NCBI RefSeq assembly: GCF_019797745.1
Contig: NZ_VOSI01000004.1
Span: 1-64,000 of the forward strand
DNA: 64,000 nucleotides
Reading direction: 5' to 3'
Source of the DNA: Edaphocola aurantiacus
GTDB taxonomy: Bacteria > Bacteroidota > Bacteroidia > Chitinophagales > Chitinophagaceae
Part shown: piece after piece, positions 1-64,000 of the stretch
How positions within the stretch are numbered: the first letter of the stretch is position 1
Layout: each line of letters opens with the position of its first letter
The notes under the pieces: generated by a model
Databases searched by the model: none
Told to the model about the DNA's origin: nothing
The model's input: the letters and a program-made list of their open reading frames with translations, nothing else
Translations under genes and position numbers: made by a program

Positions 1-212
1 TGTTATTATTGATTCCTGACATAAGTTTTGGGTTTAGAAAGTGAAAAAATATTACCTCTAAAATAATATCCCGCTCTTGCAACCGCAGCAGCCCGGGCAC
101 TAACTTATGTACTGTTTTTGGGGTTTCCGGAGGTGATAGTATGGGGCCCAGGGCACAACCCTGACGCTTAGGGAGGCCTCCGCGACAGGGTTTCGTCTTC
201 TTCTCGTTACTT

Positions 213-562
213 CGTCATATCGACTGAAGCGCAGCGGAATGGAGATATCTCCTTCTATGCAGCACAGCGAGGAGGAGATTTCTCGACGCCGCTCTGCTGT
301 GCTCGAAATGACGGGACACTCATTTCGTCATGTCGACTGCAGGGGAGACATCTACCTTTTATACAGAACAGCAATGAGGAGATTTCTCGACGCCGCTCTG
401 CTGTGCTCGAAATGACGGAACACTCACTTCGTCATGTCGACCGCAGTGGAGACATCTCCTTTTGTACCTGCATTCAGGAGATTTCTCGACGCCGCTCCAG
501 AGCTACGCTCGCAAACTTCAATCACAAGTTGCACTTGCTCTTCGTTTGTACTCGAAATGACG
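213..562. repeat. Three tandem imperfect hairpin repeats (REP-like)
   Basis: Three units follow one another at about 213-313, 326-417 and 430-562. Each starts with a cgtcat..cga segment and ends with its approximate reverse complement (ctcgaaatgacg), so each can fold into a long hairpin with inner arms of the ggagat..tctcc type. The third unit carries an extra ~50-bp insertion before its last arm. The whole first 757 bases hold no convincing gene: short open frames here run through the repeats. The spacers between arms differ in length and sequence, which does not fit CRISPR. These look like dispersed palindromic repeats of the kind found between genes in Bacteroidota. Confidence 0.75.
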
Positions 563-696
563 GAACGATTACAGGCGAGCGCACGCACCTTGCGTGTGCC
601 CGGTTTGTACAAGCTGTGGCCTTACTGTTTGTTTTGTAGCTGTAAGATTTAAGGCACGCGCTGGGATCGCGCGCCGGCGTGGGACCGGGTTTCGTT

Positions 697-744
697 CCAT
701 ACAATAATAGGGCCTTGCATATGCAAGGCCCTATTATTGTATGG
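697..744. terminator. Perfect 48-bp palindrome, likely terminator of the T9SS gene at 758
   Basis: Positions 697-720 are the exact reverse complement of 721-744, with no spacer. It lies 13 bases beyond the stop codon of the minus-strand gene ending at 758, so intrinsic termination of that gene is the likely role. The missing loop means that a few central pairs must open in RNA. Confidence 0.7.
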
Positions 745-757
745 ATAATCTGTGTAT

Positions 758-1816
758 TTACTCCTTGATAAGTTTAAAGCTGCCGATACGGCCGCCGTTC
801 ATGATCTTGCCAAAATAGTGTCCATTGGCATAAGCAGCCAGGTCTATATGGGTAGTGGTATGATTGATTGCTTGTTGCCATACAACCTTGCCTGTCATAT
901 CATATACCGTCAGGGTAGCACCCGCTTTAGGAGCTTCTTTCAGCTGCATACGGAACTGACCATTTTTCGATGGGTTAGGGTATATGCTGGCCATATCAAA
1001 GTCTACTTTGGCAATGCTGCTGGGGTTAAGCGGTGCAAAGCGGATTATGGAGCCATTAGGGGGGTAATAACCATAGATAACGGCATCCAGGGCAGCCATA
1101 TCAAACTCTGGATTATCAAAAGACATTTCACTGAGCAGCACAGCAGTATCTGTAAACTCACTGCTGATAAACTTGTACTGGGCAGCATGGATAAACTGTT
1201 GCTGGAAGTTGGTACCTATAGAGTCGCCGGGATTGCCCAGCAGGGCACAGGCAATAGGCGTTTTGCCTTCATACAATACCTCGGCGGCTGTAGTGGCAAA
1301 CATGGTATTGGCTACATTACTGTAACCGGCACGGTATTCGATAGCATTGTCCTGCTCATACATCCATACCTGGAAGTTAAGGGTATCGGTACCGGTAATA
1401 TCGACCGCCCAGCTTGCATTACTGAATTCTATTTTGAGTATACGGTTGCCCGTTGTACCGGTGGTGGCATACTTGACCTTGCCTCTGCCCCGGCCTTCGT
1501 ACGGCAGGTTGATGCCGCTGATCTGGCCCAGGTAGGTATAATCGCTCTCCACACCATTCAGGTATATGCTACCCGAGCTGTGTACTGCAAATGTGCTGAC
1601 CGTAGTATTCTGGTACTTAAACGGGAAGGGAAAAGCGATGTTGTTGCTGGTTGTATCATTCCAGTTGCCGGTAAAGCCCAGGTCAGTGGCACTGGTCAGT
1701 GGGGTGTAGGTGCTTCCGGTATAGGAGACACCGTAACGTTTTACAGGGCTTTGTGCATGGCTTATACCCGTAGCCATCATGGTAGCGGCCAGTAAAGGGA
1801 GTAAGAATTTTTTCAT
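758..1816 (-). CDS. Secreted T9SS type A sorting-domain protein (paralog 1)
   Basis: The protein has 352 residues when started at the ATG at 1816, which begins a clear signal peptide (MKKFLLPLLAATMMATGISHA, cut before Q). An in-frame start further upstream would put 29 polar residues before the signal, so it is rejected. The middle is rich in Thr, Ser, Asn and Tyr and looks like a beta-rich extracellular domain of unknown function. The last ~75 residues form a T9SS sorting domain (ASIYPNPSKNGQF, then VYDMTGKVV, ending FKLIKE), which sends the protein across the outer membrane through the type IX system. The gene at 2047 is a paralog with the same architecture and many identical blocks, so a local duplication is likely. 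The substrate or role is unknown. Confidence 0.85.
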   Translation of the reverse strand: MKKFLLPLLAATMMATGISHAQSPVKRYGVSYTGSTYTPLTSATDLGFTGNWNDTTSNNIAFPFPFKYQNTTVSTFAVHSSGSIYLNGVESDYTYLGQISGINLPYEGRGRGKVKYATTGTTGNRILKIEFSNASWAVDITGTDTLNFQVWMYEQDNAIEYRAGYSNVANTMFATTAAEVLYEGKTPIACALLGNPGDSIGTNFQQQFIHAAQYKFISSEFTDTAVLLSEMSFDNPEFDMAALDAVIYGYYPPNGSIIRFAPLNPSSIAKVDFDMASIYPNPSKNGQFRMQLKEAPKAGATLTVYDMTGKVVWQQAINHTTTHIDLAAYANGHYFGKIMNGGRIGSFKLIKE

Positions 1817-1980
1817 GTTCATGATCTTTGGGTTGTTTAAGGGTTTATAGGGAAAAGGTATTATGTCTCTTTTGAGTGATGTGATAATATAGACGCAAAG
1901 CACATGGCGTGGCTTAGAGAATTGTTGTTTCTTTTTTTAAATTAGGTATTTACCCTCCGCCCTCCTGGGCAGATAGGATA

Positions 1981-2034
1981 TATATTAAAAAGAGTTGGGC
2001 GCTGCATCTGCAGCGCCCAACTCTTTTTAATATA
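1981..2034. terminator. Strong inverted repeat after paralog 2
   Basis: Two perfect 26-nt arms (1981-2006 and 2009-2034) are separated by 2 nt. The core is GC-rich and flanked by A and T runs, so it can terminate on either strand. It lies just beyond the stop of the minus-strand gene ending at 2047. Confidence 0.85.
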
Positions 2035-2046
2035 TTATAGAATAGC

Positions 2047-3078
2047 TTACTCTTTGATCAGTTTGAAGCTGCCGGTACGGCCGCCATTGGTGATCTTACC
2101 AAAGTAGTTACCATTAGCATAAGCAGTCAGATCTATAGCTGTGCTGGCCAGGTGTAAAGGTTGGTTCAGGACTACCTTTCCGGTCATATCATAGATCGTC
2201 AGTGTAGCACCAGCCAGAGGGGCTTCTTTCAGGGTCAGGCTATACTTACCATCTTTAGACGGGTTAGGGTATACGCTCGCCATATCGAAGTCTACCTTCG
2301 CAATACTGTTCGGGTTTGGTGGTACGAAACGGATCACAGAACCGTTTGCAGGGTAAGCACCGTACAGCAAATAATCAAACATAGCAGGGTTTTGTGCAGC
2401 CGCTACACCAATAGCTGTATCACTGAATACATTGTTCATACGCTGTGCAGCGTGGAGGAAGGCATCACCGCTGGTCGCAATAGAGTCTCCGGCATTGCCA
2501 ATGAGGCCACAGAATATACCATCCAGACCATTGTCCATGTCATCGAAGTCGCTTGCAAATTCACTTGCTGGCACATTAGAGTAGCCGCCGCGGTATTCGA
2601 TTGCGTTATCGCTTTCGTACAGCCAGATCTGGAAGTTAAGGGTATCTGTACCATTAACGTCATTGTAGCGGCCTACGTTGCGGTACTCTACTTTAAAGAT
2701 GCGGTTGCCGGCAGTGCCTGTTGTGGTGTAGAATATTTTACCCCTGCCTGCAGATACATAATCCATATTCACCCCCATGATGTTGCCGATCTCCAGGTCT
2801 TCATGGAAAGACTCGTTCAGGTACAGACCACCATAAGTCTCAATGTTGACAGTAGCGACAGTAGTGTTCTGGTATTTAAAGGCAAACGGCAGGGTGATAG
2901 CATCACTCACAGTATCGTCCCAGTCTACATCAAAGCCAATATCTGTAGCATTGGTCAGTTGGGTATAAGTGCCGCCGGAGCTATAGGTTGCATCGTAGCG
3001 TTTAACAGGAGTCTGTGCATGGCTTATGCCCATGCCAATGGTCGTTGTGGCCAGTAAGGCGAGTAGTGTTTTTTTCAT
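2047..3078 (-). CDS. Secreted T9SS type A sorting-domain protein (paralog 2)
   Basis: A 343-residue exported protein. The ATG at 3078 opens a signal peptide (MKKTLLALLATTTIGMGISHA) that resembles that of the downstream paralog. Both then share the mature start TPVKRY or SPVKRY, a Y..Y.QLT.ATD.GF block, LPFAFKYQNTTV, GTDTLNFQ.W.YE.DNAIEYR.GYSNV and a C-terminal T9SS sorting domain (ASVYPNPSKDGKY, TIYDMTGKVV, GRTGSFKLIKE). The strong core repeat and terminator between the two genes suggest separate transcription. Function is unknown; the shared blocks suggest the same fold with diverged loops. Confidence 0.85.
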   Translation of the reverse strand: MKKTLLALLATTTIGMGISHAQTPVKRYDATYSSGGTYTQLTNATDIGFDVDWDDTVSDAITLPFAFKYQNTTVATVNIETYGGLYLNESFHEDLEIGNIMGVNMDYVSAGRGKIFYTTTGTAGNRIFKVEYRNVGRYNDVNGTDTLNFQIWLYESDNAIEYRGGYSNVPASEFASDFDDMDNGLDGIFCGLIGNAGDSIATSGDAFLHAAQRMNNVFSDTAIGVAAAQNPAMFDYLLYGAYPANGSVIRFVPPNPNSIAKVDFDMASVYPNPSKDGKYSLTLKEAPLAGATLTIYDMTGKVVLNQPLHLASTAIDLTAYANGNYFGKITNGGRTGSFKLIKE

Positions 3079-3488
3079 GTTTAATTTATTATTACGGGTT
3101 AAATATGATTGGACTCAAGATGTAATAACGGCGAAAATAGCGATATAATATATCAGACGTACGGTTTTGTACACTAATTAGTGAAATAGCTATTGCGTTC
3201 CTTAATATAAAGTTAAGCAGCCCTACATAGACTATAAGGCTTTGCACAGGTTTAATGAAATTGTTAAAAATATTTTGATCCCTAAACTTTTCGAAGCAGG
3301 TAAAAAGACTATGTTTATTGTATTGATACTAGGCATCTTGTAAACAATGTATTTTTGCCCCTGCTATGGAGCATATACCCGTACAGGGTGCGCAGAGGCT
3401 TATTTATCCGCATTGGAATTGCTATAAATGATATTTTAATATATTTTTGTGGATTCTAAAATTTTTTAAAACAAGTATAAAAGTTATT
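3079..3488. other. 410-bp intergenic region between divergent genes
   Basis: AT-rich region upstream of both the T9SS gene (minus) and lysA (plus). It holds the lysA promoter at 3419-3449 and a second -7-like element, TATTTTTG, at 3350-3357. A 21-codon open frame starting at ATG 3366 and stopping at 3431 lies between them. Nothing else was recognised. Confidence 0.5.
3419..3449 (+). promoter_or_regulatory. Bacteroidota sigma-A promoter of lysA
   Basis: TTG (3419-3421), 20-bp spacer, TATTTTTG (3442-3449), matching the Bacteroidota TTG-N19-21-TAnnTTTG pattern. Transcription would start near 3455, which leaves a leader of about 34 nt before the ATG at 3489. It also rules out the alternative TTG start at 3447, which lies inside the -7 element. 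Confidence 0.75.
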
Positions 3489-4688
3489 ATGACAAACAAC
3501 GAGCTATTAGCTATTGCACAAGAATTTGGTACCCCATTGTATGTTTACAATGCAGAGAAGATAAAGCAGCAGTATCAAAAGTTAAGCAAGGCATTCGATA
3601 AGCAGACTCGTTTCTTTTATGCTTGTAAGGCATTGTCCAATATTAATATCCTTAAAGTAGTAGAGCAGCAGGGTGCCGGACTGGACTGTGTGAGCATCTA
3701 TGAAGTGCAACTGGGCCTGCGTGCAGGCTTCACCCCTGACCGTATCCTGTTTACCCCTAACTGTGTAGACCTGGCCGAGATCGAAGCAGCTATGCAACTG
3801 GGCGTACACATTAATATCGACAATATCTCTATCCTGGAGCAATTCGGTAATAAATATGCCGGTGCTTACCCGATCTTTATCCGCATCAACCCGCACATCT
3901 TTGCTGGTGGTAACTATAAAATCTCTACCGGTCACATCGATAGTAAATTTGGTATCTCTATTCATCAGCTGCGCCATATCGAGCGCATCATGAAGTCTAC
4001 AGGTCTTAATGTAGAAGGGCTGCATATGCATACCGGCAGTGAGATCAAAGATGCCGATGTGTTTGTACAAGGCCTGGAGATCATGTTTGAAGTAGCAGAG
4101 CACTTCCCTAACCTGAAGTATATCGATATGGGTAGCGGATTTAAAGTGCCTTATGCTAAGGATGAGCTGGAGACAGATGTACAGACTTTAGGAAAGAAAG
4201 TACTGAAAGCCTTTGATAAATTTCAGAAAGCCAGCAACAAAGAACTGATGCTGTGGTTCGAACCAGGTAAATATATTGTGAGCGAATCTGGCCATTTCCT
4301 GGTGAAAACAAATGTGATCAAACAAACTACTGCTACCGTATTCGTAGGGGTAAACTCGGGCTTCAACCACCTGATCCGTCCTATGTTCTACGATGCATAC
4401 CATAATATCGAAAACATCAGCAATCCTAAAGGGGCTGAGCGTATCTACACTGTGGTGGGTAATATCTGCGAAACGGATACCTTTGCCTGGGATCGTAAGA
4501 TCAATGAAGTGAGAGAGGGCGATGTACTGGTGTTTCATAATGCAGGTGCCTATGGCTTCGAAATGAGCTCTAACTTTAACAGCCGCCTGAAACCGGCAGA
4601 AGTACTGGTGGTAGATGGTAAGCCACACCTGATCAGAAAAAGAGAAGTATTTGAAGATCTGCTGAAAAACCAGATCGAAGTATTGTAA
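3489..4688 (+). CDS. lysA: Diaminopimelate decarboxylase
   Basis: A 399-residue, PLP-dependent fold-III decarboxylase (EC 4.1.1.20) that converts meso-diaminopimelate to L-lysine, the last step of lysine synthesis; it acts in the cytoplasm. The Schiff-base lysine is K47 in FYACKALSN. Other family marks are HMHTGSEI, the glycine-rich MGSGF loop, EPGKYIV, the ICETDTF cysteine loop and GAYGFEMSSNFNSR near the C terminus. The ATG at 3489 is chosen because the upstream TTG frame start overlaps the promoter. A 112-aa gene follows after 27 bp and is probably cotranscribed. Confidence 0.95.
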   Translation: MTNNELLAIAQEFGTPLYVYNAEKIKQQYQKLSKAFDKQTRFFYACKALSNINILKVVEQQGAGLDCVSIYEVQLGLRAGFTPDRILFTPNCVDLAEIEAAMQLGVHINIDNISILEQFGNKYAGAYPIFIRINPHIFAGGNYKISTGHIDSKFGISIHQLRHIERIMKSTGLNVEGLHMHTGSEIKDADVFVQGLEIMFEVAEHFPNLKYIDMGSGFKVPYAKDELETDVQTLGKKVLKAFDKFQKASNKELMLWFEPGKYIVSESGHFLVKTNVIKQTTATVFVGVNSGFNHLIRPMFYDAYHNIENISNPKGAERIYTVVGNICETDTFAWDRKINEVREGDVLVFHNAGAYGFEMSSNFNSRLKPAEVLVVDGKPHLIRKREVFEDLLKNQIEVL

Positions 4689-4715
4689 TTATATAAACAG
4701 CAAAAATAAGAAGAG

Positions 4716-5054
4716 ATGAATATTGCAAATAAATTCCCGATTCCTGAATTCGTACTGCTGGATGGCGAAAACCACTTAGGCGAACAACTGGAAGGCCGTA
4801 CAGTACTGGTACACATGCCTACTAATACTTACCTGGAGGTACTGTCTGTATTTCCGGAAGATATGAAACAGTTTGAAGCACTGAACCCATTCGGATTCGT
4901 GTTTGCCAACAGCGAAGATGAGGACGAAAACCATATTTTCCTGTTACACGGTACACAAGCCGATGCAGGTGCCCTGGCAGAAATCTATCCTAAAGCCGCA
5001 AAATGGTATACCAATTATGCGCTGTGGATCGATGACGAGATCGGCAAAATGTAA
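4716..5054 (+). CDS. Small conserved-looking hypothetical protein
   Basis: A 112-residue acidic, soluble protein with no signal peptide or membrane segment. It opens MNIANKFPIPEFVLLDGEN, has alternating hydrophobic strands (TVLVHMPTNTYLEVLSVFPED) and an acidic loop (ANSEDEDENHIF), and ends with a Trp/Tyr-rich stretch (KWYTNYALWIDDEIGKM). I recognise no family. It starts 27 bp after lysA with no terminator between, so it probably shares the lysA transcript; no functional link to lysine synthesis can be read from the sequence. Confidence 0.75.
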   Translation: MNIANKFPIPEFVLLDGENHLGEQLEGRTVLVHMPTNTYLEVLSVFPEDMKQFEALNPFGFVFANSEDEDENHIFLLHGTQADAGALAEIYPKAAKWYTNYALWIDDEIGKM

Positions 5055-5152
5055 TCAGCAGCAGGCTTTATAGAAAGGTAATACATGTAAGGCTATTATA
5101 TCTTAGTTTTACATCAGTGAATTGCATAGTAAACATTTTAAAATATTTATCT

Positions 5153-5893
5153 ATGATTACCATTGCCCTGTATAATCTTAAAGGTGGTGTGGGGAAGACC
5201 GCCGGTTGCGTAAACCTCGCACACCTTGCTGCTATGGACGAGTACCGTACCCTGATCTGGGATCTGGACCCGCAGGGGGCTTCAGGCTTCTACTACCAGG
5301 CCAGTGCCGGTAGTGCCAAGGATACAAAGAAGCTGGTAGAACAGCATGTGGTCATCTCTGAGCTGATACAGCATACCGGTTATGATTACCTGGACATTGT
5401 TCCGTCCGACTTCTCCAGCCGCAAGCTGGATGCCTTACTGGAGGCACAGGGTAACAGCAAGAAGTATGTAAAACAATTGCTGAAACCACTTAAAAACGAT
5501 TATGACCTGGTCTTTATAGATTGCCCTCCGGGCTTTTCGGTATTGGCAGAGCATATCTTTCAGGCGGCAGACATTGTGCTGTTGCCTACTATACCTACTA
5601 CACTATCTCTGAGAACCTTCGAGGCCGTAAAGTCTTTCTTTGAAGAAAAGAAGATAGACCTGGCCAAGCTGATGTGTTACTTCTCTATGGTCGACAGCCG
5701 CAAAGCCTTGCATCTCGAAACCATGGAAGCTTTTCATCGCCAGCGCAGGTTCTTTTCTTCTTACATACCCTACCTGTCCGATGTGGAGAAGATGGGCATA
5801 TACCAGGCTCCGGTCATGGCATTTGCACCCAGCTCCAGGGCGGCACAGGCATACACAGAATTGTGGGAAGAACTGAAAGAGGGCATCTTCTAA
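5153..5893 (+). CDS. ParA/MinD-type P-loop ATPase, orphan
   Basis: A 246-residue deviant-Walker ATPase. MITIALYNLKGGVGKTAGC gives the Walker A motif (KGGVGKT, residues 10-16) directly at the N terminus, followed by IWDLDPQGASGF (Walker A' type) and DLVFIDCPPGF (Walker B). Such proteins position DNA or protein cargo on the nucleoid or pole. The start at 5153 is preferred to the upstream 5117 frame start because ParA proteins begin at the first beta strand. There is no ParB gene or parS-like site next to it, so chromosome segregation cannot be assigned. An enoyl-CoA hydratase gene follows after 36 bp. Confidence 0.88.
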   Translation: MITIALYNLKGGVGKTAGCVNLAHLAAMDEYRTLIWDLDPQGASGFYYQASAGSAKDTKKLVEQHVVISELIQHTGYDYLDIVPSDFSSRKLDALLEAQGNSKKYVKQLLKPLKNDYDLVFIDCPPGFSVLAEHIFQAADIVLLPTIPTTLSLRTFEAVKSFFEEKKIDLAKLMCYFSMVDSRKALHLETMEAFHRQRRFFSSYIPYLSDVEKMGIYQAPVMAFAPSSRAAQAYTELWEELKEGIF

Positions 5894-5929
5894 ATTATAC
5901 AAACTAATTATAAACCATTTTTTAAAAAC

Positions 5930-6709
5930 ATGTATCAAACAATTCTAACACAAGTAGAGCAACATATCTGTACCATTACGATCAATCGTCCTGACAAAAT
6001 GAACGCCTTGAATAAAGACGTGATTACAGAACTGGGTGCTGCCCTGGACGAGGTATATCAGAATGCAGACATCAAAGCAGCCATTATTACCGGTGCCGGT
6101 GCAAAAGCTTTCGTAGCGGGTGCAGATATTTCTGAATTTACAGACCTGGATGGCAATGGCGGTGCGGCCCTGGCTAAAAGAGGTGCTGAGCTTGTGTTTA
6201 ATAAAATTGAAAACAGCCCTAAACCAATTATCGCAGCGGTAAACGGTTTTGCATTAGGCGGTGGTTGTGAGCTGGCAATGTCCTGCCACTTCCGTACAGC
6301 AAGTGAAGGTGCACGTTTCGGTCAGCCGGAAGTGAACCTGGGCCTGATTCCTGGCTATGGCGGTACACAACGCCTGGTACAGCTGATTGGTAAAGGTAAA
6401 GCAATGGAACTGCTGATGACTGCAGATATGATCAAAGCAGACGAGGCAAAAGCTTTAGGCCTGGTTAATCACGTATTTACTGCAGAAGAGCTGTTGGCTA
6501 AAACGACTGAGATCGCTCAGAAAATACTGACCAAAGCACCAGTGGCGATCAGCAAGATCATCAGCCTGGTTAATGAAGCGGCTACCGTTAGCCCTACCGG
6601 ACTGGATAATGAAATCCGTATGTTCGGTGAGTGTTTCGATACCGAAGATAAAAAAGAAGGTGCAGCAGCATTCCTGGAGAAAAGACCAGCTGCATTTCAG
6701 GGTAAATAA
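5930..6709 (+). CDS. Enoyl-CoA hydratase (crotonase family)
   Basis: A 259-residue crotonase-fold enzyme, the usual length. It has the oxyanion-hole segment AFVAGADISEF and both catalytic glutamates of true hydratases: E114 in GGGCELAM and E134 in FGQPEVNLGLIPGYGG. It should add water to trans-2-enoyl-CoA (EC 4.2.1.17) in fatty-acid or amino-acid breakdown. No thiolase or dehydrogenase gene lies nearby, so the pathway is open. A strong terminator (6721-6769) closes the unit. The start ATG follows an AT-rich spacer with no visible Shine-Dalgarno, as is common in this phylum. Confidence 0.92.
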   Translation: MYQTILTQVEQHICTITINRPDKMNALNKDVITELGAALDEVYQNADIKAAIITGAGAKAFVAGADISEFTDLDGNGGAALAKRGAELVFNKIENSPKPIIAAVNGFALGGGCELAMSCHFRTASEGARFGQPEVNLGLIPGYGGTQRLVQLIGKGKAMELLMTADMIKADEAKALGLVNHVFTAEELLAKTTEIAQKILTKAPVAISKIISLVNEAATVSPTGLDNEIRMFGECFDTEDKKEGAAAFLEKRPAAFQGK

Positions 6710-6720
6710 TCATAACTGAA

Positions 6721-6769
6721 TTTCATAAAAAAAATGCCCGGCGCTGTGCCGGGCATTTTTTTTATGAAA
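6721..6769 (+). terminator. Terminator after enoyl-CoA hydratase
   Basis: Perfect 22-nt arms (6721-6742 and 6748-6769) around a 5-nt loop; GC core gcccggc with flanking A8 and T8 runs, 12 bp after the stop codon. It insulates the ArsR operon promoter that begins at 6776. Confidence 0.92.
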
Positions 6770-6775
6770 AAATAT

Positions 6776-6822
6776 TTGTGTAGTTAAATGGCTACATGTA
6801 TATTTGTAGTCAAATAGCTACA
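6776..6822 (+). promoter_or_regulatory. ArsR operon promoter with two operator repeats
   Basis: TTG (6776-6778), 20-bp spacer, TATATTTG (6799-6806). Two copies of an 18-bp imperfect palindrome, TGTAG-N8-CTACA, lie at 6779-6796 and 6805-6822, 26 bp apart. The first fills the space between -33 and -7; the second overlaps the last two bases of the -7 element and the transcription start. The arrangement fits autorepression by the ArsR-family protein encoded 2 bp downstream. The leader would be about 14 nt. Confidence 0.8.
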
Positions 6823-6824
6823 CA

Positions 6825-7151
6825 ATGAATCTGAGAAGAGATGTATTCCAGGCAATTGCCGACCCTACACGCAGGGCTATACTGATGCTGCTGGCTGCAC
6901 AATCGATGTCGGCCGGGGCTATTGCCGCCAATTTCGATACGGCCCGGCCAACCGTCTCTAAGCACCTGCAGATACTGACCGAATGTGAGCTGCTGAAGCA
7001 GGAGCAGAACGGCAGGGAGATATATTATCACTTAAACCCGCATAAGATGAAAGAAATCGCAGATTTTATAGAACCGTTCCGCCAGATGTGGGATGAGCGC
7101 TTCAACAAACTGGAAGCCATTATGAAAAACTATCAATCTAAAAATAAATAA
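6825..7151 (+). CDS. ArsR-family winged-helix repressor
   Basis: A 108-residue protein with the ArsR/SmtB winged-helix fold: [20 protein letters not shown] at the N terminus, the recognition helix in [20 protein letters not shown], and the wing [10 protein letters not shown]. The metal-binding ELCVCDL motif of ArsR/SmtB sensors is absent and there are few cysteines, so this is more like the non-metal subgroup often linked to AHSA1/SRPBCC genes. It heads a five-gene operon and probably represses it through the two palindromes at 6779 and 6805. The ATG at 6825 lies just 2 bp beyond the second operator. Confidence 0.92.
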
Positions 7152-7152
7152 A

Positions 7153-7620
7153 ATGGAACCGAAAACTAAAGTACATGCCGAAGAAGGTAAACAAGATCTG
7201 CTGATCACCCGCACATTCGACCTGCCCCTGGACCTGCTGTTTAAGGCATATATAGAGCCGGAGATCGTAGCGCAGTGGATGGGTACAAAAGTGGTAAAGC
7301 TGGATGTGCAGCCGCATGGCGGATACCAGTTTGAAACCAGCGATGATAAAGGTAATGTGGTGTTCAAAGCCAATGGCACCATTCATGAATGTACAGAGAA
7401 CAAGCGTATTGTACGCACCTTTGAAATGGAAAATGCGGGCTTCCCCGTGCAGCTCGAATTTCTGGAATTTGAATCGCTGGACGATAACCGCAGCAAACTG
7501 AGCATGCAGATTGTATACCGTTCTATCGCAGATCGTGACCAGATGCTGAAGCTGCCGTTTGAGTATGGGCTCAACATGGCACACAACCGTATTCAGGAAT
7601 TATTGGCTACCTCAAAATAA
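7153..7620 (+). CDS. SRPBCC / AHSA1-type ligand-binding domain protein
   Basis: A 155-residue START-like (SRPBCC, AHSA1 branch) protein. LLITRTFDLPLDLLFKAYIEPEIVAQW is the typical first strand and helix; GGYQFE, GTIHECTENKRIVRTFE and LEF.ESLDDNRSKLSMQ follow as strands; the last helix is LNMAHNRIQELL. Such domains hold hydrophobic ligands in a deep cavity; the ligand is unknown. Its ATG is 2 bp after the arsR stop, so translation is probably coupled. ArsR plus AHSA1 is a frequent pair in Bacteroidota and Firmicutes. Confidence 0.88.
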   Translation: MEPKTKVHAEEGKQDLLITRTFDLPLDLLFKAYIEPEIVAQWMGTKVVKLDVQPHGGYQFETSDDKGNVVFKANGTIHECTENKRIVRTFEMENAGFPVQLEFLEFESLDDNRSKLSMQIVYRSIADRDQMLKLPFEYGLNMAHNRIQELLATSK

Positions 7621-7626
7621 TATACC

Positions 7627-8013
7627 ATGAGCAAAAGAAATAAAATCATTTACTGGATAGCTACGGTCTGGCTGTCTTTAGGTATGGTCTCTACGGCAAT
7701 TGTGCAACTGATCCCGGTGGAGGAAGAAGCAGAAAAGATGAAAGCACTGGGTTATCCGTCCTATTTTTTGACTATACTGGGTGTGTGGAAACTGTTGGGT
7801 GTTGTTGCCGTATTGGTTCCTAAGTTTCCGGTACTGAAAGAATGGGCATATGCCGGGTTCTTCTTTGCTATGACCGGTGCGGCTATATCGCATATAGCTA
7901 TGAGTGATCCTATGGGAGAAATTTTTCCCTCACTATTGCTGCTGTTACTGACTATTGTATCCTGGTATTTCCGCCCGGCTGCACGAAAAACATTAACTTT
8001 AAGCCACAATTAA
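7627..8013 (+). CDS. DoxX-like small membrane protein
   Basis: A 128-residue protein with four hydrophobic segments (about residues 8-27, 45-63, 72-90 and 97-115), as in DoxX/DoxD-like families. KALGYPSYFLTILGVWKLLGVVAVLVP is a typical DoxX helix pair. The biochemical role of this family is poorly known; it is often linked to membrane redox or quinone chemistry. It starts 7 bp after the SRPBCC gene stop in the ArsR-led operon. Confidence 0.85.
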   Translation: MSKRNKIIYWIATVWLSLGMVSTAIVQLIPVEEEAEKMKALGYPSYFLTILGVWKLLGVVAVLVPKFPVLKEWAYAGFFFAMTGAAISHIAMSDPMGEIFPSLLLLLLTIVSWYFRPAARKTLTLSHN

Positions 8014-8017
8014 TACT

Positions 8018-8596
8018 ATGAATCCGAAAGTAGATTTCTTTTTTGATAAGGCCACCAAATGGCATGACGAACAAAGGCTGCTGCGCACTATTGTCCTGGA
8101 TTGCCAGCTTAAAGAAGAGCTGAAGTGGGGTGTGCCCTGCTATACTTATCAGGACAAGAATATAATCCTCATTCACTCCTTTAAGGAGTATTGTGCGGTG
8201 CTATTTGTGAAAGGCGCTTTGCTGAAAGATCCGAAAGGAATACTCATACAGCAGACGGAAAATGTGCAGTCGGCCAGGCAGGTTCGCTTCACATCCGTGG
8301 CCGATATAGAGGCTGTGCAGGAAACCCTGAAGCAGTACATATTTGAAGCGGTGGAAATAGAAGAGTCGGGCGAAAAAGTAGCACTGAAGAAAACAAAAGA
8401 CTATGCCATACCGGAAGAGTTTCAGGAGCAGCTCGATAGTAATGCTGCGCTGAATGAAGCCTTTTTCGCGTTGACTCCCGGAAGACAAAGGGCTTATCTT
8501 TTTTATTTCGGACAAGCGAAACAATCGAAGACGCGCGCTTCCCGGGTAGAGAAATGTATTCCGCAAATCATGGAAGGCAAGGGCCTGGACGATTAG
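8018..8596 (+). CDS. YdeI/DUF1801-like protein
   Basis: A 192-residue soluble protein. The N-terminal ~115 residues resemble DUF1801 (YdhG-like): EELKWGVPCYTYQDKNIILIHSFKEYCAVLFVKGALL is the typical core. The C-terminal part (IPEEFQEQLDSNAALNEAFFALTPGRQRAYLFYFGQAKQ.KTRASRVEKCIPQI, positions ~135-185) matches the YdeI/OmpD-associated helical domain. Function is unknown. It begins 5 bp after the DoxX gene, so it belongs to the same operon. Confidence 0.85.
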   Translation: MNPKVDFFFDKATKWHDEQRLLRTIVLDCQLKEELKWGVPCYTYQDKNIILIHSFKEYCAVLFVKGALLKDPKGILIQQTENVQSARQVRFTSVADIEAVQETLKQYIFEAVEIEESGEKVALKKTKDYAIPEEFQEQLDSNAALNEAFFALTPGRQRAYLFYFGQAKQSKTRASRVEKCIPQIMEGKGLDD

Positions 8597-8650
8597 GTAC
8601 TGTCCGGCTGATCTTTAAAAGCATCATAATACTCCTCTCAATCTATTGAT

Positions 8651-9217
8651 ATGAAAAGTAACAAAAAGACCGTAGCACCAGAAGTGCAGCAGGAGCTGCT
8701 AGATATACTGCAGGCGCGTTTTGAAAAAAATAAAGGCCGGCACGAAGGCATCAGCTGGGCTAAAGTACAGGCCAGACTAGAATCCCATCCCGATAAACTC
8801 TGGTCACTTAATGAAATGGAAATGACCGGAGGTGAGCCGGATGTAATTGGTTACAATAAAAAAACAGATGAGTACCTCTTTGTAGACTGCGCCGCAGAAA
8901 GCCCTAAAGGCCGCAGAAGCGTCTGTTTTGACCATGAGGCACTGGAATCCAGGAAAGAGCATAAGCCCAAACATAGTGCATTGGGTATGGCTGCAGAAAT
9001 GGGTGCTGCATTGCTTACAGAAGCACAATACCGGGAGCTGCAGGAGCTGGGCGCCTTTGATCTGAAAACATCCAGCTGGGTGCAGACACCGGAAGACATC
9101 CGTTCTCTGGGTGGTGCCCTGTTTTGTGACCGGCGTTACAACACTGTATTTACCTACCACAACGGTGCCGAATCATACTATGCTGCACGCGGTTTTCGTG
9201 TTGCACTAACCGTGTAA
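8651..9217 (+). CDS. DUF4256-family protein
   Basis: A 188-residue soluble protein that I recognise as DUF4256: W.KVQARLESHPDKLWSLNEMEMTGGEPDVIGYN near the start, then FVDCAAESPKGRRSVCFDHEAL and LG.EMGAALLTEAQYRELQELG.FD.KTSSWV.TP..IRSLGGALFCDRRY.TVF.YHNGAESYYAARGFR. The biochemical function of this family is unknown. It closes the ArsR-led operon after a 54-bp gap and is followed by a terminator hairpin. Confidence 0.85.
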   Translation: MKSNKKTVAPEVQQELLDILQARFEKNKGRHEGISWAKVQARLESHPDKLWSLNEMEMTGGEPDVIGYNKKTDEYLFVDCAAESPKGRRSVCFDHEALESRKEHKPKHSALGMAAEMGAALLTEAQYRELQELGAFDLKTSSWVQTPEDIRSLGGALFCDRRYNTVFTYHNGAESYYAARGFRVALTV

Positions 9218-9220
9218 TGA

Positions 9221-9263
9221 AAAGCTGCTTCCTGCTTGTATACAGACAATCAGGAAGCGCTTT
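9221..9263. terminator. Bidirectional terminator between convergent genes
   Basis: Arms 9221-9234 and 9251-9263 pair with one bulged base around a 16-nt loop (core gcttcctg / caggaagc, A run before, T run after). It sits between the DUF4256 gene and the minus-strand gene ending at 9274. Confidence 0.7.
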
Positions 9264-9273
9264 ATATATTGGA

Positions 9274-9570
9274 TTAACGAATAGTAAAGTCCTGAGTCAC
9301 ACCACAGATCTCGAAGCGGTAGTTGCCGTTTTTCAGTTCCGCTGTATTTACAGCAATCTTGCCATTGCGGGTTACGCTTCCTTTCTTGATCACTTCTCCT
9401 TTGTCATTTTTGATATAGAAAGTCGTATTGGTCATAATATTGCCCAGTTCGATTTCGATTACCGGATGTGCCGATTTGTAATACACCAGTTTGCTGGCAG
9501 TAGATTGTGCCTGTGCAGAAAAGCCAGAGAATGCTGCGATAGCTACGATTGCGAAGAATAATTTTTTCAT
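9274..9570 (-). CDS. Small secreted protein with a T9SS-CTD-like beta domain
   Basis: A 98-residue protein with a clean signal peptide (MKKLFFAIVAIAAFSGFSAQA). The mature part of ~77 residues looks like a single beta sandwich: TTFYIKNDKGEVIKKGSVTRNGKIAVNTAELKNGNYRFEI has the strand pattern of T9SS sorting domains or DUF3244-like domains, but nothing precedes it as cargo. A -7 element TATGTTTG lies on the minus strand at 9622-9629. Function is unknown. Confidence 0.75.
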   Translation of the reverse strand: MKKLFFAIVAIAAFSGFSAQAQSTASKLVYYKSAHPVIEIELGNIMTNTTFYIKNDKGEVIKKGSVTRNGKIAVNTAELKNGNYRFEICGVTQDFTIR

Positions 9571-9758
9571 AATATTTAGTTTTTGATGAGTGATTAAGAT
9601 TATTTGTTTGTTTTTCTAATGCAAACATACTCCGCCCCTGCACGGTGTGCCAGCACTTTTCGACCAGTTAGGGATAGCACTCGATGAACATTCGTCGGGT
9701 AAAATCGGGCGTTCGTCGTAGAACCATTGCTGGCACTGCATTTCAAGCTGCTTTTTGC

Positions 9759-9789
9759 TTGGTAAATAGGGAATCAGTTTGTATATTAG
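9759..9789 (+). promoter_or_regulatory. Probable promoter of the 9798 gene
   Basis: TTG (9759-9761), 20-bp spacer, TATATTAG (9782-9789): one mismatch from TAnnTTTG. Transcription would begin about 3-4 nt before the ATG at 9798, so the mRNA would be nearly leaderless if that ATG is used. Confidence 0.5.
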
Positions 9790-9797
9790 TATACTAA

Positions 9798-10277
9798 ATG
9801 TTAGTCAAGCCTATGCATACAAAGCTGATCGAGACCATGTTTAATACACTGGATGCCCTGACCGGAACCTGGTATGTACACTATACCAATTTTCCGATGT
9901 GGCTGAAAGGAGATAAGAAAGAACCATCATTTCATTATCGTATCGTGGCCGGAACGGAAGGCCCCGAGCTGGAGGACACAGTTTTCTACATGAAAGGACT
10001 GGAGCAAAAGCGGATCAGGGGCTGGGATAAACCCATCAATAAGGAATGTACTAAGTTTGAATGGAGAGGCAAAGGGCTACTGACACTCGTTCGGTCTAAA
10101 TGGGAATGGGTGCATATGGATGATGATTTTGCACTGATCTTTTTTGAGCGCACTTTATTTACGCCTAAAGGCTATGATATTATCTGCCGGGAAAAAGTCC
10201 TGAGTCCGGAGGTACATGAGGCTATTGTCCGCTTCCTGGACGAGCAGGATATCTGGGGCATGCAGCGGATACGATAA
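9798..10277 (+). CDS. Hypothetical soluble protein, possibly lipocalin-like
   Basis: A 159-residue protein without signal peptide. After a short helix (ETMFNTLDALTGTWYVHYTNFPMWL) it shows alternating strands rich in aromatic residues (FHYRIVAG, LEDTVFYM, FEWRGKGLLTLVRSKWEWVHM, DFALIFFERTLF) and a C-terminal helix (EAIVRFLDEQDIWGM). The GTWY opening and strand pattern recall small lipocalin-like or calycin folds; I cannot name a family. Starts at 9813 or 9837 are also possible. Confidence 0.65.
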   Translation: MLVKPMHTKLIETMFNTLDALTGTWYVHYTNFPMWLKGDKKEPSFHYRIVAGTEGPELEDTVFYMKGLEQKRIRGWDKPINKECTKFEWRGKGLLTLVRSKWEWVHMDDDFALIFFERTLFTPKGYDIICREKVLSPEVHEAIVRFLDEQDIWGMQRIR

Positions 10278-10308
10278 TGACCGTATTTACAATACAGACA
10301 ATGAACTA

Positions 10309-10346
10309 TAAAGCCCCCGTATGAATTAAATCATACAGGGGCTTTA
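10309..10346. terminator. Bidirectional terminator
   Basis: Arms of 16 nt (10309-10324 and 10331-10346) with one mismatch, 6-nt loop and GC core; lies between the convergent genes ending at 10277 and 10383. Confidence 0.85.
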
Positions 10347-10382
10347 GTAATATTAATTAATGTAGCATGTATAATTGCTGCA

Positions 10383-10883
10383 CTAAAACTGCATAAAAGC
10401 TTCTATCTGCTGTTCAATGTTCATGCGGGTACTGTCATGCTTAAAGCTACCGTCTTCCAGCAGTTCTTCATTGATTTTAGAGATGGGCAGTTTGTTATAG
10501 TGCACATGCATTTTCAGATAATGCAGGATATTAGACAGATGATCCAGTCCGCGGGCATTGCCGCCACGGCCGTCTGCAAGGCCCACCAGCAGTGCTTTTT
10601 TATGCCACCAGCATTTGCGGATGTCGGAGCTGTCCATCATCGTTTTCAATATACCCGGAAAGCTGCCGTTATATTCTGGCAGCACAAATATGAATTTCTC
10701 TGAAGGGATCAGCCATTCAGACTCTACCTGCTTAAATGCCTCGCTGCGGTAATGTACATCCATATCCTTCAGAGAGAACAAATGTACATCGGACGTGCGT
10801 TGGCGTACTATGTTATAGTAATATTCAGCTACTTTCAGTGTATTGCTACCAGCTCTGTTGGTGCCGGAAATAATCGTAATCAT
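10383..10883 (-). CDS. NAD(P)H-dependent FMN reductase family protein
   Basis: A 166-residue flavodoxin-like protein. MITIISGTNRAGSNTLKVA holds the FMN phosphate-binding loop (SGTNRAGSNT, residues 6-15) directly after the first strand, and FVLPEYNGSFPGILKTMMD is the family's P-Y-N-G-S/x-P-G-x-L-K motif. LLVGLADGRGGNARGLDHL is the third FMN contact region. These enzymes reduce flavins or quinones with NAD(P)H. The start at 10883 is well supported: the longer frame (to 10919) would run through the promoter, and the -7 element ends 4 bp before this ATG. Confidence 0.9.
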   Translation of the reverse strand: MITIISGTNRAGSNTLKVAEYYYNIVRQRTSDVHLFSLKDMDVHYRSEAFKQVESEWLIPSEKFIFVLPEYNGSFPGILKTMMDSSDIRKCWWHKKALLVGLADGRGGNARGLDHLSNILHYLKMHVHYNKLPISKINEELLEDGSFKHDSTRMNIEQQIEAFMQF

Positions 10884-10887
10884 ACTG

Positions 10888-10919
10888 CAAATATAGCTCC
10901 TGAACCGCCTTGTCTCCAA
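10888..10919 (-). promoter_or_regulatory. Promoter giving a leaderless FMN-reductase mRNA
   Basis: On the minus strand: TTG (10919-10917), 21-bp spacer, TATATTTG (10895-10888), then 4 nt and ATG at 10883. With the usual -7 spacing, transcription starts at or within a base of the A of ATG. Confidence 0.75.
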
Positions 10920-11001
10920 ATGCCATAAAAGACATATGATCAGGAATCTGTCACAAAAAATAATTACGGCAGTTTGGTATCTGAAATGGCATAAATGTTA
11001 T

Positions 11002-11009
11002 TACCTTTG
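11002..11009 (+). promoter_or_regulatory. -7 promoter element of the ccmC unit
   Basis: TACCTTTG fits TAnnTTTG. No TTG at the usual 19-21 bp spacing is visible. The leader to the ATG at 11052 would be about 38 nt. Confidence 0.5.
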
Positions 11010-11051
11010 TCGGATTAATAATAAATTAATATAGCCTTTGCTATTCTTATT

Positions 11052-11720
11052 ATGCGAAAAATCTGGTGGAAAGTTGTCTGTGTCCTTTTACTCTCTGTAA
11101 CCATTATTGTAGGACTCCTGATGCCGGTACCGGCACTGAACATTCTCAATGAAACGATTCGTAACCTGTATTTCCACGTACCGATGTGGTTCGGTATGAT
11201 GCTTCTTTTTACAGTTAGTCTCGTTTATGCTATCCGTTTCCTGAACACACAGAATCTGAAGTTTGATATCTATACCGAACAGTTTGCCAAAGTGGGTATC
11301 CTGTACGGTTCTTTAGGTATGGTTACTGGTATGGAATGGGCCCGTTTTACCTGGGGAGAGTTCTGGAGTAATGATCCTAAGCAGCTGGCATCTGCGCTGA
11401 GCTTACTGATCTATTTTGCGTATATGGCCCTGCGCGGAGCAGTACCTGATTACGACAAAAAAGCCAAAATATCGGCAGTATACAATGTCTTTGCCTATTT
11501 TATCATGATCCCTCTGATCATGATTCTGCCACGCCTTACTGCATCTCTGCACCCGGGCAATGGTGGTAATCCCGGATTTGGTGACCTGGCTCCTTCAATG
11601 CGCCCGGTATTCTATACAGCAGTGTTTGGCTGGTTCCTGTTAGGATGCTGGATTGCTACACTGGGTATACGGTACCAGCTGGTGGCCAAGAAAGATTTGC
11701 TGACTGGCGGCGGAAAATAA
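11052..11720 (+). CDS. ccmC: CcmC-type heme export / cytochrome c maturation membrane protein
   Basis: A 222-residue protein with six hydrophobic segments. It has the CcmC/CcsA family marks: a periplasmic heme-handling tryptophan-rich loop (EWARFTWGEFWSNDPKQLASAL, about residues 96-117), RNLYFHVPMWFGMM with a conserved His, and LPRLTASLHPGN with a second His. It should handle heme at the periplasmic face for delivery to apocytochromes c. A CcmD-like small protein follows, but ccmA and ccmB are not adjacent. Glutamate dehydrogenase lies downstream in the same direction, probably unrelated in function. Confidence 0.9.
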   Translation: MRKIWWKVVCVLLLSVTIIVGLLMPVPALNILNETIRNLYFHVPMWFGMMLLFTVSLVYAIRFLNTQNLKFDIYTEQFAKVGILYGSLGMVTGMEWARFTWGEFWSNDPKQLASALSLLIYFAYMALRGAVPDYDKKAKISAVYNVFAYFIMIPLIMILPRLTASLHPGNGGNPGFGDLAPSMRPVFYTAVFGWFLLGCWIATLGIRYQLVAKKDLLTGGGK

Positions 11721-11770
11721 ATAGATGTACTCAATAAAGTAAGTAATAAAGAAAAAACACTTTTAATACT

Positions 11771-12010
11771 ATGCGTTTAAAACACATACAATCATATTTG
11801 GCTAAGCTGATCTTGTGTCTGTCAGCTGTACTATTACCGCTGATCACTAATGCCCAGGATACCGGCAAGGTGGCCATGGCAGACCAAATGAGAGGTGACG
11901 GAAAAATATATGTAGTTGTAACCGTAATTTTTACTATTTTTTTAGGAATAATTTTATATTTGTTTACTATCGAAAAGAAAATTAAAAAGATAGAGCAAAA
12001 TCAACCATAA
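11771..12010 (+). CDS. ccmD: CcmD-family small membrane protein
   Basis: A 79-residue protein with an N-terminal hydrophobic segment ending in ALIT-type signal ([20 protein letters not shown]) and a second membrane helix ([18 protein letters not shown]) followed by a basic tail (KKIKKIEQ). Length, position right after ccmC and the tail match CcmD-like proteins, which bridge CcmC and the heme chaperone in system I. The extra N-terminal signal is common in the Bacteroidota variants. The symbol rests mainly on context. Confidence 0.75.
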
Positions 12011-12038
12011 TTTTAATAACCAAAATCAACTAAAAAGT

Positions 12039-13460
12039 ATGTCAGCATCACACAGCGAATACAGCTTCTTTCAGGGAGTAGAGCGTAATTTTGATAAGGC
12101 AGCTAAATTTACTCGTTTTGAAAAAGGTATCTTAGAGCAGATTAAAGCTTGTAACTCGATATTGAAAATCAAATTCCCGGTAAAAATCGGCAATGAAGTA
12201 GAGGTAATTGAAGCCTACCGTGTACAGCACTCTCACCACAAATTACCTTGTAAAGGAGGTATTCGTTACAGCATGGATGTAAACCAGGATGAGGTGATGG
12301 CGCTGGCAGCACTGATGACCTACAAATGTGCGATGGTAAACGTACCGTTTGGTGGTGGTAAAGGTGGTATCAAGATTGATCCTAAAAAATACACTCCGTT
12401 TGAATTAGAAAAAATTACCCGTCGTTATACTTCTGAGCTGGCTAAGAAAAACTTTATCGGCCCTGGTATCGACGTTCCTGCTCCGGATTATGGTACAGGT
12501 GCCCGTGAGATGAGCTGGATCGTAGATACATACTCTTCTTTAAACCCTGGTGAGCTGAATGCACAAGCTTGTGTTACCGGTAAACCAATTGCACAGGGTG
12601 GTGTAAGAGGCCGTACAGAAGCAACCGGTCTGGGTGTATTCTACGGTATCCGCGAACTGGTAAATGTTGCAGAAGATATGCATGCTATCGGTCTGACTCC
12701 TGGTCTGGATGGTAAACGTGTTGTTGTGCAAGGTTTAGGTAATGTGGGTTACCACGCCGCTAAATTCTTCCAGGAATCAGGTTGTTTACTGGTAGGTCTG
12801 GCAGAATATGAAGGTGGTATTTACAACGAGAAAGGTCTTGACCTGGAAGCGGTAATGACTCACCGTAAGGAAACAGGTTCTATCCTGAACTTCCCTGGTG
12901 CACAGAATATTGCGCAAAGCGCAGAAACACTGGAAAAACCATGTGATATCCTGATCCCGGCCGCTCTGGAAGCCGTTATTAATGGTGATAATGCAGCGAA
13001 GATTCAGGCTAAAATTATCGGTGAAGCGGCTAATGGTCCGCTGACTCCGGAAGCTGATGAGATCCTGAACAAAAAAGGTGTACTGATTGTACCGGATATG
13101 TACCTGAATGCAGGTGGTGTAACCGTTTCTTACTTTGAGTGGTTGAAAAACCTGAGCCACGTTCGTTATGGTCGTCTGGAAAAACGTTTCAGCGAAAATA
13201 TGAATGCGGAAATCGTTAGAGGTGTAGAAAGCATTACCGGTAAATCATTCGGCGCTGTAGAGCGTAAAATGATTCTGCGTGGACCTGAAGAAGTTGATCT
13301 GGTATATTCCGGTCTGGAAGACACTATGATCGGTTCTTACCACGAGATCCGTGAAGCACTGAAAATGAATCAGGGTGTTGAAGATATGCGTACAGCAGCC
13401 TTCATCTGTGCCATCAACAAAGTTGGTGTTGCATACGAAGAGTTAGGTATCTTCCCTTAA
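12039..13460 (+). CDS. gdhA: Glutamate dehydrogenase (Glu/Leu/Phe/Val dehydrogenase family)
   Basis: A 473-residue cytoplasmic enzyme interconverting glutamate with 2-oxoglutarate and ammonium. The substrate site motif [11 protein letters not shown] (K72) and the core [18 protein letters not shown] (K96, K108) are intact, and the Rossmann loop [14 protein letters not shown] lies at about residue 228. The C-terminal region lacks the large extensions of the 115- or 180-kDa classes, so it is the small hexameric type; cofactor choice cannot be read with certainty. It starts 28 bp after the ccmD-like gene and ends before a strong terminator. Confidence 0.93.
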
Positions 13461-13492
13461 CAGAAAATTAAGTAGTTTTTTTATTGATATCC

Positions 13493-13528
13493 AAAGTATT
13501 GCGCGCCGCAAGCGGCGCGCAATACTTT
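13493..13528 (+). terminator. Terminator after glutamate dehydrogenase
   Basis: Perfect 17-nt arms (13493-13509 and 13512-13528) with a 2-nt loop and an all-GC core (gcgcgccgc), followed by T residues. Confidence 0.92.
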
Positions 13529-13545
13529 TATAAGACTGTATTGCC

Positions 13546-13553
13546 TATATTTG
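13546..13553 (+). promoter_or_regulatory. -7 promoter element of the OmpA lipoprotein gene
   Basis: TATATTTG; the leader to ATG 13575 would be about 16 nt. The place where a -33 element would be lies within the T-rich end of the preceding terminator and shows no TTG. Confidence 0.6.
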
Positions 13554-13574
13554 CGATATAAATATGTATTTGAG

Positions 13575-14132
13575 ATGAAGAAGTATTTGTTTTTATTCCT
13601 GGCATTGGGTTCTGGCACAGCATTGATGACCACCGCTACATCCTGTAAAACCAAAAAACACGCCACTGCAAAGCAGCGTAAGGACATGAAGGATGTGTAT
13701 GAGACATTATCCAAATCCTTACCAGAGGCGAAGGTTACTTATGAAGATGATAAAGTAAAAGTAGTATTGCCGGAGGCATTACTGTTTGAGGTGAACTCCT
13801 CAATCGTAAATACCAGTTATCTGCCTTCTCTGGGAAAACTGGCAGCAGTTTTGAACAAATATCCCAAAACAAGTGTACTGGTAACCGGTTATACCGATAT
13901 ATCGGGCAACCTGGAGATGAATGAAAAACTGTCCTGGGAGCGTGCAGAAAGTGCAAAAGCAGCATTACTGCAAAGTGAAGTGAAAAATAAACGTGTTTAT
14001 ACCTGGGGTTTCGGCCCTAAAAATCCTGTTGCCAGCAATGAAACATTTGAGGGCCGCCAGCAAAACAGGAGGGTAGAGTTCGTGATATTATATAACTACC
14101 AGGATGAATATCCGGGTAAGGAGAAGGGCTAG
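13575..14132 (+). CDS. OmpA-family peptidoglycan-binding lipoprotein
   Basis: A 185-residue protein started at ATG 13575, 9 codons into the longest frame, because this ATG opens a lipoprotein signal (KKYLFLFLALGSGTALMTTATSC, lipobox TATSC). After a short linker with basic residues, residues ~70-180 form an OmpA C-terminal domain: LFEVNSSIVNTSYLPSLGKLAAVL, then VLVTGYTDISGNLEMNEKLSWERAESAKAAL and the NRRVEFVI end, which bind peptidoglycan diaminopimelate. It probably tethers the outer membrane to the wall. Its stop abuts the stop of lptB with no intergenic base. Confidence 0.9.
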   Translation: MKKYLFLFLALGSGTALMTTATSCKTKKHATAKQRKDMKDVYETLSKSLPEAKVTYEDDKVKVVLPEALLFEVNSSIVNTSYLPSLGKLAAVLNKYPKTSVLVTGYTDISGNLEMNEKLSWERAESAKAALLQSEVKNKRVYTWGFGPKNPVASNETFEGRQQNRRVEFVILYNYQDEYPGKEKG

Positions 14133-14894
14133 TTAGTTTACGTCGTATTTCTTACGGCGTAGCTCGAAGTGTTTACCAAGGTATACTCTGCGCACCTCTT
14201 CGTCTGCTGCAAGATCTTCAGCAGTTCCGGATTTCAATAATCTGCCTTCAAACATTAAGTAAGCCCTGTCGGTAATCGACAGGGTTTCGTTTACATTATG
14301 ATCCGTAATCAGGATACCGATGTTTTTGAATTTTAGTTTGGCTACAATCGCCTGAATGTCTTCTACCGCAATAGGGTCAATACCGGCAAATGGCTCATCC
14401 AGCAGGATGAATTTAGGATCTACCGCCAGTGCCCTTGCAATCTCTGTGCGACGACGTTCTCCACCACTCAGTACATCACCCATACTTTTACGTACATGTG
14501 TCAGGCGAAACTCTTCCAGCAAGCTTTCCAGTTTGTCTTTCTGTTCCTGGCGGGATAATTTTGTCATTTCCAGTACAGCAGCAATATTATCTTCCACAGA
14601 TAGTTTACGGAAGATGGAAGCCTCCTGCGGCAGGTAGCCGATACCCAGCTGCGCACGTTTGTACATAGGCAGTTTCGTGATATCCATATCATTCAGGAAT
14701 ACCTGTCCTTCATCCGGTTTTACCAGGCCCACAGTCATATAGAAAGAGGTCGTTTTACCCGCACCATTCGGACCCAGCAGTCCTACAATTTCGCCCTGCT
14801 GTACCTCTATAGATACATGATTTACTACAGTACGCTTGCCATACTTTTTAACCAGTTCAGTCGTATGTATTTTTTGATGGACCTGATCCTTCAT
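14133..14894 (-). CDS. lptB: LPS export ABC transporter ATPase
   Basis: A 253-residue ABC ATPase with Walker [10 protein letters not shown] (41-49), Q-loop [14 protein letters not shown], signature LSGGE (142-146), Walker B FILLDE (162-167) and H-loop H199. [19 protein letters not shown] and [17 protein letters not shown] are typical of LptB, which powers LPS extraction from the inner membrane with LptF/LptG. Those partners are not in the window. ATG 14894 is used rather than a TTG at 14912 because the latter lies inside the -7 element. Confidence 0.93.
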
Positions 14895-14909
14895 CTGATA
14901 GTGTTTGCG

Positions 14910-14917
14910 CAAAAATA
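14910..14917 (-). promoter_or_regulatory. -7 promoter element of lptB
   Basis: TATTTTTG on the minus strand (14917 to 14910), 15 nt before the ATG at 14894. No TTG at ideal spacing. Confidence 0.55.
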
Positions 14918-15007
14918 GTAAAAAAAGAACCGTATAGGCTCACAATAAAAAGATAACAAATTAAGTTATGTTTACGGATTCCGGAGCGGAATTTGAATGA
15001 AATAGCA

Positions 15008-15015
15008 TAAATTTG
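15008..15015 (+). promoter_or_regulatory. -7 promoter element of the FKBP lipoprotein pair
   Basis: TAAATTTG, 23 nt upstream of ATG 15039, so the leader would be about 18 nt. No clear -33 element. Confidence 0.5.
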
Positions 15016-15038
15016 CGTTTACTTTTTTTGAACTGACG

Positions 15039-15524
15039 ATGATGAAATCCGTATTGTATACTATTCTGTCCGCTGCTATTCTGTCCACTGCCGTTTCCTG
15101 CAAGGATAAAAGCAGCAGTACCTGTGTGGATGTTAATATAACTATTCCGGAACGCGATTCTGTTGCCCTGAAGAATTATATAACCAATAACAGTATTAAC
15201 GCTGAATATGACAGCAGGGGTTTTTATTATAAAATCCAGAACCCGGGATCGAGCAAAAAGCCATCGCAATGCGCTACCATTATGATCGATTACTCCGGTA
15301 AGCTGGTGAATGGTACGGTGTTCGATTCCAATAATAACCAGACCTTCTCCCTTTTATCATTGATTTCGGGATGGAGAATGGGCATGCCATTAGTAGGAGA
15401 AGGTGGAGAGATCATCCTGTACCTGCCACCTGCATTGGGATACGGTGATGAGGATAACGGGCCTATTCCCGGAGGTTCTATCACTATTTTTACCATTAAG
15501 CTTCATAGCATTACAAAAGATTAA
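15039..15524 (+). CDS. FKBP-type peptidyl-prolyl isomerase lipoprotein
   Basis: A 161-residue lipoprotein (signal MMKSVLYTILSAAILSTAVSC, lipobox TAVSC). The C-terminal ~90 residues are an FKBP domain: MIDYSGKLVNGTVFDSN, SLISGWRMGMPLVGEGGEIILYLPPALGYG and GSITIFTIKLHSI match the family's V.Y.G.L.dG..FDSS, GW..g...M..G, iPp.l.YG and L.F.veL motifs. It is expected to help fold envelope proteins. The next gene is a paralog starting 3 bp after its stop, so the two are cotranscribed. Confidence 0.88.
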   Translation: MMKSVLYTILSAAILSTAVSCKDKSSSTCVDVNITIPERDSVALKNYITNNSINAEYDSRGFYYKIQNPGSSKKPSQCATIMIDYSGKLVNGTVFDSNNNQTFSLLSLISGWRMGMPLVGEGGEIILYLPPALGYGDEDNGPIPGGSITIFTIKLHSITKD

Positions 15525-15527
15525 TTT

Positions 15528-16016
15528 ATGCTGAAAAAAATATTTGTGGCCCTGATGGCCTGTGTGAGCCTTTCTTCCTGCTTTAAAAAGGATGTATGTG
15601 AGGATGTAAGTGTGGCAGTACCCCAGGAGGAAATAACGGCGCTGAAGGCATATGTTGAATCGGTAAATGCAAATGCAGTGTACGATAACAGAGGCTTTTT
15701 CTACCAGATCGTAAAACCAGGTACAGCCAATCATCCTGGTATATGCTCTGATATATATGCCAACTTTGAAGGTCGTGCTTATGACAACGAAGATTATTTT
15801 GTGAAAACCAATAATAACTCTACCGCTATGTACCACGACTTGTCGAAATACATATATGGCTGGAGATATGCTTTGCCACTGATTGGTATGGGAGGAGAAA
15901 TGAAATTGTACCTGCCACCATCATTAGGAAAGGGAAACCATACAATATTGGAGCCAAGCTATGTACCTTCTGATAAGATACTGGTATATACTATTCGTTT
16001 AGTGCGCTACAATTAA
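15528..16016 (+). CDS. Degenerate FKBP-like lipoprotein, paralog of the preceding gene
   Basis: A 162-residue lipoprotein (MLKKIFVALMACVSLSSC, lipobox LSSC). It shares with its neighbour the C.DV...P..E..ALK.Y....N..A.YD.RGF.Y.I..PG block and KYIYGWRYALPLIGMGGEMKLYLPPSLG, but the GTVFDS segment is replaced by GRAYDNEDYF and the family YG after the LPPSLG motif is lost (LGKGNH). Isomerase activity is therefore doubtful; a binding role is possible. A strong terminator follows. Confidence 0.85.
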   Translation: MLKKIFVALMACVSLSSCFKKDVCEDVSVAVPQEEITALKAYVESVNANAVYDNRGFFYQIVKPGTANHPGICSDIYANFEGRAYDNEDYFVKTNNNSTAMYHDLSKYIYGWRYALPLIGMGGEMKLYLPPSLGKGNHTILEPSYVPSDKILVYTIRLVRYN

Positions 16017-16024
16017 TTGAAACT

Positions 16025-16076
16025 TTATATAAAAAAGCAACCGGATGATCAATCATCCGGTTGCTTTTTTATATAA
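16025..16076. terminator. Bidirectional terminator between FKBP pair and dehydrogenase
   Basis: Perfect 25-nt arms (16025-16049 and 16052-16076) with a 2-nt loop, ATATAAAAAA outer part and CCGG core. It serves the plus-strand gene ending at 16016 and the minus-strand gene ending at 16089. Confidence 0.93.
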
Positions 16077-16088
16077 GAGTATGTTCTT

Positions 16089-17546
16089 TTAATATTCGAT
16101 ACAAACATTTTTGGGCTCGGTAAAGAAGCGTAAGGCTTCCCAGCCACCTTCGCGACCCATACCCGAATTTTTAAAACCACCGAAAGGCGTACGCAGGTCG
16201 CGCAGCAACCAGCAGTTTACCCATATAATACCACTATGTACCTGGTTGGCCATACGTTGTGCACGGCTTACGTCCTGTGTCCAGATAGTGGCCGCCAGTC
16301 CGTAGTCACTGCAATTAGCCAGGGCTAAGGCTTCCGCCTCATCCTTAAAGGACTGCAGGGTAACTACCGGTCCGAAGATTTCTTCCATATTGGTTTTGCA
16401 GTCCGGTCCCAGTCCTTCAATAATAGTAGGTTCGATGAAGTAACCATTGGCACAACGGCCCCCTGGCTGAACGGCTTTTCCCCCCAGGAGAATACGGCCT
16501 CCCTCGGATTGTGCCAGCTCTATACAGCTCATTACCTTATCAAAATGCACTTTGCTTACCACCGCGCCTTGTTTGGATGTTGCTTCCAGTGGGTCACCGA
16601 TCGTCAGTTGCTGTACCGCTGCAATGAATTCTGTTTTAAAGCGCTCATAAATACTTTCTTCTACCAGGATGCGGGAACCGCAAAGGCAGATCTGGCCCTG
16701 GTTTGCAAAAGAGGACTGGACTGTAGTCTTCATCATTTTCTCCCAGTCGCAATCAGCAAAAATGATATTAGGATTTTTGCCGCCCAGCTCTAAGGATGTC
16801 TTTTTGAGCACGGCTCCAGCCTGTGCAGCGATATCCTTGCCCGCACGGGTGCTTCCGGTAAAGGAAACGGCTTTTACCTTAGGATGAGCAACCATCGCAG
16901 ATCCGCAATGCAGGCCATCACCATGCAGGATATTTAATACCCCTTCCGGCAGGCCGGCTTCTGCTGCTATATGGCAGAGAAGGTAAGCCGTCATAGGCGT
17001 TACTTCAGATGGTTTGGCAATGACACAGTTGCCTGCAGCCAGTGCCGGCGCGATCTTCCAGGTAAAAAGATATAAAGGCAGGTTCCATGGCGAAATACAG
17101 GCCACGACGCCTATTGGTTTGCGTAAAGTATAATTAATGGCCCGGTTTTCCATATTATGGCTTTCCGAAGCGAAGTGCATGATAGCAGTAGCAAAGAAGC
17201 GGAAGTTCTCCGCAGCGCGGGGTATATCCACACGTTTGCTCAGGCTCAGGGGCTTACCGTTATCATTAGTCTCGGCCAGCGCCAGTGCATCCAGGTTGGC
17301 TTCGATCAGTTCGGCCATGCGGTTCATAATGCGGAAGCGATGCTCCGGACTGGTAGCCGCCCAGGAAGGGAAGGCCTTTTCTGCAGCAGCAACGGCAAGG
17401 TCTACATCTTCTGTGGTACTGTTGGGAATCTGCCCATATACAGCACCTGTTGCCGGGTTGATATTGTCAAGATAAATACCTTTTTCAGGGTCTTGAAATC
17501 TGCCCCCGATATAGTTCTGTATAGTAGCTGGGATACTTAAATTCAT
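16089..17546 (-). CDS. 2-aminomuconate/2-hydroxymuconate semialdehyde dehydrogenase-like aldehyde dehydrogenase
   Basis: A 485-residue NAD(P)-dependent aldehyde dehydrogenase with catalytic C287 (NQGQIC), general base E253 (SLELGGKNPN) and the Rossmann loop FTGSTRAGKDI. The C-terminal VNCWLLRDLRTPFGGFKNSGMGREGG carries the RDLRTPFGG signature of the muconate-semialdehyde branch (AMSDH/XylG/DmpC, ALDH8-like), which acts in kynurenine or aromatic meta-cleavage breakdown. No other genes of those pathways lie nearby. The -7 element ends 4 nt before the ATG, so the mRNA should be leaderless. Confidence 0.85.
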   Translation of the reverse strand: MNLSIPATIQNYIGGRFQDPEKGIYLDNINPATGAVYGQIPNSTTEDVDLAVAAAEKAFPSWAATSPEHRFRIMNRMAELIEANLDALALAETNDNGKPLSLSKRVDIPRAAENFRFFATAIMHFASESHNMENRAINYTLRKPIGVVACISPWNLPLYLFTWKIAPALAAGNCVIAKPSEVTPMTAYLLCHIAAEAGLPEGVLNILHGDGLHCGSAMVAHPKVKAVSFTGSTRAGKDIAAQAGAVLKKTSLELGGKNPNIIFADCDWEKMMKTTVQSSFANQGQICLCGSRILVEESIYERFKTEFIAAVQQLTIGDPLEATSKQGAVVSKVHFDKVMSCIELAQSEGGRILLGGKAVQPGGRCANGYFIEPTIIEGLGPDCKTNMEEIFGPVVTLQSFKDEAEALALANCSDYGLAATIWTQDVSRAQRMANQVHSGIIWVNCWLLRDLRTPFGGFKNSGMGREGGWEALRFFTEPKNVCIEY

Positions 17547-17550
17547 GCTA

Positions 17551-17558
17551 CAAATATA
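17551..17558 (-). promoter_or_regulatory. -7 element directly before the dehydrogenase start
   Basis: TATATTTG on the minus strand (17558 to 17551), then 4 nt and ATG at 17546. The geometry is the same as at 10888/10883 and predicts transcription starting at the ATG. No TTG at 19-21 bp is visible. Confidence 0.6.
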
Positions 17559-17677
17559 GAACTAATCAGGCGTAAAATCATTCTCCGGGATTTAACAATA
17601 ATCTGCAGGAAATTAAAATAGTACATCAATTTAAATTGTACCTTCGCTGTCTTGTAAATTTTTAAATTAAATACTTT

Positions 17678-18889
17678 ATGAGTACCAATCAGTATCCTCA
17701 TGTACCTTATGGTAAGACGGTTCATGGTCAAGAAGAAATCGATGCGGTAGTAGAAGTCTTAAAGACCTCTACACAAATGGGTAAAAATGTACGTGCGCTG
17801 GAAGAAAGAGTGGCAGGGCTTTATGCAAAAAAATATGGTATTGGTGTAAACTCGGGATCATCTGCTTTATACCTGGCAGCTGATCTGTTGAATTTTGAAG
17901 CCGGTGCGGAGATCCTTACTCCTGCTCTGACTTTTTCCACAACGGTAGCGCCAATCGTTAAGAAAGGATGGATTCCTTCTTTTGTTGACGTGGCGGAGGG
18001 TACTTATAATACAGATGTGTCTAAGGTGGAAGAAATGATTACTTCTAAAACCAAGGCCATGATCATCCCTAACCTGATCGGTAACCTGCCGGACTGGAAA
18101 GTGTTGCGTGAGATTGCAGACAAACACAACCTGTTTGTACTGGAAGACAGTGCCGATACTTTAGGTGCTGAAATCGGAGGTGCCTCCAGCGGTCGTTATA
18201 CCGATATGAGCACAACAAGTTTCTATGGTTCTCACATTGTAAACTGTGCCGGTAATGGTGGAATGCTGTGTGTGAATACAGATGCATTTTATGATCGTGG
18301 TCGCCTGCTGAGAAGCTGGGGACGCAGTTCTTCCCTGTTTGTAGAATCAGAGAAAATTGAAAACCGTTTCAATGTAGAAGTAGACGGTATCCCTTACGAT
18401 GCAAAATTTGTATTCGAAGAGCCGGGCTACAACATTGAACCTTCAGAACTGGGTGCTGCATTCGGTCTGATCCAGGTAAATAAACTGGGCGATAATATAG
18501 ATAAGCGTACTGCTAATTATACAACGATGCGCAGCTTCTTCGAGCAATACGAAGAGTTCTTTATCCTGCCACAGCAGTTACCGGATTCCCGTACAGGATG
18601 GCTGGCATTTGCCGTTACGGTAAGAGAAAATGCTCCGTTCATCCGCAGAGATCTGCAGATCTTCCTGGAGAAAAGAAATATCCAGACGCGTACCGTATTT
18701 ACCGGTAATATTCTGCGTCAGCCAGGATTTAAAAATGTAGCACATAAAGCCAGCGCAGCAGGTTATCCTGAGGCCGATAAAGTAATGCGTGGCGGTATGT
18801 TGATCGCTTGTCACCATGGTCTGGATGCCATGCAGATCGACCATATGAAAGAAAGTATTACGGCCTTTATGAGTCAATATGTAAAGTAA
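17678..18889 (+). CDS. DegT/DnrJ/EryC1/StrS-fold PLP enzyme, RfbH/ColD-like dehydratase type
   Basis: A 403-residue fold-I PLP enzyme of nucleotide-sugar metabolism. LTPALTFSTTVAPI, the PLP-ring aspartate in LEDSADTLGAE (D157) and the SFYGSHIVNCAGNGGM segment are family marks. In aminotransferases the segment carries the Schiff-base lysine (SFHPAKN-type); here H186 stands at that place, as in the 3-dehydratases RfbH/E1 and ColD (SFYPAHH-type). LRSWGRSSSLF and ENRF also recall RfbH. The likely reaction is removal of the C3 hydroxyl of a 4-keto-6-deoxy sugar. No Fe-S reductase or other sugar gene is adjacent. An 86-aa membrane protein follows. Confidence 0.8.
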   Translation: MSTNQYPHVPYGKTVHGQEEIDAVVEVLKTSTQMGKNVRALEERVAGLYAKKYGIGVNSGSSALYLAADLLNFEAGAEILTPALTFSTTVAPIVKKGWIPSFVDVAEGTYNTDVSKVEEMITSKTKAMIIPNLIGNLPDWKVLREIADKHNLFVLEDSADTLGAEIGGASSGRYTDMSTTSFYGSHIVNCAGNGGMLCVNTDAFYDRGRLLRSWGRSSSLFVESEKIENRFNVEVDGIPYDAKFVFEEPGYNIEPSELGAAFGLIQVNKLGDNIDKRTANYTTMRSFFEQYEEFFILPQQLPDSRTGWLAFAVTVRENAPFIRRDLQIFLEKRNIQTRTVFTGNILRQPGFKNVAHKASAAGYPEADKVMRGGMLIACHHGLDAMQIDHMKESITAFMSQYVK

Positions 18890-18892
18890 ACA

Positions 18893-19153
18893 ATGATAGA
18901 TCTTTTAATAATAATATTATCCACTTATTTTCTGGGTAAGCGTGTCGGAGAGAAAGGGTATGATGTGTATATGTGGCGCTTTCGTCATGTTATGGCCTGC
19001 ATCTTTGCTGAAGGCATGGTAGCGGCACTTTCATTCCTGTTTACTCAAGACATTTTAATTGCCGGAATGAGCGGTATTGTTGCCCTGATCGGTATCGTAA
19101 TCTTCCGTTACCAGCGTGTAACGGCATTAGCACCTAAGAGCAATAATGATTAA
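18893..19153 (+). CDS. Small membrane protein downstream of the PLP enzyme
   Basis: An 86-residue protein with an N-terminal helix (MIDLLIIILSTYFLGKRV), a polar basic stretch (GEKGYDVYMWRFRHVMAC), then two close hydrophobic helices (IFAEGMVAALSFLF and ILIAGMSGIVALIGIVIFR). No family is recognised. The ATG is 4 bp from the last base of the PLP-enzyme stop and no terminator lies between, so both are cotranscribed. A terminator follows. Confidence 0.75.
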   Translation: MIDLLIIILSTYFLGKRVGEKGYDVYMWRFRHVMACIFAEGMVAALSFLFTQDILIAGMSGIVALIGIVIFRYQRVTALAPKSNND

Positions 19154-19161
19154 TTTTAAGT

Positions 19162-19192
19162 AAAAGGGCTGAACAATTTGTTCAGCCCTTTT
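19162..19192. terminator. Bidirectional terminator
   Basis: Arms of 14 nt (19162-19175 and 19179-19192), short loop, A run before and T7 after; between the plus-strand gene ending at 19153 and cphA ending at 19199. Confidence 0.88.
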
Positions 19193-19198
19193 TTTATG

Positions 19199-21829
19199 TT
19201 AAGATAGAATAATATCTTCTTCATTTTCCTTGTCCAGGTATTGTTGTACTACCTGTATCGCATTGGTAATTACATCGCTTAAGGCCACAATATAGGTACC
19301 GTCCTGTGCAATGCTGATCGCATGTTTCAGGGCCTCTATCTCTTTCGGAATGGTTTCCCAGGTTACGGTTCTGCCGGAATCATTGATACCCTCCAGCAGC
19401 AGTTGCAGGATTTCCTCCTCCTGTCTGCCCCTCAGGTGTTTCTCCTGGCGTATGATAATGTGGTCAAACATCCTTGCCGCAATCTTCGCACACTCCCTGA
19501 TGTCTTCGTCTCTGCGGTCACCCACACCGGCAATAATACCGATCTTACGGCTGGCATCAATATTCTGCATAAACTCTTCAATACCCCGATACCCTGCAGG
19601 ATTATGTGCAAAATCGATCAGGACCTTGAAGCGTTTAAATTCAAAAATATTCATACGGCCCGGTGTCTGAGCAGCACCCGGTATAAAGGTCTGCAAGGAC
19701 AGGCTGATGTCTTCTGTTTTAAAGCCCCATAGATAAGCCGCCAGTGTAGCCGCCAGTGCATTGGCTATCATAAACCGCGCCTTTCCGCCCATGGTCAGTG
19801 GCACCAGGCTGGCTTTTTCCACCCTTATCTTCCAGGAGCCTTTTTTGATCGTTATATAACCGTTTTCGTACACGGCCACGATCTTACCTTCTTTCGCCAG
19901 TTTCTGTACAAAAGGAGTGTCTTCGGTCATGCTGAAATAAGCAACGTTACAATCCAGTTCTTTAGCTACTTTCAGGCACATCTCATCTTCTGCATTCAGG
20001 ATGGCCCAGCCATCTTTTCTGATGCTGCGGGCCACCACCATTTTTACATTGGCGAGATCCTTCAGTGTTTCAATATCATTAAGGCCCAGGTGGTCTTCCT
20101 GTATATTAGTGATCACCCCGATGTCGCAGCGGCTAAAGCCAAGGCCAGCACGGAGTATACCACCACGGGCGGCCTCCAGTACCGCAAACTCTACTGTAGG
20201 ATCTTTAAGAATATATTCAGCACTTAATGGTCCGGTTGTGTCCCCTTTCTCCATCATATGGTTTTGGATATAAATACCATCTGATGTTGTAAATCCGACT
20301 TTGTAACCGTTGTTTTTAATGATATGTGCGATCAGTCGGGTAGTCGTTGTTTTACCATTGGTACCCGTTACTGCAATAATAGGAATACGGCTTGGCTTAC
20401 CCGGAGGGTAGAGCATATCTATAATCGGTGCCGCGACATTGCGCGGTAAACCTTCCGATGGTGCCAGGTGCATACGGAAACCCGGTGCAGCATTCACTTC
20501 CAGAATTGCACCACCACTCTCTTTCAGCGGCTGGGTCAGGTTCTGAGCCATGATGTCAATACCACATACATCCAGACCTATAACACGGGAGATGCGTTCG
20601 CATAAGAAAATATTTTCCGGGTGCATCATTTCGGTTACATCAACGGAAGTGCCACCGGTGCTCAGGTTGGCTGTAGATTTAAGGTGTACAATCTCACCTT
20701 TCTGAGGTATGGTCTCCAGGTTATATTCCTTTTTAGCCAGGATATCTTCAGTGTCGCGGTCTACCGTAATCTCGGTCAATACATTCTCATGTCCGTAACC
20801 ACGGCGCGGGTCCTGGTTGGTGAGCTCAATCAGTTGTTGTATGCTACTGCTACCATCTCCGATAACGTGTGCCGGTTCCCTGCGTGCAGCAGCGACCACT
20901 TTGTTATCTATCACCAGGACGCGGAAGTCATGGCCGGTAATGAATCGCTCTACAATAACCTTACGACTGTATTGCTGTGCATGCAAAAGACCAGAGGCCG
21001 CATCTTCCCAATTCAGTACATTAATAGAAGCGCCTTTGCCATGATTACCATTCAATGGTTTTAACACGATCGGAAAACCAATCTGATCTATAATCTGTTT
21101 CAGGCCTTCTTCATCAACACAGATACTTCCTTTCGCAACCGGTATGGAGGCCATATCCAGCATCCGTTTAGTCTCTTCCTTGTTACAGGCGATATCTACC
21201 GCTATATTGCTGGTCTTACAGGTAATGGTCGCCTGGAACCGCATCTGGTTGATGCCGTAACCCAGCTGGATCAGCGAGTTGGTACCCAGTCTTATCCAGG
21301 GGATGTCTCTGGCAACAGCCTCTTCCACAATACTGGCGGTACTTGGTCCCAGACGTACCCGTTCGCGGATGCGGCGCATTTCCATAATGTCTGCCTCAAC
21401 ATCATAAGGGGTATCTGTAATAAGGGATTCAGCAATACGCACCGCACTTTCGGCAGCGTACAGGCCTACATTCTCTTCTATATAACTGAACACTACATTG
21501 TATATACCATCCGTTTTGGTCTGGCGTGTACGGCCAAAGCCTGTCTCCATACCCGCAAGGGTTTGGATCTCCAGTGCAATATGCTCAATGACATGGCCCA
21601 TCCAGGTACCTTTTTCTACCCGATAGAAAAAACCACCTTCTACACCTTCAGAACAGCGATGGCTGATCATGGTAGGAAACATGGTTTCTATTCGCTCCCG
21701 GAATCCCGGTATCAGGTTCGTCGGTTGTTGCTCCAGCTCTTCAAGATCAAGCCTCATCTGTATGAGTTTGGTTCTTCTGATGCTCCATATATTTGGGCCT
21801 CTCAGGGCTTGTATTTTCAAGATTTTCAT
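19199..21829 (-). CDS. cphA: Cyanophycin synthetase
   Basis: An 876-residue enzyme that builds cyanophycin (multi-L-arginyl-poly-L-aspartate) from Asp and Arg with ATP, without a ribosome. Three parts are visible: the N-terminal domain (residues 1-~160), an ATP-grasp domain (KPLNGNHGKG at 257-266 and EVNAAPG at 444-450) and a Mur-ligase-like domain with P-loop VTGTNGKTTTT (487-497), FAVLEAARGGILR and FAHNPAGYRG. The length matches CphA1 proteins. The cyanophycinase and an isoaspartyl peptidase are divergent, so synthesis and breakdown genes sit together. No -7 element was found directly upstream. Confidence 0.95.
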   Translation of the reverse strand: MKILKIQALRGPNIWSIRRTKLIQMRLDLEELEQQPTNLIPGFRERIETMFPTMISHRCSEGVEGGFFYRVEKGTWMGHVIEHIALEIQTLAGMETGFGRTRQTKTDGIYNVVFSYIEENVGLYAAESAVRIAESLITDTPYDVEADIMEMRRIRERVRLGPSTASIVEEAVARDIPWIRLGTNSLIQLGYGINQMRFQATITCKTSNIAVDIACNKEETKRMLDMASIPVAKGSICVDEEGLKQIIDQIGFPIVLKPLNGNHGKGASINVLNWEDAASGLLHAQQYSRKVIVERFITGHDFRVLVIDNKVVAAARREPAHVIGDGSSSIQQLIELTNQDPRRGYGHENVLTEITVDRDTEDILAKKEYNLETIPQKGEIVHLKSTANLSTGGTSVDVTEMMHPENIFLCERISRVIGLDVCGIDIMAQNLTQPLKESGGAILEVNAAPGFRMHLAPSEGLPRNVAAPIIDMLYPPGKPSRIPIIAVTGTNGKTTTTRLIAHIIKNNGYKVGFTTSDGIYIQNHMMEKGDTTGPLSAEYILKDPTVEFAVLEAARGGILRAGLGFSRCDIGVITNIQEDHLGLNDIETLKDLANVKMVVARSIRKDGWAILNAEDEMCLKVAKELDCNVAYFSMTEDTPFVQKLAKEGKIVAVYENGYITIKKGSWKIRVEKASLVPLTMGGKARFMIANALAATLAAYLWGFKTEDISLSLQTFIPGAAQTPGRMNIFEFKRFKVLIDFAHNPAGYRGIEEFMQNIDASRKIGIIAGVGDRRDEDIRECAKIAARMFDHIIIRQEKHLRGRQEEEILQLLLEGINDSGRTVTWETIPKEIEALKHAISIAQDGTYIVALSDVITNAIQVVQQYLDKENEEDIILS

Positions 21830-22010
21830 TTGGGAAACTATGTTTAAAGGGAACTGCTTTTAATATCCCTTCCAAGTTAAAGTTTTTTTTATATACAAAT
21901 GCAAAATACTTTCTGCCAGGTATATTATGGCAACTTGTTTACTGTTGGTTAAAGAATCCGGATTTGTGTTTTAAGGGCCTTTTGGTATGTACCAGTTTGG
22001 AAATATTTTA

Positions 22011-22018
22011 TACATTTG
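22011..22018 (+). promoter_or_regulatory. -7 promoter element of the cphB unit
   Basis: TACATTTG, 31 nt before ATG 22050. A longer frame starting at 21987 would span this element, supporting the later start. Confidence 0.55.
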
Positions 22019-22049
22019 TTTCATTGTAAATGATAAAATAGTAAAATTA

Positions 22050-22958
22050 ATGGACGAAGATGTTGTGGGAAAACTAGTGATCATAGGTGGTGCAGTGAAC
22101 AAGGGCAGTTTTACAGAAGTCAGCTACGACGAGAATGTAGCGAATAACCTCAATTTTTTTGAAAAAGGTATTCTGAAGCGTATTATCAAAGAATCTAAAC
22201 ACGGTGAAGATTCCCGTATCGAGATTGTACCTACGGCTTCTCAGATTCCGGGCGAGGTTGGTGCAGAATATGTACGCACGTTTGAATACCTGAATGCTAA
22301 AAATACCGGTGTACTGAATATCCTTACACGGGAAAATGCAAATGATCCCGAAGTAATCAGCCGCCTCGAAAAAGCAGATGTAGTACTGTTTACCGGTGGT
22401 GATCAGCTGCGTTTATCTTCCATTCTCGGAGGTACTCAGTTTCACAGGTTATTACTCAAAAAATATCGTACAGAAGAATTTTTATATGCCGGTACTTCAG
22501 CCGGTGCTGCTGCGGCATCAGACAATATGATCTACCAGGGATCCAGCACTGAAGCGATGCTCAAAGGCGAGGTGAAAATGACCGGCGGACTGGGGCTTAT
22601 AGATGATGTGATCATTGATACCCATTTCGTGGAAAGAGGTCGTATCGGTCGCTTATTCCAGGCCGTAGTGGGTAACCCATGGGTGCTGGGTATAGGATTG
22701 GGAGAGGATACCGGTCTGCTGATCAAGAACAATAAACAAATGGAAGCACTGGGTTCCGGTCTGGTGATACTGGTAGATGGTAATGAGATTAAAGATACCA
22801 ACCTGACCAGCGTAGACCTGGGTCAGCCAATCTCTATCAATCACCTTGTGACACATGTCATGAGCATGTTCGATACCTATGACCTGGAGACACGTCGCCT
22901 CTTCATACACTCTTCACAATATACCTCTATAGGTAAGTTCGGGGTGGATAATAATTAA
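22050..22958 (+). CDS. cphB: Cyanophycinase
   Basis: A 302-residue serine peptidase of the S51 family. The nucleophile is S150 in the elbow AGTSAGAAAASDNM; TGGDQLRLSSILGGT (116-130) and DTHFVERGRIGRL are the conserved substrate-pocket segments. It is a cytoplasmic exopeptidase that cuts cyanophycin to beta-Asp-Arg dipeptides. The ATG at 22050 fits the S51 N terminus (GKLVIIGGAV). The isoaspartyl peptidase gene starts 3 bp after the stop, so the two breakdown steps are in one operon. Confidence 0.95.
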   Translation: MDEDVVGKLVIIGGAVNKGSFTEVSYDENVANNLNFFEKGILKRIIKESKHGEDSRIEIVPTASQIPGEVGAEYVRTFEYLNAKNTGVLNILTRENANDPEVISRLEKADVVLFTGGDQLRLSSILGGTQFHRLLLKKYRTEEFLYAGTSAGAAAASDNMIYQGSSTEAMLKGEVKMTGGLGLIDDVIIDTHFVERGRIGRLFQAVVGNPWVLGIGLGEDTGLLIKNNKQMEALGSGLVILVDGNEIKDTNLTSVDLGQPISINHLVTHVMSMFDTYDLETRRLFIHSSQYTSIGKFGVDNN

Positions 22959-22961
22959 GCT

Positions 22962-23807
22962 ATGAAAGTAATCATACATGGCGGTTTCTTTTCAGAATCG
23001 TCAACGAGTGCAGCAACTAAGAAAGCCAAGCAGGATGCACTGACAGAAATTGTACAAAAGGCCTACCAGTACATGGCATCGGGACATACTGCTACAGAAA
23101 CGGTAGTATATGCCGTTAGCCTGCTGGAAGATGATGCCTTGTTCAATGCCGGAATCGGATCGCAGATACAGCGTGATGGCAAGATCAGGATGAGCGCCGC
23201 GGTAATGGATGGCACTACGCAGAAAATGAGTGGGGTCATTAATATTGAAGCGGTGAAAAACCCGATCAAAGTGGCACTGGACCTGCAAGGTGAGGATGAC
23301 CGTATTCTGGGAGGCTCAGGTGCTACCAGTTATGCACGCGCACATGGCTATGAGGAGTTCAATACCGAGATTCCGCAACGCAGAGCAGAATATGAAGCAA
23401 AAACGGCCTCTACTGGTACCGGAACAGTAGGCTGTGTGGTTTTAGATGCAGCCGGTCATATCGCCGCAGCAACCTCAACAGGCGGTAAGGGTTTTGAAAT
23501 ACCCGGCCGCATTTCCGATTCGGCAACAGTGGCGGGCAATTATGCCAATGCTTTTTGCGGGGTAAGTTGTACCGGAGTAGGAGAGGATATCGTCAGTGGT
23601 GCTGTAGCTTCCAAAATTGTTACCCGGGTTACTGATGGCATGCATATTAAAGAAGCCTTTGCCCGGACATTTGAAGAATTAAAACCGTATGATGGTTTTG
23701 CCGGAGCGATCGCAATCGATGCCGCCGGTAATATATACCACCAGGACTCGCATCCCAGCATGGTGTATGCCAGTTTTGACGGGATCGATACAGAAGTATT
23801 TTCCTGA
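22962..23807 (+). CDS. iaaA: Isoaspartyl peptidase / plant-type L-asparaginase
   Basis: A 281-residue Ntn-hydrolase of the T2 family. Autocleavage before T155 in GTGTVGCVVLD exposes the nucleophile, and ATSTGG (170-175) supplies the next catalytic threonines. It starts with IIHGG as in the family. It hydrolyses beta-aspartyl dipeptides; next to cphB the likely substrate is beta-Asp-Arg, giving free Asp and Arg. Its stop codon lies inside the left arm of the following terminator. Confidence 0.92.
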   Translation: MKVIIHGGFFSESSTSAATKKAKQDALTEIVQKAYQYMASGHTATETVVYAVSLLEDDALFNAGIGSQIQRDGKIRMSAAVMDGTTQKMSGVINIEAVKNPIKVALDLQGEDDRILGGSGATSYARAHGYEEFNTEIPQRRAEYEAKTASTGTGTVGCVVLDAAGHIAAATSTGGKGFEIPGRISDSATVAGNYANAFCGVSCTGVGEDIVSGAVASKIVTRVTDGMHIKEAFARTFEELKPYDGFAGAIAIDAAGNIYHQDSHPSMVYASFDGIDTEVFS

Positions 23808-23858
23808 TGATAAAAAAAGGGTTGAGCGCTTGCTCAACCCTTTTTTTATCATCAGGAA
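23801..23858. terminator. Bidirectional terminator overlapping the iaaA stop
   Basis: Perfect 27-nt arms (23801-23827 and 23832-23858) around a 4-nt loop. The left arm includes the stop codon of iaaA; the right side is 4 bp from the end of the minus-strand gene ending at 23862. Confidence 0.93.
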
Positions 23859-23861
23859 TGT

Positions 23862-25688
23862 TTATTTACTGATGATGAATTTTTTATACGCAATTTCCTG
23901 CTTGTCAGTAATCAGGCGCATCAGGTACATGCCCTCTGCAAGCGCATTTACATCAATGGCGCTGCCGCCTTTAAGCGATACCTGCTGTACCAGCTGACCG
24001 GTAATGGTAAAGATGTCTGCCTGCGTTAATTTATGCTGCTGTGCATCATACTCCAGGTATAAAACCCCTTTAGTCGGATTCGGATATACTTTAAAATATT
24101 GCTCTGCTGCGATGGTATTCAGTGCGGTAGAAGTATCTGCTGTGGTTTTCTGGTATTCGATGGCTCCTATATCTACCAGTTGTTCAAATACCCTTTCATT
24201 GCCCAGGTAATCCAGCGTACCATAGGTATTCGTTGCCATGCTGCCTTTGTTGATACAGTCTGCAGAAGCCGCGGTCAGGCTGAAGTTTGCATTCATCGCA
24301 TTCACCGTAGGACCTACCCCCTGAGGAGGAGCCGCCAGGTATGCACTCTGTTTGTAGATATTAGTATTGATCCCCTGCGCACCGGCTATAATACTGCTGG
24401 TAGGTAAGTAGTCAATAAGGTTTTTGGAGAAGCTGATCTCTGGCCCCCAGTATCTGAAATTGTTATAAACTGTATCAGTAGGAATAGCATTCTGCTTATT
24501 GTTCAGAATGATGTTATTACTGATTTTTAAACGGCAATAAGTACCCCAGCCATGCACCGCTGCCGAGCCCGCAGCGTCCTTCACCGTATTATTCATGATC
24601 GTATTATTGATAATCGTTGCCTTGCAATGCTGTGCCCAGATAGCTGCTCCACTGGTGGAGGAATAGTTATTGGCAATAATATTGTTGCGCACGGTATATT
24701 CATTCTTACCCGGCACATCACTCATCAGGATCTGTCCCAGCAGGTGCAGGCCGCCGCCGCCATCATTGATGCCACAGAAAACGCCATCGCCCAGTATCTG
24801 CTGATTATTGGCTATGAGGTTTTGCTCCACCAGTGCTTTTTTTGATTGCACCGATACCGCGCCCTGAAATGTCGTCTGGTTATGGTGCACCTTATTGTTC
24901 TGGATATTGACAATGCCTCCCTGCAGGCAGCTGACTACCGCTCCGCCGGCAGTTACGGTATTGTTATACAGTTCATTATTCTTAAATATCAGCACACCGG
25001 TAGAGGTGTCTGCAAAGGCAGCATTACAGTAAATGCCCTGACTCGCGTTATTGGTATTATTATAGAATTTATTATTGGTGACGTATGTACTGTCTGCATA
25101 CAGTGTAAACAGCATGGCGCCGCCCGCAAGGTTATCATGAAATACAGAATTGGTGAATTTCAATTTGGCATTGCCCGTGCTGGGAAAGTTCGCCAGATTG
25201 ATTACATTTCCGTTCGTATGGTTATGGTAGAATTCGCACTGGTTGATGTACAGGTTTTCACCGCTGGACTGAATGCTGCCATTCTTCATATCTTTGAAAA
25301 TACAGTATTCCAGGGTAGGGGTATTCATGCTGGTACCTATGCTGTTCAAGAGTACCATACCACGCCATCCTCCCGCAGTATTTAATGCAGGATTGGACCA
25401 TCCGGTAGTATCATTGGCCCGGAAAGTAATCTTCTGCTCCAGGGTACCGACTGCGGATAATTTACCCTGTACAATCATCTGGTAATTACCCATAAATACA
25501 ACCTGTACACCTGGTTGTATCGTCAACAGGTTGTTGTACGAAACTGAAATGTCATTATGTATATAGTAAGGTGAACCTTCGAGTGTCCAGTTACCGCTGA
25601 CCGTAGCCGTAGTGATTTGTGTTGCGGCTTCCGTGTTTTCTGCCATAAAGAACAGGCTACCGGTAAGCAATAATAAAAGTTTTCTCAT
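23862..25688 (-). CDS. Secreted right-handed beta-helix protein with T9SS sorting domain
   Basis: A 608-residue exported protein. Signal peptide MRKLLLLLTGSLFFMAENTEA; residues ~60-440 carry repeated N-rich rungs (LYINQCEFYHNHTNGN, LKFTNSVFHDNLAGGA, STYVTNNKFYNNTNNA, ALVEQNLIANNQ) typical of parallel beta helices. The end (KVYPNPTKGVLYLEYD, DIFTITGQLVQQ, YKKFIISK) is a T9SS sorting domain. Beta-helix proteins of this kind are often polysaccharide-active or adhesive, but no catalytic residues can be assigned, so the substrate is open. Confidence 0.9.
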   Translation of the reverse strand: MRKLLLLLTGSLFFMAENTEAATQITTATVSGNWTLEGSPYYIHNDISVSYNNLLTIQPGVQVVFMGNYQMIVQGKLSAVGTLEQKITFRANDTTGWSNPALNTAGGWRGMVLLNSIGTSMNTPTLEYCIFKDMKNGSIQSSGENLYINQCEFYHNHTNGNVINLANFPSTGNAKLKFTNSVFHDNLAGGAMLFTLYADSTYVTNNKFYNNTNNASQGIYCNAAFADTSTGVLIFKNNELYNNTVTAGGAVVSCLQGGIVNIQNNKVHHNQTTFQGAVSVQSKKALVEQNLIANNQQILGDGVFCGINDGGGGLHLLGQILMSDVPGKNEYTVRNNIIANNYSSTSGAAIWAQHCKATIINNTIMNNTVKDAAGSAAVHGWGTYCRLKISNNIILNNKQNAIPTDTVYNNFRYWGPEISFSKNLIDYLPTSSIIAGAQGINTNIYKQSAYLAAPPQGVGPTVNAMNANFSLTAASADCINKGSMATNTYGTLDYLGNERVFEQLVDIGAIEYQKTTADTSTALNTIAAEQYFKVYPNPTKGVLYLEYDAQQHKLTQADIFTITGQLVQQVSLKGGSAIDVNALAEGMYLMRLITDKQEIAYKKFIISK

Positions 25689-25810
25689 GTTTAACAGGGT
25701 TTCTCAGATAGACAGGTAGAAACAGCCCATTAGTTGGAGAAAAACGAAATTAAATTGCTGAATGCCAATGATATATCTGTCAGGATTGGGTTTTAGGTCA
25801 CTTAGTGGAG

Positions 25811-25854
25811 ATAAAGCAAGAGCGGGTTTCCTAGGAAACCCGCTCTTGCTTTAT
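25811..25854 (-). terminator. Perfect 44-bp palindrome at the end of the DsbD-alpha gene
   Basis: Positions 25811-25832 are the exact reverse complement of 25833-25854 with no spacer (centre ctag). It contains the stop codon of the minus-strand gene (25851-25853) and should act as its terminator. Confidence 0.8.
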
Positions 25855-26306
25855 GGTAATGTAACTTCGAATGGAACATCGTCCGGTGGAAGACACATGC
25901 TTTCGTTGCAGCTTTGGTAAGTTATGATACCCTTTATTTTTTTTGTGCCTTTATCTGCCGTAAATTTCCTGCTCAGGGTGACTGTATTATTATAGGAAAA
26001 AACAGTGCCCTCAATAAAATCCAGGTTCTCATCATGAGGTCTCTGATTGGCCATCCATTTATCTTTCCAGTTCAGATCGGGAGTAATCGTAATGCTGGTC
26101 GCGATCAGAGAGCCGTCGCCACCCGCATCCATAGCCCAGATATGGTATCCTTTCTGCATAGTTGCTTTTGCCGATAGTTCATATTCTGCCTGGTCTGCAT
26201 TCGTAGCTTTAACCGTTACCGTCCAGGAGACTATTTTTTCTGTCTGCTGTGCGAAGGATGCAGAAGTCAGGAAGATGCCGAGTATAAATAACAGTATATG
26301 TTTCAT
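25851..26306 (-). CDS. Stand-alone DsbD-alpha-like thiol protein
   Basis: A 151-residue exported protein with signal peptide MKHILLFILGIFLTSASFA. The mature part matches the N-terminal domain of DsbD (DsbD-alpha): IVSWTVTVKA, KGYHIWAMDAG, IITPDLNWK-type strands and a final YQSCNESMCLPP segment holding the redox cysteine pair of the family. It should accept electrons from the DsbD membrane domain and pass them to periplasmic thiol proteins. Here it lacks the membrane and thioredoxin domains, so it depends on a partner elsewhere. The neighbour at 26315 starts the unit, 8 bp upstream. Confidence 0.85.
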   Translation of the reverse strand: MKHILLFILGIFLTSASFAQQTEKIVSWTVTVKATNADQAEYELSAKATMQKGYHIWAMDAGGDGSLIATSITITPDLNWKDKWMANQRPHDENLDFIEGTVFSYNNTVTLSRKFTADKGTKKIKGIITYQSCNESMCLPPDDVPFEVTLP

Positions 26307-26314
26307 GTATTGTT

Positions 26315-26797
26315 TTATTTGGTAAGAATCAATTTTATGCCCTGAGCCTGTACTGCCGCCTGCTTGCCCTCTTTATTCGGCAGCAGGTACATTACCTGTT
26401 CAATATATGCGGTATCTCCGGCTTTGGCCCGGAACTGCATATCACTGGCCATACCTTTGTCCAGCTTATCTTTACAATGGCTGCTGAGGTAATCGGTGCT
26501 GATAAATTCCTTTCCGGTTTCATCTTCATACATCCCTCTTTCGGCATAGGTATAGGTAAAGGTTTGTACCGGGTAGAAATTGCCGGCAGAATCTTTAACC
26601 CAAACCGGTTCGCTGATCAATTTATGAAAATTGTCTACGCTGATATTGCCCGTTGCCGTAGCTTTATCAGAAAGATACGTTTGCCCTTTCCGGTCGTCTT
26701 TTACCGGAGCTTTTTGCTTCTGTGCCCATAACATTCCTGCAGTACCAGCAATTAAAACTGCGGTAATGCCCCATTGTTTCCACCTGTTTTGTTTCAT
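26315..26797 (-). CDS. Hypothetical exported protein paired with the DsbD-alpha protein
   Basis: A 160-residue protein starting at ATG 26797 with a signal or membrane helix (ITAVLIAGTAGMLWA). The mature half is rich in Tyr, Asp and Lys: KLISEPVWVKDSAGNFYPVQTFTYTYAERGMYEDETGKEFISTDYLSSHC (residues ~60-110) then a strand-rich end (AYIEQVMYLLPNKEG, AVQAQGIKLILTK). I do not recognise the family. The DsbD-alpha gene follows 8 bp later, and one cysteine (SSHCKDK) is present. Confidence 0.7.
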   Translation of the reverse strand: MKQNRWKQWGITAVLIAGTAGMLWAQKQKAPVKDDRKGQTYLSDKATATGNISVDNFHKLISEPVWVKDSAGNFYPVQTFTYTYAERGMYEDETGKEFISTDYLSSHCKDKLDKGMASDMQFRAKAGDTAYIEQVMYLLPNKEGKQAAVQAQGIKLILTK

Positions 26798-26828
26798 ATT
26801 CCGAAGAGATTTAACCTTAATAGGATAC

Positions 26829-26836
26829 CAAATATA
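26829..26836 (-). promoter_or_regulatory. -7 promoter element of the 26797 unit
   Basis: TATATTTG on the minus strand (26836 to 26829), 32 nt before ATG 26797. The longer frame (to 26839) would include it, which favours the shorter start. It sits immediately downstream of the valS terminator. Confidence 0.65.
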
Positions 26837-26838
26837 CA

Positions 26839-26870
26839 TAAGGGTTTAGTCAATATCGACTAAACCCTTA
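26839..26870 (-). terminator. valS terminator
   Basis: Arms of 13 nt (26839-26851 and 26858-26870), 6-nt loop; it lies 31 bp beyond the valS stop. The next promoter element starts 3 bp away. Confidence 0.8.
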
Positions 26871-26900
26871 CAGATTAACATAATCTTTAGTTCAATTTTT

Positions 26901-29519
26901 TTAGTTAAGATTGGCCAGGCTTTCTTCCAGTGTTCTGATTTTGGCTTCGGCATCTGATTTTTTCTTCTGCTCGGTAGCGATAATCTCCGGTTTCGCATTT
27001 TGTACAAAACGCTCATTACCCAGTTTCTTCTCAATACTCACCAGGAATCCTTTCAGGTAAGCCAGCTCCTCAGCCATCTTATCTTTCTGAACAGAAGCAT
27101 CTACAGCAACAGAAGTGATCACAAATACCTTTTCTGTATTTACAACCAGTGCAATGCCGCTTTGTGGTACTGTTTCTGACAATTCAATGCTGGTCGCATT
27201 TATCTGGCGCTGCAGGATCTGGCCTGCTTTGCTATAAAATTCAGGATCAGTAGAATTGATCACCAGTTCTACCGTATCCTTTGGTTTCAACTGGTTTTTG
27301 TTACGGGTATCACGTATGCTGGAGATCAGTTGCTTCAGCAATGCTGCCTGGTCCAGGATTGCTTTATCGGCAGTACCGTAATCCGGTAACTGGCGGGTCA
27401 TCAGGTCCTGATCCTGCTCACGCAGTAAATGATATAATTCTTCCGTAACGAATGGCATGAACGGATGCAGCTGTTGTAACAGTTGCTCGAAAATACCGAT
27501 AGCATCGTTAAGTGTTTGTGCACTGATAGACTCGCCGTATGGTGGTTTGATCCACTCCAGGTACCAGGAACAGAAGTCGTCCCAGATCAGGGAGTAGATT
27601 GTTTTCAGTGCTTCACTCAGGCGGAAATCTTTGAATAAATCTTCAATTTCAGCAGCCACTTCTTTGATGCGCTCACGCATCCATAAAGTAGCAAAATGAG
27701 GTGCCTTATGGTCAGTAGCAACTGCATTAGCTTCCCACATCTTGATCAGCTTCAGGGCATTCCACATTTTGTTGGAGAAGTTACGTCCCTGCTCCAGGAA
27801 GGCCTCATCAAACAGGATATCATTACCTGCAGGAGATGCGATCATGACACCAAAGCGTACCGCATCTGCACCATAATCTTCGATCAGTTTCAGCAGATCA
27901 GGAGAGTTGCCTAATGATTTACTCATTTTACGACCCTGCTTATCGCGTACAATACCGGTAAAGTATACGTGCTGGAACGGTTTCTGCTGTTTGTACTCAT
28001 AACCGGCCATAATCATACGGGCTACCCAGAAGAAGATAATCTCCGGAGCCGTTACCAGTGTATTGGTAGGGTAGTAGTAATCCAGTTCGGCATTATTTTC
28101 CTTATTGGCATCCCATCCGAATACTTCCATAGGCCATAACCAGCTGCTGAACCAGGTATCCAGTACATCATTGTCCTGTTTCAGGTCGCTGCGTTTCGCT
28201 TCAGGGTAATCTTTGTTGTATTGGGCAAATGCACCGGCTTCGTCAACCGCTACATAAATATTTCCTTCCGGAGCATACCATGCCGGGATGCGGTGTCCCC
28301 AGCGCAGCTGGCGGCTTACACACCAGTCCTTGATATTGCTCATCCAGTGGCGGTACAGGTTTTTGAACTTAGCCGGTACGAATTCGATATCATCGTTCAT
28401 AACCGCATTCAGTGCCGGTAAGGCCATATCTTCCATCTTACACCACCATTGCATAGACAAGCGTGGCTCTACTACTGCACCGGTACGCTCACTTACACCA
28501 ACCTGGTTTTTATAATCTTCCTGTTTAACCAGTGCACCTGCGGCTTCCAGTTCCGGGATGATTTTTTTGCGTACGGCAAAACGATCTTCACCAACGAAGA
28601 TCTGCGCAGCAGCGCTTAAAGTACCATCTTCATTCAAAGTATCAACTACTTCCAGGCGGTGTTTCTGGCCCAGGTTGTAGTCATTCACATCATGTGCCGG
28701 AGTTACCTTCAGGGCACCGGTACCGAATTCCATATCGATATAGTCATCAAATATGATCGGGATGCGTTTGTTGATCAGCGGTACAATAGCGAACTGGCCA
28801 CGAAGGTGCGCGTAGCGCGGATCTTCAGGGTGTACACAGATTGCGGTATCGCCCATAATTGTTTCCGGACGTACGGTTGCTATAGTGATATATTCGTCGC
28901 TGTCTTCTATTTTATAGCGCAGGTACGTCAGTTTAGACTGCGTATCCTTGTGCAGTACTTCTTCATCGCTTAAGGCAGTTTTGGCCTGCGGATCCCAGTT
29001 GATCATCTTCGCACCGCGATAGATACAGCCTTTCTGATGCAGGTCTACAAATACATTGATTACCGCTTTGTAGTAAGCATCATCCATGGTGAAATGAGTA
29101 CGGTTCCAGTCCAGCGCACAGCCCAGTTTTTTCAGCTGCTGCAGGATGATGCCGCCGTATTTTTCCTTCCATTCCCAGGCATATTTCAGGAATTCTTCTC
29201 GGGATAAAGCATTTTTATCGATGCCCTTTTCTGCCAGCATGGCCACTACCTTAGCTTCTGTAGCAATAGAAGCATGGTCGGTACCGGGTACCCAGCAGGT
29301 ATTGTATCCCTGTGATTTGGCACGGCGTATCAGGATATCCTGCACACTGTTGTTCAGCGCATGACCCATATGTAAGACCCCGGTTACATTTGGTGGAGGC
29401 ATTACAATTGTATAGGCCGGTCTGTCGTCCGGGGTGGAGTTAAAATACCCCTTGCTGTTCCAGTGCTCGTACCACTTGGTTTCGCTGGCAATATGCTGAA
29501 AATTCTTACTCAGTTCCAT
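26901..29519 (-). CDS. valS: Valyl-tRNA synthetase
   Basis: An 872-residue class I aminoacyl-tRNA synthetase (EC 6.1.1.9). HIGH is present as HMGH in PPPNVTGVLHMGHALNNSVQD, KMSKS as GRKMSKSLGNSPDLL, and the editing domain has EVVDTLNEDGT. The C-terminal coiled coil (VQKDKMAEELAYLKGFLVSIEKKLGNERFVQNAKPE) is typical of ValS. The start ATG 29519 matches the normal N terminus (ELSKNFQHIASETKWYEHW). Confidence 0.97.
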   Translation of the reverse strand: MELSKNFQHIASETKWYEHWNSKGYFNSTPDDRPAYTIVMPPPNVTGVLHMGHALNNSVQDILIRRAKSQGYNTCWVPGTDHASIATEAKVVAMLAEKGIDKNALSREEFLKYAWEWKEKYGGIILQQLKKLGCALDWNRTHFTMDDAYYKAVINVFVDLHQKGCIYRGAKMINWDPQAKTALSDEEVLHKDTQSKLTYLRYKIEDSDEYITIATVRPETIMGDTAICVHPEDPRYAHLRGQFAIVPLINKRIPIIFDDYIDMEFGTGALKVTPAHDVNDYNLGQKHRLEVVDTLNEDGTLSAAAQIFVGEDRFAVRKKIIPELEAAGALVKQEDYKNQVGVSERTGAVVEPRLSMQWWCKMEDMALPALNAVMNDDIEFVPAKFKNLYRHWMSNIKDWCVSRQLRWGHRIPAWYAPEGNIYVAVDEAGAFAQYNKDYPEAKRSDLKQDNDVLDTWFSSWLWPMEVFGWDANKENNAELDYYYPTNTLVTAPEIIFFWVARMIMAGYEYKQQKPFQHVYFTGIVRDKQGRKMSKSLGNSPDLLKLIEDYGADAVRFGVMIASPAGNDILFDEAFLEQGRNFSNKMWNALKLIKMWEANAVATDHKAPHFATLWMRERIKEVAAEIEDLFKDFRLSEALKTIYSLIWDDFCSWYLEWIKPPYGESISAQTLNDAIGIFEQLLQQLHPFMPFVTEELYHLLREQDQDLMTRQLPDYGTADKAILDQAALLKQLISSIRDTRNKNQLKPKDTVELVINSTDPEFYSKAGQILQRQINATSIELSETVPQSGIALVVNTEKVFVITSVAVDASVQKDKMAEELAYLKGFLVSIEKKLGNERFVQNAKPEIIATEQKKKSDAEAKIRTLEESLANLN

Positions 29520-29564
29520 CGATATATAATAATATGGTTGTGTTTAACGTATATGAAAAGTATG

Positions 29565-29572
29565 CAAAAATA
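29565..29572 (-). promoter_or_regulatory. -7 promoter element of valS
   Basis: TATTTTTG on the minus strand (29572 to 29565), about 46 nt before ATG 29519. Divergent from the element at 29600. Confidence 0.55.
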
Positions 29573-29599
29573 AAGATTTCGGGGCGATAAATGAATGTG

Positions 29600-29607
29600 T
29601 AAATTTG
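29600..29607 (+). promoter_or_regulatory. -7 promoter element of the PorT-like barrel gene
   Basis: TAAATTTG, 26 nt before ATG 29634. The longer frame starting at 29595 would overlap it. Confidence 0.55.
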
Positions 29608-29633
29608 CGACAGATCTAAAATTGATATATATA

Positions 29634-30293
29634 ATGAAAAATACCACCCTTATATCCTGCCTGCTATGCCTGTTTCTGCTCCCGTTTTACGCTAGCGCAC
29701 AGCCGGTATTAAGCCAGCCACAGCCAAGGTTTCAGGCCGGGATCATAGCCGGTGGTAATTTCTCTCAGGTAGATGGAGACCTTGATGCGGGAGTACATAA
29801 AGTGGGCCTGAATGCCGGATTTTCATCTTATACGATGCTGGCACCAAATGTATACCTGAACCTGGAGCTACTATTTTCCCAGAAAGGATCGCGCTATGGC
29901 AGGGAATGGCAAAGCTATGCCGGGCCATACCTGATGGTATACCAGATGAAGCTGAATTATATAGAAGTGCCGCTGCTGCTGCATTATGAACTGGCCCCGA
30001 GATGGGTAATCGGTGCGGGCGTGTCGTACAATCGCCTGGTGCAATCGCAGGAGCGCTACAGAGGCCTGTATGCCTGGAATGATTTTGATCCGGAAAAATA
30101 TCCGTACAAAAAAAATGAATGGGAATACGTTGGCAGTGCCAGTTTCCGTTTAAGTAACAAAGTCATCGCAGAGCTGCGCTACCAGTATTCCATAACACCG
30201 GTTCGGGCAGCTGCAGATATACCGCAGGACTTTAGCGGATATAAAGCACAGCGCAATAATCTTTTCGCTTTACGAATCGGTTATTACCTGTGA
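29634..30293 (+). CDS. PorT-family outer membrane beta-barrel protein
   Basis: A 219-residue outer membrane protein: signal peptide MKNTTLISCLLCLFLLPFYASA, then amphipathic strands and G-rich turns typical of small barrels (FQAGIIAGGNFSQVDGD, KVGLNAGFSSYTML, YLNLELLFSQKGSRYG, YIEVPLLLHYEL, WVIGAGVSYNRLV, FALRIGYYL). The start of the mature part and the IEVPLLL block recall the PorT family of T9SS-linked barrels. Not every member takes part in secretion, so the role remains inferred. Confidence 0.8.
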   Translation: MKNTTLISCLLCLFLLPFYASAQPVLSQPQPRFQAGIIAGGNFSQVDGDLDAGVHKVGLNAGFSSYTMLAPNVYLNLELLFSQKGSRYGREWQSYAGPYLMVYQMKLNYIEVPLLLHYELAPRWVIGAGVSYNRLVQSQERYRGLYAWNDFDPEKYPYKKNEWEYVGSASFRLSNKVIAELRYQYSITPVRAAADIPQDFSGYKAQRNNLFALRIGYYL

Positions 30294-30324
30294 TTTTTTA
30301 TTATTTATTTCAAAATACAAAAAT

Positions 30325-30332
30325 TATCTTTG
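30325..30332 (+). promoter_or_regulatory. -7 element close to the SurA-like start
   Basis: TATCTTTG, only 7 nt before ATG 30340, so the leader would be 2-3 nt. No TTG at standard spacing. Confidence 0.55.
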
Positions 30333-30339
30333 CAACCTT

Positions 30340-31698
30340 ATGGTTAAGAAATCAATGTTAATTTTATGTGCGGTGCTGGGTGCTTATACAGCCCAGGCGC
30401 AGACCCAGTATGCCGATAAAATCACGGCGGTAGTGGGTGATAAAATTATCCTGCAATCTGATATTGGTGCACGTTACCTGGGTCAAAAGAAAGATCTTTC
30501 CGGCCTGGAACTTCCCGAAAGTGAAAAATGCGGTTTTTTAAGAGACATGATCGCCGAAAAGGTTCTGGTAGAACAGGCCGCAAGGGATAGTGTTATGGTG
30601 ACGAAAGATGAGGTAGAATCTGCACTGGAAGGTCGTATATCTGACATCCTGAACTACGAGTTTGGTGGAAATAAAGAAGCACTGGAAAAAGCAACCGGCC
30701 GCTCCATTTACCAGATCAAGGAAGATTACCGTGAGCCGATCAAAGACCAGATGATCTCTGAGCGCATGAAGCAGGAGGTGATCAAAAATATTACCATTAC
30801 GCCTAAAGAGGTAGAAGACTATTACAATACTATTCCTGAAGATAAACGTACCAATATCCCGGCTACAGTAGAGTTTGGTGAGATTGTGCTGAAACCTTCA
30901 GTAGATCCGGAAGTGGAAAAGTATACTTATGATAAAGTAGCTGATATCCGCCGCCAGATTGTAGAAGATGGGAAAAGCTTCGAACTGATGGCACAGCTGT
31001 ATACAGAAGATGCCGGAAAGGAAACGGGTGGTGAAATGAACCTGAACCGTAAATCCAACAATATTGACAACCGCTTTATTGCTGCGGCATTTAAATTACA
31101 GCCAGGAGAAATATCTCCAGTGTTCCGCTCCAGCTTCGGTTATCATATCATCAAAATGGTGAGCAGAAACGGCGATGATGCGAATATCCGTTATATCGTT
31201 ATCATCCCGCAGTTTACTTCCGGAGATATTGCCAAAGCCCTGGCCGTACTGGATAGTACCTATAACCTGCTGAGTACCGGAAAGCTTACCTTTAATGAAG
31301 CCCTGTCGAAAGTAGGTAATGATGAAAACTCTAAAAACGGTGGGGGTATGGTTATTGACCCGCGTACCGGTTCTACCATCCTGAGCGTTGATAATATCCA
31401 ATCTGAAGATCTGGTTATTGCTGCAGCAGAGCTGAAAGTAGGTGAATACAGCAAGCCAAAACAATACAGTGATCCATATGGTGGTATGAAATGCCGTATC
31501 CTGTATGTAAAGTCTAAGACAGATCCGCATCAGTTAAACCTGAAGGATGATTATAATATCTTACAGAAAAATGCATTGCAGATGAAGCAGTTGATGCACC
31601 TGAGAAAGTGGCTGGGAGAGAAGTCTAAAGGCTATTATATCAAAATAGATCCGAATTATATGACCTCCTGCGATGAGTTGAAAATGTATGTAAAATAG
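30340..31698 (+). CDS. SurA-like periplasmic peptidyl-prolyl isomerase
   Basis: A 452-residue periplasmic chaperone. Signal peptide MVKKSMLILCAVLGAYTAQA; residues ~30-165 are a SurA N-terminal region (KITAVVGDKIILQSDI); two parvulin (PpiC) domains follow: about residues 170-275 (ATVEFGEIVLKP, SFELMAQLYTEDAGKETGGEM, FRSSFGYHIIKM) and about 285-390 (FNEALSKVGNDENSKNGGGM). It should escort unfolded barrel proteins through the periplasm; its PorT-like neighbour is a possible client. Confidence 0.92.
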   Translation: MVKKSMLILCAVLGAYTAQAQTQYADKITAVVGDKIILQSDIGARYLGQKKDLSGLELPESEKCGFLRDMIAEKVLVEQAARDSVMVTKDEVESALEGRISDILNYEFGGNKEALEKATGRSIYQIKEDYREPIKDQMISERMKQEVIKNITITPKEVEDYYNTIPEDKRTNIPATVEFGEIVLKPSVDPEVEKYTYDKVADIRRQIVEDGKSFELMAQLYTEDAGKETGGEMNLNRKSNNIDNRFIAAAFKLQPGEISPVFRSSFGYHIIKMVSRNGDDANIRYIVIIPQFTSGDIAKALAVLDSTYNLLSTGKLTFNEALSKVGNDENSKNGGGMVIDPRTGSTILSVDNIQSEDLVIAAAELKVGEYSKPKQYSDPYGGMKCRILYVKSKTDPHQLNLKDDYNILQKNALQMKQLMHLRKWLGEKSKGYYIKIDPNYMTSCDELKMYVK

Positions 31699-31717
31699 TA
31701 TAGACTATATAAGCTTT

Positions 31718-31758
31718 AAAAAGAAGGCCCCCGGTTATAAACCGGGGGCCTTCTTTTT
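31718..31758 (+). terminator. Terminator after the SurA-like gene
   Basis: Perfect 19-nt arms (31718-31736 and 31740-31758) with a 3-nt loop, GGCCCCCGG core and T run. The following ~240 bp to 32000 are very AT-rich and hold only the small upstream frame at 31969. Confidence 0.93.
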
Positions 31759-31968
31759 GGTTGGTAATTTTTAGTTAAAGAAATGTTATTGACACTTAGT
31801 TTGTCATATATCCTTTGGTTTTATTTAATAAAAAAATAATTTTATAAAGTTAATAATTTAACAATAGACAATATTTAATTAAAAACATATATAATAATGC
31901 CAGGGAGGGGTATCGCCAAAAACTAAATAGAAGTAAACGTAAAATAGGATAGAGTACAAGCTTACATT

Positions 31969-32004
31969 ATGAATCACTTAAACGTTCAAACAAAAACTGT
32001 ATGA
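31969..32004 (+). CDS. 11-codon upstream ORF overlapping the next start
   Basis: ATG at 31969 opens an 11-residue frame (MNHLNVQTKTV) whose TGA overlaps the ATG of the large T9SS gene (ATGA at 32001-32004). This could couple translation of the large gene to a short leader peptide. Too short to judge as a protein; it may be chance. Confidence 0.3.
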   Translation: MNHLNVQTKTV

Positions 32005-35000
32005 GAACATTTTTTATTCAATCATTATTCGCTTTGCTATTGTTGATGGGTAGCTGGCGAGCACAAGCTCAAACTACTGTTACCCTTCAGGCCACGGGTA
32101 CTGCCGGCTCCTTCAATGTGGGGAGTGTGAGTTCTGCCGGAACAAAGTATGATAGTAACATGGTTACGATCAACTCGGGTGCCAACCGTGGCTTTGCAAA
32201 ATTTAACCTCTCTTCCATTCCTGCCGGTGCTGTAATCAGTGCAGCAAGTGTAACTTTTGTTACCTACAGTAGTACCACTTCCAGCGCAGCTAACAACATT
32301 TACGGCTTTACCGGCGACCCCGCAACCATAGCAGGTGCAACCCTTTATACCAATTGTGGTGCGGGTACCGCATTCTCTTCTGTTGCCTGGGCTGCCAATG
32401 CCAGTAATACCCTTAGTCTGAATGCAGCCGGTATTAGTTTCCTGGCATCCAATCTTACCAGTACCCAGTTATGTCTGGGTTTCGTGCGGGGCTCTACCAA
32501 TACGTATAATATTGCCGGTTATGCCGGTGGTAACGGAGCCACTCCGTCTTTAAGCATTACCTATACGGTTCCTACTGCACCTCCTCCCTGTGCAACTTAT
32601 GTCGCTCCTGCCAATGCCGCAACCGGATTATATTCTCCTGTGGCCCTGAGATGGAACACCGCTCTGGGTGCTACCGGGTATGATGTCTATTATGGCACAA
32701 CATCCAACCCTACTACACTGGCGGGTACGGTTTCTGATACCACTTATAGCTTAAGCAGTCTTGCAGCAAACACAACTTACTACTGGAAAGTAGTTCCCAA
32801 AAATAGCTTAGGCTCTGCAGCAGGATGTACTGTACGATCATTTACAACTTCTATTCTGACTTGTGTACCGACTTATACCAATGGTGGTACTACGGATAAT
32901 ATCGCACAGGTTACACTTGGTACTTTGAGCGATGTTCCTCCAACCAATAACAGCCCTTACTACTTTGACAGATCCGGTGTGCAGAATGCAATTCCGGATG
33001 TTCCGCAAACGGTACCAACTACCCTGAGTCTTACGTTCGGATCAGATGGTAACCAGTATAACGGTGTGTGGATAGATTTTAATAACAACGGTAATTTCGA
33101 GACTACAGAATTTTTTACCTCCAACTCTAATCCCGGATCATCCGGTACAGCCAGTGTTGTAATTACCATACCGGCTACAGCATCTCTGGGTAATGTATAC
33201 ATGCGTATAAGAGGAGGAGATGATGCACAGCCTACCAATGCACAAGCGTGTAATGCTTCCGGCTCTACATATGGTATGGGTTTGGATTATAAGATAAATA
33301 TCATTGCCGCTCCGGCTTGTATACAACCAGCAACGACAACTTTTTCCAATGTAGCCGCTCAAAGTGTAACCCTCTCATGGGCTGCCGCTGCGAGTGCTGC
33401 AAATGGTTATGAATATTACATCAACCTGTCCAATACACCACCTACTGCAGCTACCACTGCAACAGGTTCTGTAGGTGCGGGTATTACTACGGTAAATGTC
33501 ACTACCGGTATTACGCCGAATGCAACACACTATTACTGGGTACGTTCTTTATGTTCCGGTAGTGCGAAGAGCGGCTGGTCAACTATCGGCAGCTTTACTA
33601 CTCCATGTCTGCCGGTAACGGTGCTGCCATGGACAGAAAACTTCGATGCGTTGAGTTCTGTTGGTGCTACAGCTTTCCCATCCTGCTGGAAAAAACAGAA
33701 TGGTGACTGGGAAACGACCAACGAAGTTGCCGGTACTTATTTTGCAGGACCATATTCCGGAGCCAATGCGCTGCGTAACAGATGGTCTGCAGATAAAGAA
33801 TTTATGTGGACTCCTGGCTTCCAGCTTACTGCCGGTACCTCTTACGATTTTAGCTTCTACTGGGCCGGAGATAACTATTCCGGATGGCAGGGAGATGTGT
33901 ATCGTAATGGAATACAGGACAGTACTGGTGCTGTAACGATGGGCGCTTCTTTTGTGACTACCGGTACGACTACCAATATGACGTATCAGAAAGTAACCAG
34001 GACGTTTATCCCAACTACCAGCGGCACATACTATTTCGCTATACGTGTAAATGAAGCAACCGGAAGTCCATGGTATCTTGGTTTTGATAACTTTGAGCTG
34101 AGACAAACACCAACCTGTTTTGATCCTCAGTCCTTAACGGCAAACCTCACCACAGCTACTGCTGCAAGCCTTTCCTGGACTGCACCGACACCAGCGCCGG
34201 CACAAGGGTATCAGTATTATTACAATACAACCGGTGTTGCGCCTACAGCAGCATCCACGCCAGTGTACAATGTACCTACCGGTACTACTGCTAACGTGAG
34301 TCCGTTGGCTGCAAATACAACGTACTACTTCTGGGTTAGATCTGTATGTTCTGGTACTGATAAAAGTCCATGGTCTAATATGGCTTCTGTAACGACCAAC
34401 TACTGTACACCGGCACCTGTTTCTGTAGATGATCAGGGTATCATTAATGTGATCGCCGGCAGCTTTAGTAATCCTACTACTGCAGAAACCAATAACTATG
34501 GCAACTACACTAACCTGAGCATTAATGGTCCTCAGGGGCAGCAGAAGAATATGAAGATTGTATTCAGCACGCTTACCTATGACTATAATGCCGTGATCTA
34601 TGTAGACTGGAATAATGACTTTGATTTTAATGATCCGGATGAAACCGTGTTCACAGGCCTGTCTGCCGGATCGGGTGGTGCAGATACTGTAAATGCATCG
34701 TTCGTGGTGCCGGCTACAGCTACCTTAGGTGCACATCGTATGCGCATCGGTGGTGCTGATGCTGCCACACCGTCTCCTTGTTATACCGGTGCTTATGGTA
34801 CCATCGAAGACTATACCCTCAATGTGGTATCCTGTGCGGGTCTTGCCGTAAGTTTAGGCAATGATACTACGATCTGCGGATCAGGATCACTGACCCTGAA
34901 TGCGGCAAATGCAGGTGCCAGCTATCTCTGGAGCAACGGTGCCACTACACAGACAATATCCCCATCAATAGGTGGTAACTATTCTGTGACGGTAACCATT

Positions 35001-36185
35001 GCCAATGGCTGTGCTAAATCAGATACCATTGCTGTTGCTTTCAGTGCTTTACCAACAGTAGCTCTGGGACCAGATGCGCCTATCTGTAGCGGAGGTAGTA
35101 AAACCCTGAATGCGGGTAACCCGGGCAACACTTATCTGTGGAGTACCGGAGCCACTACACAAACCATCAGCGTAACCACACCAGGTACTTACTGGGCTAA
35201 AGTAACCAACATCTATGGTTGCTGGTCTACCGATACGATTGTGCTGACCACCGGTACCTTGCCAACCGTATCTTTAGGTAATGATACCGCGATCTGTGCC
35301 AATGCCAGCATTACTTTAAATGCGGGAAATGCAGGATCTGCATACTTATGGAATAATGGTGCGACAACCCAAACCATTACAGCAAGTGCACAAGGTGCTT
35401 ATTCGGTTACTGTAACTAACTCTACCGGATGTAGCAAAGCAGATACGATTAACATCGGCATTAATGCCCTGCCGGTAGTAGCTCTGGGTAATGATACGGC
35501 TATATGTGCCGACGATACCCTGACACTGGATGCCGGTAACGCAGGGGCTACTTATCTCTGGAGCAATAGTGCTACTACACAGACCATTGGTGTAAATGCC
35601 GCAGGCAGCTACCATGTAATGGTAACCAATGCTGCAGGTTGTACTGCTTCGGACACGATGAACCTGACGACCAATCCATTGCCTTCTGCAGATGCGATTA
35701 CGGTAACCGGAACGTCGCCTAGCTTTACATTTACCGTAACCAATGGACAGAATGTACTTTCCTACTTATGGAACTTCGGTGATAATACCTCTACCTCAAC
35801 CAGTGCCAGCCCGGTACACAGCTATGCTGCAGCGGGTACATACACGGTAACCGTAACCCTGACTAATGATTGCGGCAGCATTACCCTGACCAAACAAGTA
35901 ACGGTACAAGGGAATGGTGTGCATGATCTGGATCTGGATGAGGCCGCGCTGAAACTTTATCCTAACCCTGCAAACCAAAGCATCGTTGTGGAGAATGTAA
36001 GCAGCATGCACCTGCAGGAAATACAGGTTTATAATGTATTAGGTCAGTTGGTTGCTACGCACAAAGCAACACATCCTAATGGCAAACAGGTGATCAATGT
36101 GAGCAACCTGGCTAATGGTATGTATCATATGCGTATCAGATTTGCAGAAGGCACTGCCGAACGCAAGTTTGAAATCCTGAAGTAA
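32001..36185 (+). CDS. Large modular T9SS cell-surface protein (FN3, GEVED, PKD)
   Basis: A 1394-residue exported protein: signal peptide MRTFFIQSLFALLLLMGSWRAQA; residues ~25-190 resemble the DNRLRE stalk or cell-wall-type beta domain; FN3 at ~195-285; GEVED domain ~325-440 (FGSDGNQYNGVWIDFNNNGNF, GNVYMRIR); FN3 ~440-535; a jelly-roll-like domain ~540-705 (LPWTENFDAL, SCWKKQNGDW); FN3 ~708-800; second GEVED ~805-945; four ~70-residue repeats; PKD ~1230-1310 (YLWNFGDNTSTSTSASPVHSYAAAGTYTVTVT); T9SS sorting domain to the end (LKLYPNPANQSIVVEN). The order suggests a long surface adhesin; no catalytic domain is seen. Confidence 0.88.
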   Translation: MRTFFIQSLFALLLLMGSWRAQAQTTVTLQATGTAGSFNVGSVSSAGTKYDSNMVTINSGANRGFAKFNLSSIPAGAVISAASVTFVTYSSTTSSAANNIYGFTGDPATIAGATLYTNCGAGTAFSSVAWAANASNTLSLNAAGISFLASNLTSTQLCLGFVRGSTNTYNIAGYAGGNGATPSLSITYTVPTAPPPCATYVAPANAATGLYSPVALRWNTALGATGYDVYYGTTSNPTTLAGTVSDTTYSLSSLAANTTYYWKVVPKNSLGSAAGCTVRSFTTSILTCVPTYTNGGTTDNIAQVTLGTLSDVPPTNNSPYYFDRSGVQNAIPDVPQTVPTTLSLTFGSDGNQYNGVWIDFNNNGNFETTEFFTSNSNPGSSGTASVVITIPATASLGNVYMRIRGGDDAQPTNAQACNASGSTYGMGLDYKINIIAAPACIQPATTTFSNVAAQSVTLSWAAAASAANGYEYYINLSNTPPTAATTATGSVGAGITTVNVTTGITPNATHYYWVRSLCSGSAKSGWSTIGSFTTPCLPVTVLPWTENFDALSSVGATAFPSCWKKQNGDWETTNEVAGTYFAGPYSGANALRNRWSADKEFMWTPGFQLTAGTSYDFSFYWAGDNYSGWQGDVYRNGIQDSTGAVTMGASFVTTGTTTNMTYQKVTRTFIPTTSGTYYFAIRVNEATGSPWYLGFDNFELRQTPTCFDPQSLTANLTTATAASLSWTAPTPAPAQGYQYYYNTTGVAPTAASTPVYNVPTGTTANVSPLAANTTYYFWVRSVCSGTDKSPWSNMASVTTNYCTPAPVSVDDQGIINVIAGSFSNPTTAETNNYGNYTNLSINGPQGQQKNMKIVFSTLTYDYNAVIYVDWNNDFDFNDPDETVFTGLSAGSGGADTVNASFVVPATATLGAHRMRIGGADAATPSPCYTGAYGTIEDYTLNVVSCAGLAVSLGNDTTICGSGSLTLNAANAGASYLWSNGATTQTISPSIGGNYSVTVTIANGCAKSDTIAVAFSALPTVALGPDAPICSGGSKTLNAGNPGNTYLWSTGATTQTISVTTPGTYWAKVTNIYGCWSTDTIVLTTGTLPTVSLGNDTAICANASITLNAGNAGSAYLWNNGATTQTITASAQGAYSVTVTNSTGCSKADTINIGINALPVVALGNDTAICADDTLTLDAGNAGATYLWSNSATTQTIGVNAAGSYHVMVTNAAGCTASDTMNLTTNPLPSADAITVTGTSPSFTFTVTNGQNVLSYLWNFGDNTSTSTSASPVHSYAAAGTYTVTVTLTNDCGSITLTKQVTVQGNGVHDLDLDEAALKLYPNPANQSIVVENVSSMHLQEIQVYNVLGQLVATHKATHPNGKQVINVSNLANGMYHMRIRFAEGTAERKFEILK
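34847..35690 (+). repeat. Four tandem ~210-bp coding repeats
   Basis: Within the large T9SS gene, four units of 69-70 codons start near 34847, 35056, 35268 and 35476. Each carries V.LG.D..IC......LNAGN.G..YLW..GATTQTI, then Y.V.VTN..GC...DTI. The unit looks like a small immunoglobulin-like or PKD-like domain with two conserved cysteines. Differences between copies at codon third positions show that the array is old rather than freshly expanded. Confidence 0.85.
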
Positions 36186-36208
36186 TATATCTGAAAGAAT
36201 AGTGACTG

Positions 36209-36234
36209 AAGCCCCTGCTTTGCAGCAGGGGCTT
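36209..36234 (+). terminator. Terminator after the large T9SS gene
   Basis: Perfect 11-nt arms (36209-36219 and 36224-36234), TTGC loop, followed by T5. Confidence 0.9.
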
Positions 36235-36341
36235 TTTAAATACTGATACTCAATCGCATAAGCAATACTAATATTAGAAAAAATCATTCTTTTCGATTAA
36301 CTTTAGGGCTATTGTTTTTAAAAGTTTGATAAAGAGAGATA

Positions 36342-38975
36342 ATGGATACCGTAAAGCTTTCCCAGTTACAGGAGAAATACAAAAATGCCGCAACCGAAGA
36401 AGACCGGATTGATATTCTGTCAGATATCGCATTAGAGATCAGGACAGAAGATGTAGAGCGTGCGCTTGTACTGGCTGATGAGATTATGGAACGTTCCGAG
36501 AAGGTTGGCTATGCCAAAGGCATCGGTGCCGCGTATAATCATAAAGGTGCCTGTTACTGGATAAAAGGGGAGTATGAAGATGGCCTTGATGAGCTGGCCG
36601 AAGCATACTCCATTGCGCGGGAGATCAATGACAAATCGCTCGAGGCAAAAGCCCTGAATAATTACGGCCGCATATATCGTGAACTGGGTGATATTTCCAA
36701 TGCACTGGTGCATTTTGAGGAAGCCCTGGAGATCAACGAATTCCTGGATGATGTGATCAATCAGTCTATCAACCTTACGAATATTGCCAATCTGTACCTG
36801 GATATGGCAGATTATGATCCTGCCCTGGAATATGCACTCAAATGCCTGCCGATATTCGAAAAAGATGATGATAAGACCCGGCTGGTCAGCATTTATAACA
36901 CCCTGGGTAATATTTACTTCAAAAAAGAAATGTTTCCCGAGGCCCTGGAATATTTCAAACGCACACAAGCCCTTACCGATGAACATTCTCCTGCAAAGGC
37001 CCTGGCCAATAGCGGGGTAGGGAAGGTATATTTCAAAATGAATGATTTTGAAAAAGCATCTCATTTCCTCAACATAGCACTGGAGCAGTCAAAAGTGTTC
37101 AGTAATGTAGAGTGTGAGATCTTATCAGAATATTATCTGGGCTGCATGTACAAGGAGCAGTCTCTGTACTCCAAGGCACAGGCCTATCTGGAGCGCAGCC
37201 TGCAGCTCGCAGAAGAGTTTCTGCGCCGTCAGGATATCCTGGGTATTCATGAGAAAATGTCTGAACTGTTCGATGCCCTCAATGACATTCCAAGGGCATA
37301 CCAGCATATGAAAGCATATGAAAAACTCAAGGAAGAGATTTTTCATCAGAATACCTTCAACAAACTGCGTAACCTGCAGATCAAAAATAAAATTGAAGTC
37401 GCCAAGAAAGAGAAAGAAGTTGCCGAACGTACTGCAGCATTGAAGCAGCAGTTCATGGCCAATATGAGTCATGAGATTCGTACACCGATGAATGCCATTG
37501 TGGGAATCACGCGCCTGTTGCTGGATAAGCAGCCTTCGGATGAACAGAAAAAATACCTGAACGTTATTCAGCAGAGTGCCGATAACCTGCTGGTTATTAT
37601 CAATGATATCCTGGATCTGACAAAGATCGAAGCCAATAAAATTGAGATCGAGCAAATCGATTTTTCAGTAAAAGAGCTGGTGCAAAGCACCAAGGAAATG
37701 ATGATCCTGAAAGCACAGGAAAAAGACCTGGCTTTCAACCTGGACATTGCTGCCAACATCCCGGATCGGCTGGTGGGTGATCCTACACGCCTGAACCAGA
37801 TCCTGGTCAATCTTGTGGGCAATGCCATAAAATTTACCGAAAAAGGAAGTGTGCAGATCAGGCTTAGCGCATCCTATCTGAAGCAGAATAAAGTGCTGAT
37901 CCGTTTTGATATTGCGGATACCGGTATCGGCATCTCCAAGCAGTATATCAACTCCATATTTGAAAGCTTTACCCAGGCGGGTAGTGATATGGCCCGTAAG
38001 TATGGGGGTACAGGTTTAGGCCTCACCATTTCCAAACAATTGGTGGATATGATGAAGGGGAGAATAGAAGTAGAAAGCGAGCTGGGGCACGGTACCGTAT
38101 TTTCTGTTTACCTGCCATTCGATATTTCAGAAAACCAGACCGCGGTTATTAAGAAAGAAGCAGTGACCGAAGAGATGAAGGTTGCGCTGAATAAATCGCG
38201 TGTACTCCTGGTCGAGGACAATGAGTTTAACCGTATCGTGGCGGTAGAGACCCTGAAATCATTATTGCCGGAAGTGCGTATCGATATTGCAGAGAACGGA
38301 GATGTAGCGATAGAGCGCCTGCATGAAAAAGACTATGATATGATCCTGATGGACATACAGATGCCGGTCCGTGACGGGATCAGTACCACCCGTTATATAC
38401 GCAATGAAATGCAGGAGCCCAAACGCTCTACAAAAATCATAGCCATGACAGCCAATGTATTGCAGGACGATGTGCGTACTTATTTTAAAGAAGGTATGGA
38501 TGCCTATATCTCCAAACCCTTTAATACAGAAGAGCTGTTGCTGAAGATGAGCAATCAGCTGAACCTTCAGGCGGAAACTGTAGAACCATCGGTAACAGAA
38601 AAGGAAAACAGTGCTTCCAAAACATTGCAATTACCGGACCAGGTAACCGATATGCAGTTTCTGCAGCAGTTTACCGGAAGTAATCCTGAAAAGCGCAACA
38701 AATATATTTCCATGTTCCTCGAAAACTGTCCAAAGCTGTTACAGCAACTGACGACAGCCCTGGAAAATAAAGATTATGCTACCATGAAAATAACGGCACA
38801 CTCGCTTAAGCCGCAATTGGGTTATATGGGTGTGAAGGAAGAGGTAAGTAATATATACCTGATCGAACATTCGGCTGCAGAAGCGCAACAGGAAGTGCTG
38901 CCGGGCCTGGTGCAGCACCTCAGTAAGGTCTGCTCCAAAGCCTTTGAAGAATTGAACCTGGTGCTGCAACAATAG
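36342..38975 (+). CDS. Soluble TPR-hybrid histidine kinase with receiver and Hpt domains
   Basis: An 877-residue signalling protein without signal peptide or membrane helix. Residues ~20-335 are TPR repeats (ALNNYGRIYRELGDISNALVHFEEALE and similar), then a coiled coil. The DHp helix has H377 (MANMSHEIRTPMN); the ATPase has NQILVNLVGNAIKFTEKG (485-502), DTGIGI and GGTGLGLTISKQLV; the receiver has phospho-acceptor D671 (ILMDIQMPVRDG) and the SKPF lysine at ~725; the Hpt domain has H820 (TAHSLKPQLG). All phosphorelay residues are present. The input must be cytoplasmic; no cognate output regulator is adjacent. Confidence 0.93.
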   Translation: MDTVKLSQLQEKYKNAATEEDRIDILSDIALEIRTEDVERALVLADEIMERSEKVGYAKGIGAAYNHKGACYWIKGEYEDGLDELAEAYSIAREINDKSLEAKALNNYGRIYRELGDISNALVHFEEALEINEFLDDVINQSINLTNIANLYLDMADYDPALEYALKCLPIFEKDDDKTRLVSIYNTLGNIYFKKEMFPEALEYFKRTQALTDEHSPAKALANSGVGKVYFKMNDFEKASHFLNIALEQSKVFSNVECEILSEYYLGCMYKEQSLYSKAQAYLERSLQLAEEFLRRQDILGIHEKMSELFDALNDIPRAYQHMKAYEKLKEEIFHQNTFNKLRNLQIKNKIEVAKKEKEVAERTAALKQQFMANMSHEIRTPMNAIVGITRLLLDKQPSDEQKKYLNVIQQSADNLLVIINDILDLTKIEANKIEIEQIDFSVKELVQSTKEMMILKAQEKDLAFNLDIAANIPDRLVGDPTRLNQILVNLVGNAIKFTEKGSVQIRLSASYLKQNKVLIRFDIADTGIGISKQYINSIFESFTQAGSDMARKYGGTGLGLTISKQLVDMMKGRIEVESELGHGTVFSVYLPFDISENQTAVIKKEAVTEEMKVALNKSRVLLVEDNEFNRIVAVETLKSLLPEVRIDIAENGDVAIERLHEKDYDMILMDIQMPVRDGISTTRYIRNEMQEPKRSTKIIAMTANVLQDDVRTYFKEGMDAYISKPFNTEELLLKMSNQLNLQAETVEPSVTEKENSASKTLQLPDQVTDMQFLQQFTGSNPEKRNKYISMFLENCPKLLQQLTTALENKDYATMKITAHSLKPQLGYMGVKEEVSNIYLIEHSAAEAQQEVLPGLVQHLSKVCSKAFEELNLVLQQ

Positions 38976-39083
38976 GGATCATTCGCCCGGATAATTATTG
39001 CACTTTATAATATACAAAACTGGGTATCCGCTTAAAGGGAACAAAGTCTAACATTATGTTTTAGGTATGCTAATTATATCTGT

Positions 39084-39464
39084 TGCTACCTTTTGCATCA
39101 AGGCAAAAGGTAGCGCCAAAAAATCAAGGCTGTATAAATTCCTGGCTAAAAATCAATGTGTCGGCCGGTCGCAAACCAGACTCGCTACGCTCAGACAGTG
39201 GTTTCCGACTTTATCGGCCGAGCCAATGATTTTATTAACGCCGGATTTATAAGGCCTTTCGAGCGATCTGTATGGTACGGATCGCTTGTTGTTTTCATCA
39301 CAGCGATAGCCATTTTGGAGTGGAGCTGCGATCGTTGAGCACCGAACGGATCACACGTTAAGCTCAGACGATCAGTGCACGCAACGGTACAAAATGGCGG
39401 TGCTTGCAATCGCCTTGATGAAAACAAAGGCACTTTTGGTCCTTTTGTTGCCGGACAAAAGGAC
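39084..39464. repeat. Structured ~380-bp repeat element bounded by hairpins
   Basis: Hairpin gctaccttttg / caaaaggtagc (39084-39114) marks the left end and gtccttttg / caaaaggac (39439-39464) the right. Between them lie a stem around tcggccg (39161-39221), a small stem agcgatc / gatcgct (39262-39286) and a long imperfect hairpin from gttttcatca (39291) to tgatgaaaac (39415-39424) with an inner stem. The density of nested inverted repeats without a reading frame fits a non-autonomous mobile or REP-like element. Copies elsewhere in the genome are expected but cannot be seen here. Confidence 0.65.
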
Positions 39465-39716
39465 GAATAAAAGAGTTGACTAAATGCTGATAGTCAGTTA
39501 TACAAAAATGGCATGATTGGTATACCAGTCATGCCATTTTATATATCGGCTATACTGACCCAAAAAGTATGGCAGATGAGGTAAACAAGCCTGGAAGTAT
39601 ATCTAGTAGCACAATGACAGGGTATAGACATTTTCTGTCGTTGAAACCCTGATTTGCTGAAACCGGAAATTTTCCCGAGGTTTGACTGATGTATAGCTAT
39701 ATAGAGCTAAATATGA

Positions 39717-39724
39717 TATATTTG
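39717..39724 (+). promoter_or_regulatory. -7 promoter element upstream of smc
   Basis: TATATTTG, about 92 nt before the GTG start. No TTG at standard spacing. Confidence 0.5.
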
Positions 39725-39816
39725 CATCCATAATGTATCATGGCTATGGTTATATATAATATTTACAACCTGTTCGCCATACCAGCTTCTTTTGTCCGCA
39801 TAAATCAGTTCTGTAC

Positions 39817-42800
39817 GTGAAGTTAAAGTCACTTGAGATAAAGGGGTTCAAATCATTTGCCGATAAAACCCAGATCATACTGGATAATCCGATAACCGGG
39901 ATCGTAGGTCCTAATGGTTGCGGAAAGTCCAACATCATTGATGCCATCCGTTGGGTAATCGGAGAGCATAAGATCAAAGCCCTGCGCTCCGATAACCTGG
40001 AAGACCTGATATTTAACGGGTCGCGTAGCCGTGCCACCAGTGGTATGGCCGAGGTATCGCTGACCTTTGAAAATACCCGTAATCTATTACCTACAGAGTT
40101 TACCACTGTAACGATTACTCGTAAATTTTACCGGAGTGGAGAAAGTGAGTATCGCCTGAATGATGTAGCCTGCCGCCTGAAAGATATCCATAACCTCTTC
40201 CTGGATACCGGTGTCAGTAATGATTCTTACGCAATCATCGAACTGGGCATGGTAGATGATATTATTAAAGATAAGGAAGGCAGCCGCCGCAGAATGCTGG
40301 AGCAGGCAGCCGGTATCTCCATATACAAAACCCGAAAGAAAGAGGCCAAGGCCAAGCTGGAAGCCACCCAGCAGGATGTAGACCGTATCGAAGACCTGCT
40401 GTTCGAGATTACCAATAACCTGCGTACCCTGGAAAACCAGGCCAAAAAAGCAGAACGATACTACCAGATTAAAAATGAATATCGCGAAGTCAGTGTAGAG
40501 CTGGCCAAAGCATCTCTCGAAACCTTTAACGGACAATACCAGGAACTGAACGACCAGCTGGAGCGTGAAAGTGACCGCAAGCTGCAGGTAGATGCATCCC
40601 TGGCCGGAGATGAGGCCGAGATCGAAGCCAATAAAGTAAAACTGACCCAACAGGAGCATGAATTACATGGCCTGCAAAAGCGTTTTAACGATTTGCTGGC
40701 AAGTATACGCCAGCTGGAAGGAGATAAAAAGCTGGCCGCTCAAAGACTGGATCACTTGCAGGATCGGGAAAAGAATCTGAATGAATTCCTGTCCGGAGCG
40801 GATGCACAGGTGGCACAGCTTAAGGAGCGTATAGACTTTACCACACAACAGCTCGATGAAGAACAGGAGTCACTGGAAGACCTGAAAGAGCAACTGGAAA
40901 ACCTCCGGGATACGGTAGATGATAAACGCCACACTTTTGATGAAAAGAAGAAAGTCCTGGAAACGCACCGCAGTACATTCCAGCAGAATCAGCGTCGCCA
41001 GTTCGATGCGGAGAAAATAGTTGCTGTGGCCGATACTTCTATTGCAAACCTGCAGCGCAGTCTGCAGCAGTTGCTGGAAGATAAAACACAGCGCCAGTCA
41101 CAGTTGCAAGCGATTCATACTGAAAAGAAAATGCTGGAAGATCAACTGGTTGATCAGCAGGATGCCTTGCAGGAACTGATTGCAAAGCAGGAAGAAACAA
41201 AAGAACATATTTTCCAGAGCCAGGAATCGCTGGAGTCACTAAGAGTGACTTCTGTAGAAGAAACCCGTAAACTGGATGCCAAAAAGAATGAACATGATTT
41301 ATTGCAATCCCTGGTAAACAGCCTGGAAGGCTATCCGGAAAGCATTAAATTCCTGAATAAAAATAAAGAGTGGGGTAGTAAAGCACCTATTTTGTCTGAT
41401 GTATTCCTGGTGAATGATGCCTATCGTGCCGCACTGGAGAATGTACTGGATGCCTATCTGAGCTATTATGTAGTGAAGGATATTGCCGAAGCGCAAAGAG
41501 CAATAAGCTTGCTGGATACCCATAAAAAAGGAAAGGCCAGCTTCTTTATCCTGGATGCACTCCAGACAGACGGCAAACCTGTGCAATGGAAACAGGAAGG
41601 GCTCACACCGGCATTGTCTGTGGTAACCGTAGACAAGCCATTCCAGTCGCTGGCAGAACACCTGTTGCGGAATGTATACGTAGCAGAAGATGTGGTTGTT
41701 GAAGACATTGAGGTACCTGCCGGAGCCGTGCTGATCAATAAACAGGGCAATATCCTTAAAGGCGCCTACTCCCTGACCGGTGGTTCAATAGGCAAGTTTG
41801 AGGGGAACAAGATCGGTCGTGCCAAAAACCTGGAACGACTGGAGCAGGAAATTGCAGCATTAAGCAAGAGTACCGAAGCCCTGAAAACCTCTATAGAACA
41901 GAAGCGCAGCGAGATTGCAGGCTTTAATGCTACCCTGAATGATAAAGCGATTGACCAGGCTAAAGTTGCACTGAATCAGTTGCAGAACCAGATCTATGCA
42001 CTGGGCAATAAAGCCGAGCACCTGGAGCAGCTGGATCAGAACAGTACGACCCGTATACAGGATGCTGAACAGCAGCTGGAAGATACGCGGGAGAATGTAA
42101 GTGATAAGCAGACCGAACTGGATGATATCAATGATCAGTTACAGCAATTGCTGGACCAGATAAAGGCTGCAGAGAGTGACTTCCAGATGGTTGAAGCCGA
42201 TTTTAATATGGCTTCCCAGCAATATAATAACCAGAATCTGCAATATACCCGTCAACAGAGTAAGATCGAAAACCTGAAGCAGGAACTGAATTTTAAATCC
42301 AATCAGTTAAAAGATCTGGCTACCCAGGTAGAAAACAACCGGGTACAACTCAAAGAGACTTCGCAGATGATCAGTGATACCAGTGGTAAGCTGCACTTTG
42401 GAGATAATGAATTGTACGATTTGCTGAAGCAGAAAGAGACGGATGAGAAATCACTGAGTGAGAAAGATCGACTGTATTATGAGCTGCGCAATAGCATCAG
42501 CGAGCATGAAAGCCGCATCAGCCGCCAGCGTAGAGAAAGAGATCAGTCCGATACCCTGCTCTCCTCCATCAAAGAAAAGCTGAGTGAAATGAAACTGCAG
42601 GTTGCAGGAATGAAGGAGCGCCTTCATGTAGAATTTAAAGTAGACCTGGATGAGGTGCTGGAGCAACCAAGGGTAAATGAGCTGAGTATCGATGAGCTGA
42701 ATGCAGAAGCAGAGAAACTGAAAAAACGACTGGACAATATTGGAGAAATCAACCCGACTGCGATAGAAGCATACCAGGAAATGAAAGTGCGCCACGATTT

Positions 42801-43344
42801 TATCGCCGATCAGAAGTCAGATCTGGAGCATGCCCGTGATACCCTGCTGGCTACTATCGAAGAGGTGGAGAATACGGCCAATGCCCGTTTCAAAGAAACG
42901 TTTGATAGAGTAAGAGAGAACTTTGTACAGGTGTTCAAAGCCCTGTTTACAGAAGAAGATAATGCAGATCTGCGCCTTACAGATGAGAGCAACCTTGCCG
43001 ATAGCGGGATTGAGATCTATGCGCAGCCTAAAGGTAAACGCCCGAGCACATTAACGCAGTTGTCCGGTGGTGAAAAAACACTGACTTCAACAGCCTTCCT
43101 GTTTGCCATTTACCTGATCAAGCCGGCACCGTTCTGTATCCTGGATGAGGTAGATGCCCCGCTGGATGATGCCAACGTGGGTAAATTCACCCAGATGATC
43201 CGCAAATTCAGCGATAACTCACAGTTTATTATTGTAACACATAATAAGCAAACCATGTCTGCTGTAGATGTGATCTATGGGGTAACGATGCAGGAAGCAG
43301 GTGTAAGCAAGCTGGTTCCGGTCGATTTCAGAAGCTTGAACTAA
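39817..43344 (+). CDS. smc: Chromosome condensation protein SMC
   Basis: A 1175-residue SMC ATPase. It begins KLKSLEIKGFKSFADKTQI with Walker A GPNGCGKS (31-38), runs through long coiled coils with a hinge at about residues 510-680 (GYPESIKFL, LSVVTVDKPF, GAVLINKQGNILKG), and ends with the ABC signature LSGGEKTLTSTAFLFAIY, Walker B FCILDEVDAPLDDANV and the D-loop. It compacts and aligns sister chromosomes with ScpA/ScpB, which are not in the window. Translation starts at GTG 39817: no ATG is available upstream in frame that would keep the standard N terminus. Confidence 0.96.
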   Translation: MKLKSLEIKGFKSFADKTQIILDNPITGIVGPNGCGKSNIIDAIRWVIGEHKIKALRSDNLEDLIFNGSRSRATSGMAEVSLTFENTRNLLPTEFTTVTITRKFYRSGESEYRLNDVACRLKDIHNLFLDTGVSNDSYAIIELGMVDDIIKDKEGSRRRMLEQAAGISIYKTRKKEAKAKLEATQQDVDRIEDLLFEITNNLRTLENQAKKAERYYQIKNEYREVSVELAKASLETFNGQYQELNDQLERESDRKLQVDASLAGDEAEIEANKVKLTQQEHELHGLQKRFNDLLASIRQLEGDKKLAAQRLDHLQDREKNLNEFLSGADAQVAQLKERIDFTTQQLDEEQESLEDLKEQLENLRDTVDDKRHTFDEKKKVLETHRSTFQQNQRRQFDAEKIVAVADTSIANLQRSLQQLLEDKTQRQSQLQAIHTEKKMLEDQLVDQQDALQELIAKQEETKEHIFQSQESLESLRVTSVEETRKLDAKKNEHDLLQSLVNSLEGYPESIKFLNKNKEWGSKAPILSDVFLVNDAYRAALENVLDAYLSYYVVKDIAEAQRAISLLDTHKKGKASFFILDALQTDGKPVQWKQEGLTPALSVVTVDKPFQSLAEHLLRNVYVAEDVVVEDIEVPAGAVLINKQGNILKGAYSLTGGSIGKFEGNKIGRAKNLERLEQEIAALSKSTEALKTSIEQKRSEIAGFNATLNDKAIDQAKVALNQLQNQIYALGNKAEHLEQLDQNSTTRIQDAEQQLEDTRENVSDKQTELDDINDQLQQLLDQIKAAESDFQMVEADFNMASQQYNNQNLQYTRQQSKIENLKQELNFKSNQLKDLATQVENNRVQLKETSQMISDTSGKLHFGDNELYDLLKQKETDEKSLSEKDRLYYELRNSISEHESRISRQRRERDQSDTLLSSIKEKLSEMKLQVAGMKERLHVEFKVDLDEVLEQPRVNELSIDELNAEAEKLKKRLDNIGEINPTAIEAYQEMKVRHDFIADQKSDLEHARDTLLATIEEVENTANARFKETFDRVRENFVQVFKALFTEEDNADLRLTDESNLADSGIEIYAQPKGKRPSTLTQLSGGEKTLTSTAFLFAIYLIKPAPFCILDEVDAPLDDANVGKFTQMIRKFSDNSQFIIVTHNKQTMSAVDVIYGVTMQEAGVSKLVPVDFRSLN

Positions 43345-43367
43345 CAGATCCGAAAATATAAATCATC

Positions 43368-43408
43368 AGCCCCGGTAATGCGCACAACTAAATTCGCTTA
43401 CCGGGGCT
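43368..43408 (+). terminator. Terminator after smc
   Basis: Perfect 11-nt arms (43368-43378 and 43398-43408) around a 19-nt loop, followed by T residues. Confidence 0.85.
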
Positions 43409-43468
43409 TTTGAATACTTGGTTTTCTTAACAATAAATTATATTTTTAGCCGCAAATTCAAAATCAGT

Positions 43469-44107
43469 ATGAAGAAATTTCTAATCACTATATTATGCCT
43501 GGTTGGATGCACTGTAGCTCAGGCACAATTTATGGGTGGCCTTAATGCCGGTTATGCGCATGGCTCTTATTATAAAAAACCTTATTTCGGAGCCGCAGTA
43601 GAATTTGGCTTCCTGCGTACCATCCGTGTGGGTATCAATGCAGATGTGCTCATGCCGAGTACCGAAAAAACAGAAACGCAACTGTTCTATAAAGAGGATA
43701 TGATGCCGGCAGATGAGACCACTACCACAACCTTAAAGTACTTTACGTTCAGCCCGGAGCTGTATGTAAAAAGATATTTCGGTAAAGAACGTGAGTATGC
43801 ATACAACGGTTTTTATATCGGTATGGGCTTCTCTTATAAAATGTTCAAATACAACCAGACCGTAGGTGAGTATAATACCGGTATCTACCAGACCACATTT
43901 AAGAATGCAGAAGAGACCATCAAGCATCCTTTCATAGGATTAATGCTGGGTTATGAATTTGCAGCCGGTCCGGGTAATCTGGGTGTGGAACTGAAAGCAG
44001 ATCTGCCTGCCAATGAGGTGAATGGCTATGCTATCGAAGTGAAATTACCGGCTATGATCAAGCTTGGTGTTACCTATCGCTTCGGTAATTTCATTCCGAA
44101 ATGGTAA
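43469..44107 (+). CDS. Small outer membrane beta-barrel protein
   Basis: A 212-residue exported protein: signal peptide MKKFLITILCLVGCTVAQA, then strands alternating polar and aromatic residues and a typical barrel ending (LPAMIKLGVTYRFGNFIPKW). The GGLNAGYAHGSYY opening, FSPELYVKRYFG and GFYIGMGFSYKMF recall OmpA-like or DUF3575-like barrels. The ATG at 43469 starts the signal peptide, 17 codons inside the longer frame. Function unknown. Confidence 0.8.
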   Translation: MKKFLITILCLVGCTVAQAQFMGGLNAGYAHGSYYKKPYFGAAVEFGFLRTIRVGINADVLMPSTEKTETQLFYKEDMMPADETTTTTLKYFTFSPELYVKRYFGKEREYAYNGFYIGMGFSYKMFKYNQTVGEYNTGIYQTTFKNAEETIKHPFIGLMLGYEFAAGPGNLGVELKADLPANEVNGYAIEVKLPAMIKLGVTYRFGNFIPKW

Positions 44108-44125
44108 TCTTATAAAGCAATAAAT

Positions 44126-44163
44126 TATAAAAACGGGCTGCCAGAAGGCAGCCCGTTTTTATA
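44126..44163 (+). terminator. Terminator after the barrel gene
   Basis: Perfect 17-nt arms (44126-44142 and 44147-44163) with AGAA loop, CGGGCTGCC core and T5. Confidence 0.92.
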
Positions 44164-44223
44164 TAACCAGCATGTGTTTGTATACATGTCTGAGAAAAAA
44201 ATCTTTTTGTGTCATTAATATAT

Positions 44224-44231
44224 TAAATTTG
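44224..44231 (+). promoter_or_regulatory. -7 promoter element of the 44265 gene
   Basis: TAAATTTG, 33 nt before ATG 44265; the longer frame from 44172 would cross it. Confidence 0.5.
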
Positions 44232-44264
44232 ATTATTGTTCTTAATGGTCTGAAAACTAATATT

Positions 44265-46067
44265 ATGATTAAAAGAAGTATACAATTATTGTTCTTGTTG
44301 TGTAGTATCTGTGCGGCAAATTTTGCCTACAGCCAGTATTATATACCTGAAAATAGTGTATGGGCGATGGCTAATTTTGCCGGTGTTGACTTTTCCGGAG
44401 GGCAGCCGGTACCCATTACCTCACAGGTTACCGGTTCTGAGTGTAGTGCCGTGCTAAGTGATGCTAACGGGCACCTGCGTTTTTACACTGATGGAAGTAC
44501 CGTCTGGGATCGTTTGGGCAATGTAATGCCTAATGGCCTGAACATTAATAATACCGGTACCAGCAGCCTTACGACCACTCAGGGCGCACTGATCGTACCA
44601 CACCCGGGCAATCCCAATCAATACTTTGTTTTCTCAATGAGATTATATCTGTATGTAAACCTCGTAGATATGAGCCTGAATAACGGCTATGGCGATATTG
44701 TAACCTCATACCCGCTCAAAGGCGTGATCAACACAGATACTATGGGGGAGAAAATGGTAGCATTAAGAGGTTGTAATAATAATATATGGGTAGTCGTTCG
44801 TGCCAATAATGTGCCGGCATTTTATACATACCAGGTCAATAGTACCGGTCTGGTAACCACTCCGGTCATCAGCACAATCGGCATTGCACCCGCCAATTCC
44901 TATTTCCAGGGGCAAATGGTTGTCTCTCCCGACGGGACAATGCTGGCGACCTGCAGCTCCAGTGCGCAGTCCAGTCTGGAATTATTCAAATTTGATGTTG
45001 CATCGGGTGTCGTATATGATTCAGAGGTCCTGAAAAGCAATGTTTCCAGCTATGGATTGGCTTTCTCTCCTAATGGTCGCAGACTGTATTACAGCGATTT
45101 CAGTAACAATTTTCGTGCACAGCAGTATAATCTGGACAATCATGTAAGCACAGATTTAGGTCCCGCCCGTCTGGGCCAGTTCAAACTGGCTGTGGATGGT
45201 AAAGTGTACTTTCTTGGAGCCCACAATACCAATACGACCAACAGTTACCTGGGGCGTATAGCCAGCCCGGATCTTGCCGGAACAGCTTGTCAGTTTGAAC
45301 AATATGTTCCTTCGCTCGCTTTCCCCAATCCGCCGGTCGGTATTTCCTTACTGGTAGGCTTGCCCAATGAAGTGGTAAAAGTACCTGCAGAAGGCGGATT
45401 TACCCCCGCAAACAGGCTGCTGATGGATACGGTTATCTGTACCAGTACGTTCAACCCGATTGTCTTATCGGCATACCCGGTATTCAATAACTATATCTGG
45501 GATAATGGGACAACCGGCCTGAGCCGGACCGTACAGTCTGCCGGCGCTTACTGGGTGCGTTATAATACTATGTGTGGCCCGAGAACAGATACGTTCAAAA
45601 TAACGGTAAAGCCGGTCGCGCCATTACAGTTACAGTACAATCATCCCGTACTCAGTGCTACACAATCCTATAGCAGCTATCAGTGGTACAAAGCAGGGCA
45701 GGCCATTGCCGGAGCCACCGCAGCAACACTGACCGTGACCGATACCGGCTGGTATAGTCTTAAAGTAGGAGGGGCCGGTAACTGTAGCGACTCTGCAGCT
45801 TATTATGTATCTGGTGTAAACAGCATTGATGATGTTGCCGCAGCAGATGCCATTAAAGTGTATCCTAATCCGGTTAAGGACCAGGTCTCTGTACAAACAG
45901 ATAAGCAGGTAAACTTAGCACTGGTTGATATCAATGGTAAAGTGCTGAAAAGTGCACGAGGCAATACCATGTCTTTGGCAGCATACTCCGCCGGAGTTTA
46001 TTTTATACACATTACCGATGCACGTAGCGGCGCCTTGCTGAAAGTGCATAAAATCACCAAACAATAG
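44265..46067 (+). CDS. Secreted beta-propeller-like T9SS protein
   Basis: A 600-residue exported protein: signal peptide MIKRSIQLLFLLCSICAANFAYS. Residues ~25-380 show repeated blade-like units (WAMANFAGVDFSG, LRFYTDGSTVWDR, GNPNQYFVFSM, MVVSPDGTMLATCSSS, GLAFSPNGRRLYYSDFS, FKLAVDGKVYFLG), as in WD40-like or PD40 propellers seen at the start of gliding-type proteins. An Ig-like region (~410-520) and a T9SS sorting domain (IKVYPNPVKDQVSVQ, LVDINGKVLKS) follow. The binding partner is unknown. Confidence 0.88.
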   Translation: MIKRSIQLLFLLCSICAANFAYSQYYIPENSVWAMANFAGVDFSGGQPVPITSQVTGSECSAVLSDANGHLRFYTDGSTVWDRLGNVMPNGLNINNTGTSSLTTTQGALIVPHPGNPNQYFVFSMRLYLYVNLVDMSLNNGYGDIVTSYPLKGVINTDTMGEKMVALRGCNNNIWVVVRANNVPAFYTYQVNSTGLVTTPVISTIGIAPANSYFQGQMVVSPDGTMLATCSSSAQSSLELFKFDVASGVVYDSEVLKSNVSSYGLAFSPNGRRLYYSDFSNNFRAQQYNLDNHVSTDLGPARLGQFKLAVDGKVYFLGAHNTNTTNSYLGRIASPDLAGTACQFEQYVPSLAFPNPPVGISLLVGLPNEVVKVPAEGGFTPANRLLMDTVICTSTFNPIVLSAYPVFNNYIWDNGTTGLSRTVQSAGAYWVRYNTMCGPRTDTFKITVKPVAPLQLQYNHPVLSATQSYSSYQWYKAGQAIAGATAATLTVTDTGWYSLKVGGAGNCSDSAAYYVSGVNSIDDVAAADAIKVYPNPVKDQVSVQTDKQVNLALVDINGKVLKSARGNTMSLAAYSAGVYFIHITDARSGALLKVHKITKQ

Positions 46068-46074
46068 TCCGCTT

Positions 46075-47235
46075 TTATAAGCCTTTAAAGAACTGAACAA
46101 TCAGCTGAAACAACTGCTCCTGGTGATCCAGGGGCAGTGTGCGGGCCTGGTCATAGATATCATGATAGGCTGCAATACCACCCTGGGTATAGATAAAGAA
46201 TGCAGGTACTCCTTTTTCCGTAAAGAAATAATGATCGCTGTTGGCTGCTTTGCCCCTTGAGTGCACAGCAGTAAACAGTTTTTGTTTTGTATTGATCTCC
46301 TGCAGCTGCGCAAAGGCTTTAGGGAACTCTGTAGCATTGACTACAGTAATGCCCTCCACACCAGTACCGGCAAGGTCTGTGTTGATCAGGAATTTGATCC
46401 GGGACAAAGGCATCAGCGGATGTTCTGTAAAGTATTTAGACCCTTTCAGTCCGATCTCTTCACCCGCAAAGGCAATAAAAACCATAGTGTATTTCTGCGG
46501 ATTACGGGCATAATACTGTGCCAGGTTCAGCAGTAAAGCTACGCCACTGGCATTATCATTAGCCCCGGGAAAATAGACCTGGCTACCCATACCACCCAGG
46601 TGATCGTAGTGAGCCGTCACAACAAGGAAACTGTCCGGGTATTGTGTTCCCTTGATCATCGCACAGACATTCGAGGTTTTAAATTCCGGTATAAACTCCT
46701 GTTCAATATGGAGCTGCACCGTTTGCGGATGTTTGTTTCCCGTAGTGTCCAGCAATTGAATAAGGGTATATTTAGCCACTTCCGGTGCAGGACTCCAGAT
46801 CAGTTTTTTGACCTGTTCGATCACTACAGGAACCCTGGCTTGTGCTACATAAATATTACTGTCTCTCTGTTCCAGTGTAAAAGAGCCTTTATTGGCATGG
46901 CTTTCCGGGCCAACAAGATAATCCCTGCCGGCTACGAGCTCCTGCCCGTCAATACTTACCTTTACTATCCCCGGAAAGGTGTTGACCGGATACGTGAATG
47001 GCTGAAAATAACTTTGCCCGGAAAGCGGTTTAAGCCCGTTTTCTTTAAATACGGCGGCAATATATTGTGCAGCTCTTTCCATACCGTTTTTGATATATCC
47101 CCTTCCGCAGAAGTAAGGACTGCAAAGGGTATCAACCACCGCACGGGAGTAGGCCTTTTGCTGGCTGTATGAAGTTTCCTGTGTGCCCAGGATTAAAGTA
47201 GTGGCTAAAAATAGTATTGCGGTCAATTTTTTCAT
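46075..47235 (-). CDS. M28-family zinc aminopeptidase
   Basis: A 386-residue exported peptidase started at ATG 47235 with signal MKKLTAILFLATTLILGTQETSYS. The M28 zinc ligands are visible: H209 (VVTAHYDHLG), bridging D227 (GANDNASG), E259/E260 (AFAGEEIGLKGS), D287 (LINTDLAG) and the late His in SDHYFF. It probably trims peptides in the periplasm or outside the cell. Its end is 7 bp from the convergent T9SS gene with no clear terminator between, so transcripts may overlap. Confidence 0.93.
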   Translation of the reverse strand: MKKLTAILFLATTLILGTQETSYSQQKAYSRAVVDTLCSPYFCGRGYIKNGMERAAQYIAAVFKENGLKPLSGQSYFQPFTYPVNTFPGIVKVSIDGQELVAGRDYLVGPESHANKGSFTLEQRDSNIYVAQARVPVVIEQVKKLIWSPAPEVAKYTLIQLLDTTGNKHPQTVQLHIEQEFIPEFKTSNVCAMIKGTQYPDSFLVVTAHYDHLGGMGSQVYFPGANDNASGVALLLNLAQYYARNPQKYTMVFIAFAGEEIGLKGSKYFTEHPLMPLSRIKFLINTDLAGTGVEGITVVNATEFPKAFAQLQEINTKQKLFTAVHSRGKAANSDHYFFTEKGVPAFFIYTQGGIAAYHDIYDQARTLPLDHQEQLFQLIVQFFKGL

Positions 47236-47371
47236 AAAAATCACGTTATCCTGATAGAGGCATAAATATAGATAAAGAAACAGATTCTTCATAATAATGG
47301 GACGGATGCGCCTTAAGGAAAAATTACCGGAAGATTTAGCAAATACGCATGCAGGTACAGTACAGTTTTTT

Positions 47372-47379
47372 TACATTTG
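47372..47379 (+). promoter_or_regulatory. -7 promoter element of the batD unit
   Basis: TACATTTG, 31 nt before ATG 47411. Confidence 0.5.
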
Positions 47380-47410
47380 CTAATCCAAAAAGGGAGTATT
47401 AAGATTGAAT

Positions 47411-49252
47411 ATGTATTGGTGTAAATATAAAAGAGTATTTGCGGGTCTTGTGTTGCTGTTGCTCAGCAGTATTAATGCTGTCGCTCAGAGCACCACAGTC
47501 TCTGCACAGGTAAGCAGTAATACTGTAGGGGTGCAGGAGCAATTCCTGCTCACAATTACGGTATCTAACCCTACCGAGCGGTTTACGTTCCTGGAGCCTG
47601 CCCTCAGGGATTTCCGGGTGCTGGATGGGCCAGGAGAAAGTTACAGCAATAATGTAGTGACCATTAACGGGCATACCACCCAGGAAAATATGGTCAGCTA
47701 TACCTATGTGCTGCAACCTTTGAGACAGGGTAACTTTACCATTGGCTCTGCCGGTATTCGTACACAGCGCGGCCAGGAGATAAGGACGAATCCGGTACAT
47801 ATACTGGTCGCCTCTCAAGGCAGCCGCCGGCAGCAGATGCAACAGCAGGCATTTGGAGCAGAGGAGGAGCCACGGCAGGAGCTCCCTTCGGTAGATGTAA
47901 CCGGATTGACAGAAGCACACCTGAAAGACAATATTTTTATCCGTGCAGAAGTAGATAACAAAAACCCTTATCTGGGTCAGCAGATCAATGTGGTGTATAA
48001 ACTATATACCCGCCTGCGTATGTCGCTGTCCCCAACCTCCCTGCCGGTGTTGAACGGCTTCTGGTCTCAGGATCAGCAGAGAGAACCGGATGTGAATCCG
48101 GTGCAGGAAAACTTTAACGGGAAGCGATATAATGTATTTGTGCTGCGGAAAACAGCCTTGTTTCCCCAGCAGAGTGGCCTCCTGCGACTGGATCCGGCCA
48201 AGGCAGAAGGTATGGTAGAAGTGGCTGCTGCGGTTGGTGGTAACCGTTATGTGCCCCAGACCATACAGGCCGAGATTGAAAGCCCCGCTGTAGATATTGA
48301 TGTAAAGCCGCTGCCCGCCGGTAAACCTGCGGATTTCTCGGGTGGTGTAGGGCAGTTTGTCTTATCAGCATCACTCAGCCGCAACAGCATGTCAACTGAT
48401 GATGTGGCCCAACTGGTGTTAACCATAAATGGTAGTGGAAACATAGGACTGATCAATGCCCCGGTACTGAACCTTCCTTCGGGATTGCATACGGCCGATC
48501 CGGAGTCCCGCGATTCTATTTCAGACCTCATGCCGAAACTGCTGGGTTCCAGAAAATTCCTGTATCAGGTCAGTGCCGACAGTGCCGGTAATTATACCAT
48601 AGCCCCTATTCAGATCAGTTATTTTGACATCGGTTCAGGTACTTATAAAACATTGCAGACAGGATCATTTACCCTATCTGTATCGCAGGGTACCAAAACT
48701 GCAGGCAGCCAGGGCAGCGGTGTGGAGCAGATGAAAGATATACATGGACCGGTTAGTGAAATGCCGGCGTTTAAAGATAAGCATACCCTGCTATGGCAAC
48801 AGCCGTACTACTGGTTGCTGTATATAGCAGGACTGATCGGGCTTGGTTTCCTGGCCGTACTGCATCGCCGCAAACAACATAGGGTACAGCACGCAGATGT
48901 CTTTCGCTCCCGGCAGGCCAATAAAGAAGCCTGGAAGCGTCTGGCTGCAGCCAGAAATGCCCTGCAGAATAGCAGCAATACAATATTCTACGAAGAGGTA
49001 TCGAAAGCAATATGGCTATACCTGAGCGATAAACTGGCCTTGCCGATCAGCAGCCTCAGCAAAGAGAATATAGCACAGAAACTGCGTTTTCGTGGTATAG
49101 CAGAGGAGCAGGTACAAAAAACAATTGCCTTGATTACGGAATGTGAAATGGCCCTGTATAGTCCTGAAGGCGGGCAGCAGCAAAGGCAGGCTACGTTAGA
49201 CGAAGCGGGGAACCTGATTGGTATTTATGAAACCTATTTTAAAAAGAAATGA
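47411..49252 (+). CDS. batD: BatD-family aerotolerance membrane protein
   Basis: A 613-residue protein with signal peptide (KRVFAGLVLLLLSSINAVA), a large periplasmic beta-domain region typical of BatD (TTVSAQVSSNTVGVQEQFLLTITV, FRVLDGPGESYSNNVVTING, SYTYVLQPLRQGNFTIGSA), one membrane helix near residue 460 (YYWLLYIAGLIGLGFLAVLHRRK) and a cytoplasmic tail. Bat proteins are linked to oxygen or stress tolerance and occur as batABCDE clusters; here only D and E are present. ATG 47411 is preferred to a TTG two codons before. The stop overlaps the batE start (ATGA). Confidence 0.9.
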   Translation: MYWCKYKRVFAGLVLLLLSSINAVAQSTTVSAQVSSNTVGVQEQFLLTITVSNPTERFTFLEPALRDFRVLDGPGESYSNNVVTINGHTTQENMVSYTYVLQPLRQGNFTIGSAGIRTQRGQEIRTNPVHILVASQGSRRQQMQQQAFGAEEEPRQELPSVDVTGLTEAHLKDNIFIRAEVDNKNPYLGQQINVVYKLYTRLRMSLSPTSLPVLNGFWSQDQQREPDVNPVQENFNGKRYNVFVLRKTALFPQQSGLLRLDPAKAEGMVEVAAAVGGNRYVPQTIQAEIESPAVDIDVKPLPAGKPADFSGGVGQFVLSASLSRNSMSTDDVAQLVLTINGSGNIGLINAPVLNLPSGLHTADPESRDSISDLMPKLLGSRKFLYQVSADSAGNYTIAPIQISYFDIGSGTYKTLQTGSFTLSVSQGTKTAGSQGSGVEQMKDIHGPVSEMPAFKDKHTLLWQQPYYWLLYIAGLIGLGFLAVLHRRKQHRVQHADVFRSRQANKEAWKRLAAARNALQNSSNTIFYEEVSKAIWLYLSDKLALPISSLSKENIAQKLRFRGIAEEQVQKTIALITECEMALYSPEGGQQQRQATLDEAGNLIGIYETYFKKK

Positions 49253-50001
49253 TGAGGAAAGCAATATTATCTGTACTGCTGTTACTGGGCTGTATCGTAG
49301 GATGGGCGCAGGATGAGGCTGCTGTGCAGGACTGGAATGAAGCGACAAGGTCTTACGCAGCACACCAGTACCGTAATGCTGCGGAGCATTATGAAGCCAT
49401 TGTAAAAAAGCATGAGGCCAGTGATGTCGTATATTACAACCTCGGAAATGCGTATTATAAAAACGGTGAACGGGGCAAGGCCGTACTGAACTATAAAAGG
49501 GCTTTGAAACTGAATGCATCAAATAAGCAGGCCAGGGATAATATATCTTTTATCCACAGCAAAACGCCGGGCGCACCGGTTGTATTAAAAGATATCTTTT
49601 TTATGCGCTGGTATCATGCCGTACTGTATAAGATCCCGGCCAATACCTGGGCTATTGCTGCCCTGATCGGCTTCCTGTTGGTACTCTTTGTAATCTATCG
49701 CATGATTACAGGGAAGATCCGCTTTGGCTACCGCTGGTTGAGCCTCAGTACCGTTGTATGGTTACTGATCATCAGCTTTGCCTTTACCGGCTATCGTCAG
49801 GGAAAAGTGAATACCGAAGGGGTAGTACTCTCCTCACAGGCGTTCCTGTATGAATCCGGCGATATGACCAAACCCAGGATGAGTGTGCCGGAAGGCACCG
49901 TACTGAACTTAATCGGTCAGCCCAAAGAAGGAAAGGTGCTGGTGCGCCTGGCAAATGGTACGGAAGGCTGGATTGACCAGGCGGATGTAGAAATTGTCTG
50001 A
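49249..50001 (+). CDS. batE: BatE-family TPR/SH3 membrane protein
   Basis: A 250-residue protein: signal peptide (ILSVLLLLGCIVGWA), two TPR units (EATRSYAAHQYRNAAEHYEAIVKKH and YYNLGNAYYKNGERGKAVLNYKRALKLN), two membrane helices (~125-143 and ~160-178) and a C-terminal SH3-like domain (GVVLSSQAFLYESGD, VPEGTVLNLIGQPKEGKVLVRLANGTEGWID). This matches BatE. It overlaps batD by 4 nt, so translation is coupled. gldC follows after 47 bp. Confidence 0.9.
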   Translation: MMRKAILSVLLLLGCIVGWAQDEAAVQDWNEATRSYAAHQYRNAAEHYEAIVKKHEASDVVYYNLGNAYYKNGERGKAVLNYKRALKLNASNKQARDNISFIHSKTPGAPVVLKDIFFMRWYHAVLYKIPANTWAIAALIGFLLVLFVIYRMITGKIRFGYRWLSLSTVVWLLIISFAFTGYRQGKVNTEGVVLSSQAFLYESGDMTKPRMSVPEGTVLNLIGQPKEGKVLVRLANGTEGWIDQADVEIV

Positions 50002-50048
50002 AAACTGAAAAAAAAATAGCAACTTTGCAGCGCAAAACACAGTAAATT

Positions 50049-50405
50049 ATGAGTAACAACAAACACAGTATCAATATAAATGTAATGTTGGATAATGATA
50101 AAATGCCGGAACATATCGACTGGCATGCATCAGGCACCAACGGAGAACCGAGTCCGGCTAAAGCGATGTTCCTGTCTTTATGGGACGGACAGGAGAAAAC
50201 GGCAATGCGCATTGATTTGTGGACTAAGCGTATGATGGTAGATGAGATGAATGACTTCTTCTTCCAGACAATGATGACGCTGGCCGATACCTTTACCCGT
50301 GCAACGCGCAACGAAGCGCTGGCCACAGAATTCAAAGAATTTGCCCGTAACTTTAAGAAGAAAGCCGACCAGGCCCTGATGGACGACGAGGCTAAGAATA
50401 AGTAA
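50049..50405 (+). CDS. gldC: Gliding motility protein GldC
   Basis: A 118-residue soluble protein matching GldC: INVMLDNDKMPEHIDWHASG, SPAKAMFLSLWDGQEKTAMRIDLWTKRMMVDEMNDFFFQTMMTLADTFTRAT and a charged end. GldC supports gliding motility in flavobacteria but is also kept in non-gliding Bacteroidota, so motility cannot be concluded. It is probably cotranscribed with batDE. Confidence 0.93.
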   Translation: MSNNKHSININVMLDNDKMPEHIDWHASGTNGEPSPAKAMFLSLWDGQEKTAMRIDLWTKRMMVDEMNDFFFQTMMTLADTFTRATRNEALATEFKEFARNFKKKADQALMDDEAKNK

Positions 50406-50410
50406 ATAAT

Positions 50411-50457
50411 TAATGCTGTTGTAATACGACCGAAGGGTTAATATTACAACAGCATTA
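50411..50457. terminator. Bidirectional terminator after gldC
   Basis: Perfect 16-nt arms (50411-50426 and 50442-50457) around a 15-nt loop, followed by T-rich sequence; between gldC and the convergent response-regulator gene. Confidence 0.85.
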
Positions 50458-50479
50458 TTCTTTTTTGGGAGAATGTGCT

Positions 50480-51151
50480 TTATAATTCGTCCAGCTGCAC
50501 AATACCGTTCTGCAGTGCGAACTTAATAATGCCGGCAAGGTTCCGCGCTCCTATACGTTTAGAGATATTACTCCTGTATTGTTCCACCGTTCTCTCTGAT
50601 AAGAACAGGTGATTGCCGATTTCTTTTGTAGTCATCTGTCTGCACAATAGTTTGATCAGTTCCAGTTCCTTTCCGGAAAACTTAGTGTTGGCAATCAGGT
50701 GCTTCATCGCCAGCTCATCATTCGCATCCGAAAAACGGTTAATGATATGGTTGCGGGCCTCCTTGCAGAAATAATCCCTGCCACTCATGAGCAGGTGTAC
50801 ACTTTTAATAAATTCCTCATCATCCTCTTTCTTGATCACATAGCCGTTTACACCAGCCTGCAACATGCGTAGGATCGCATCCGGAGCATAAGAGAAAGAG
50901 TACGCCAGTATCTTGGTTTCGGGTAATTTATATTTCAGTTCTCTTACCAGCAGATCACCCGTCGTATCCGGCAGGGTATAGTCAACGATAACGAGGTCAG
51001 GAAAATGTTGCAGGGCCAGGCTCATACCTGTGGCCCCTTCGTACGCCATATAAAAATGATTATACAGGTCGCCGATAACCAGCTTTATACCATTGGCTAC
51101 CATTTTGTGATCATCGATCACCAGCACTTTATTGTATTTTGAGGGTTCCAT
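50480..51151 (-). CDS. NarL/FixJ-family response regulator
   Basis: A 223-residue regulator: receiver domain with phospho-acceptor D57 (VIVDYTLPDTTG), acidic pair D13/D14 (VIDDHKM) and the YVIKK lysine, then a LuxR-type helix-turn-helix (FSGKELELIKLLCRQMTTKEIGNHLFLSERTVEQYRSNISKRIGARNL). It lies 51 bp downstream of a sensor kinase gene on the same strand, so the two form a two-component pair. Target genes are unknown. Confidence 0.93.
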   Translation of the reverse strand: MEPSKYNKVLVIDDHKMVANGIKLVIGDLYNHFYMAYEGATGMSLALQHFPDLVIVDYTLPDTTGDLLVRELKYKLPETKILAYSFSYAPDAILRMLQAGVNGYVIKKEDDEEFIKSVHLLMSGRDYFCKEARNHIINRFSDANDELAMKHLIANTKFSGKELELIKLLCRQMTTKEIGNHLFLSERTVEQYRSNISKRIGARNLAGIIKFALQNGIVQLDEL

Positions 51152-51202
51152 TGTCTATTGTTTACTGTCCCGGTCATTATCCCCTGCGGAGCTCCGGTCT
51201 GT

Positions 51203-53116
51203 TTAATGTAATTTCACGGAAAGGTCAATCTGGTATCCTTCAGGATAGTGATTGTCTATCGTAACATCTGCGTTCAGCTTTTGAATGCGCTGCGTCATAT
51301 TGTCCAGCCCTATACCATTGGACGATTGCTCCGACCATCCGCTTCCATTGTCTTTATAAATGATATTCAGTTTATCTTTCTGATTGCTGAAAAGGAGATC
51401 AATCCTGCTGAACTCTGCATGCTTCAGGGTATTGGTAATGCACTCCTGTAATACTGCCTTCAGCTGAGAGAACTGGTAGTGGCTTAAGAAGCGCTTATCA
51501 TCTGCTTTTTCATGTATCTGGTACTGAAATTCACCTACTATACTCAGCTTTTCCAGTGTCGCCCTGATATTGCTGATCAGGTCCGCAACAGAATATTGTT
51601 TATCCGATTTCAGGTCATGTGCCAGACTCCGTATCAGTTCCATAGTATGATCAATATGGTGTTCCAGTTCACTCTTGTCGGACAGGCCTTCTCCCGCCCG
51701 TTTGGCTTTTGCCAGTGTTTTGGCATATAACAGTGCCGGGTTGGCCTCATCATGTATATTCCGTGCCAGGTTAAGTTTAAACTCCAGGAACTTAGCCTGT
51801 TGCCGCTGGCGTATAATCACAAAAGCAGAAACACCGGCCAGCAGCAGCAGTACAGTGCCAGACCCGATCAGTAATAGCAGCTGATCTGTTCTCTTTTGCT
51901 TGGCCTCTGCTTCTGCCAATACAATTTGCTGGTCTTCCACTTTCGCCATTGCATACATCATATCGCTGGCCTCGGTCACCGTAGTGGACATAAATTCTTC
52001 GCCGATTTCTATGGCTCGCCTCAGAGTATCAATGCATGCTACGTAATTACCCTGGTTATATAATGCTCTTGCTTTATACTTGGTCACTATATAATGATCC
52101 CAGGTACTTCTGTTTTGATTAAACTCTCCTTCTAGCAGCTTTATATAATGTGCCGTACTATCAATGTTCGCTTCCTCCAGAAAGAATACCGTTTTGTTAT
52201 CGATAACCTTGAACTTAAGATAGCTTTTTAAATATTCTGGGGTACCCTCATAATCAGCCAGTGCCTGCATTTGCTCGATGGCATTCCAGATCAGTTTACG
52301 GTCATTTGTAGACACCCCTTTTTCGTACAGTAACTTAACCTGCGCATTTCGAAGCGCAGCTATAGCAAGCAGGTTTTTAGAGTTGTTCTGTTGTACATTG
52401 GTCAGCGCTTTGTTTATCGCATCAGTGATTTCTTGTCCGCTGATGCTGTCCTGCTCATGATAGGCAGCCTTACCCATATAGATCAGTAGATTGCCCGTTC
52501 TTATTAAGGTAGCACTATCCAGGCGTTGGTTGACAACTGCAGCGGGAAGTCCTAGTATATAGGTCCTGTTCTCTTTATACAAGTCCAGCGTGCGGTGATA
52601 GGAGTTCTTGCCATTATAATAGTCGGTCAGGAACATAAGCGGACTTATGGAGTTTTTACTGCGACTTGTTTTGGCCTGCGCCATCATTTTCTCTGCGTAA
52701 TAAAGCATTTGCCCATCTCTTCCGGACATTTTTGCCTGATTACTTAAGATAGCATAGTATTCTTGCTTATATAAATCATTATAATTATTATTCCATACAA
52801 TTTTCCGGTAAGGACTCATGATATCGAGGATATCCTTGTTCTTGAATAATACATGCTTGAATGTCAATAACTGCATTGTTTCCTGTACCGCATCCAGATA
52901 CTCTTTTTCTTTCAGTGCCCCTTTCTGATACCGAATGTAAAGGTTATTCAAAACCCTGGTAGCAGAGTCTTCTTTGCTTTGTGCCAAGGACCTTCCCATG
53001 CCGGCAAATATGAAGGCTATAACTGCTGCTAATGCAATCAGCCCTCGCCGTCTGCTGCCAGCGATAGTACTTCTTAAATTGTTTTTTCTGTGCTGAGTTT
53101 GTGCTGTTGCAAACAT
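51203..53116 (-). CDS. Sensor histidine kinase of the HisKA_3/NarX type
   Basis: A 637-residue membrane kinase. An N-terminal hydrophobic segment (GLIALAAVIAFIFAGMGRSLA) is a signal or first helix; residues ~50-420 are helical and TPR-like and should be periplasmic; a membrane helix (LLLLIGSGTVLLLLAGVSAFVII) precedes the kinase. The phospho-acceptor region reads LARNIHDEANPALLY, which keeps the IHDE motif but lacks the usual hydrophobic residues after it. The ATPase has QECITNTLKHAEFSRIDLL, DNGSGW and GIGLDNMTQRI. It pairs with the regulator downstream. Alternative later starts are possible. Confidence 0.9.
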   Translation of the reverse strand: MFATAQTQHRKNNLRSTIAGSRRRGLIALAAVIAFIFAGMGRSLAQSKEDSATRVLNNLYIRYQKGALKEKEYLDAVQETMQLLTFKHVLFKNKDILDIMSPYRKIVWNNNYNDLYKQEYYAILSNQAKMSGRDGQMLYYAEKMMAQAKTSRSKNSISPLMFLTDYYNGKNSYHRTLDLYKENRTYILGLPAAVVNQRLDSATLIRTGNLLIYMGKAAYHEQDSISGQEITDAINKALTNVQQNNSKNLLAIAALRNAQVKLLYEKGVSTNDRKLIWNAIEQMQALADYEGTPEYLKSYLKFKVIDNKTVFFLEEANIDSTAHYIKLLEGEFNQNRSTWDHYIVTKYKARALYNQGNYVACIDTLRRAIEIGEEFMSTTVTEASDMMYAMAKVEDQQIVLAEAEAKQKRTDQLLLLIGSGTVLLLLAGVSAFVIIRQRQQAKFLEFKLNLARNIHDEANPALLYAKTLAKAKRAGEGLSDKSELEHHIDHTMELIRSLAHDLKSDKQYSVADLISNIRATLEKLSIVGEFQYQIHEKADDKRFLSHYQFSQLKAVLQECITNTLKHAEFSRIDLLFSNQKDKLNIIYKDNGSGWSEQSSNGIGLDNMTQRIQKLNADVTIDNHYPEGYQIDLSVKLH

Positions 53117-53659
53117 AAAAATGACTGTGTATGAATTGAAGTACTTTAAATCCGGTCAATATTGCATTCAGGTCATAAAGGTAAGCCCTCGGGGTATTTT
53201 CGAAGAATCCGATTGTGTTTTCTGAATATAAGTATTGAACAAGTACAATATGATTTAGGCCAATAGTGGGCGAAAGATACAAATCCGAAGCATTTTCTCC
53301 ATATCGTAATCTCCGAAAGTATAATAATTCGATCTGATTCAATAATTAAAATATTATGTACTAATCATATTCCTTCTGATCCGGTGCCTGTTTTTGTCCT
53401 CTCTTAATGCCGGACAAGGGGTTTTGTACATAGTGTTAATGCCTGAGTGCGGAATGTTCAATAAGACAATTCGACTTGTTCGTAAGTTTTTAACCGCCTT
53501 CGTTTCCCGCTCTACTTTTGATACATAACACCTTGGAAAAATACACAGTGGCCCCGCATAAAAATGTGATGATGACCGTCTTTTCAGACTACATCTATGT
53601 ATCAGTAAACCGCTGCTGTGCTTGTTCTAACCTTTATTGTATTACTCAATTTTTTCTCT
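53117..53659. other. 543-bp divergent intergenic region
   Basis: AT-rich region between the kinase (minus) and the giant T9SS gene (plus). The only recognised signal is a -7 element TACTTTTG at 53513-53520, which would leave an untranslated leader of about 134 nt before ATG 53660. No gene or clear hairpin was found. Confidence 0.5.
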
Positions 53660-56600
53660 ATGAAACGAAATCTACTTTGGAAGGTACTGGCGGTTAACCT
53701 GTCATTGAGTATTCCGACACTGGCACAAAATCCGGGCGGAGTACCTGTTACGGCATGGTACCGGGCCGATGTGGTATCCAGCTTATTTTCAGATGCGGGC
53801 ATTACGAGTGCCGGCAACAACACGACAATACAGCAATGGAACGAATACCAGGGCACCGGGTTTAACCTGCTCCAGTCAACAGCAGGCAGCAGACCTGTGT
53901 TTTCCGCAAGCACTACACTTGCCAACTTTAACCCTACCGTTACATTTGACGGAAGCAATGACTGGATGCAGTTCAGTGCGGGTACCGGTGTCAACATCAT
54001 TGACCGGGTCAACGGATCGCTCTATGCAGCGGGGTATGTAAATGTTTTGAAAAGAAATGGCTTTCTCGGCTTCCATTCTTCTATGGATTATCCGGGACTG
54101 CACCTTTTTTCGAACACAAACCAGGTACTGTTCTTTACCGGAGGGCCAGGATACCAGGGCTTAAGTCCCAATGCGCTGAAAGCAAATATGTATTTTAATG
54201 CTGGATCGGGATGGCAGAATGGTGGCGGTACCAATGCAAACTATGCTGCAGCTACTGTATCCATGAACGGAGACCGTGCCGATTATATCGGGTCTCAGTT
54301 AAATAATGCTAATCAGAGTACCGGCGCACGCGATCTGCGTATCGGTGCCGATGATAACTATGGTTCATTCAGCGGTCAGCTGAATGAGATATTGGTTTTT
54401 GAAGACAGGCTTACTGCTGCTCAGACCGATCAGCTGGAAAGCTATCTGGCTATTAAATACGGTACTACGTACGCAAGTGGTACTAAAGATTATAAAAACG
54501 CAGCAGGTGTTGCAGTATGGACTGCCGCCGCACATACCGGGTATAAAAGCAATATTGCCGGTATCGCCCGTGACGATAATGGTGCATTACATCAAAAGCA
54601 ATCCTGGAGCACCAATACGGGTACACAGGTGCTGATCGGTACTACCGGCATGGCCAATACTAATGCTGCGAATGCAAGCGGACTGAGTAATGGTCAATAC
54701 CTGATCTGGGGCGATAACGGACTGGCTAAAGTGCCTACGGTTTCCTTTACCGGAAGTGGTCTGAGCCATCGTTTCGCTGCAGTATGGCAGGTGCAGAATA
54801 CAGGTACTGTAGGTACGGTAAGAGTGGCCTGGCCGCAAGGCTTAACCAATCTGAGCCTGATCCAGAGTACAGATGCGACTTTTGCAACCGGTAATGCGAT
54901 TACTGGTATGACTGCTAACTCCACTACCATAAACGGGGTGGTATACAATTATGCAGATGTAACCCTGACCAACGGTCAGTACTTTACATTCGGTGCGAAA
55001 CTGGCAGGCCCTGGTGGGGTAACTACCGGCTTACTCATGTGGCATAAAGCCGATGACGGTACGGCTGCTGCCGGGCAGAAAAATATCTGGAAAGACATAT
55101 CCGGTAACGGAAGAGATGTAATCCAGACCAATAATGCTACTTATCAGCCTGCACTGGTGACCAATGCCAGCTATACGGCCAATAACAGAAACTATACGTT
55201 CAACTTTAATCCATTCTACTATTTCGATGGAACGAACGATTTCTTCTACAGACTTAATGATAACTACTTCCCGACTACTACCAGTCCGGGTTCTGCTTAT
55301 GGCGTCATGCTCAACTCTACAGTGGGCGGATGGCGTACTCCATACGGTTGGGGCGATGATGATCCTAACCTGGTAAGAGGAGATAACGCGTATTATCTGA
55401 CCCGCGATAACGGAACGGTATTGAATACTAATAGTTCGGTTACCTTAAATACCAAACCGGCTCATATCGGCGGCATGTCCTGGCGTGGCAGCACCAATGG
55501 GATGTATATGAACATAGACGGACAACTGTTCTCTACACCATCATATAATGTCGGTAGTGTAAATAGTGCGGCTAATTTTGCTATCGGTTCAGAAGGGTAT
55601 AACCTTACCGCAACCGGGTATGAGCAATACCAGGGCGCCATGTCAGAAGTATTTGCCTACAGTGTAGACCACCAGAATTCTGGTGGTGATGAAAAGCAAA
55701 GAATCAATTCTTACCTCGCCCTTAAATATGGTATAACCTTAAAAAATGATGCCGGTACCAATACCACGAACTACCTGAGCAGTACTTCAGTAGTGGTTTG
55801 GGATACCACCATCAATAATGGGTATAACAACAGCATTGCCGGTCTGGTTAATGATGAAAACAGTGCATTAAATCAGAAACAATCCCGTAGTAACGTTAGC
55901 GGACAGCAAGTCCTGGTCGGTACTACTGGTCTTGCCAATACCAATGCATCAAACAGTGCTGCCCTGACTAACGGTCAGTACCTGATCTGGGGCGACAATG
56001 GTCTGGCTAAAGCGCTTTCTACACCATTGACTGGCATATCAGGACTCAACCTGCGTTTCGCAGCCATCTGGAAAGTACAAAATACAAATACAGTTGGCAC
56101 CGTACGCGTAGCATGGCCTGCCGGTATTGTAAACCTTTCGCTGATCCAGAGTATCGATGCTGTATTTGATGCAAGTGATGTGAGAACGGATATGAGCGTG
56201 AATACACAAACCATAAATGGTGTGGTATACAACTATGCAGATGTTACACTGACAAACGGAAATTACTTCACTTTCGGAGGCTATATCGCTGGTCCGGGTG
56301 GTGTAGGCACCGATCTGTCTTTGTGGTATAAAGCCGACAACGGTGTGACTACAGATGCGAATAAGATGGTTACTGAATGGGCTACCACAACTACCAATGC
56401 GGTGAATCTGACACCAAGTGGTACTGCTGTACTGCCTTATAATGATCAGACAACTTATACCAGCACCTGGAACTTTAATCCTACCGTTAGTTTTGATGGT
56501 ACAAACAATTATTTACGTAACAACACTACCGCTTACTTAAATACTGCAGGTTCTGTTCACTACATCGTAGTTGCCAGAAACCCGCAGCGTAATACTGCTA

Positions 56601-59600
56601 CCCGCAGTCTTTTTGCCATAGCTGGTAATGATGATGGATTCTTCTATTCCGGAGCAGGTAGTAATACAGCAATCCCTGCAATCGGTAACAACTACAATGT
56701 AGCTGCTGCTGCCATAGCTACTCCGAATAACTTTGGTATCTATTCTGCAATATTACCAAAGACCGGTAGCCCTGCCAATCAGAGAGGATTCTATAATGGC
56801 CTGATGAAGGTGTACCCATCACCATATCCGTATACCGGGGGTAACTATTCGCTGCCTACTACTGGTGCTTATATCGGTGCAGACGGTACAACCGGCGATA
56901 ACTTTAGTGGTGATATTGCCGAAGTGGTATTGTATCACAATCCTACCGGCGGTGATATGACCAATGCAGATCTGTCCAGAATTCATAGTTATCTGGCACT
57001 GAAGTATGGCATTACCCTGGATCAGACCAGCGCACAAAATTATGTGAGCTCTTCCAGTGCAGTGATATGGGATGCAGCGACTACAAATGTTGGCTATAAT
57101 AGTAACATTGCCGGTATCGGTAGAGATGACGTAGGTTCCTTAAATCAAAAACAATCGAGAAGTGTCAATGCAGGCCAGCAGGTACTGGTAAGTACTACCG
57201 GTCTGGAAAGCACTAATGCAGCTAACTCCGGGTTAATGACCAACGGTCAGTTCCTGATCTGGGGTGATAATAATCTGGCTAAAGCGCCTACGGTATCTAT
57301 TGCCGGCATTACTGGTGTAAACTATCGTTTCGGATCGATCTGGAAAGTACAGAATACCGGTACTGTGGGAACAGTACGTGTAGCATGGCCTAAAGGATAT
57401 GCTAATCTGAAGCTGATCCAGAGTACTGATGAAACCATCTCTTCTTCTGATGTAATCACTGATATGATCAGCAGCCAGGTAGTAAATGGCGTAGAATATA
57501 ACTATGCAGATGTTACCCTTGCCAATGGCCAGTACTTCACCTTTGCAGCTTTCATCCAGGCTCCGGGCGGGGTTACCAATAACCTCAGCTACTGGTACAG
57601 AGCAGATAAATTTGCAGAATCTGCGGCTACAGGTTCGAGTGTAACTTCATGGACAGACTTTACTTCCGGTACTGTTTCCGCGCAGTTAGGCGATAATGCA
57701 CAGCCGGTTTCGACACTGGGCGGCAGCACATATTTTAACTATAACCCTGGTGTTAAGTTTACCTCCGCAAACCAGTCTCTGGGCAATCTGAATGTACAAA
57801 CGGTTACCAGTCTGAACTATGACATCTTCACCCTGACCAAAGAAGGCGTATCTCCTGGTGCTAATGGCAGAATCTTCAGTGCCCTGGTGAATAATGCAGA
57901 CCAGAGCGGAAGCATTAACTATTGGGATGGTATCGGTATCCTGGCCGACCAGCGTATCGAACGTATGAATGTTGGATACAGCAACAGATACCTTGCTAAT
58001 CCTGGCAGTATCTTGTACTCCACAAATAGTCCGAGTATCATGTACAATAAATTCAGCGATATCGATGTATCGAAAGGGGTGAATGGCGCCGCTAATGGTA
58101 CTGCAGGCACCAACTCGGCAAGAGGTCAATTCAATGGTGGTCATGCATTCGGTTCTACACAGTTCTCCAGCAATGGTAGTGATAATGCCGGCTTTACCGG
58201 CGACCTGGGTGAGGTAATCATTTATGGTAATGGTAATATTACTCCTGCGGAAAGAAACAAAGTAGAATCTTACCTGGCGATCAAATATGGTATTACCCTG
58301 CAGAGCAGCAACAACTACACAACTGCTCAGAATGTAGTAGTATGGAATGCCGCAACCAACGCCACCTATTACCACAATGTGGCCGGTGTGGGTTACGATT
58401 ATATCTCTGCATTACTGCAGAAACAAAGCCGCAGCCAGATGGCAAATGCCAACAATCAGGTGATTATGGGCCTGGGAGAGATCGACTCTACCAACGACCT
58501 GAACCCTGCAACACTGACTGATGGTCAGTTCCTGTTATGGGGCGACAATGGCAATACGCAAGCTATGACCAATACAGCGACCACTTACACTGCATTTAAC
58601 TATGCAGGTGGTACAAACAATGCACGTCGTATGAACCGTGTATGGAAAGTACAGAATACCAATGTGGCTAACGAGATGCTGATCCGCTTCCCTGTAGCTT
58701 CGGTAGGTACCACTACACTGCCTCTGGGCGATGCTTGTGGCAGCTATGCGATCCTGTTTGCAAATGACAGTACCTTTACGAATAACCTGACCGTTTTGCC
58801 GCTTACCGTTAACGGAACGGACTATGACGTAACCCATGCTTTCCCGAACGGAACCAGCTTCTTCACATTTGCTAAACTGACCCCACTGGCCAATGGCGTG
58901 GTATACCTGCCTGCGGTAACAGAAACTACAGACCAGTATAACAATAACTGTGGAGTAGGTGAGTGGATCCAGTATTATCAGACTGGTAACCCGACACAAA
59001 AAATGCTGGGTATGGCCGGATATACAACTACAGAGTTAAACAACTTCGATGTTGTGATTACACCAGAAGGTATCGGCTACGATGATGGTACCCGCACAAC
59101 CAACCTGATGCCTCGTATTACTACCGTCGTAAACGGTAATGCCGGAGCATTATCAACCGGTAAAGTAAGAATATACTACAGCCAGAGCGAAATGAATGCA
59201 ACTATTGTACCGGGTGCGGTAACCAACAGCTGGTTTAAATACGAAGGTAATGCAGATTCAGTGCTGACCGATGTGTACAGTGATGGTGTATTCCTGACTG
59301 GTAAAGCTGTTGCGATCACTCCGGATGCAACAGGCGTAGAAAATGGCGTGAGCTATGTAGAGTTCCATAACATCAATTCCTTCTACAGCTTTGTATACCT
59401 GTCTTCTACAGAAAATGTACAGACTGTGTTGCCGGTTCAGCTGACTACCTTTACCGCAACCAAAGGACAAGGTAAGGTTGTATTAGACTGGACTACAGCC
59501 AGCGAGCAGCATAACAAAGGTTTCGCAGTAGAGCATAGTACTGATGCCCGCAACTGGAATACTATCGGTTTTGTCAATAGCCTGGCTGCTTCTGGTAACA

Positions 59601-59971
59601 GCAATGCAGCATTGCAATACGCATTTACCCATAAAGAACCTGTGAACGGTAATAACTTCTATCGCCTGAAGCAAACAGACTTTGACGGTAACTATGTATA
59701 CAGCCCGGTTAGAATGGTCGGCTTTGCACAAACCGAAAATACAATCCGCATCCTGCCTAACCCTGTCCGCAGTGAGTTATGGATTCAGGGGCTGAGTGGC
59801 AGCAACAAGATTGTAATTACCAATGCTACCGGACAGGTTATGGTAACAATTAAAACGGATAATGTAGCCAGCCATATGGTCAACATGGGTCACTATGCAC
59901 CGGGCTTATACATCATCTCCGTAGTGAAAGAGAATGGTGTGAGGAGCAGTTATAAAGTGATTAAAGAATAA
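53660..59971 (+). CDS. Giant modular T9SS cell-surface protein (four LamG/DUF8202-like modules)
   Basis: A 2103-residue exported protein: signal peptide MKRNLLWKVLAVNLSLSIPTLA. Four modules of ~425 residues begin with GGV...WY/WHKAD (bases 53734, 55007, 56291, 57560). Each has a LamG-like jelly roll (FNPTVTFDGSN, LNEILVFEDRLT, YLAIKYG) and then a second conserved half (YNSNIAGI.RDD, LNQKQSRS, GQ.LIWGDN, GTVGTVRVAWP, YADVTL.NGQYFTF), which resembles DUF8202. The tail has a LPVQLTTFTATK FN3-like domain and a T9SS sorting domain (RILPNPVRSELWI). It is probably a surface adhesin. The start at 53660 is chosen for its signal peptide. Confidence 0.9.
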   Translation: MKRNLLWKVLAVNLSLSIPTLAQNPGGVPVTAWYRADVVSSLFSDAGITSAGNNTTIQQWNEYQGTGFNLLQSTAGSRPVFSASTTLANFNPTVTFDGSNDWMQFSAGTGVNIIDRVNGSLYAAGYVNVLKRNGFLGFHSSMDYPGLHLFSNTNQVLFFTGGPGYQGLSPNALKANMYFNAGSGWQNGGGTNANYAAATVSMNGDRADYIGSQLNNANQSTGARDLRIGADDNYGSFSGQLNEILVFEDRLTAAQTDQLESYLAIKYGTTYASGTKDYKNAAGVAVWTAAAHTGYKSNIAGIARDDNGALHQKQSWSTNTGTQVLIGTTGMANTNAANASGLSNGQYLIWGDNGLAKVPTVSFTGSGLSHRFAAVWQVQNTGTVGTVRVAWPQGLTNLSLIQSTDATFATGNAITGMTANSTTINGVVYNYADVTLTNGQYFTFGAKLAGPGGVTTGLLMWHKADDGTAAAGQKNIWKDISGNGRDVIQTNNATYQPALVTNASYTANNRNYTFNFNPFYYFDGTNDFFYRLNDNYFPTTTSPGSAYGVMLNSTVGGWRTPYGWGDDDPNLVRGDNAYYLTRDNGTVLNTNSSVTLNTKPAHIGGMSWRGSTNGMYMNIDGQLFSTPSYNVGSVNSAANFAIGSEGYNLTATGYEQYQGAMSEVFAYSVDHQNSGGDEKQRINSYLALKYGITLKNDAGTNTTNYLSSTSVVVWDTTINNGYNNSIAGLVNDENSALNQKQSRSNVSGQQVLVGTTGLANTNASNSAALTNGQYLIWGDNGLAKALSTPLTGISGLNLRFAAIWKVQNTNTVGTVRVAWPAGIVNLSLIQSIDAVFDASDVRTDMSVNTQTINGVVYNYADVTLTNGNYFTFGGYIAGPGGVGTDLSLWYKADNGVTTDANKMVTEWATTTTNAVNLTPSGTAVLPYNDQTTYTSTWNFNPTVSFDGTNNYLRNNTTAYLNTAGSVHYIVVARNPQRNTATRSLFAIAGNDDGFFYSGAGSNTAIPAIGNNYNVAAAAIATPNNFGIYSAILPKTGSPANQRGFYNGLMKVYPSPYPYTGGNYSLPTTGAYIGADGTTGDNFSGDIAEVVLYHNPTGGDMTNADLSRIHSYLALKYGITLDQTSAQNYVSSSSAVIWDAATTNVGYNSNIAGIGRDDVGSLNQKQSRSVNAGQQVLVSTTGLESTNAANSGLMTNGQFLIWGDNNLAKAPTVSIAGITGVNYRFGSIWKVQNTGTVGTVRVAWPKGYANLKLIQSTDETISSSDVITDMISSQVVNGVEYNYADVTLANGQYFTFAAFIQAPGGVTNNLSYWYRADKFAESAATGSSVTSWTDFTSGTVSAQLGDNAQPVSTLGGSTYFNYNPGVKFTSANQSLGNLNVQTVTSLNYDIFTLTKEGVSPGANGRIFSALVNNADQSGSINYWDGIGILADQRIERMNVGYSNRYLANPGSILYSTNSPSIMYNKFSDIDVSKGVNGAANGTAGTNSARGQFNGGHAFGSTQFSSNGSDNAGFTGDLGEVIIYGNGNITPAERNKVESYLAIKYGITLQSSNNYTTAQNVVVWNAATNATYYHNVAGVGYDYISALLQKQSRSQMANANNQVIMGLGEIDSTNDLNPATLTDGQFLLWGDNGNTQAMTNTATTYTAFNYAGGTNNARRMNRVWKVQNTNVANEMLIRFPVASVGTTTLPLGDACGSYAILFANDSTFTNNLTVLPLTVNGTDYDVTHAFPNGTSFFTFAKLTPLANGVVYLPAVTETTDQYNNNCGVGEWIQYYQTGNPTQKMLGMAGYTTTELNNFDVVITPEGIGYDDGTRTTNLMPRITTVVNGNAGALSTGKVRIYYSQSEMNATIVPGAVTNSWFKYEGNADSVLTDVYSDGVFLTGKAVAITPDATGVENGVSYVEFHNINSFYSFVYLSSTENVQTVLPVQLTTFTATKGQGKVVLDWTTASEQHNKGFAVEHSTDARNWNTIGFVNSLAASGNSNAALQYAFTHKEPVNGNNFYRLKQTDFDGNYVYSPVRMVGFAQTENTIRILPNPVRSELWIQGLSGSNKIVITNATGQVMVTIKTDNVASHMVNMGHYAPGLYIISVVKENGVRSSYKVIKE
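53734..58880 (+). repeat. Four ~1.28-kb tandem coding modules
   Basis: Inside the giant T9SS gene, units begin near 53734, 55007, 56291 and 57560, with the last ending near 58880. The second half of each (SNIAG..RDD to YFTF) is the more conserved; the jelly-roll halves vary more, and the fourth module is the most different. The pattern suggests successive duplication with diversification of the ligand-facing halves. Confidence 0.8.
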
Positions 59972-60010
59972 GCTATAAATTGATATTGCACATACTTTAA
60001 TGCACAAGAC

Positions 60011-60037
60011 AACCCGCCTGCTTATCGCAGGCGGGTT
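60011..60037 (+). terminator. Terminator after the giant T9SS gene
   Basis: Perfect 11-nt arms (60011-60021 and 60027-60037), GC-rich, with T residues after. Confidence 0.9.
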
Positions 60038-60197
60038 TGTTATTTACCGCACTGCGGGAAGTTCTTATGCTATATTCATATAATACGGTACTTTTTGGTA
60101 CCGGTATAAATAAACCATTTTTTTACATAAAGATTAAAACAAGGAGGATTCTAGTTTTAGTGTTTGATTTGTTTCAAATAGTAGAGGAGTGTACCTT

Positions 60198-60228
60198 AAC
60201 AGGCCAGAGCAGCGCATCTGGCCTGTTT
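60198..60228 (+). terminator. Second terminator-like hairpin, no gene assigned
   Basis: Arms aacaggccaga / tctggcctgtt (60198-60208 and 60217-60227) around an 8-nt loop and followed by a T-rich tail. The 160 bp between this and the terminator at 60011 hold only a non-credible short frame. It could end a small RNA, but no TAnnTTTG promoter element is evident in the interval. Confidence 0.6.
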
Positions 60229-60372
60229 ATTTTTAGCCTGCCCAGATATTTTTTTTGTTAAAAAGTGCATTCTGTATTCATACTTGAGTTAAACTGTTAT
60301 ATTTGCTGACTATTAAAAAAATCAAAATGTTACATAACAGTGTGTTAACTAGGAATTAGCCCGAACTGTTTC

Positions 60373-60380
60373 TACATTTG
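60373..60380 (+). promoter_or_regulatory. -7 promoter element of the efflux operon
   Basis: TACATTTG. It precedes the small exported protein gene; the longest frame would start with the TTG inside this element, so a later start is needed. The leader would be about 47-67 nt. Confidence 0.55.
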
Positions 60381-60431
60381 TACCAAAATTACCAAAAGCC
60401 CATTCCGAACTTGACCAGGAAATTCCACATA

Positions 60432-60821
60432 TTGAGCAAGAAGTTCATCGTGATGCTATTGGCGCTTCAGATCATGAATATGAGCGTCTATAGTTCGGGG
60501 TTTTATATTAAAGTCAAAGACGGCAAAGGACATAAGGTATCTATGTTCAACCAGATCGACTCTGTACTGGAGTATCTCGTGGAGATCACTTTCGGTCAGG
60601 TAAATGCGTTTCCTGAACAAGATACGGGCCACCATCATCCTATCAAGCACATCACCAAGACTGCCAAGTTCTTTGATGTAGCAATACAGGAAATCCGACA
60701 ATTCGAATTACAGTCTATTACGGAACATGCTCCTGTAAAATATACAGAGTATACCGATAAATACGATTTTCTTTATTACAAAGAGATCAATCCTCCCCCT
60801 CCCAAATTTAATTTAGTCTAA
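60432..60821 (+). CDS. Small exported His-rich protein leading the metal-efflux operon
   Basis: A 129-residue protein if started at TTG 60432 (MSKKFIVMLLALQIMNMSVYSSG, a good signal peptide); ATG 60453 is the alternative (122 residues). The mature part has no cysteine but has a His cluster (DTGHHHPIKH) and a proline-rich end (YKEINPPPPKFNLV). Position and length recall the small HYC_CC_PP-type proteins that precede heavy-metal efflux genes in Bacteroidota, but the HYC and CC motifs are absent, so membership is doubtful. It may sense or carry metal ions in the periplasm (inference). The TolC-like gene follows after 93 bp. Confidence 0.6.
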   Translation: MSKKFIVMLLALQIMNMSVYSSGFYIKVKDGKGHKVSMFNQIDSVLEYLVEITFGQVNAFPEQDTGHHHPIKHITKTAKFFDVAIQEIRQFELQSITEHAPVKYTEYTDKYDFLYYKEINPPPPKFNLV

Positions 60822-60914
60822 GTATATTTGTAATACGCATATGTGTGTATTATGTTTGTTTTGCTTGTATCTATGGTACAGGTGTATATCTTATATTTAA
60901 TACGATTAAATTAA

Positions 60915-62198
60915 ATGAAGCGGAAAACCTTACTGGGCATTGCGGGAGCAATGTTCATAATGTGGGTATGCAGTGCGCATACCTATGCCCAAACCAGCGA
61001 TACCCTTCGCGTCAACCTGAACGAGGTTGAGCAGACCTTTTTAGAAAAAAACTTATTATTACTGGCACAGCATTATCAGGTTAATGCGGACAGTGCCCTG
61101 ATCACGCAGGCCAGGCTCTGGGATAATCCGGTGCTGAGCACAGACCAGAATGTATATGCCAATCGCCGCTTTTTCGAGCATGGTGTCAACCCTGACGGTA
61201 CACCAAGAGGCCAGTTCCTGGTACAGGTGGAGCAGCTGATACAACTGGGTGGTAAAAGGTCCAAAAATGTAGCGCTGGCAGGTACCAATGCGACAATTAC
61301 CTACTGGCAGTTTATCGACCTCATGCGTACACTGAAGCTAGAGTTACGTAATAACTATTATACACTGATTCAGGCGCTGAATCTCTCCCGTTTATATGCA
61401 GAAGAAGATGGCCACCTGGACCAGCTGGTCAAAGGGATGCAGGCACAATTACAGGCCGGTAATATTGCCCGTAAAGATTTGCTTCGGCTGCAGGCATTAC
61501 AACTGACACTGCACCAGAAAATAGCGGATAACCACCAGCAGATCGAAGACCTGGAGGCTAGTCTGCGTACCTTACTGCAAACCGGTCCGCAAAGTATACT
61601 GATACCATCTGAACAGATGAATAACAAGGTGGTACTGCCTCAGTTGCAGGATGCCATGACTACTGCAATCGAGTATAATCCGGAGTATAAAATTGAGAAC
61701 TACCGGCTGACCGGTACTACTCAAAACCTGGCAGTACAGAAAGCCATGGCCGTACCGGATCTGACCATCTCTCCCAATTTTGATCAGAATAGTAACTATA
61801 CACCTAATTACTGGGGGCTGGGACTGAGTATTCCTATACCGGTATTCAACCGTAACCAGGGTAATATCAAGGCCGCTCAATTCCAGATCAGGTCTCAACA
61901 GGCTGTGGTCGATAATAAGCGTATTGCACTGCAGAACAATGTAGCAGCAGCATACAACAAACTGTTCGCGGTACAGAAGATGAATGCCGATAACCAGGAT
62001 GCATTCTACAAAGACTATGATGCCTTGTATGACAATATCGTGCAGAGCTATAAGCAGCGTCAGCTGAGCCTTGTAGAATTTATCGATTACCACCAGGCAT
62101 ACCTGGATGTAATGAGCCAGAAATCCAACCTGGCCCTGCAATTGCAACTGGCCAAGGAAGAACTGAACTTCCAGTCCGGAGCGGATCTTGTTAAATAA
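60915..62198 (+). CDS. CzcC/TolC-type outer membrane efflux channel
   Basis: A 427-residue outer membrane factor: signal peptide MKRKTLLGIAGAMFIMWVCSAHTYA, then two long helical repeats typical of OEP proteins (QARLWDNPVLSTDQNVYANRRF, LVQVEQLIQLGGKRSKNVALAG, LGLSIPIPVFNRNQGNIKAAQFQIRSQQAVV, QLSLVEFIDYHQAYLDVMSQKSNL). It forms the exit duct of a tripartite RND pump with the two downstream genes. CzcC rather than generic TolC is suggested by the neighbours. Confidence 0.92.
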   Translation: MKRKTLLGIAGAMFIMWVCSAHTYAQTSDTLRVNLNEVEQTFLEKNLLLLAQHYQVNADSALITQARLWDNPVLSTDQNVYANRRFFEHGVNPDGTPRGQFLVQVEQLIQLGGKRSKNVALAGTNATITYWQFIDLMRTLKLELRNNYYTLIQALNLSRLYAEEDGHLDQLVKGMQAQLQAGNIARKDLLRLQALQLTLHQKIADNHQQIEDLEASLRTLLQTGPQSILIPSEQMNNKVVLPQLQDAMTTAIEYNPEYKIENYRLTGTTQNLAVQKAMAVPDLTISPNFDQNSNYTPNYWGLGLSIPIPVFNRNQGNIKAAQFQIRSQQAVVDNKRIALQNNVAAAYNKLFAVQKMNADNQDAFYKDYDALYDNIVQSYKQRQLSLVEFIDYHQAYLDVMSQKSNLALQLQLAKEELNFQSGADLVK

Positions 62199-62227
62199 TT
62201 TATTTCCCCCAAAACAAAATAATAACC

Positions 62228-63331
62228 ATGAATTTTAAGATAAGCATTCCCGTATTATGCATGCTGGTATGGGCTACCGCCTGCGGCAGTAAAGAACAAC
62301 CACAGGATAATACCAATAAAAAATACGTCATCAGTGACACGATGATGAACATGATACAGCTGGACTCCGTACGCACCAGTACGGTAGTAGATCAGCTGAC
62401 CCTTACCGGTAGCGTAAGTTTCAATGAGAATAATGTAGTGAATATATTTCCCCGCAGTAGTGGACAGATCGTTTCTACTACGGTGTCTCTGGGCGATTTT
62501 GTACATAGAGGCCAGGTACTGGCCGTAATCAAAAGTGCCGATGTAGCCGGTAGCTACAGTGACCTGAACAGCGCCAATGCCGATATATCGATTTCTAAAA
62601 GAGAAATGGAAAGTGCAGAAAACCTGTACAAAAACGGTATCAGCAGCGAACGTGAGTATGTAGAAGCAAAGCAAAACTATCAGAAAACACTGGCACAGGC
62701 CAATCGTATCAAAGCACAGATCAGCATTAATGGTGGTAGCGGTGCTACACAAAGCGGTAACTATACACTGACCTCCCCGATAGATGGTTATGTAGTGGCT
62801 AAAAACGCTACCACAGGCGCTTTCATTCGTTCTGATGATGCTAAGAATATTTTCACCGTATCAAACTTGAGCAATGTTTGGGTAAATGCTAACGTGTATG
62901 AGTCCGACATTCCGAAAGTAAAACAAGGCTATAGCGTAAAGATCATACCAATGTCTTACCCGGATAAAGTGTTTGAAGGCAAGATTGAAAAAGTAGGCGA
63001 TGTGCTGGACCCCGAGAATAAATCTATGGCGGTAAGAATAAGCCTGGCCAATAAAGACCTGCTGCTGAAACCGGAAATGTTTGTAAAAGTAATTGTGGAA
63101 AATACAGAAGGTAGTACGGCTACCTGTATTCCTACCAGTTCCCTGATATCTGTCGACAGTAAAAATTATGTCGTGGTATTTAATGCCAAAGATGACCTGC
63201 AGATTGTAGAAGTGCATGTGATCAAGAAGGCCGATGACCTCACATTCATCCAGGCAGAAGACCTGAAATTAGGACAGAAAGTAGTGACTAAATACCAGTC
63301 CCTCCTTTTTGAAGAACTACAGAAATATTAA
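62228..63331 (+). CDS. RND periplasmic adaptor (CzcB/CusB type) lipoprotein
   Basis: A 367-residue membrane-fusion protein anchored as a lipoprotein (MNFKISIPVLCMLVWATACGSK, lipobox ATAC). It has the half-motifs of the biotinyl-like domain (GQIVSTTVSLGDFVHRGQVLAVIKSADV and SPIDGYVVAKNATTGAFIRSDD), an alpha-hairpin between, and the barrel domain (NVWVNANVYESDIPKVKQGY, KPEMFVKVIVEN). No N-terminal metal-binding His/Met domain is present, unlike some CusB. It links the pump to the outer channel. Confidence 0.92.
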   Translation: MNFKISIPVLCMLVWATACGSKEQPQDNTNKKYVISDTMMNMIQLDSVRTSTVVDQLTLTGSVSFNENNVVNIFPRSSGQIVSTTVSLGDFVHRGQVLAVIKSADVAGSYSDLNSANADISISKREMESAENLYKNGISSEREYVEAKQNYQKTLAQANRIKAQISINGGSGATQSGNYTLTSPIDGYVVAKNATTGAFIRSDDAKNIFTVSNLSNVWVNANVYESDIPKVKQGYSVKIIPMSYPDKVFEGKIEKVGDVLDPENKSMAVRISLANKDLLLKPEMFVKVIVENTEGSTATCIPTSSLISVDSKNYVVVFNAKDDLQIVEVHVIKKADDLTFIQAEDLKLGQKVVTKYQSLLFEELQKY

Positions 63332-63403
63332 GGTACCGTATCGTATCTATCACAAACAATGCCCGGTACATGAGTGCTGTGGCAGTTTAAAAATATTTTC
63401 CAC

Positions 63404-64000
63404 ATGAATAAAGTAATTAAGGGGGTCATACACTTTTCCCTCAGACACAGATACCTGGTGTTTTTCCTGACAGCTGTCATGGCTGTAATCGGGTATGTAA
63501 GTTATACCAAAACACCCATCGAGACATTTCCCGATGTAACCAATACACAGATCATTATCATCACACAGTGGCCCGGCCGCAGTGCAGAAGAAGTAGAACG
63601 CTTCGTAACCATACCGCTGGAAACACAGTTAAATTCGGTGCAGAGCAAGATCAACCTGCGTTCGACCTCTTCCTTTGGTCTGAGCTATATCCGCCTCATC
63701 TTTGATGATCATGTAGATGATGCCTTTGCCCGCCAGCAGGTTATGAGCCGCATAGGAGGGGCCGACCTTCCCGATGGTGCGTCGCCGGATGTGCAGCCAC
63801 CATATGGTCCTACCGGAGAGGTATACCGTTATATACTGAAGAGCAAGACACGCAACATCCGTGAGCTCAATACCATACAGGAGTGGGTGCTGGACCGCAA
63901 GTTCAAGTCTATACCAGGTGTTGCTGATGTAAATACATTCAGTGGCGGAGAGAAAATTTACGAAGTAAGGGTAGACCCGCAGGATATTGCCAACTATGGT
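63404..64000 (+). CDS. CzcA/CusA-type RND efflux pump, cut by window end
   Basis: The first 199 codons of an RND transporter that would normally be ~1030 residues. The N terminus MNKVIKGVIHFSLRHRYLV, the first membrane helix, then TPIETFPDVTNTQI and WPGRSAEEVERFVTIPLE are typical of heavy-metal (CzcA/CusA) pumps. The proton-relay and metal-site residues lie outside the window, so Zn/Co/Cd versus Cu/Ag cannot be told apart. It starts 72 bp after the adaptor gene. Confidence 0.93.
   Translation, partial: MNKVIKGVIHFSLRHRYLVFFLTAVMAVIGYVSYTKTPIETFPDVTNTQIIIITQWPGRSAEEVERFVTIPLETQLNSVQSKINLRSTSSFGLSYIRLIFDDHVDDAFARQQVMSRIGGADLPDGASPDVQPPYGPTGEVYRYILKSKTRNIRELNTIQEWVLDRKFKSIPGVADVNTFSGGEKIYEVRVDPQDIANYG

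What the first reader, a model, noticed from the sequence alone, without database searches (positions are those of the whole stretch)
39084..39464. ~380-bp element of nested inverted repeats bounded by hairpins
Several long stems occupy an otherwise empty region before smc, with similar ccttttg / caaaagg hairpins at both ends. It may be a non-autonomous transposon or a structured RNA. Terminal hairpins with ccttttg cores at both ends are suggestive of a defined unit.
Basis: partly seen in the sequence, partly recalled or inferred. Interest (0 to 1): 0.5.

Follow-up and report, generated by a model that had tools for sequence, protein, structure and literature searches.

The report
Bacteroidota jumping repeat with pseudoknot core
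The hairpin-rich stretch before smc is one of about fifty whole or partial copies of a small gene-less jumping element, and its core is a knotted folded structure that recurs, with matching base changes, in many Bacteroidota genomes but is absent from the RNA family library, which makes an unnamed kind of bacterial repeat open to test.

Summary
The nested inverted repeats are real. The unit is larger than drawn: a 480-bp element at 39019-39498 with imperfect terminal inverted repeats (ACTGASTATCCGCWT) and an 8-bp target duplication (TATACAAA). At least 48 places in this 3.69-Mb genome carry all or part of it; 18 of 33 end-resolved copies have a perfect 8-bp duplication, and the sister species Edaphocola flava has the empty site here. 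It is a non-autonomous transposon (MITE type), inserted between a histidine-kinase-like gene and its likely terminator. No cognate transposase was found. Its left half holds a 170-230-nt module: a hairpin whose loop pairs with the linker behind it (pseudoknot), then a long bulged stem. A covariance model finds it in 103 of 395 Bacteroidota genomes at E <= 0.001, 40 of them (15 families) at E <= 1e-9. Stem and pseudoknot show compensatory changes. Rfam has no match at cut-off. In six other genera most dispersed copies share only the module; in another it sits in a MITE with different ends and 9-bp duplications. Its function is inferred: a folded recognition or mobility signal. The window copy has an inverted loop that should break the pseudoknot.

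The parts
39019..39498 (+). whole element, 480 bp, non-autonomous TIR transposon (MITE type)
   Evidence: copy alignments and end detection
39011..39018 (.). left target-site duplication TATACAAA
   Evidence: read directly
39499..39506 (.). right target-site duplication TATACAAA
   Evidence: read directly
39019..39033 (+). left terminal inverted repeat ACTGGGTATCCGCTT
39484..39498 (-). right terminal inverted repeat (ACTGACTATCAGCAT on the - strand)
39082..39257 (+). conserved structured module (model R1, 151.5 bits, E 1e-27; this copy is one of the 18 sequences R1 was built from)
   Evidence: consensus and covariation
39085..39114 (+). hairpin H1 of the module; in this copy the loop reads ATCAAG instead of CTTGAT (inverted)
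39123..39128 (+). pseudoknot partner ATCAAG in the linker behind H1
   Evidence: pairs with the H1 loop in 40 of 41 aligned sequences; this copy is the exception
39128..39256 (+). long bulged stem P2 with conserved GGCTAAAAAT (5' side), ATTTTnTTAACGCC and AAGGCC (3' side) and tip ACTCGC..GCTCAGACAG
39262..39286 (+). spacer hairpin AGCGATCTGTA/TACGGATCGCT
39289..39427 (-). long stem of the right half, facing left
   Evidence: arms 39289-39310 / 39406-39427, 86%
39436..39467 (-). right subterminal hairpin (CCTTTTGTTGCCGGACAAAAGG)

Best explanation
The feature is a 480-bp non-autonomous DNA transposon. SHOWN: inverted ends ACTGASTATCCGCWT, 8-bp duplications of AT-rich targets, some 48 whole or partial copies outside longer ORFs, shortened derivatives of 153-163 bp that keep both ends, and an empty site in the sister species. 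INFERRED: it is moved by a DDE-type transposase acting in trans on these ends, whose gene is not in what I could search. SHOWN: its left half is a member of a family of folded modules spread through Bacteroidota, a hairpin whose loop pairs with the following linker (H-type pseudoknot), then a long stem with a conserved asymmetric internal loop; the fold shows compensatory changes, and elsewhere the module is dispersed on its own or in another MITE. INFERRED, about 40%: the folded strand is a recognition signal for the module's own spread (as REP hairpins are thought to be), and it persists near 3' ends of genes because it is harmless, or even useful as a transcription end, there.
For: Copies: 40 scored places with E <= 1e-73 plus small pieces, 38 hits of a left-half pattern, 48 places annotated. 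Ends and TSD: 35 copies given, ends resolved in 33 (up to 4 of 14 letters off); 18 perfect 8-mers, 22 with at least 7 of 8; re-paired control mean 0.95, maximum 5. Empty site: Edaphocola flava (G001) aligns to window 38501-39011 and again from 39507, with 4 bases between in G001, and no aligned piece inside the element. Context: 0 of 48 copies overlap an ORF of 100 aa or more by over 40 bp; 23 of 48 lie between convergent genes against 4 of 27 gaps in the window, Fisher p 0.005. Module: 15 of 30 pairs with double-sided changes, 72 compensatory cells against 19.6 in shuffles, slid versions lose pairing. Pseudoknot: 40 of 41 paired at its one variable pair, three pair types, 19 compensatory cells against 4.8, 0 of 500 shuffles; of 112 rows 98 could be scored, all paired there; 81 of 96 distinct loop/linker sets have a complementary run of 6 or more against 49% when re-paired. 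Spread: 59 of 147 family genomes and 103 of 395 phylum genomes at E <= 0.001; 40 genomes of 15 families at E <= 1e-9. Same module in a different MITE (ends CATTGTTGTCCGACTAA, 9-bp TSD) in G099: 11 of 16 copies end-resolved, 5 with at least 8 of 9 matching, control maximum 1.
Against: No transposase with these ends was found: the end lists of six genomes (G000, G099, G001-G004; 1-3 mismatches allowed) show one pair of transposon length, 4.7 kb in E. flava, and that is an IS1595-type transposon inserted into a copy; a second, looser 2-kb pair (L356) is a chance match outside element sequence. 15 of 33 copies lack a perfect TSD and 11 match at fewer than 7 of 8 positions. In G099 5 of 16 copies had no resolvable ends and 6 of the 11 resolved match at 7 of 9 or fewer. 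Only one of the six pseudoknot pairs varies; one pair further out only 74 of 98 rows pair. In A1 the number of pair types does not exceed shuffles (29 against 27.2, 131 of 500), and the four closing pairs of P2 and helices 3 and 4 show no double-sided change. A4 is 41 rows chosen by hand from the 112 of A3, mostly one per locus; rows with unusual loops (for example L252, L263) were left out. The wobble test does not decide the strand: G.U 16 against C/A 4, but 3 against 4 without one pair. The window's own copy breaks the pseudoknot. Nothing here shows transcription.
Confidence: 0.77

Rival explanations
1. The module is a functional RNA (a 3'-UTR element, attenuator or small RNA) that is selected by the host and was merely picked up by MITEs; its many copies are a regulon.
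For: An H-type pseudoknot with A-rich linker and conserved internal-loop letters looks like RNA. In the window's genome copies sit mostly behind genes; over a wider set of genera the gene on the module's 3' side points at it in 43 of 67 cases. In G457 one module follows gene after gene in a cluster.
Against: No constant orientation (neighbour strands 23, 18, 13, 9 of 63 modules with both neighbours) and no constant partner gene seen by eye. Most dispersed copies in six genera share no flank, so no promoter travels with them. Tandem arrays.
Confidence: 0.25
2. It is the atypical REP of a Bacteroidota TnpA-REP (RAYT, subclass 2.6): a HUH transposase cuts the folded single strand and spreads the module.
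For: [quoted passage not shown] RAYT model hits occur in 114 of 147 family genomes, over the curated cut-off in 60. Module copies in several genera show no TIR by eye.
Against: 1 of 50 fetched RAYT loci (49 distinct) carries a module, which chance could give. 9 of 59 module-bearing genomes have no RAYT hit, among them G080, G070 and G093 with 13-16 module hits. Co-occurrence is not significant (p 0.11). None of 41 aligned modules has GT[AG]G in its first 12 bases.
Confidence: 0.12
3. It is a bidirectional transcription terminator family that spreads because insertion behind genes is neutral; the fold is kept only for termination.
For: Convergent-gap enrichment; T-runs follow the stems outward on both strands (read by eye).
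Against: Termination needs no pseudoknot and no conserved internal-loop letters (general knowledge); the T-run is several bases off the stem.
Confidence: 0.15
4. Integron-like cassette recombination sites (folded attC-like) explain the same-strand arrays.
For: Same-strand clusters behind successive genes in G457 and tandem arrays elsewhere.
Against: In A1 the conserved strings GGCTAAAAAT and ATTTTCTTAACGCC do not form paired R boxes (by eye; attC boxes recalled). In other arrays modules follow each other without a gene between. No integrase was looked for.
Confidence: 0.05

Closest known systems
MITEs of Bacteroidota, e.g. BrickBuilt of Porphyromonas gingivalis (PMC4596501, abstract and outline) and the Cardinium MITE (PMC9769881, search listing only)
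   Same: short, gene-less, inverted ends, intergenic, many copies
   Different: no covarying pseudoknotted core is mentioned in what I saw of them; BrickBuilt is built on a 23-nt minisatellite
REP/BIME sequences with TnpA-REP (RAYT), in particular Bacteroidetes subclass 2.6 (PMC6006769, passages)
   Same: folded, intergenic, high copy, found singly and in clusters
   Different: REPs are 21-65 nt with a GT[AG]G guide; this module is 170-230 nt, has a pseudoknot, lacks GT[AG]G and is not next to RAYT genes
STAXI motif RF01728 (PMC2864571, passages)
   Same: repeated pseudoknot motif that may act as RNA or ssDNA
   Different: Enterobacteriales, near genes of DNA-handling proteins; no Rfam match to our module
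MRSC-65-2 mobile/repeat candidate (PMC11109978, one section and passages)
   Same: many-copy structured motif with strong covariation, thought selfish
   Different: a single long stem with UYCCGG repeats; ours has pseudoknot plus bulged stem with other conserved letters
IS1595-family transposons (TSD length recalled)
   Same: 8-bp target duplication
   Different: ends differ: the one nested in an E. flava copy has GGCATTAATATAC-type ends

Membership tests
MITE / non-autonomous TIR transposon | terminal inverted repeats | tested here: met
   ends found in 33 of 35 copies given; 12-mer end CTGACTATCCGC: 15 exact and 33 one-mismatch hits in the genome, 7 for the reversed control
MITE / non-autonomous TIR transposon | target-site duplication | tested here: met
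   18 of 33 perfect 8-mers, 22 of 33 with 7 or more; control mean 0.95 with 7 or more
MITE / non-autonomous TIR transposon | short, no transposase gene, many copies | tested here: met
   27 of 33 end-resolved copies are 472-489 bp; 48 whole or partial places; no ORF over 80 aa in the window copy
MITE / non-autonomous TIR transposon | autonomous relative with the same ends | tested here: inconclusive
   none in the end lists of 5 Edaphocola-genus genomes; the one long pair is a nested IS1595-type insertion
REP of TnpA-REP (RAYT) | copies flank the RAYT gene | tested here: not met
   1 of 49 distinct loci
REP of TnpA-REP (RAYT) | short hairpin with GT[AG]G at its foot | tested here: not met
   0 of 41 rows of A4 have GT[AG]G in their first 12 bases
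any Rfam 15 family | score at or above gathering cut-off | tested here: not met
   window 38900-39820, E up to 5: 9 matches, none at its cut-off; 10 loci, 126,541 bases: 0 matches
IS200/IS605 or RNA-guided (TnpB/IscB) element | linked HUH transposase or TnpB/IscB gene | not tested
   only the RAYT family was searched; HEARO not among the matches
integron attC | paired R/L boxes and an integrase | tested here: inconclusive
   boxes not seen by eye in A1; integrase not searched
functional ncRNA | transcript | not testable with these tools
   no RNA-seq available

The most novel reading that the evidence does not exclude
The pseudoknot-plus-bulged-stem module is itself a mobile unit of a class of its own: about 200 nt with no terminal repeats and no target duplication seen so far, spread as a folded single strand (ssDNA or RNA) through the phylum Bacteroidota by an enzyme not yet known, and captured more than once by ordinary MITEs such as the one in this window.
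Probability: 0.3. Interest if true: 0.85.

Novelty: new variant of a known kind. Interest (0 to 1): 0.62.

Why it matters
It offers a covariance model, defined ends in one genus, an empty site, and module-rich genomes in which to look for the enzyme or the transcript. If the fold drives mobility it would be a mobile element recognised by a pseudoknot; if it acts on transcripts it would be a widely shared 3'-end structure. Either way it would account for part of the hairpin-rich intergenic DNA of these bacteria.

Tried and rejected
Known RNA family: Rfam gave nothing at cut-off. Plasmid or phage origin: no blastn match in plasmids or phages; 26 viral contigs hold the 16-mer CAAAAAATCAAGGCTG, but only 1 of them shows a model hit, partial and at a contig end. 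RAYT/REP: one linked case in 49 distinct loci. SymE: three fetched loci (L142, L143, L156) have a SymE-like ORF and an XRE-type ORF in the same stretch as the module, and a fourth (L141) has the XRE-type ORF and what looks like a broken SymE-like stretch (names by eye); the other loci listed do not show both, so I did not build on it. Autonomous element: solo end hits in own and sister genomes were fetched and searched for a partner; the only long pair in element context is a nested IS1595-type insertion. Strand of the fold by wobble asymmetry: undecided. Replication-strand bias: copies on both strands of all five contigs on which copies were placed, no formal test. Right half as a second module type: loop CCGGCA and linker TGCC are complementary by eye; no model built.

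Weak points of method: gene context rests on my own ORF caller (100 aa or more; overlaps up to 40 bp ignored; ORFs lying to a large part in the element dropped), which cannot see small genes or genes split by an insertion. The background of 27 gaps (ORFs of 110 aa or more) is from this window only. R1 was built from 18 sequences of 11 genera of one family with shortened calibration, so E-values are rough; the tallies 59 of 147 and 103 of 395 include weak matches, some only the H1 hairpin. The searches cap the copies scored per genome (16, 6), so copy numbers elsewhere are lower bounds. The first alignment mixed strands, because loci of - matches are not turned; it was replaced. The output was cut, so G143 and G085 were judged. 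Rows dropped: 2 of 35 copies without resolved ends, 5 of 16, 14 of 112 without the anchor strings, the window copy among them, 71 of 112 not taken into A4. Shared insertions: of 28 G000 copies 5 show an insertion-sized gap between the same flanks in held E. flava loci, 1 (the window copy) is the empty site, 1 is inconsistent and 21 have no such flanks in the held loci, which were mostly chosen for carrying a copy.

Full report
What is there. It lies between a histidine-kinase-like ORF (36342-38975) and smc (39817-43344), both on + (smc named in the finding, the kinase by eye).

Copies and true ends. A search of the window's own genome (3.69 Mb, 8 contigs) gave 40 scored places at 79-100% identity (the tool scored 40 of 74 candidates). 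Patterns for the left and right halves added four more places, three short forms and a fragment, and a profile search over the fetched loci placed the pieces and one more partial copy; 48 places were taken further. Aligned copies share sequence from ACTGAGTATCCGC on the left to GCGGATAGTCAGT on the right. With ends called by rule (up to 4 of 14 letters off), 33 of 35 copies were resolved: 27 are 472-489 bp, three are 153-163 bp forms that keep both ends and little else, and three are 305-423 bp. Eighteen carry a perfect 8-bp duplication and 22 at least 7 of 8, where re-pairing the flanks gives 0.95 on average and at most 5; the left 8-mers are 91% A+T. In the window the unit is 39019-39498 with TATACAAA on both sides.

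Empty site. In Edaphocola flava (G001; identity inferred from equal contig lengths) the region upstream of smc aligns to the window up to 39011 and again from 39507 (that piece at 73% identity over 91 columns), four bases apart, with no aligned piece inside the element. The hairpin with a T-run at 39505-39540, a likely terminator of the kinase gene, has a counterpart there. The element thus most likely entered between the gene and its terminator after the two species parted. Of 48 annotated places none overlaps an ORF of 100 aa or more by over 40 bp; 23 lie between convergent genes, 19 between tandem and 6 between divergent ones, against 4, 15 and 8 gaps in the window (p 0.005 for convergent, 0.12 for divergent).

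Distribution by DNA. All 5 held genomes of the genus match, three richly, one with ten pieces and one with a single 54-bp piece; two of them correspond to Edaphocola flava HME-24 and Taibaiella sp. KBW10. Across 195 family genomes blastn found 17 with matches; outside the genus these are short and mostly fall between query positions 60 and 155. That pointed to a conserved inner part.

The module. In 18 sequences of 11 genera the inner part aligns as: a hairpin (H1) with loop CTTGAN; a linker CAAAAANTCAAGRC; and a long stem with GGCTAAAAAT on the 5' side and ATTTTCTTAACGCC...AAGGCC on the 3' side, with AACTCGC..GCTCAAACAG at the tip in many. Counting pairs of that structure: 95.5% of cells paired against 81.7% in shuffles and at most 56% when slid; 15 of 30 pairs with changes on both sides; 72 compensatory cells against 19.6; the number of pair types is not above shuffles. 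The loop and the linker are complementary. In a separate MAFFT alignment of 41 hand-picked sequences of eight families the loop-linker helix pairs in 98.4% of cells; its one variable pair takes three forms (T-A 21, A-T 11, C-G 8), with 19 compensatory cells against 4.8 and none of 500 shuffles reaching it. The one sequence that does not pair is the window copy. In the wider set 98 of 112 rows held the anchor strings, all paired at that position: 59 T-A, 27 A-T, 12 C-G; one pair further out 74 of 98 pair. Scored without anchors, 81 of 96 distinct loop/linker sets have a complementary run of 6 or more, against 49% when loops and linkers are re-paired. Sequences in these sets are related, so cells are not independent events.

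An inverted loop. In 35 copies of the own genome the loop is CCTTGATG in 32, TCTTGATG in 2 and CATCAAGG in 1, the window copy; one more inverted loop occurs among 39 in the loci L061-L100. Because H1 is a nearly perfect inverted repeat, turning the loop round keeps the hairpin but removes the pseudoknot. This copy is therefore probably impaired if the pseudoknot matters.

Phylum-wide spread. A covariance model from those 18 sequences (R1) finds the module in the window at 39082-39257 with 151.5 bits, in 59 of 147 family genomes and 49 of 100 genera, and in 103 of 395 phylum genomes and 51 of 170 genera, at E <= 0.001. At E <= 1e-9 there are 40 genomes of 15 families. Some families have same-strand clusters and tandem arrays; in G457 a module follows gene after gene in one cluster.

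Unit of dispersal. For six genera with dispersed copies (G143, G085, G457, G490, G227, G529) the similarity between most copies stops within about 20 bases of the module edges or inside the module; longer shared flanks are seen in tandem arrays and in single pairs. I saw no TIR or TSD there by eye. In G099 the module is inside a roughly 380-bp element with other ends (CATTGTTGTCCGACTAA) and 9-bp duplications (11 of 16 copies resolved, 5 of 11 at 8 of 9 or better, control maximum 1). The module thus travels in at least two unlike MITEs and, it seems, without one. Of 74 modules given to the gene-context script, mostly from other genera, 3 overlap an ORF of 100 aa or more.

What moves it. For the 480-bp element an 8-bp duplication and inverted ends imply a DDE-type transposase in trans; that is inference. 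End lists of six genomes show one pair of transposon length in element context, in E. flava. That 4.7-kb pair contains an IS1595-type transposase gene (PF12762, E 3e-41), but the sequence shows a separate transposon with ends GGCATTAATATAC/GGCACTAATATAC and its own 8-bp duplication CTATTTAT, inserted into a copy. For the module itself the literature lead was subclass 2.6 of TnpA-REP, said to be flanked by atypical structures in Bacteroidetes (PMC6006769, passages). I tested it: 50 RAYT loci, 49 distinct, and one module nearby; presence of gene hits and of the module in 147 genomes is not significantly linked (both 50, module only 9, gene only 64, neither 24; p 0.11).

What it does. The best-supported reading is a folded single-strand signal that serves spread, kept in intergenic 3' regions because it does little harm there. 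A functional 3'-UTR RNA remains a serious rival. No test here separates RNA from ssDNA.

Novelty. No Rfam match at cut-off. Eight searches of the open-access library listed nothing that I recognised as this module; closest are BrickBuilt (PMC4596501, abstract and outline), the Cardinium MITE (PMC9769881, listing), STAXI (PMC2864571, passages) and MRSC-65-2 (PMC11109978, one section and passages); PMC8632094 was only searched for terms. Most listed papers were not opened. Subscription papers, preprints and supplements were not searched, so it may be described elsewhere under another name.

Noticed in passing
39505-39540: 18-bp, 94% complementary hairpin with T-run right behind the element, with a counterpart at the empty site of E. 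flava: likely terminator of the kinase gene, now separated from it by the insertion.
   Followed up: partly
39436-39467 and 39429-39432: The right half, read on the - strand, repeats the architecture (hairpin, linker complementary to the loop, long stem) with other letters; a stand-alone version seems present in G002 (L035) and G004 (L051), by eye. Possible second module type.
   Followed up: no
L346 1246-5464 (Edaphocola flava): An IS1595-type transposon of 4.2 kb with three ORFs without a Pfam match sits inside a copy of the element, flanked by CTATTTAT.
   Followed up: partly
L142, L143, L156 (and in part L141): SymE-like ORF and XRE-type regulator ORF in the same stretch as the module in three genera, with an XRE-type ORF and a broken-looking SymE-like stretch in a fourth; names by eye.
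   Followed up: no
L251-L253, L256, L257: Modules cluster among genes that look like polysaccharide or exopolysaccharide genes in several families (gene types by eye).
   Followed up: no
L249 5041-6743, L250 8305-9476, L254, L255, L267: Tandem arrays of modules in one strand, start-to-start mostly about 290-355 bp, once 464 bp.
   Followed up: partly
G000 C3:206476-206655, C3:302875-303044, C3:721528-721700: Short forms of 153-163 bp keep both element ends but lack the module interior; similar end pairs about 100-165 bp long in E. flava.
   Followed up: partly
L224-L226 (G101): The stem seems to contain the GGCTAAAAT / CTTAACGCC internal loop twice in a row, as if the motif were iterated (by eye).
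   Followed up: no
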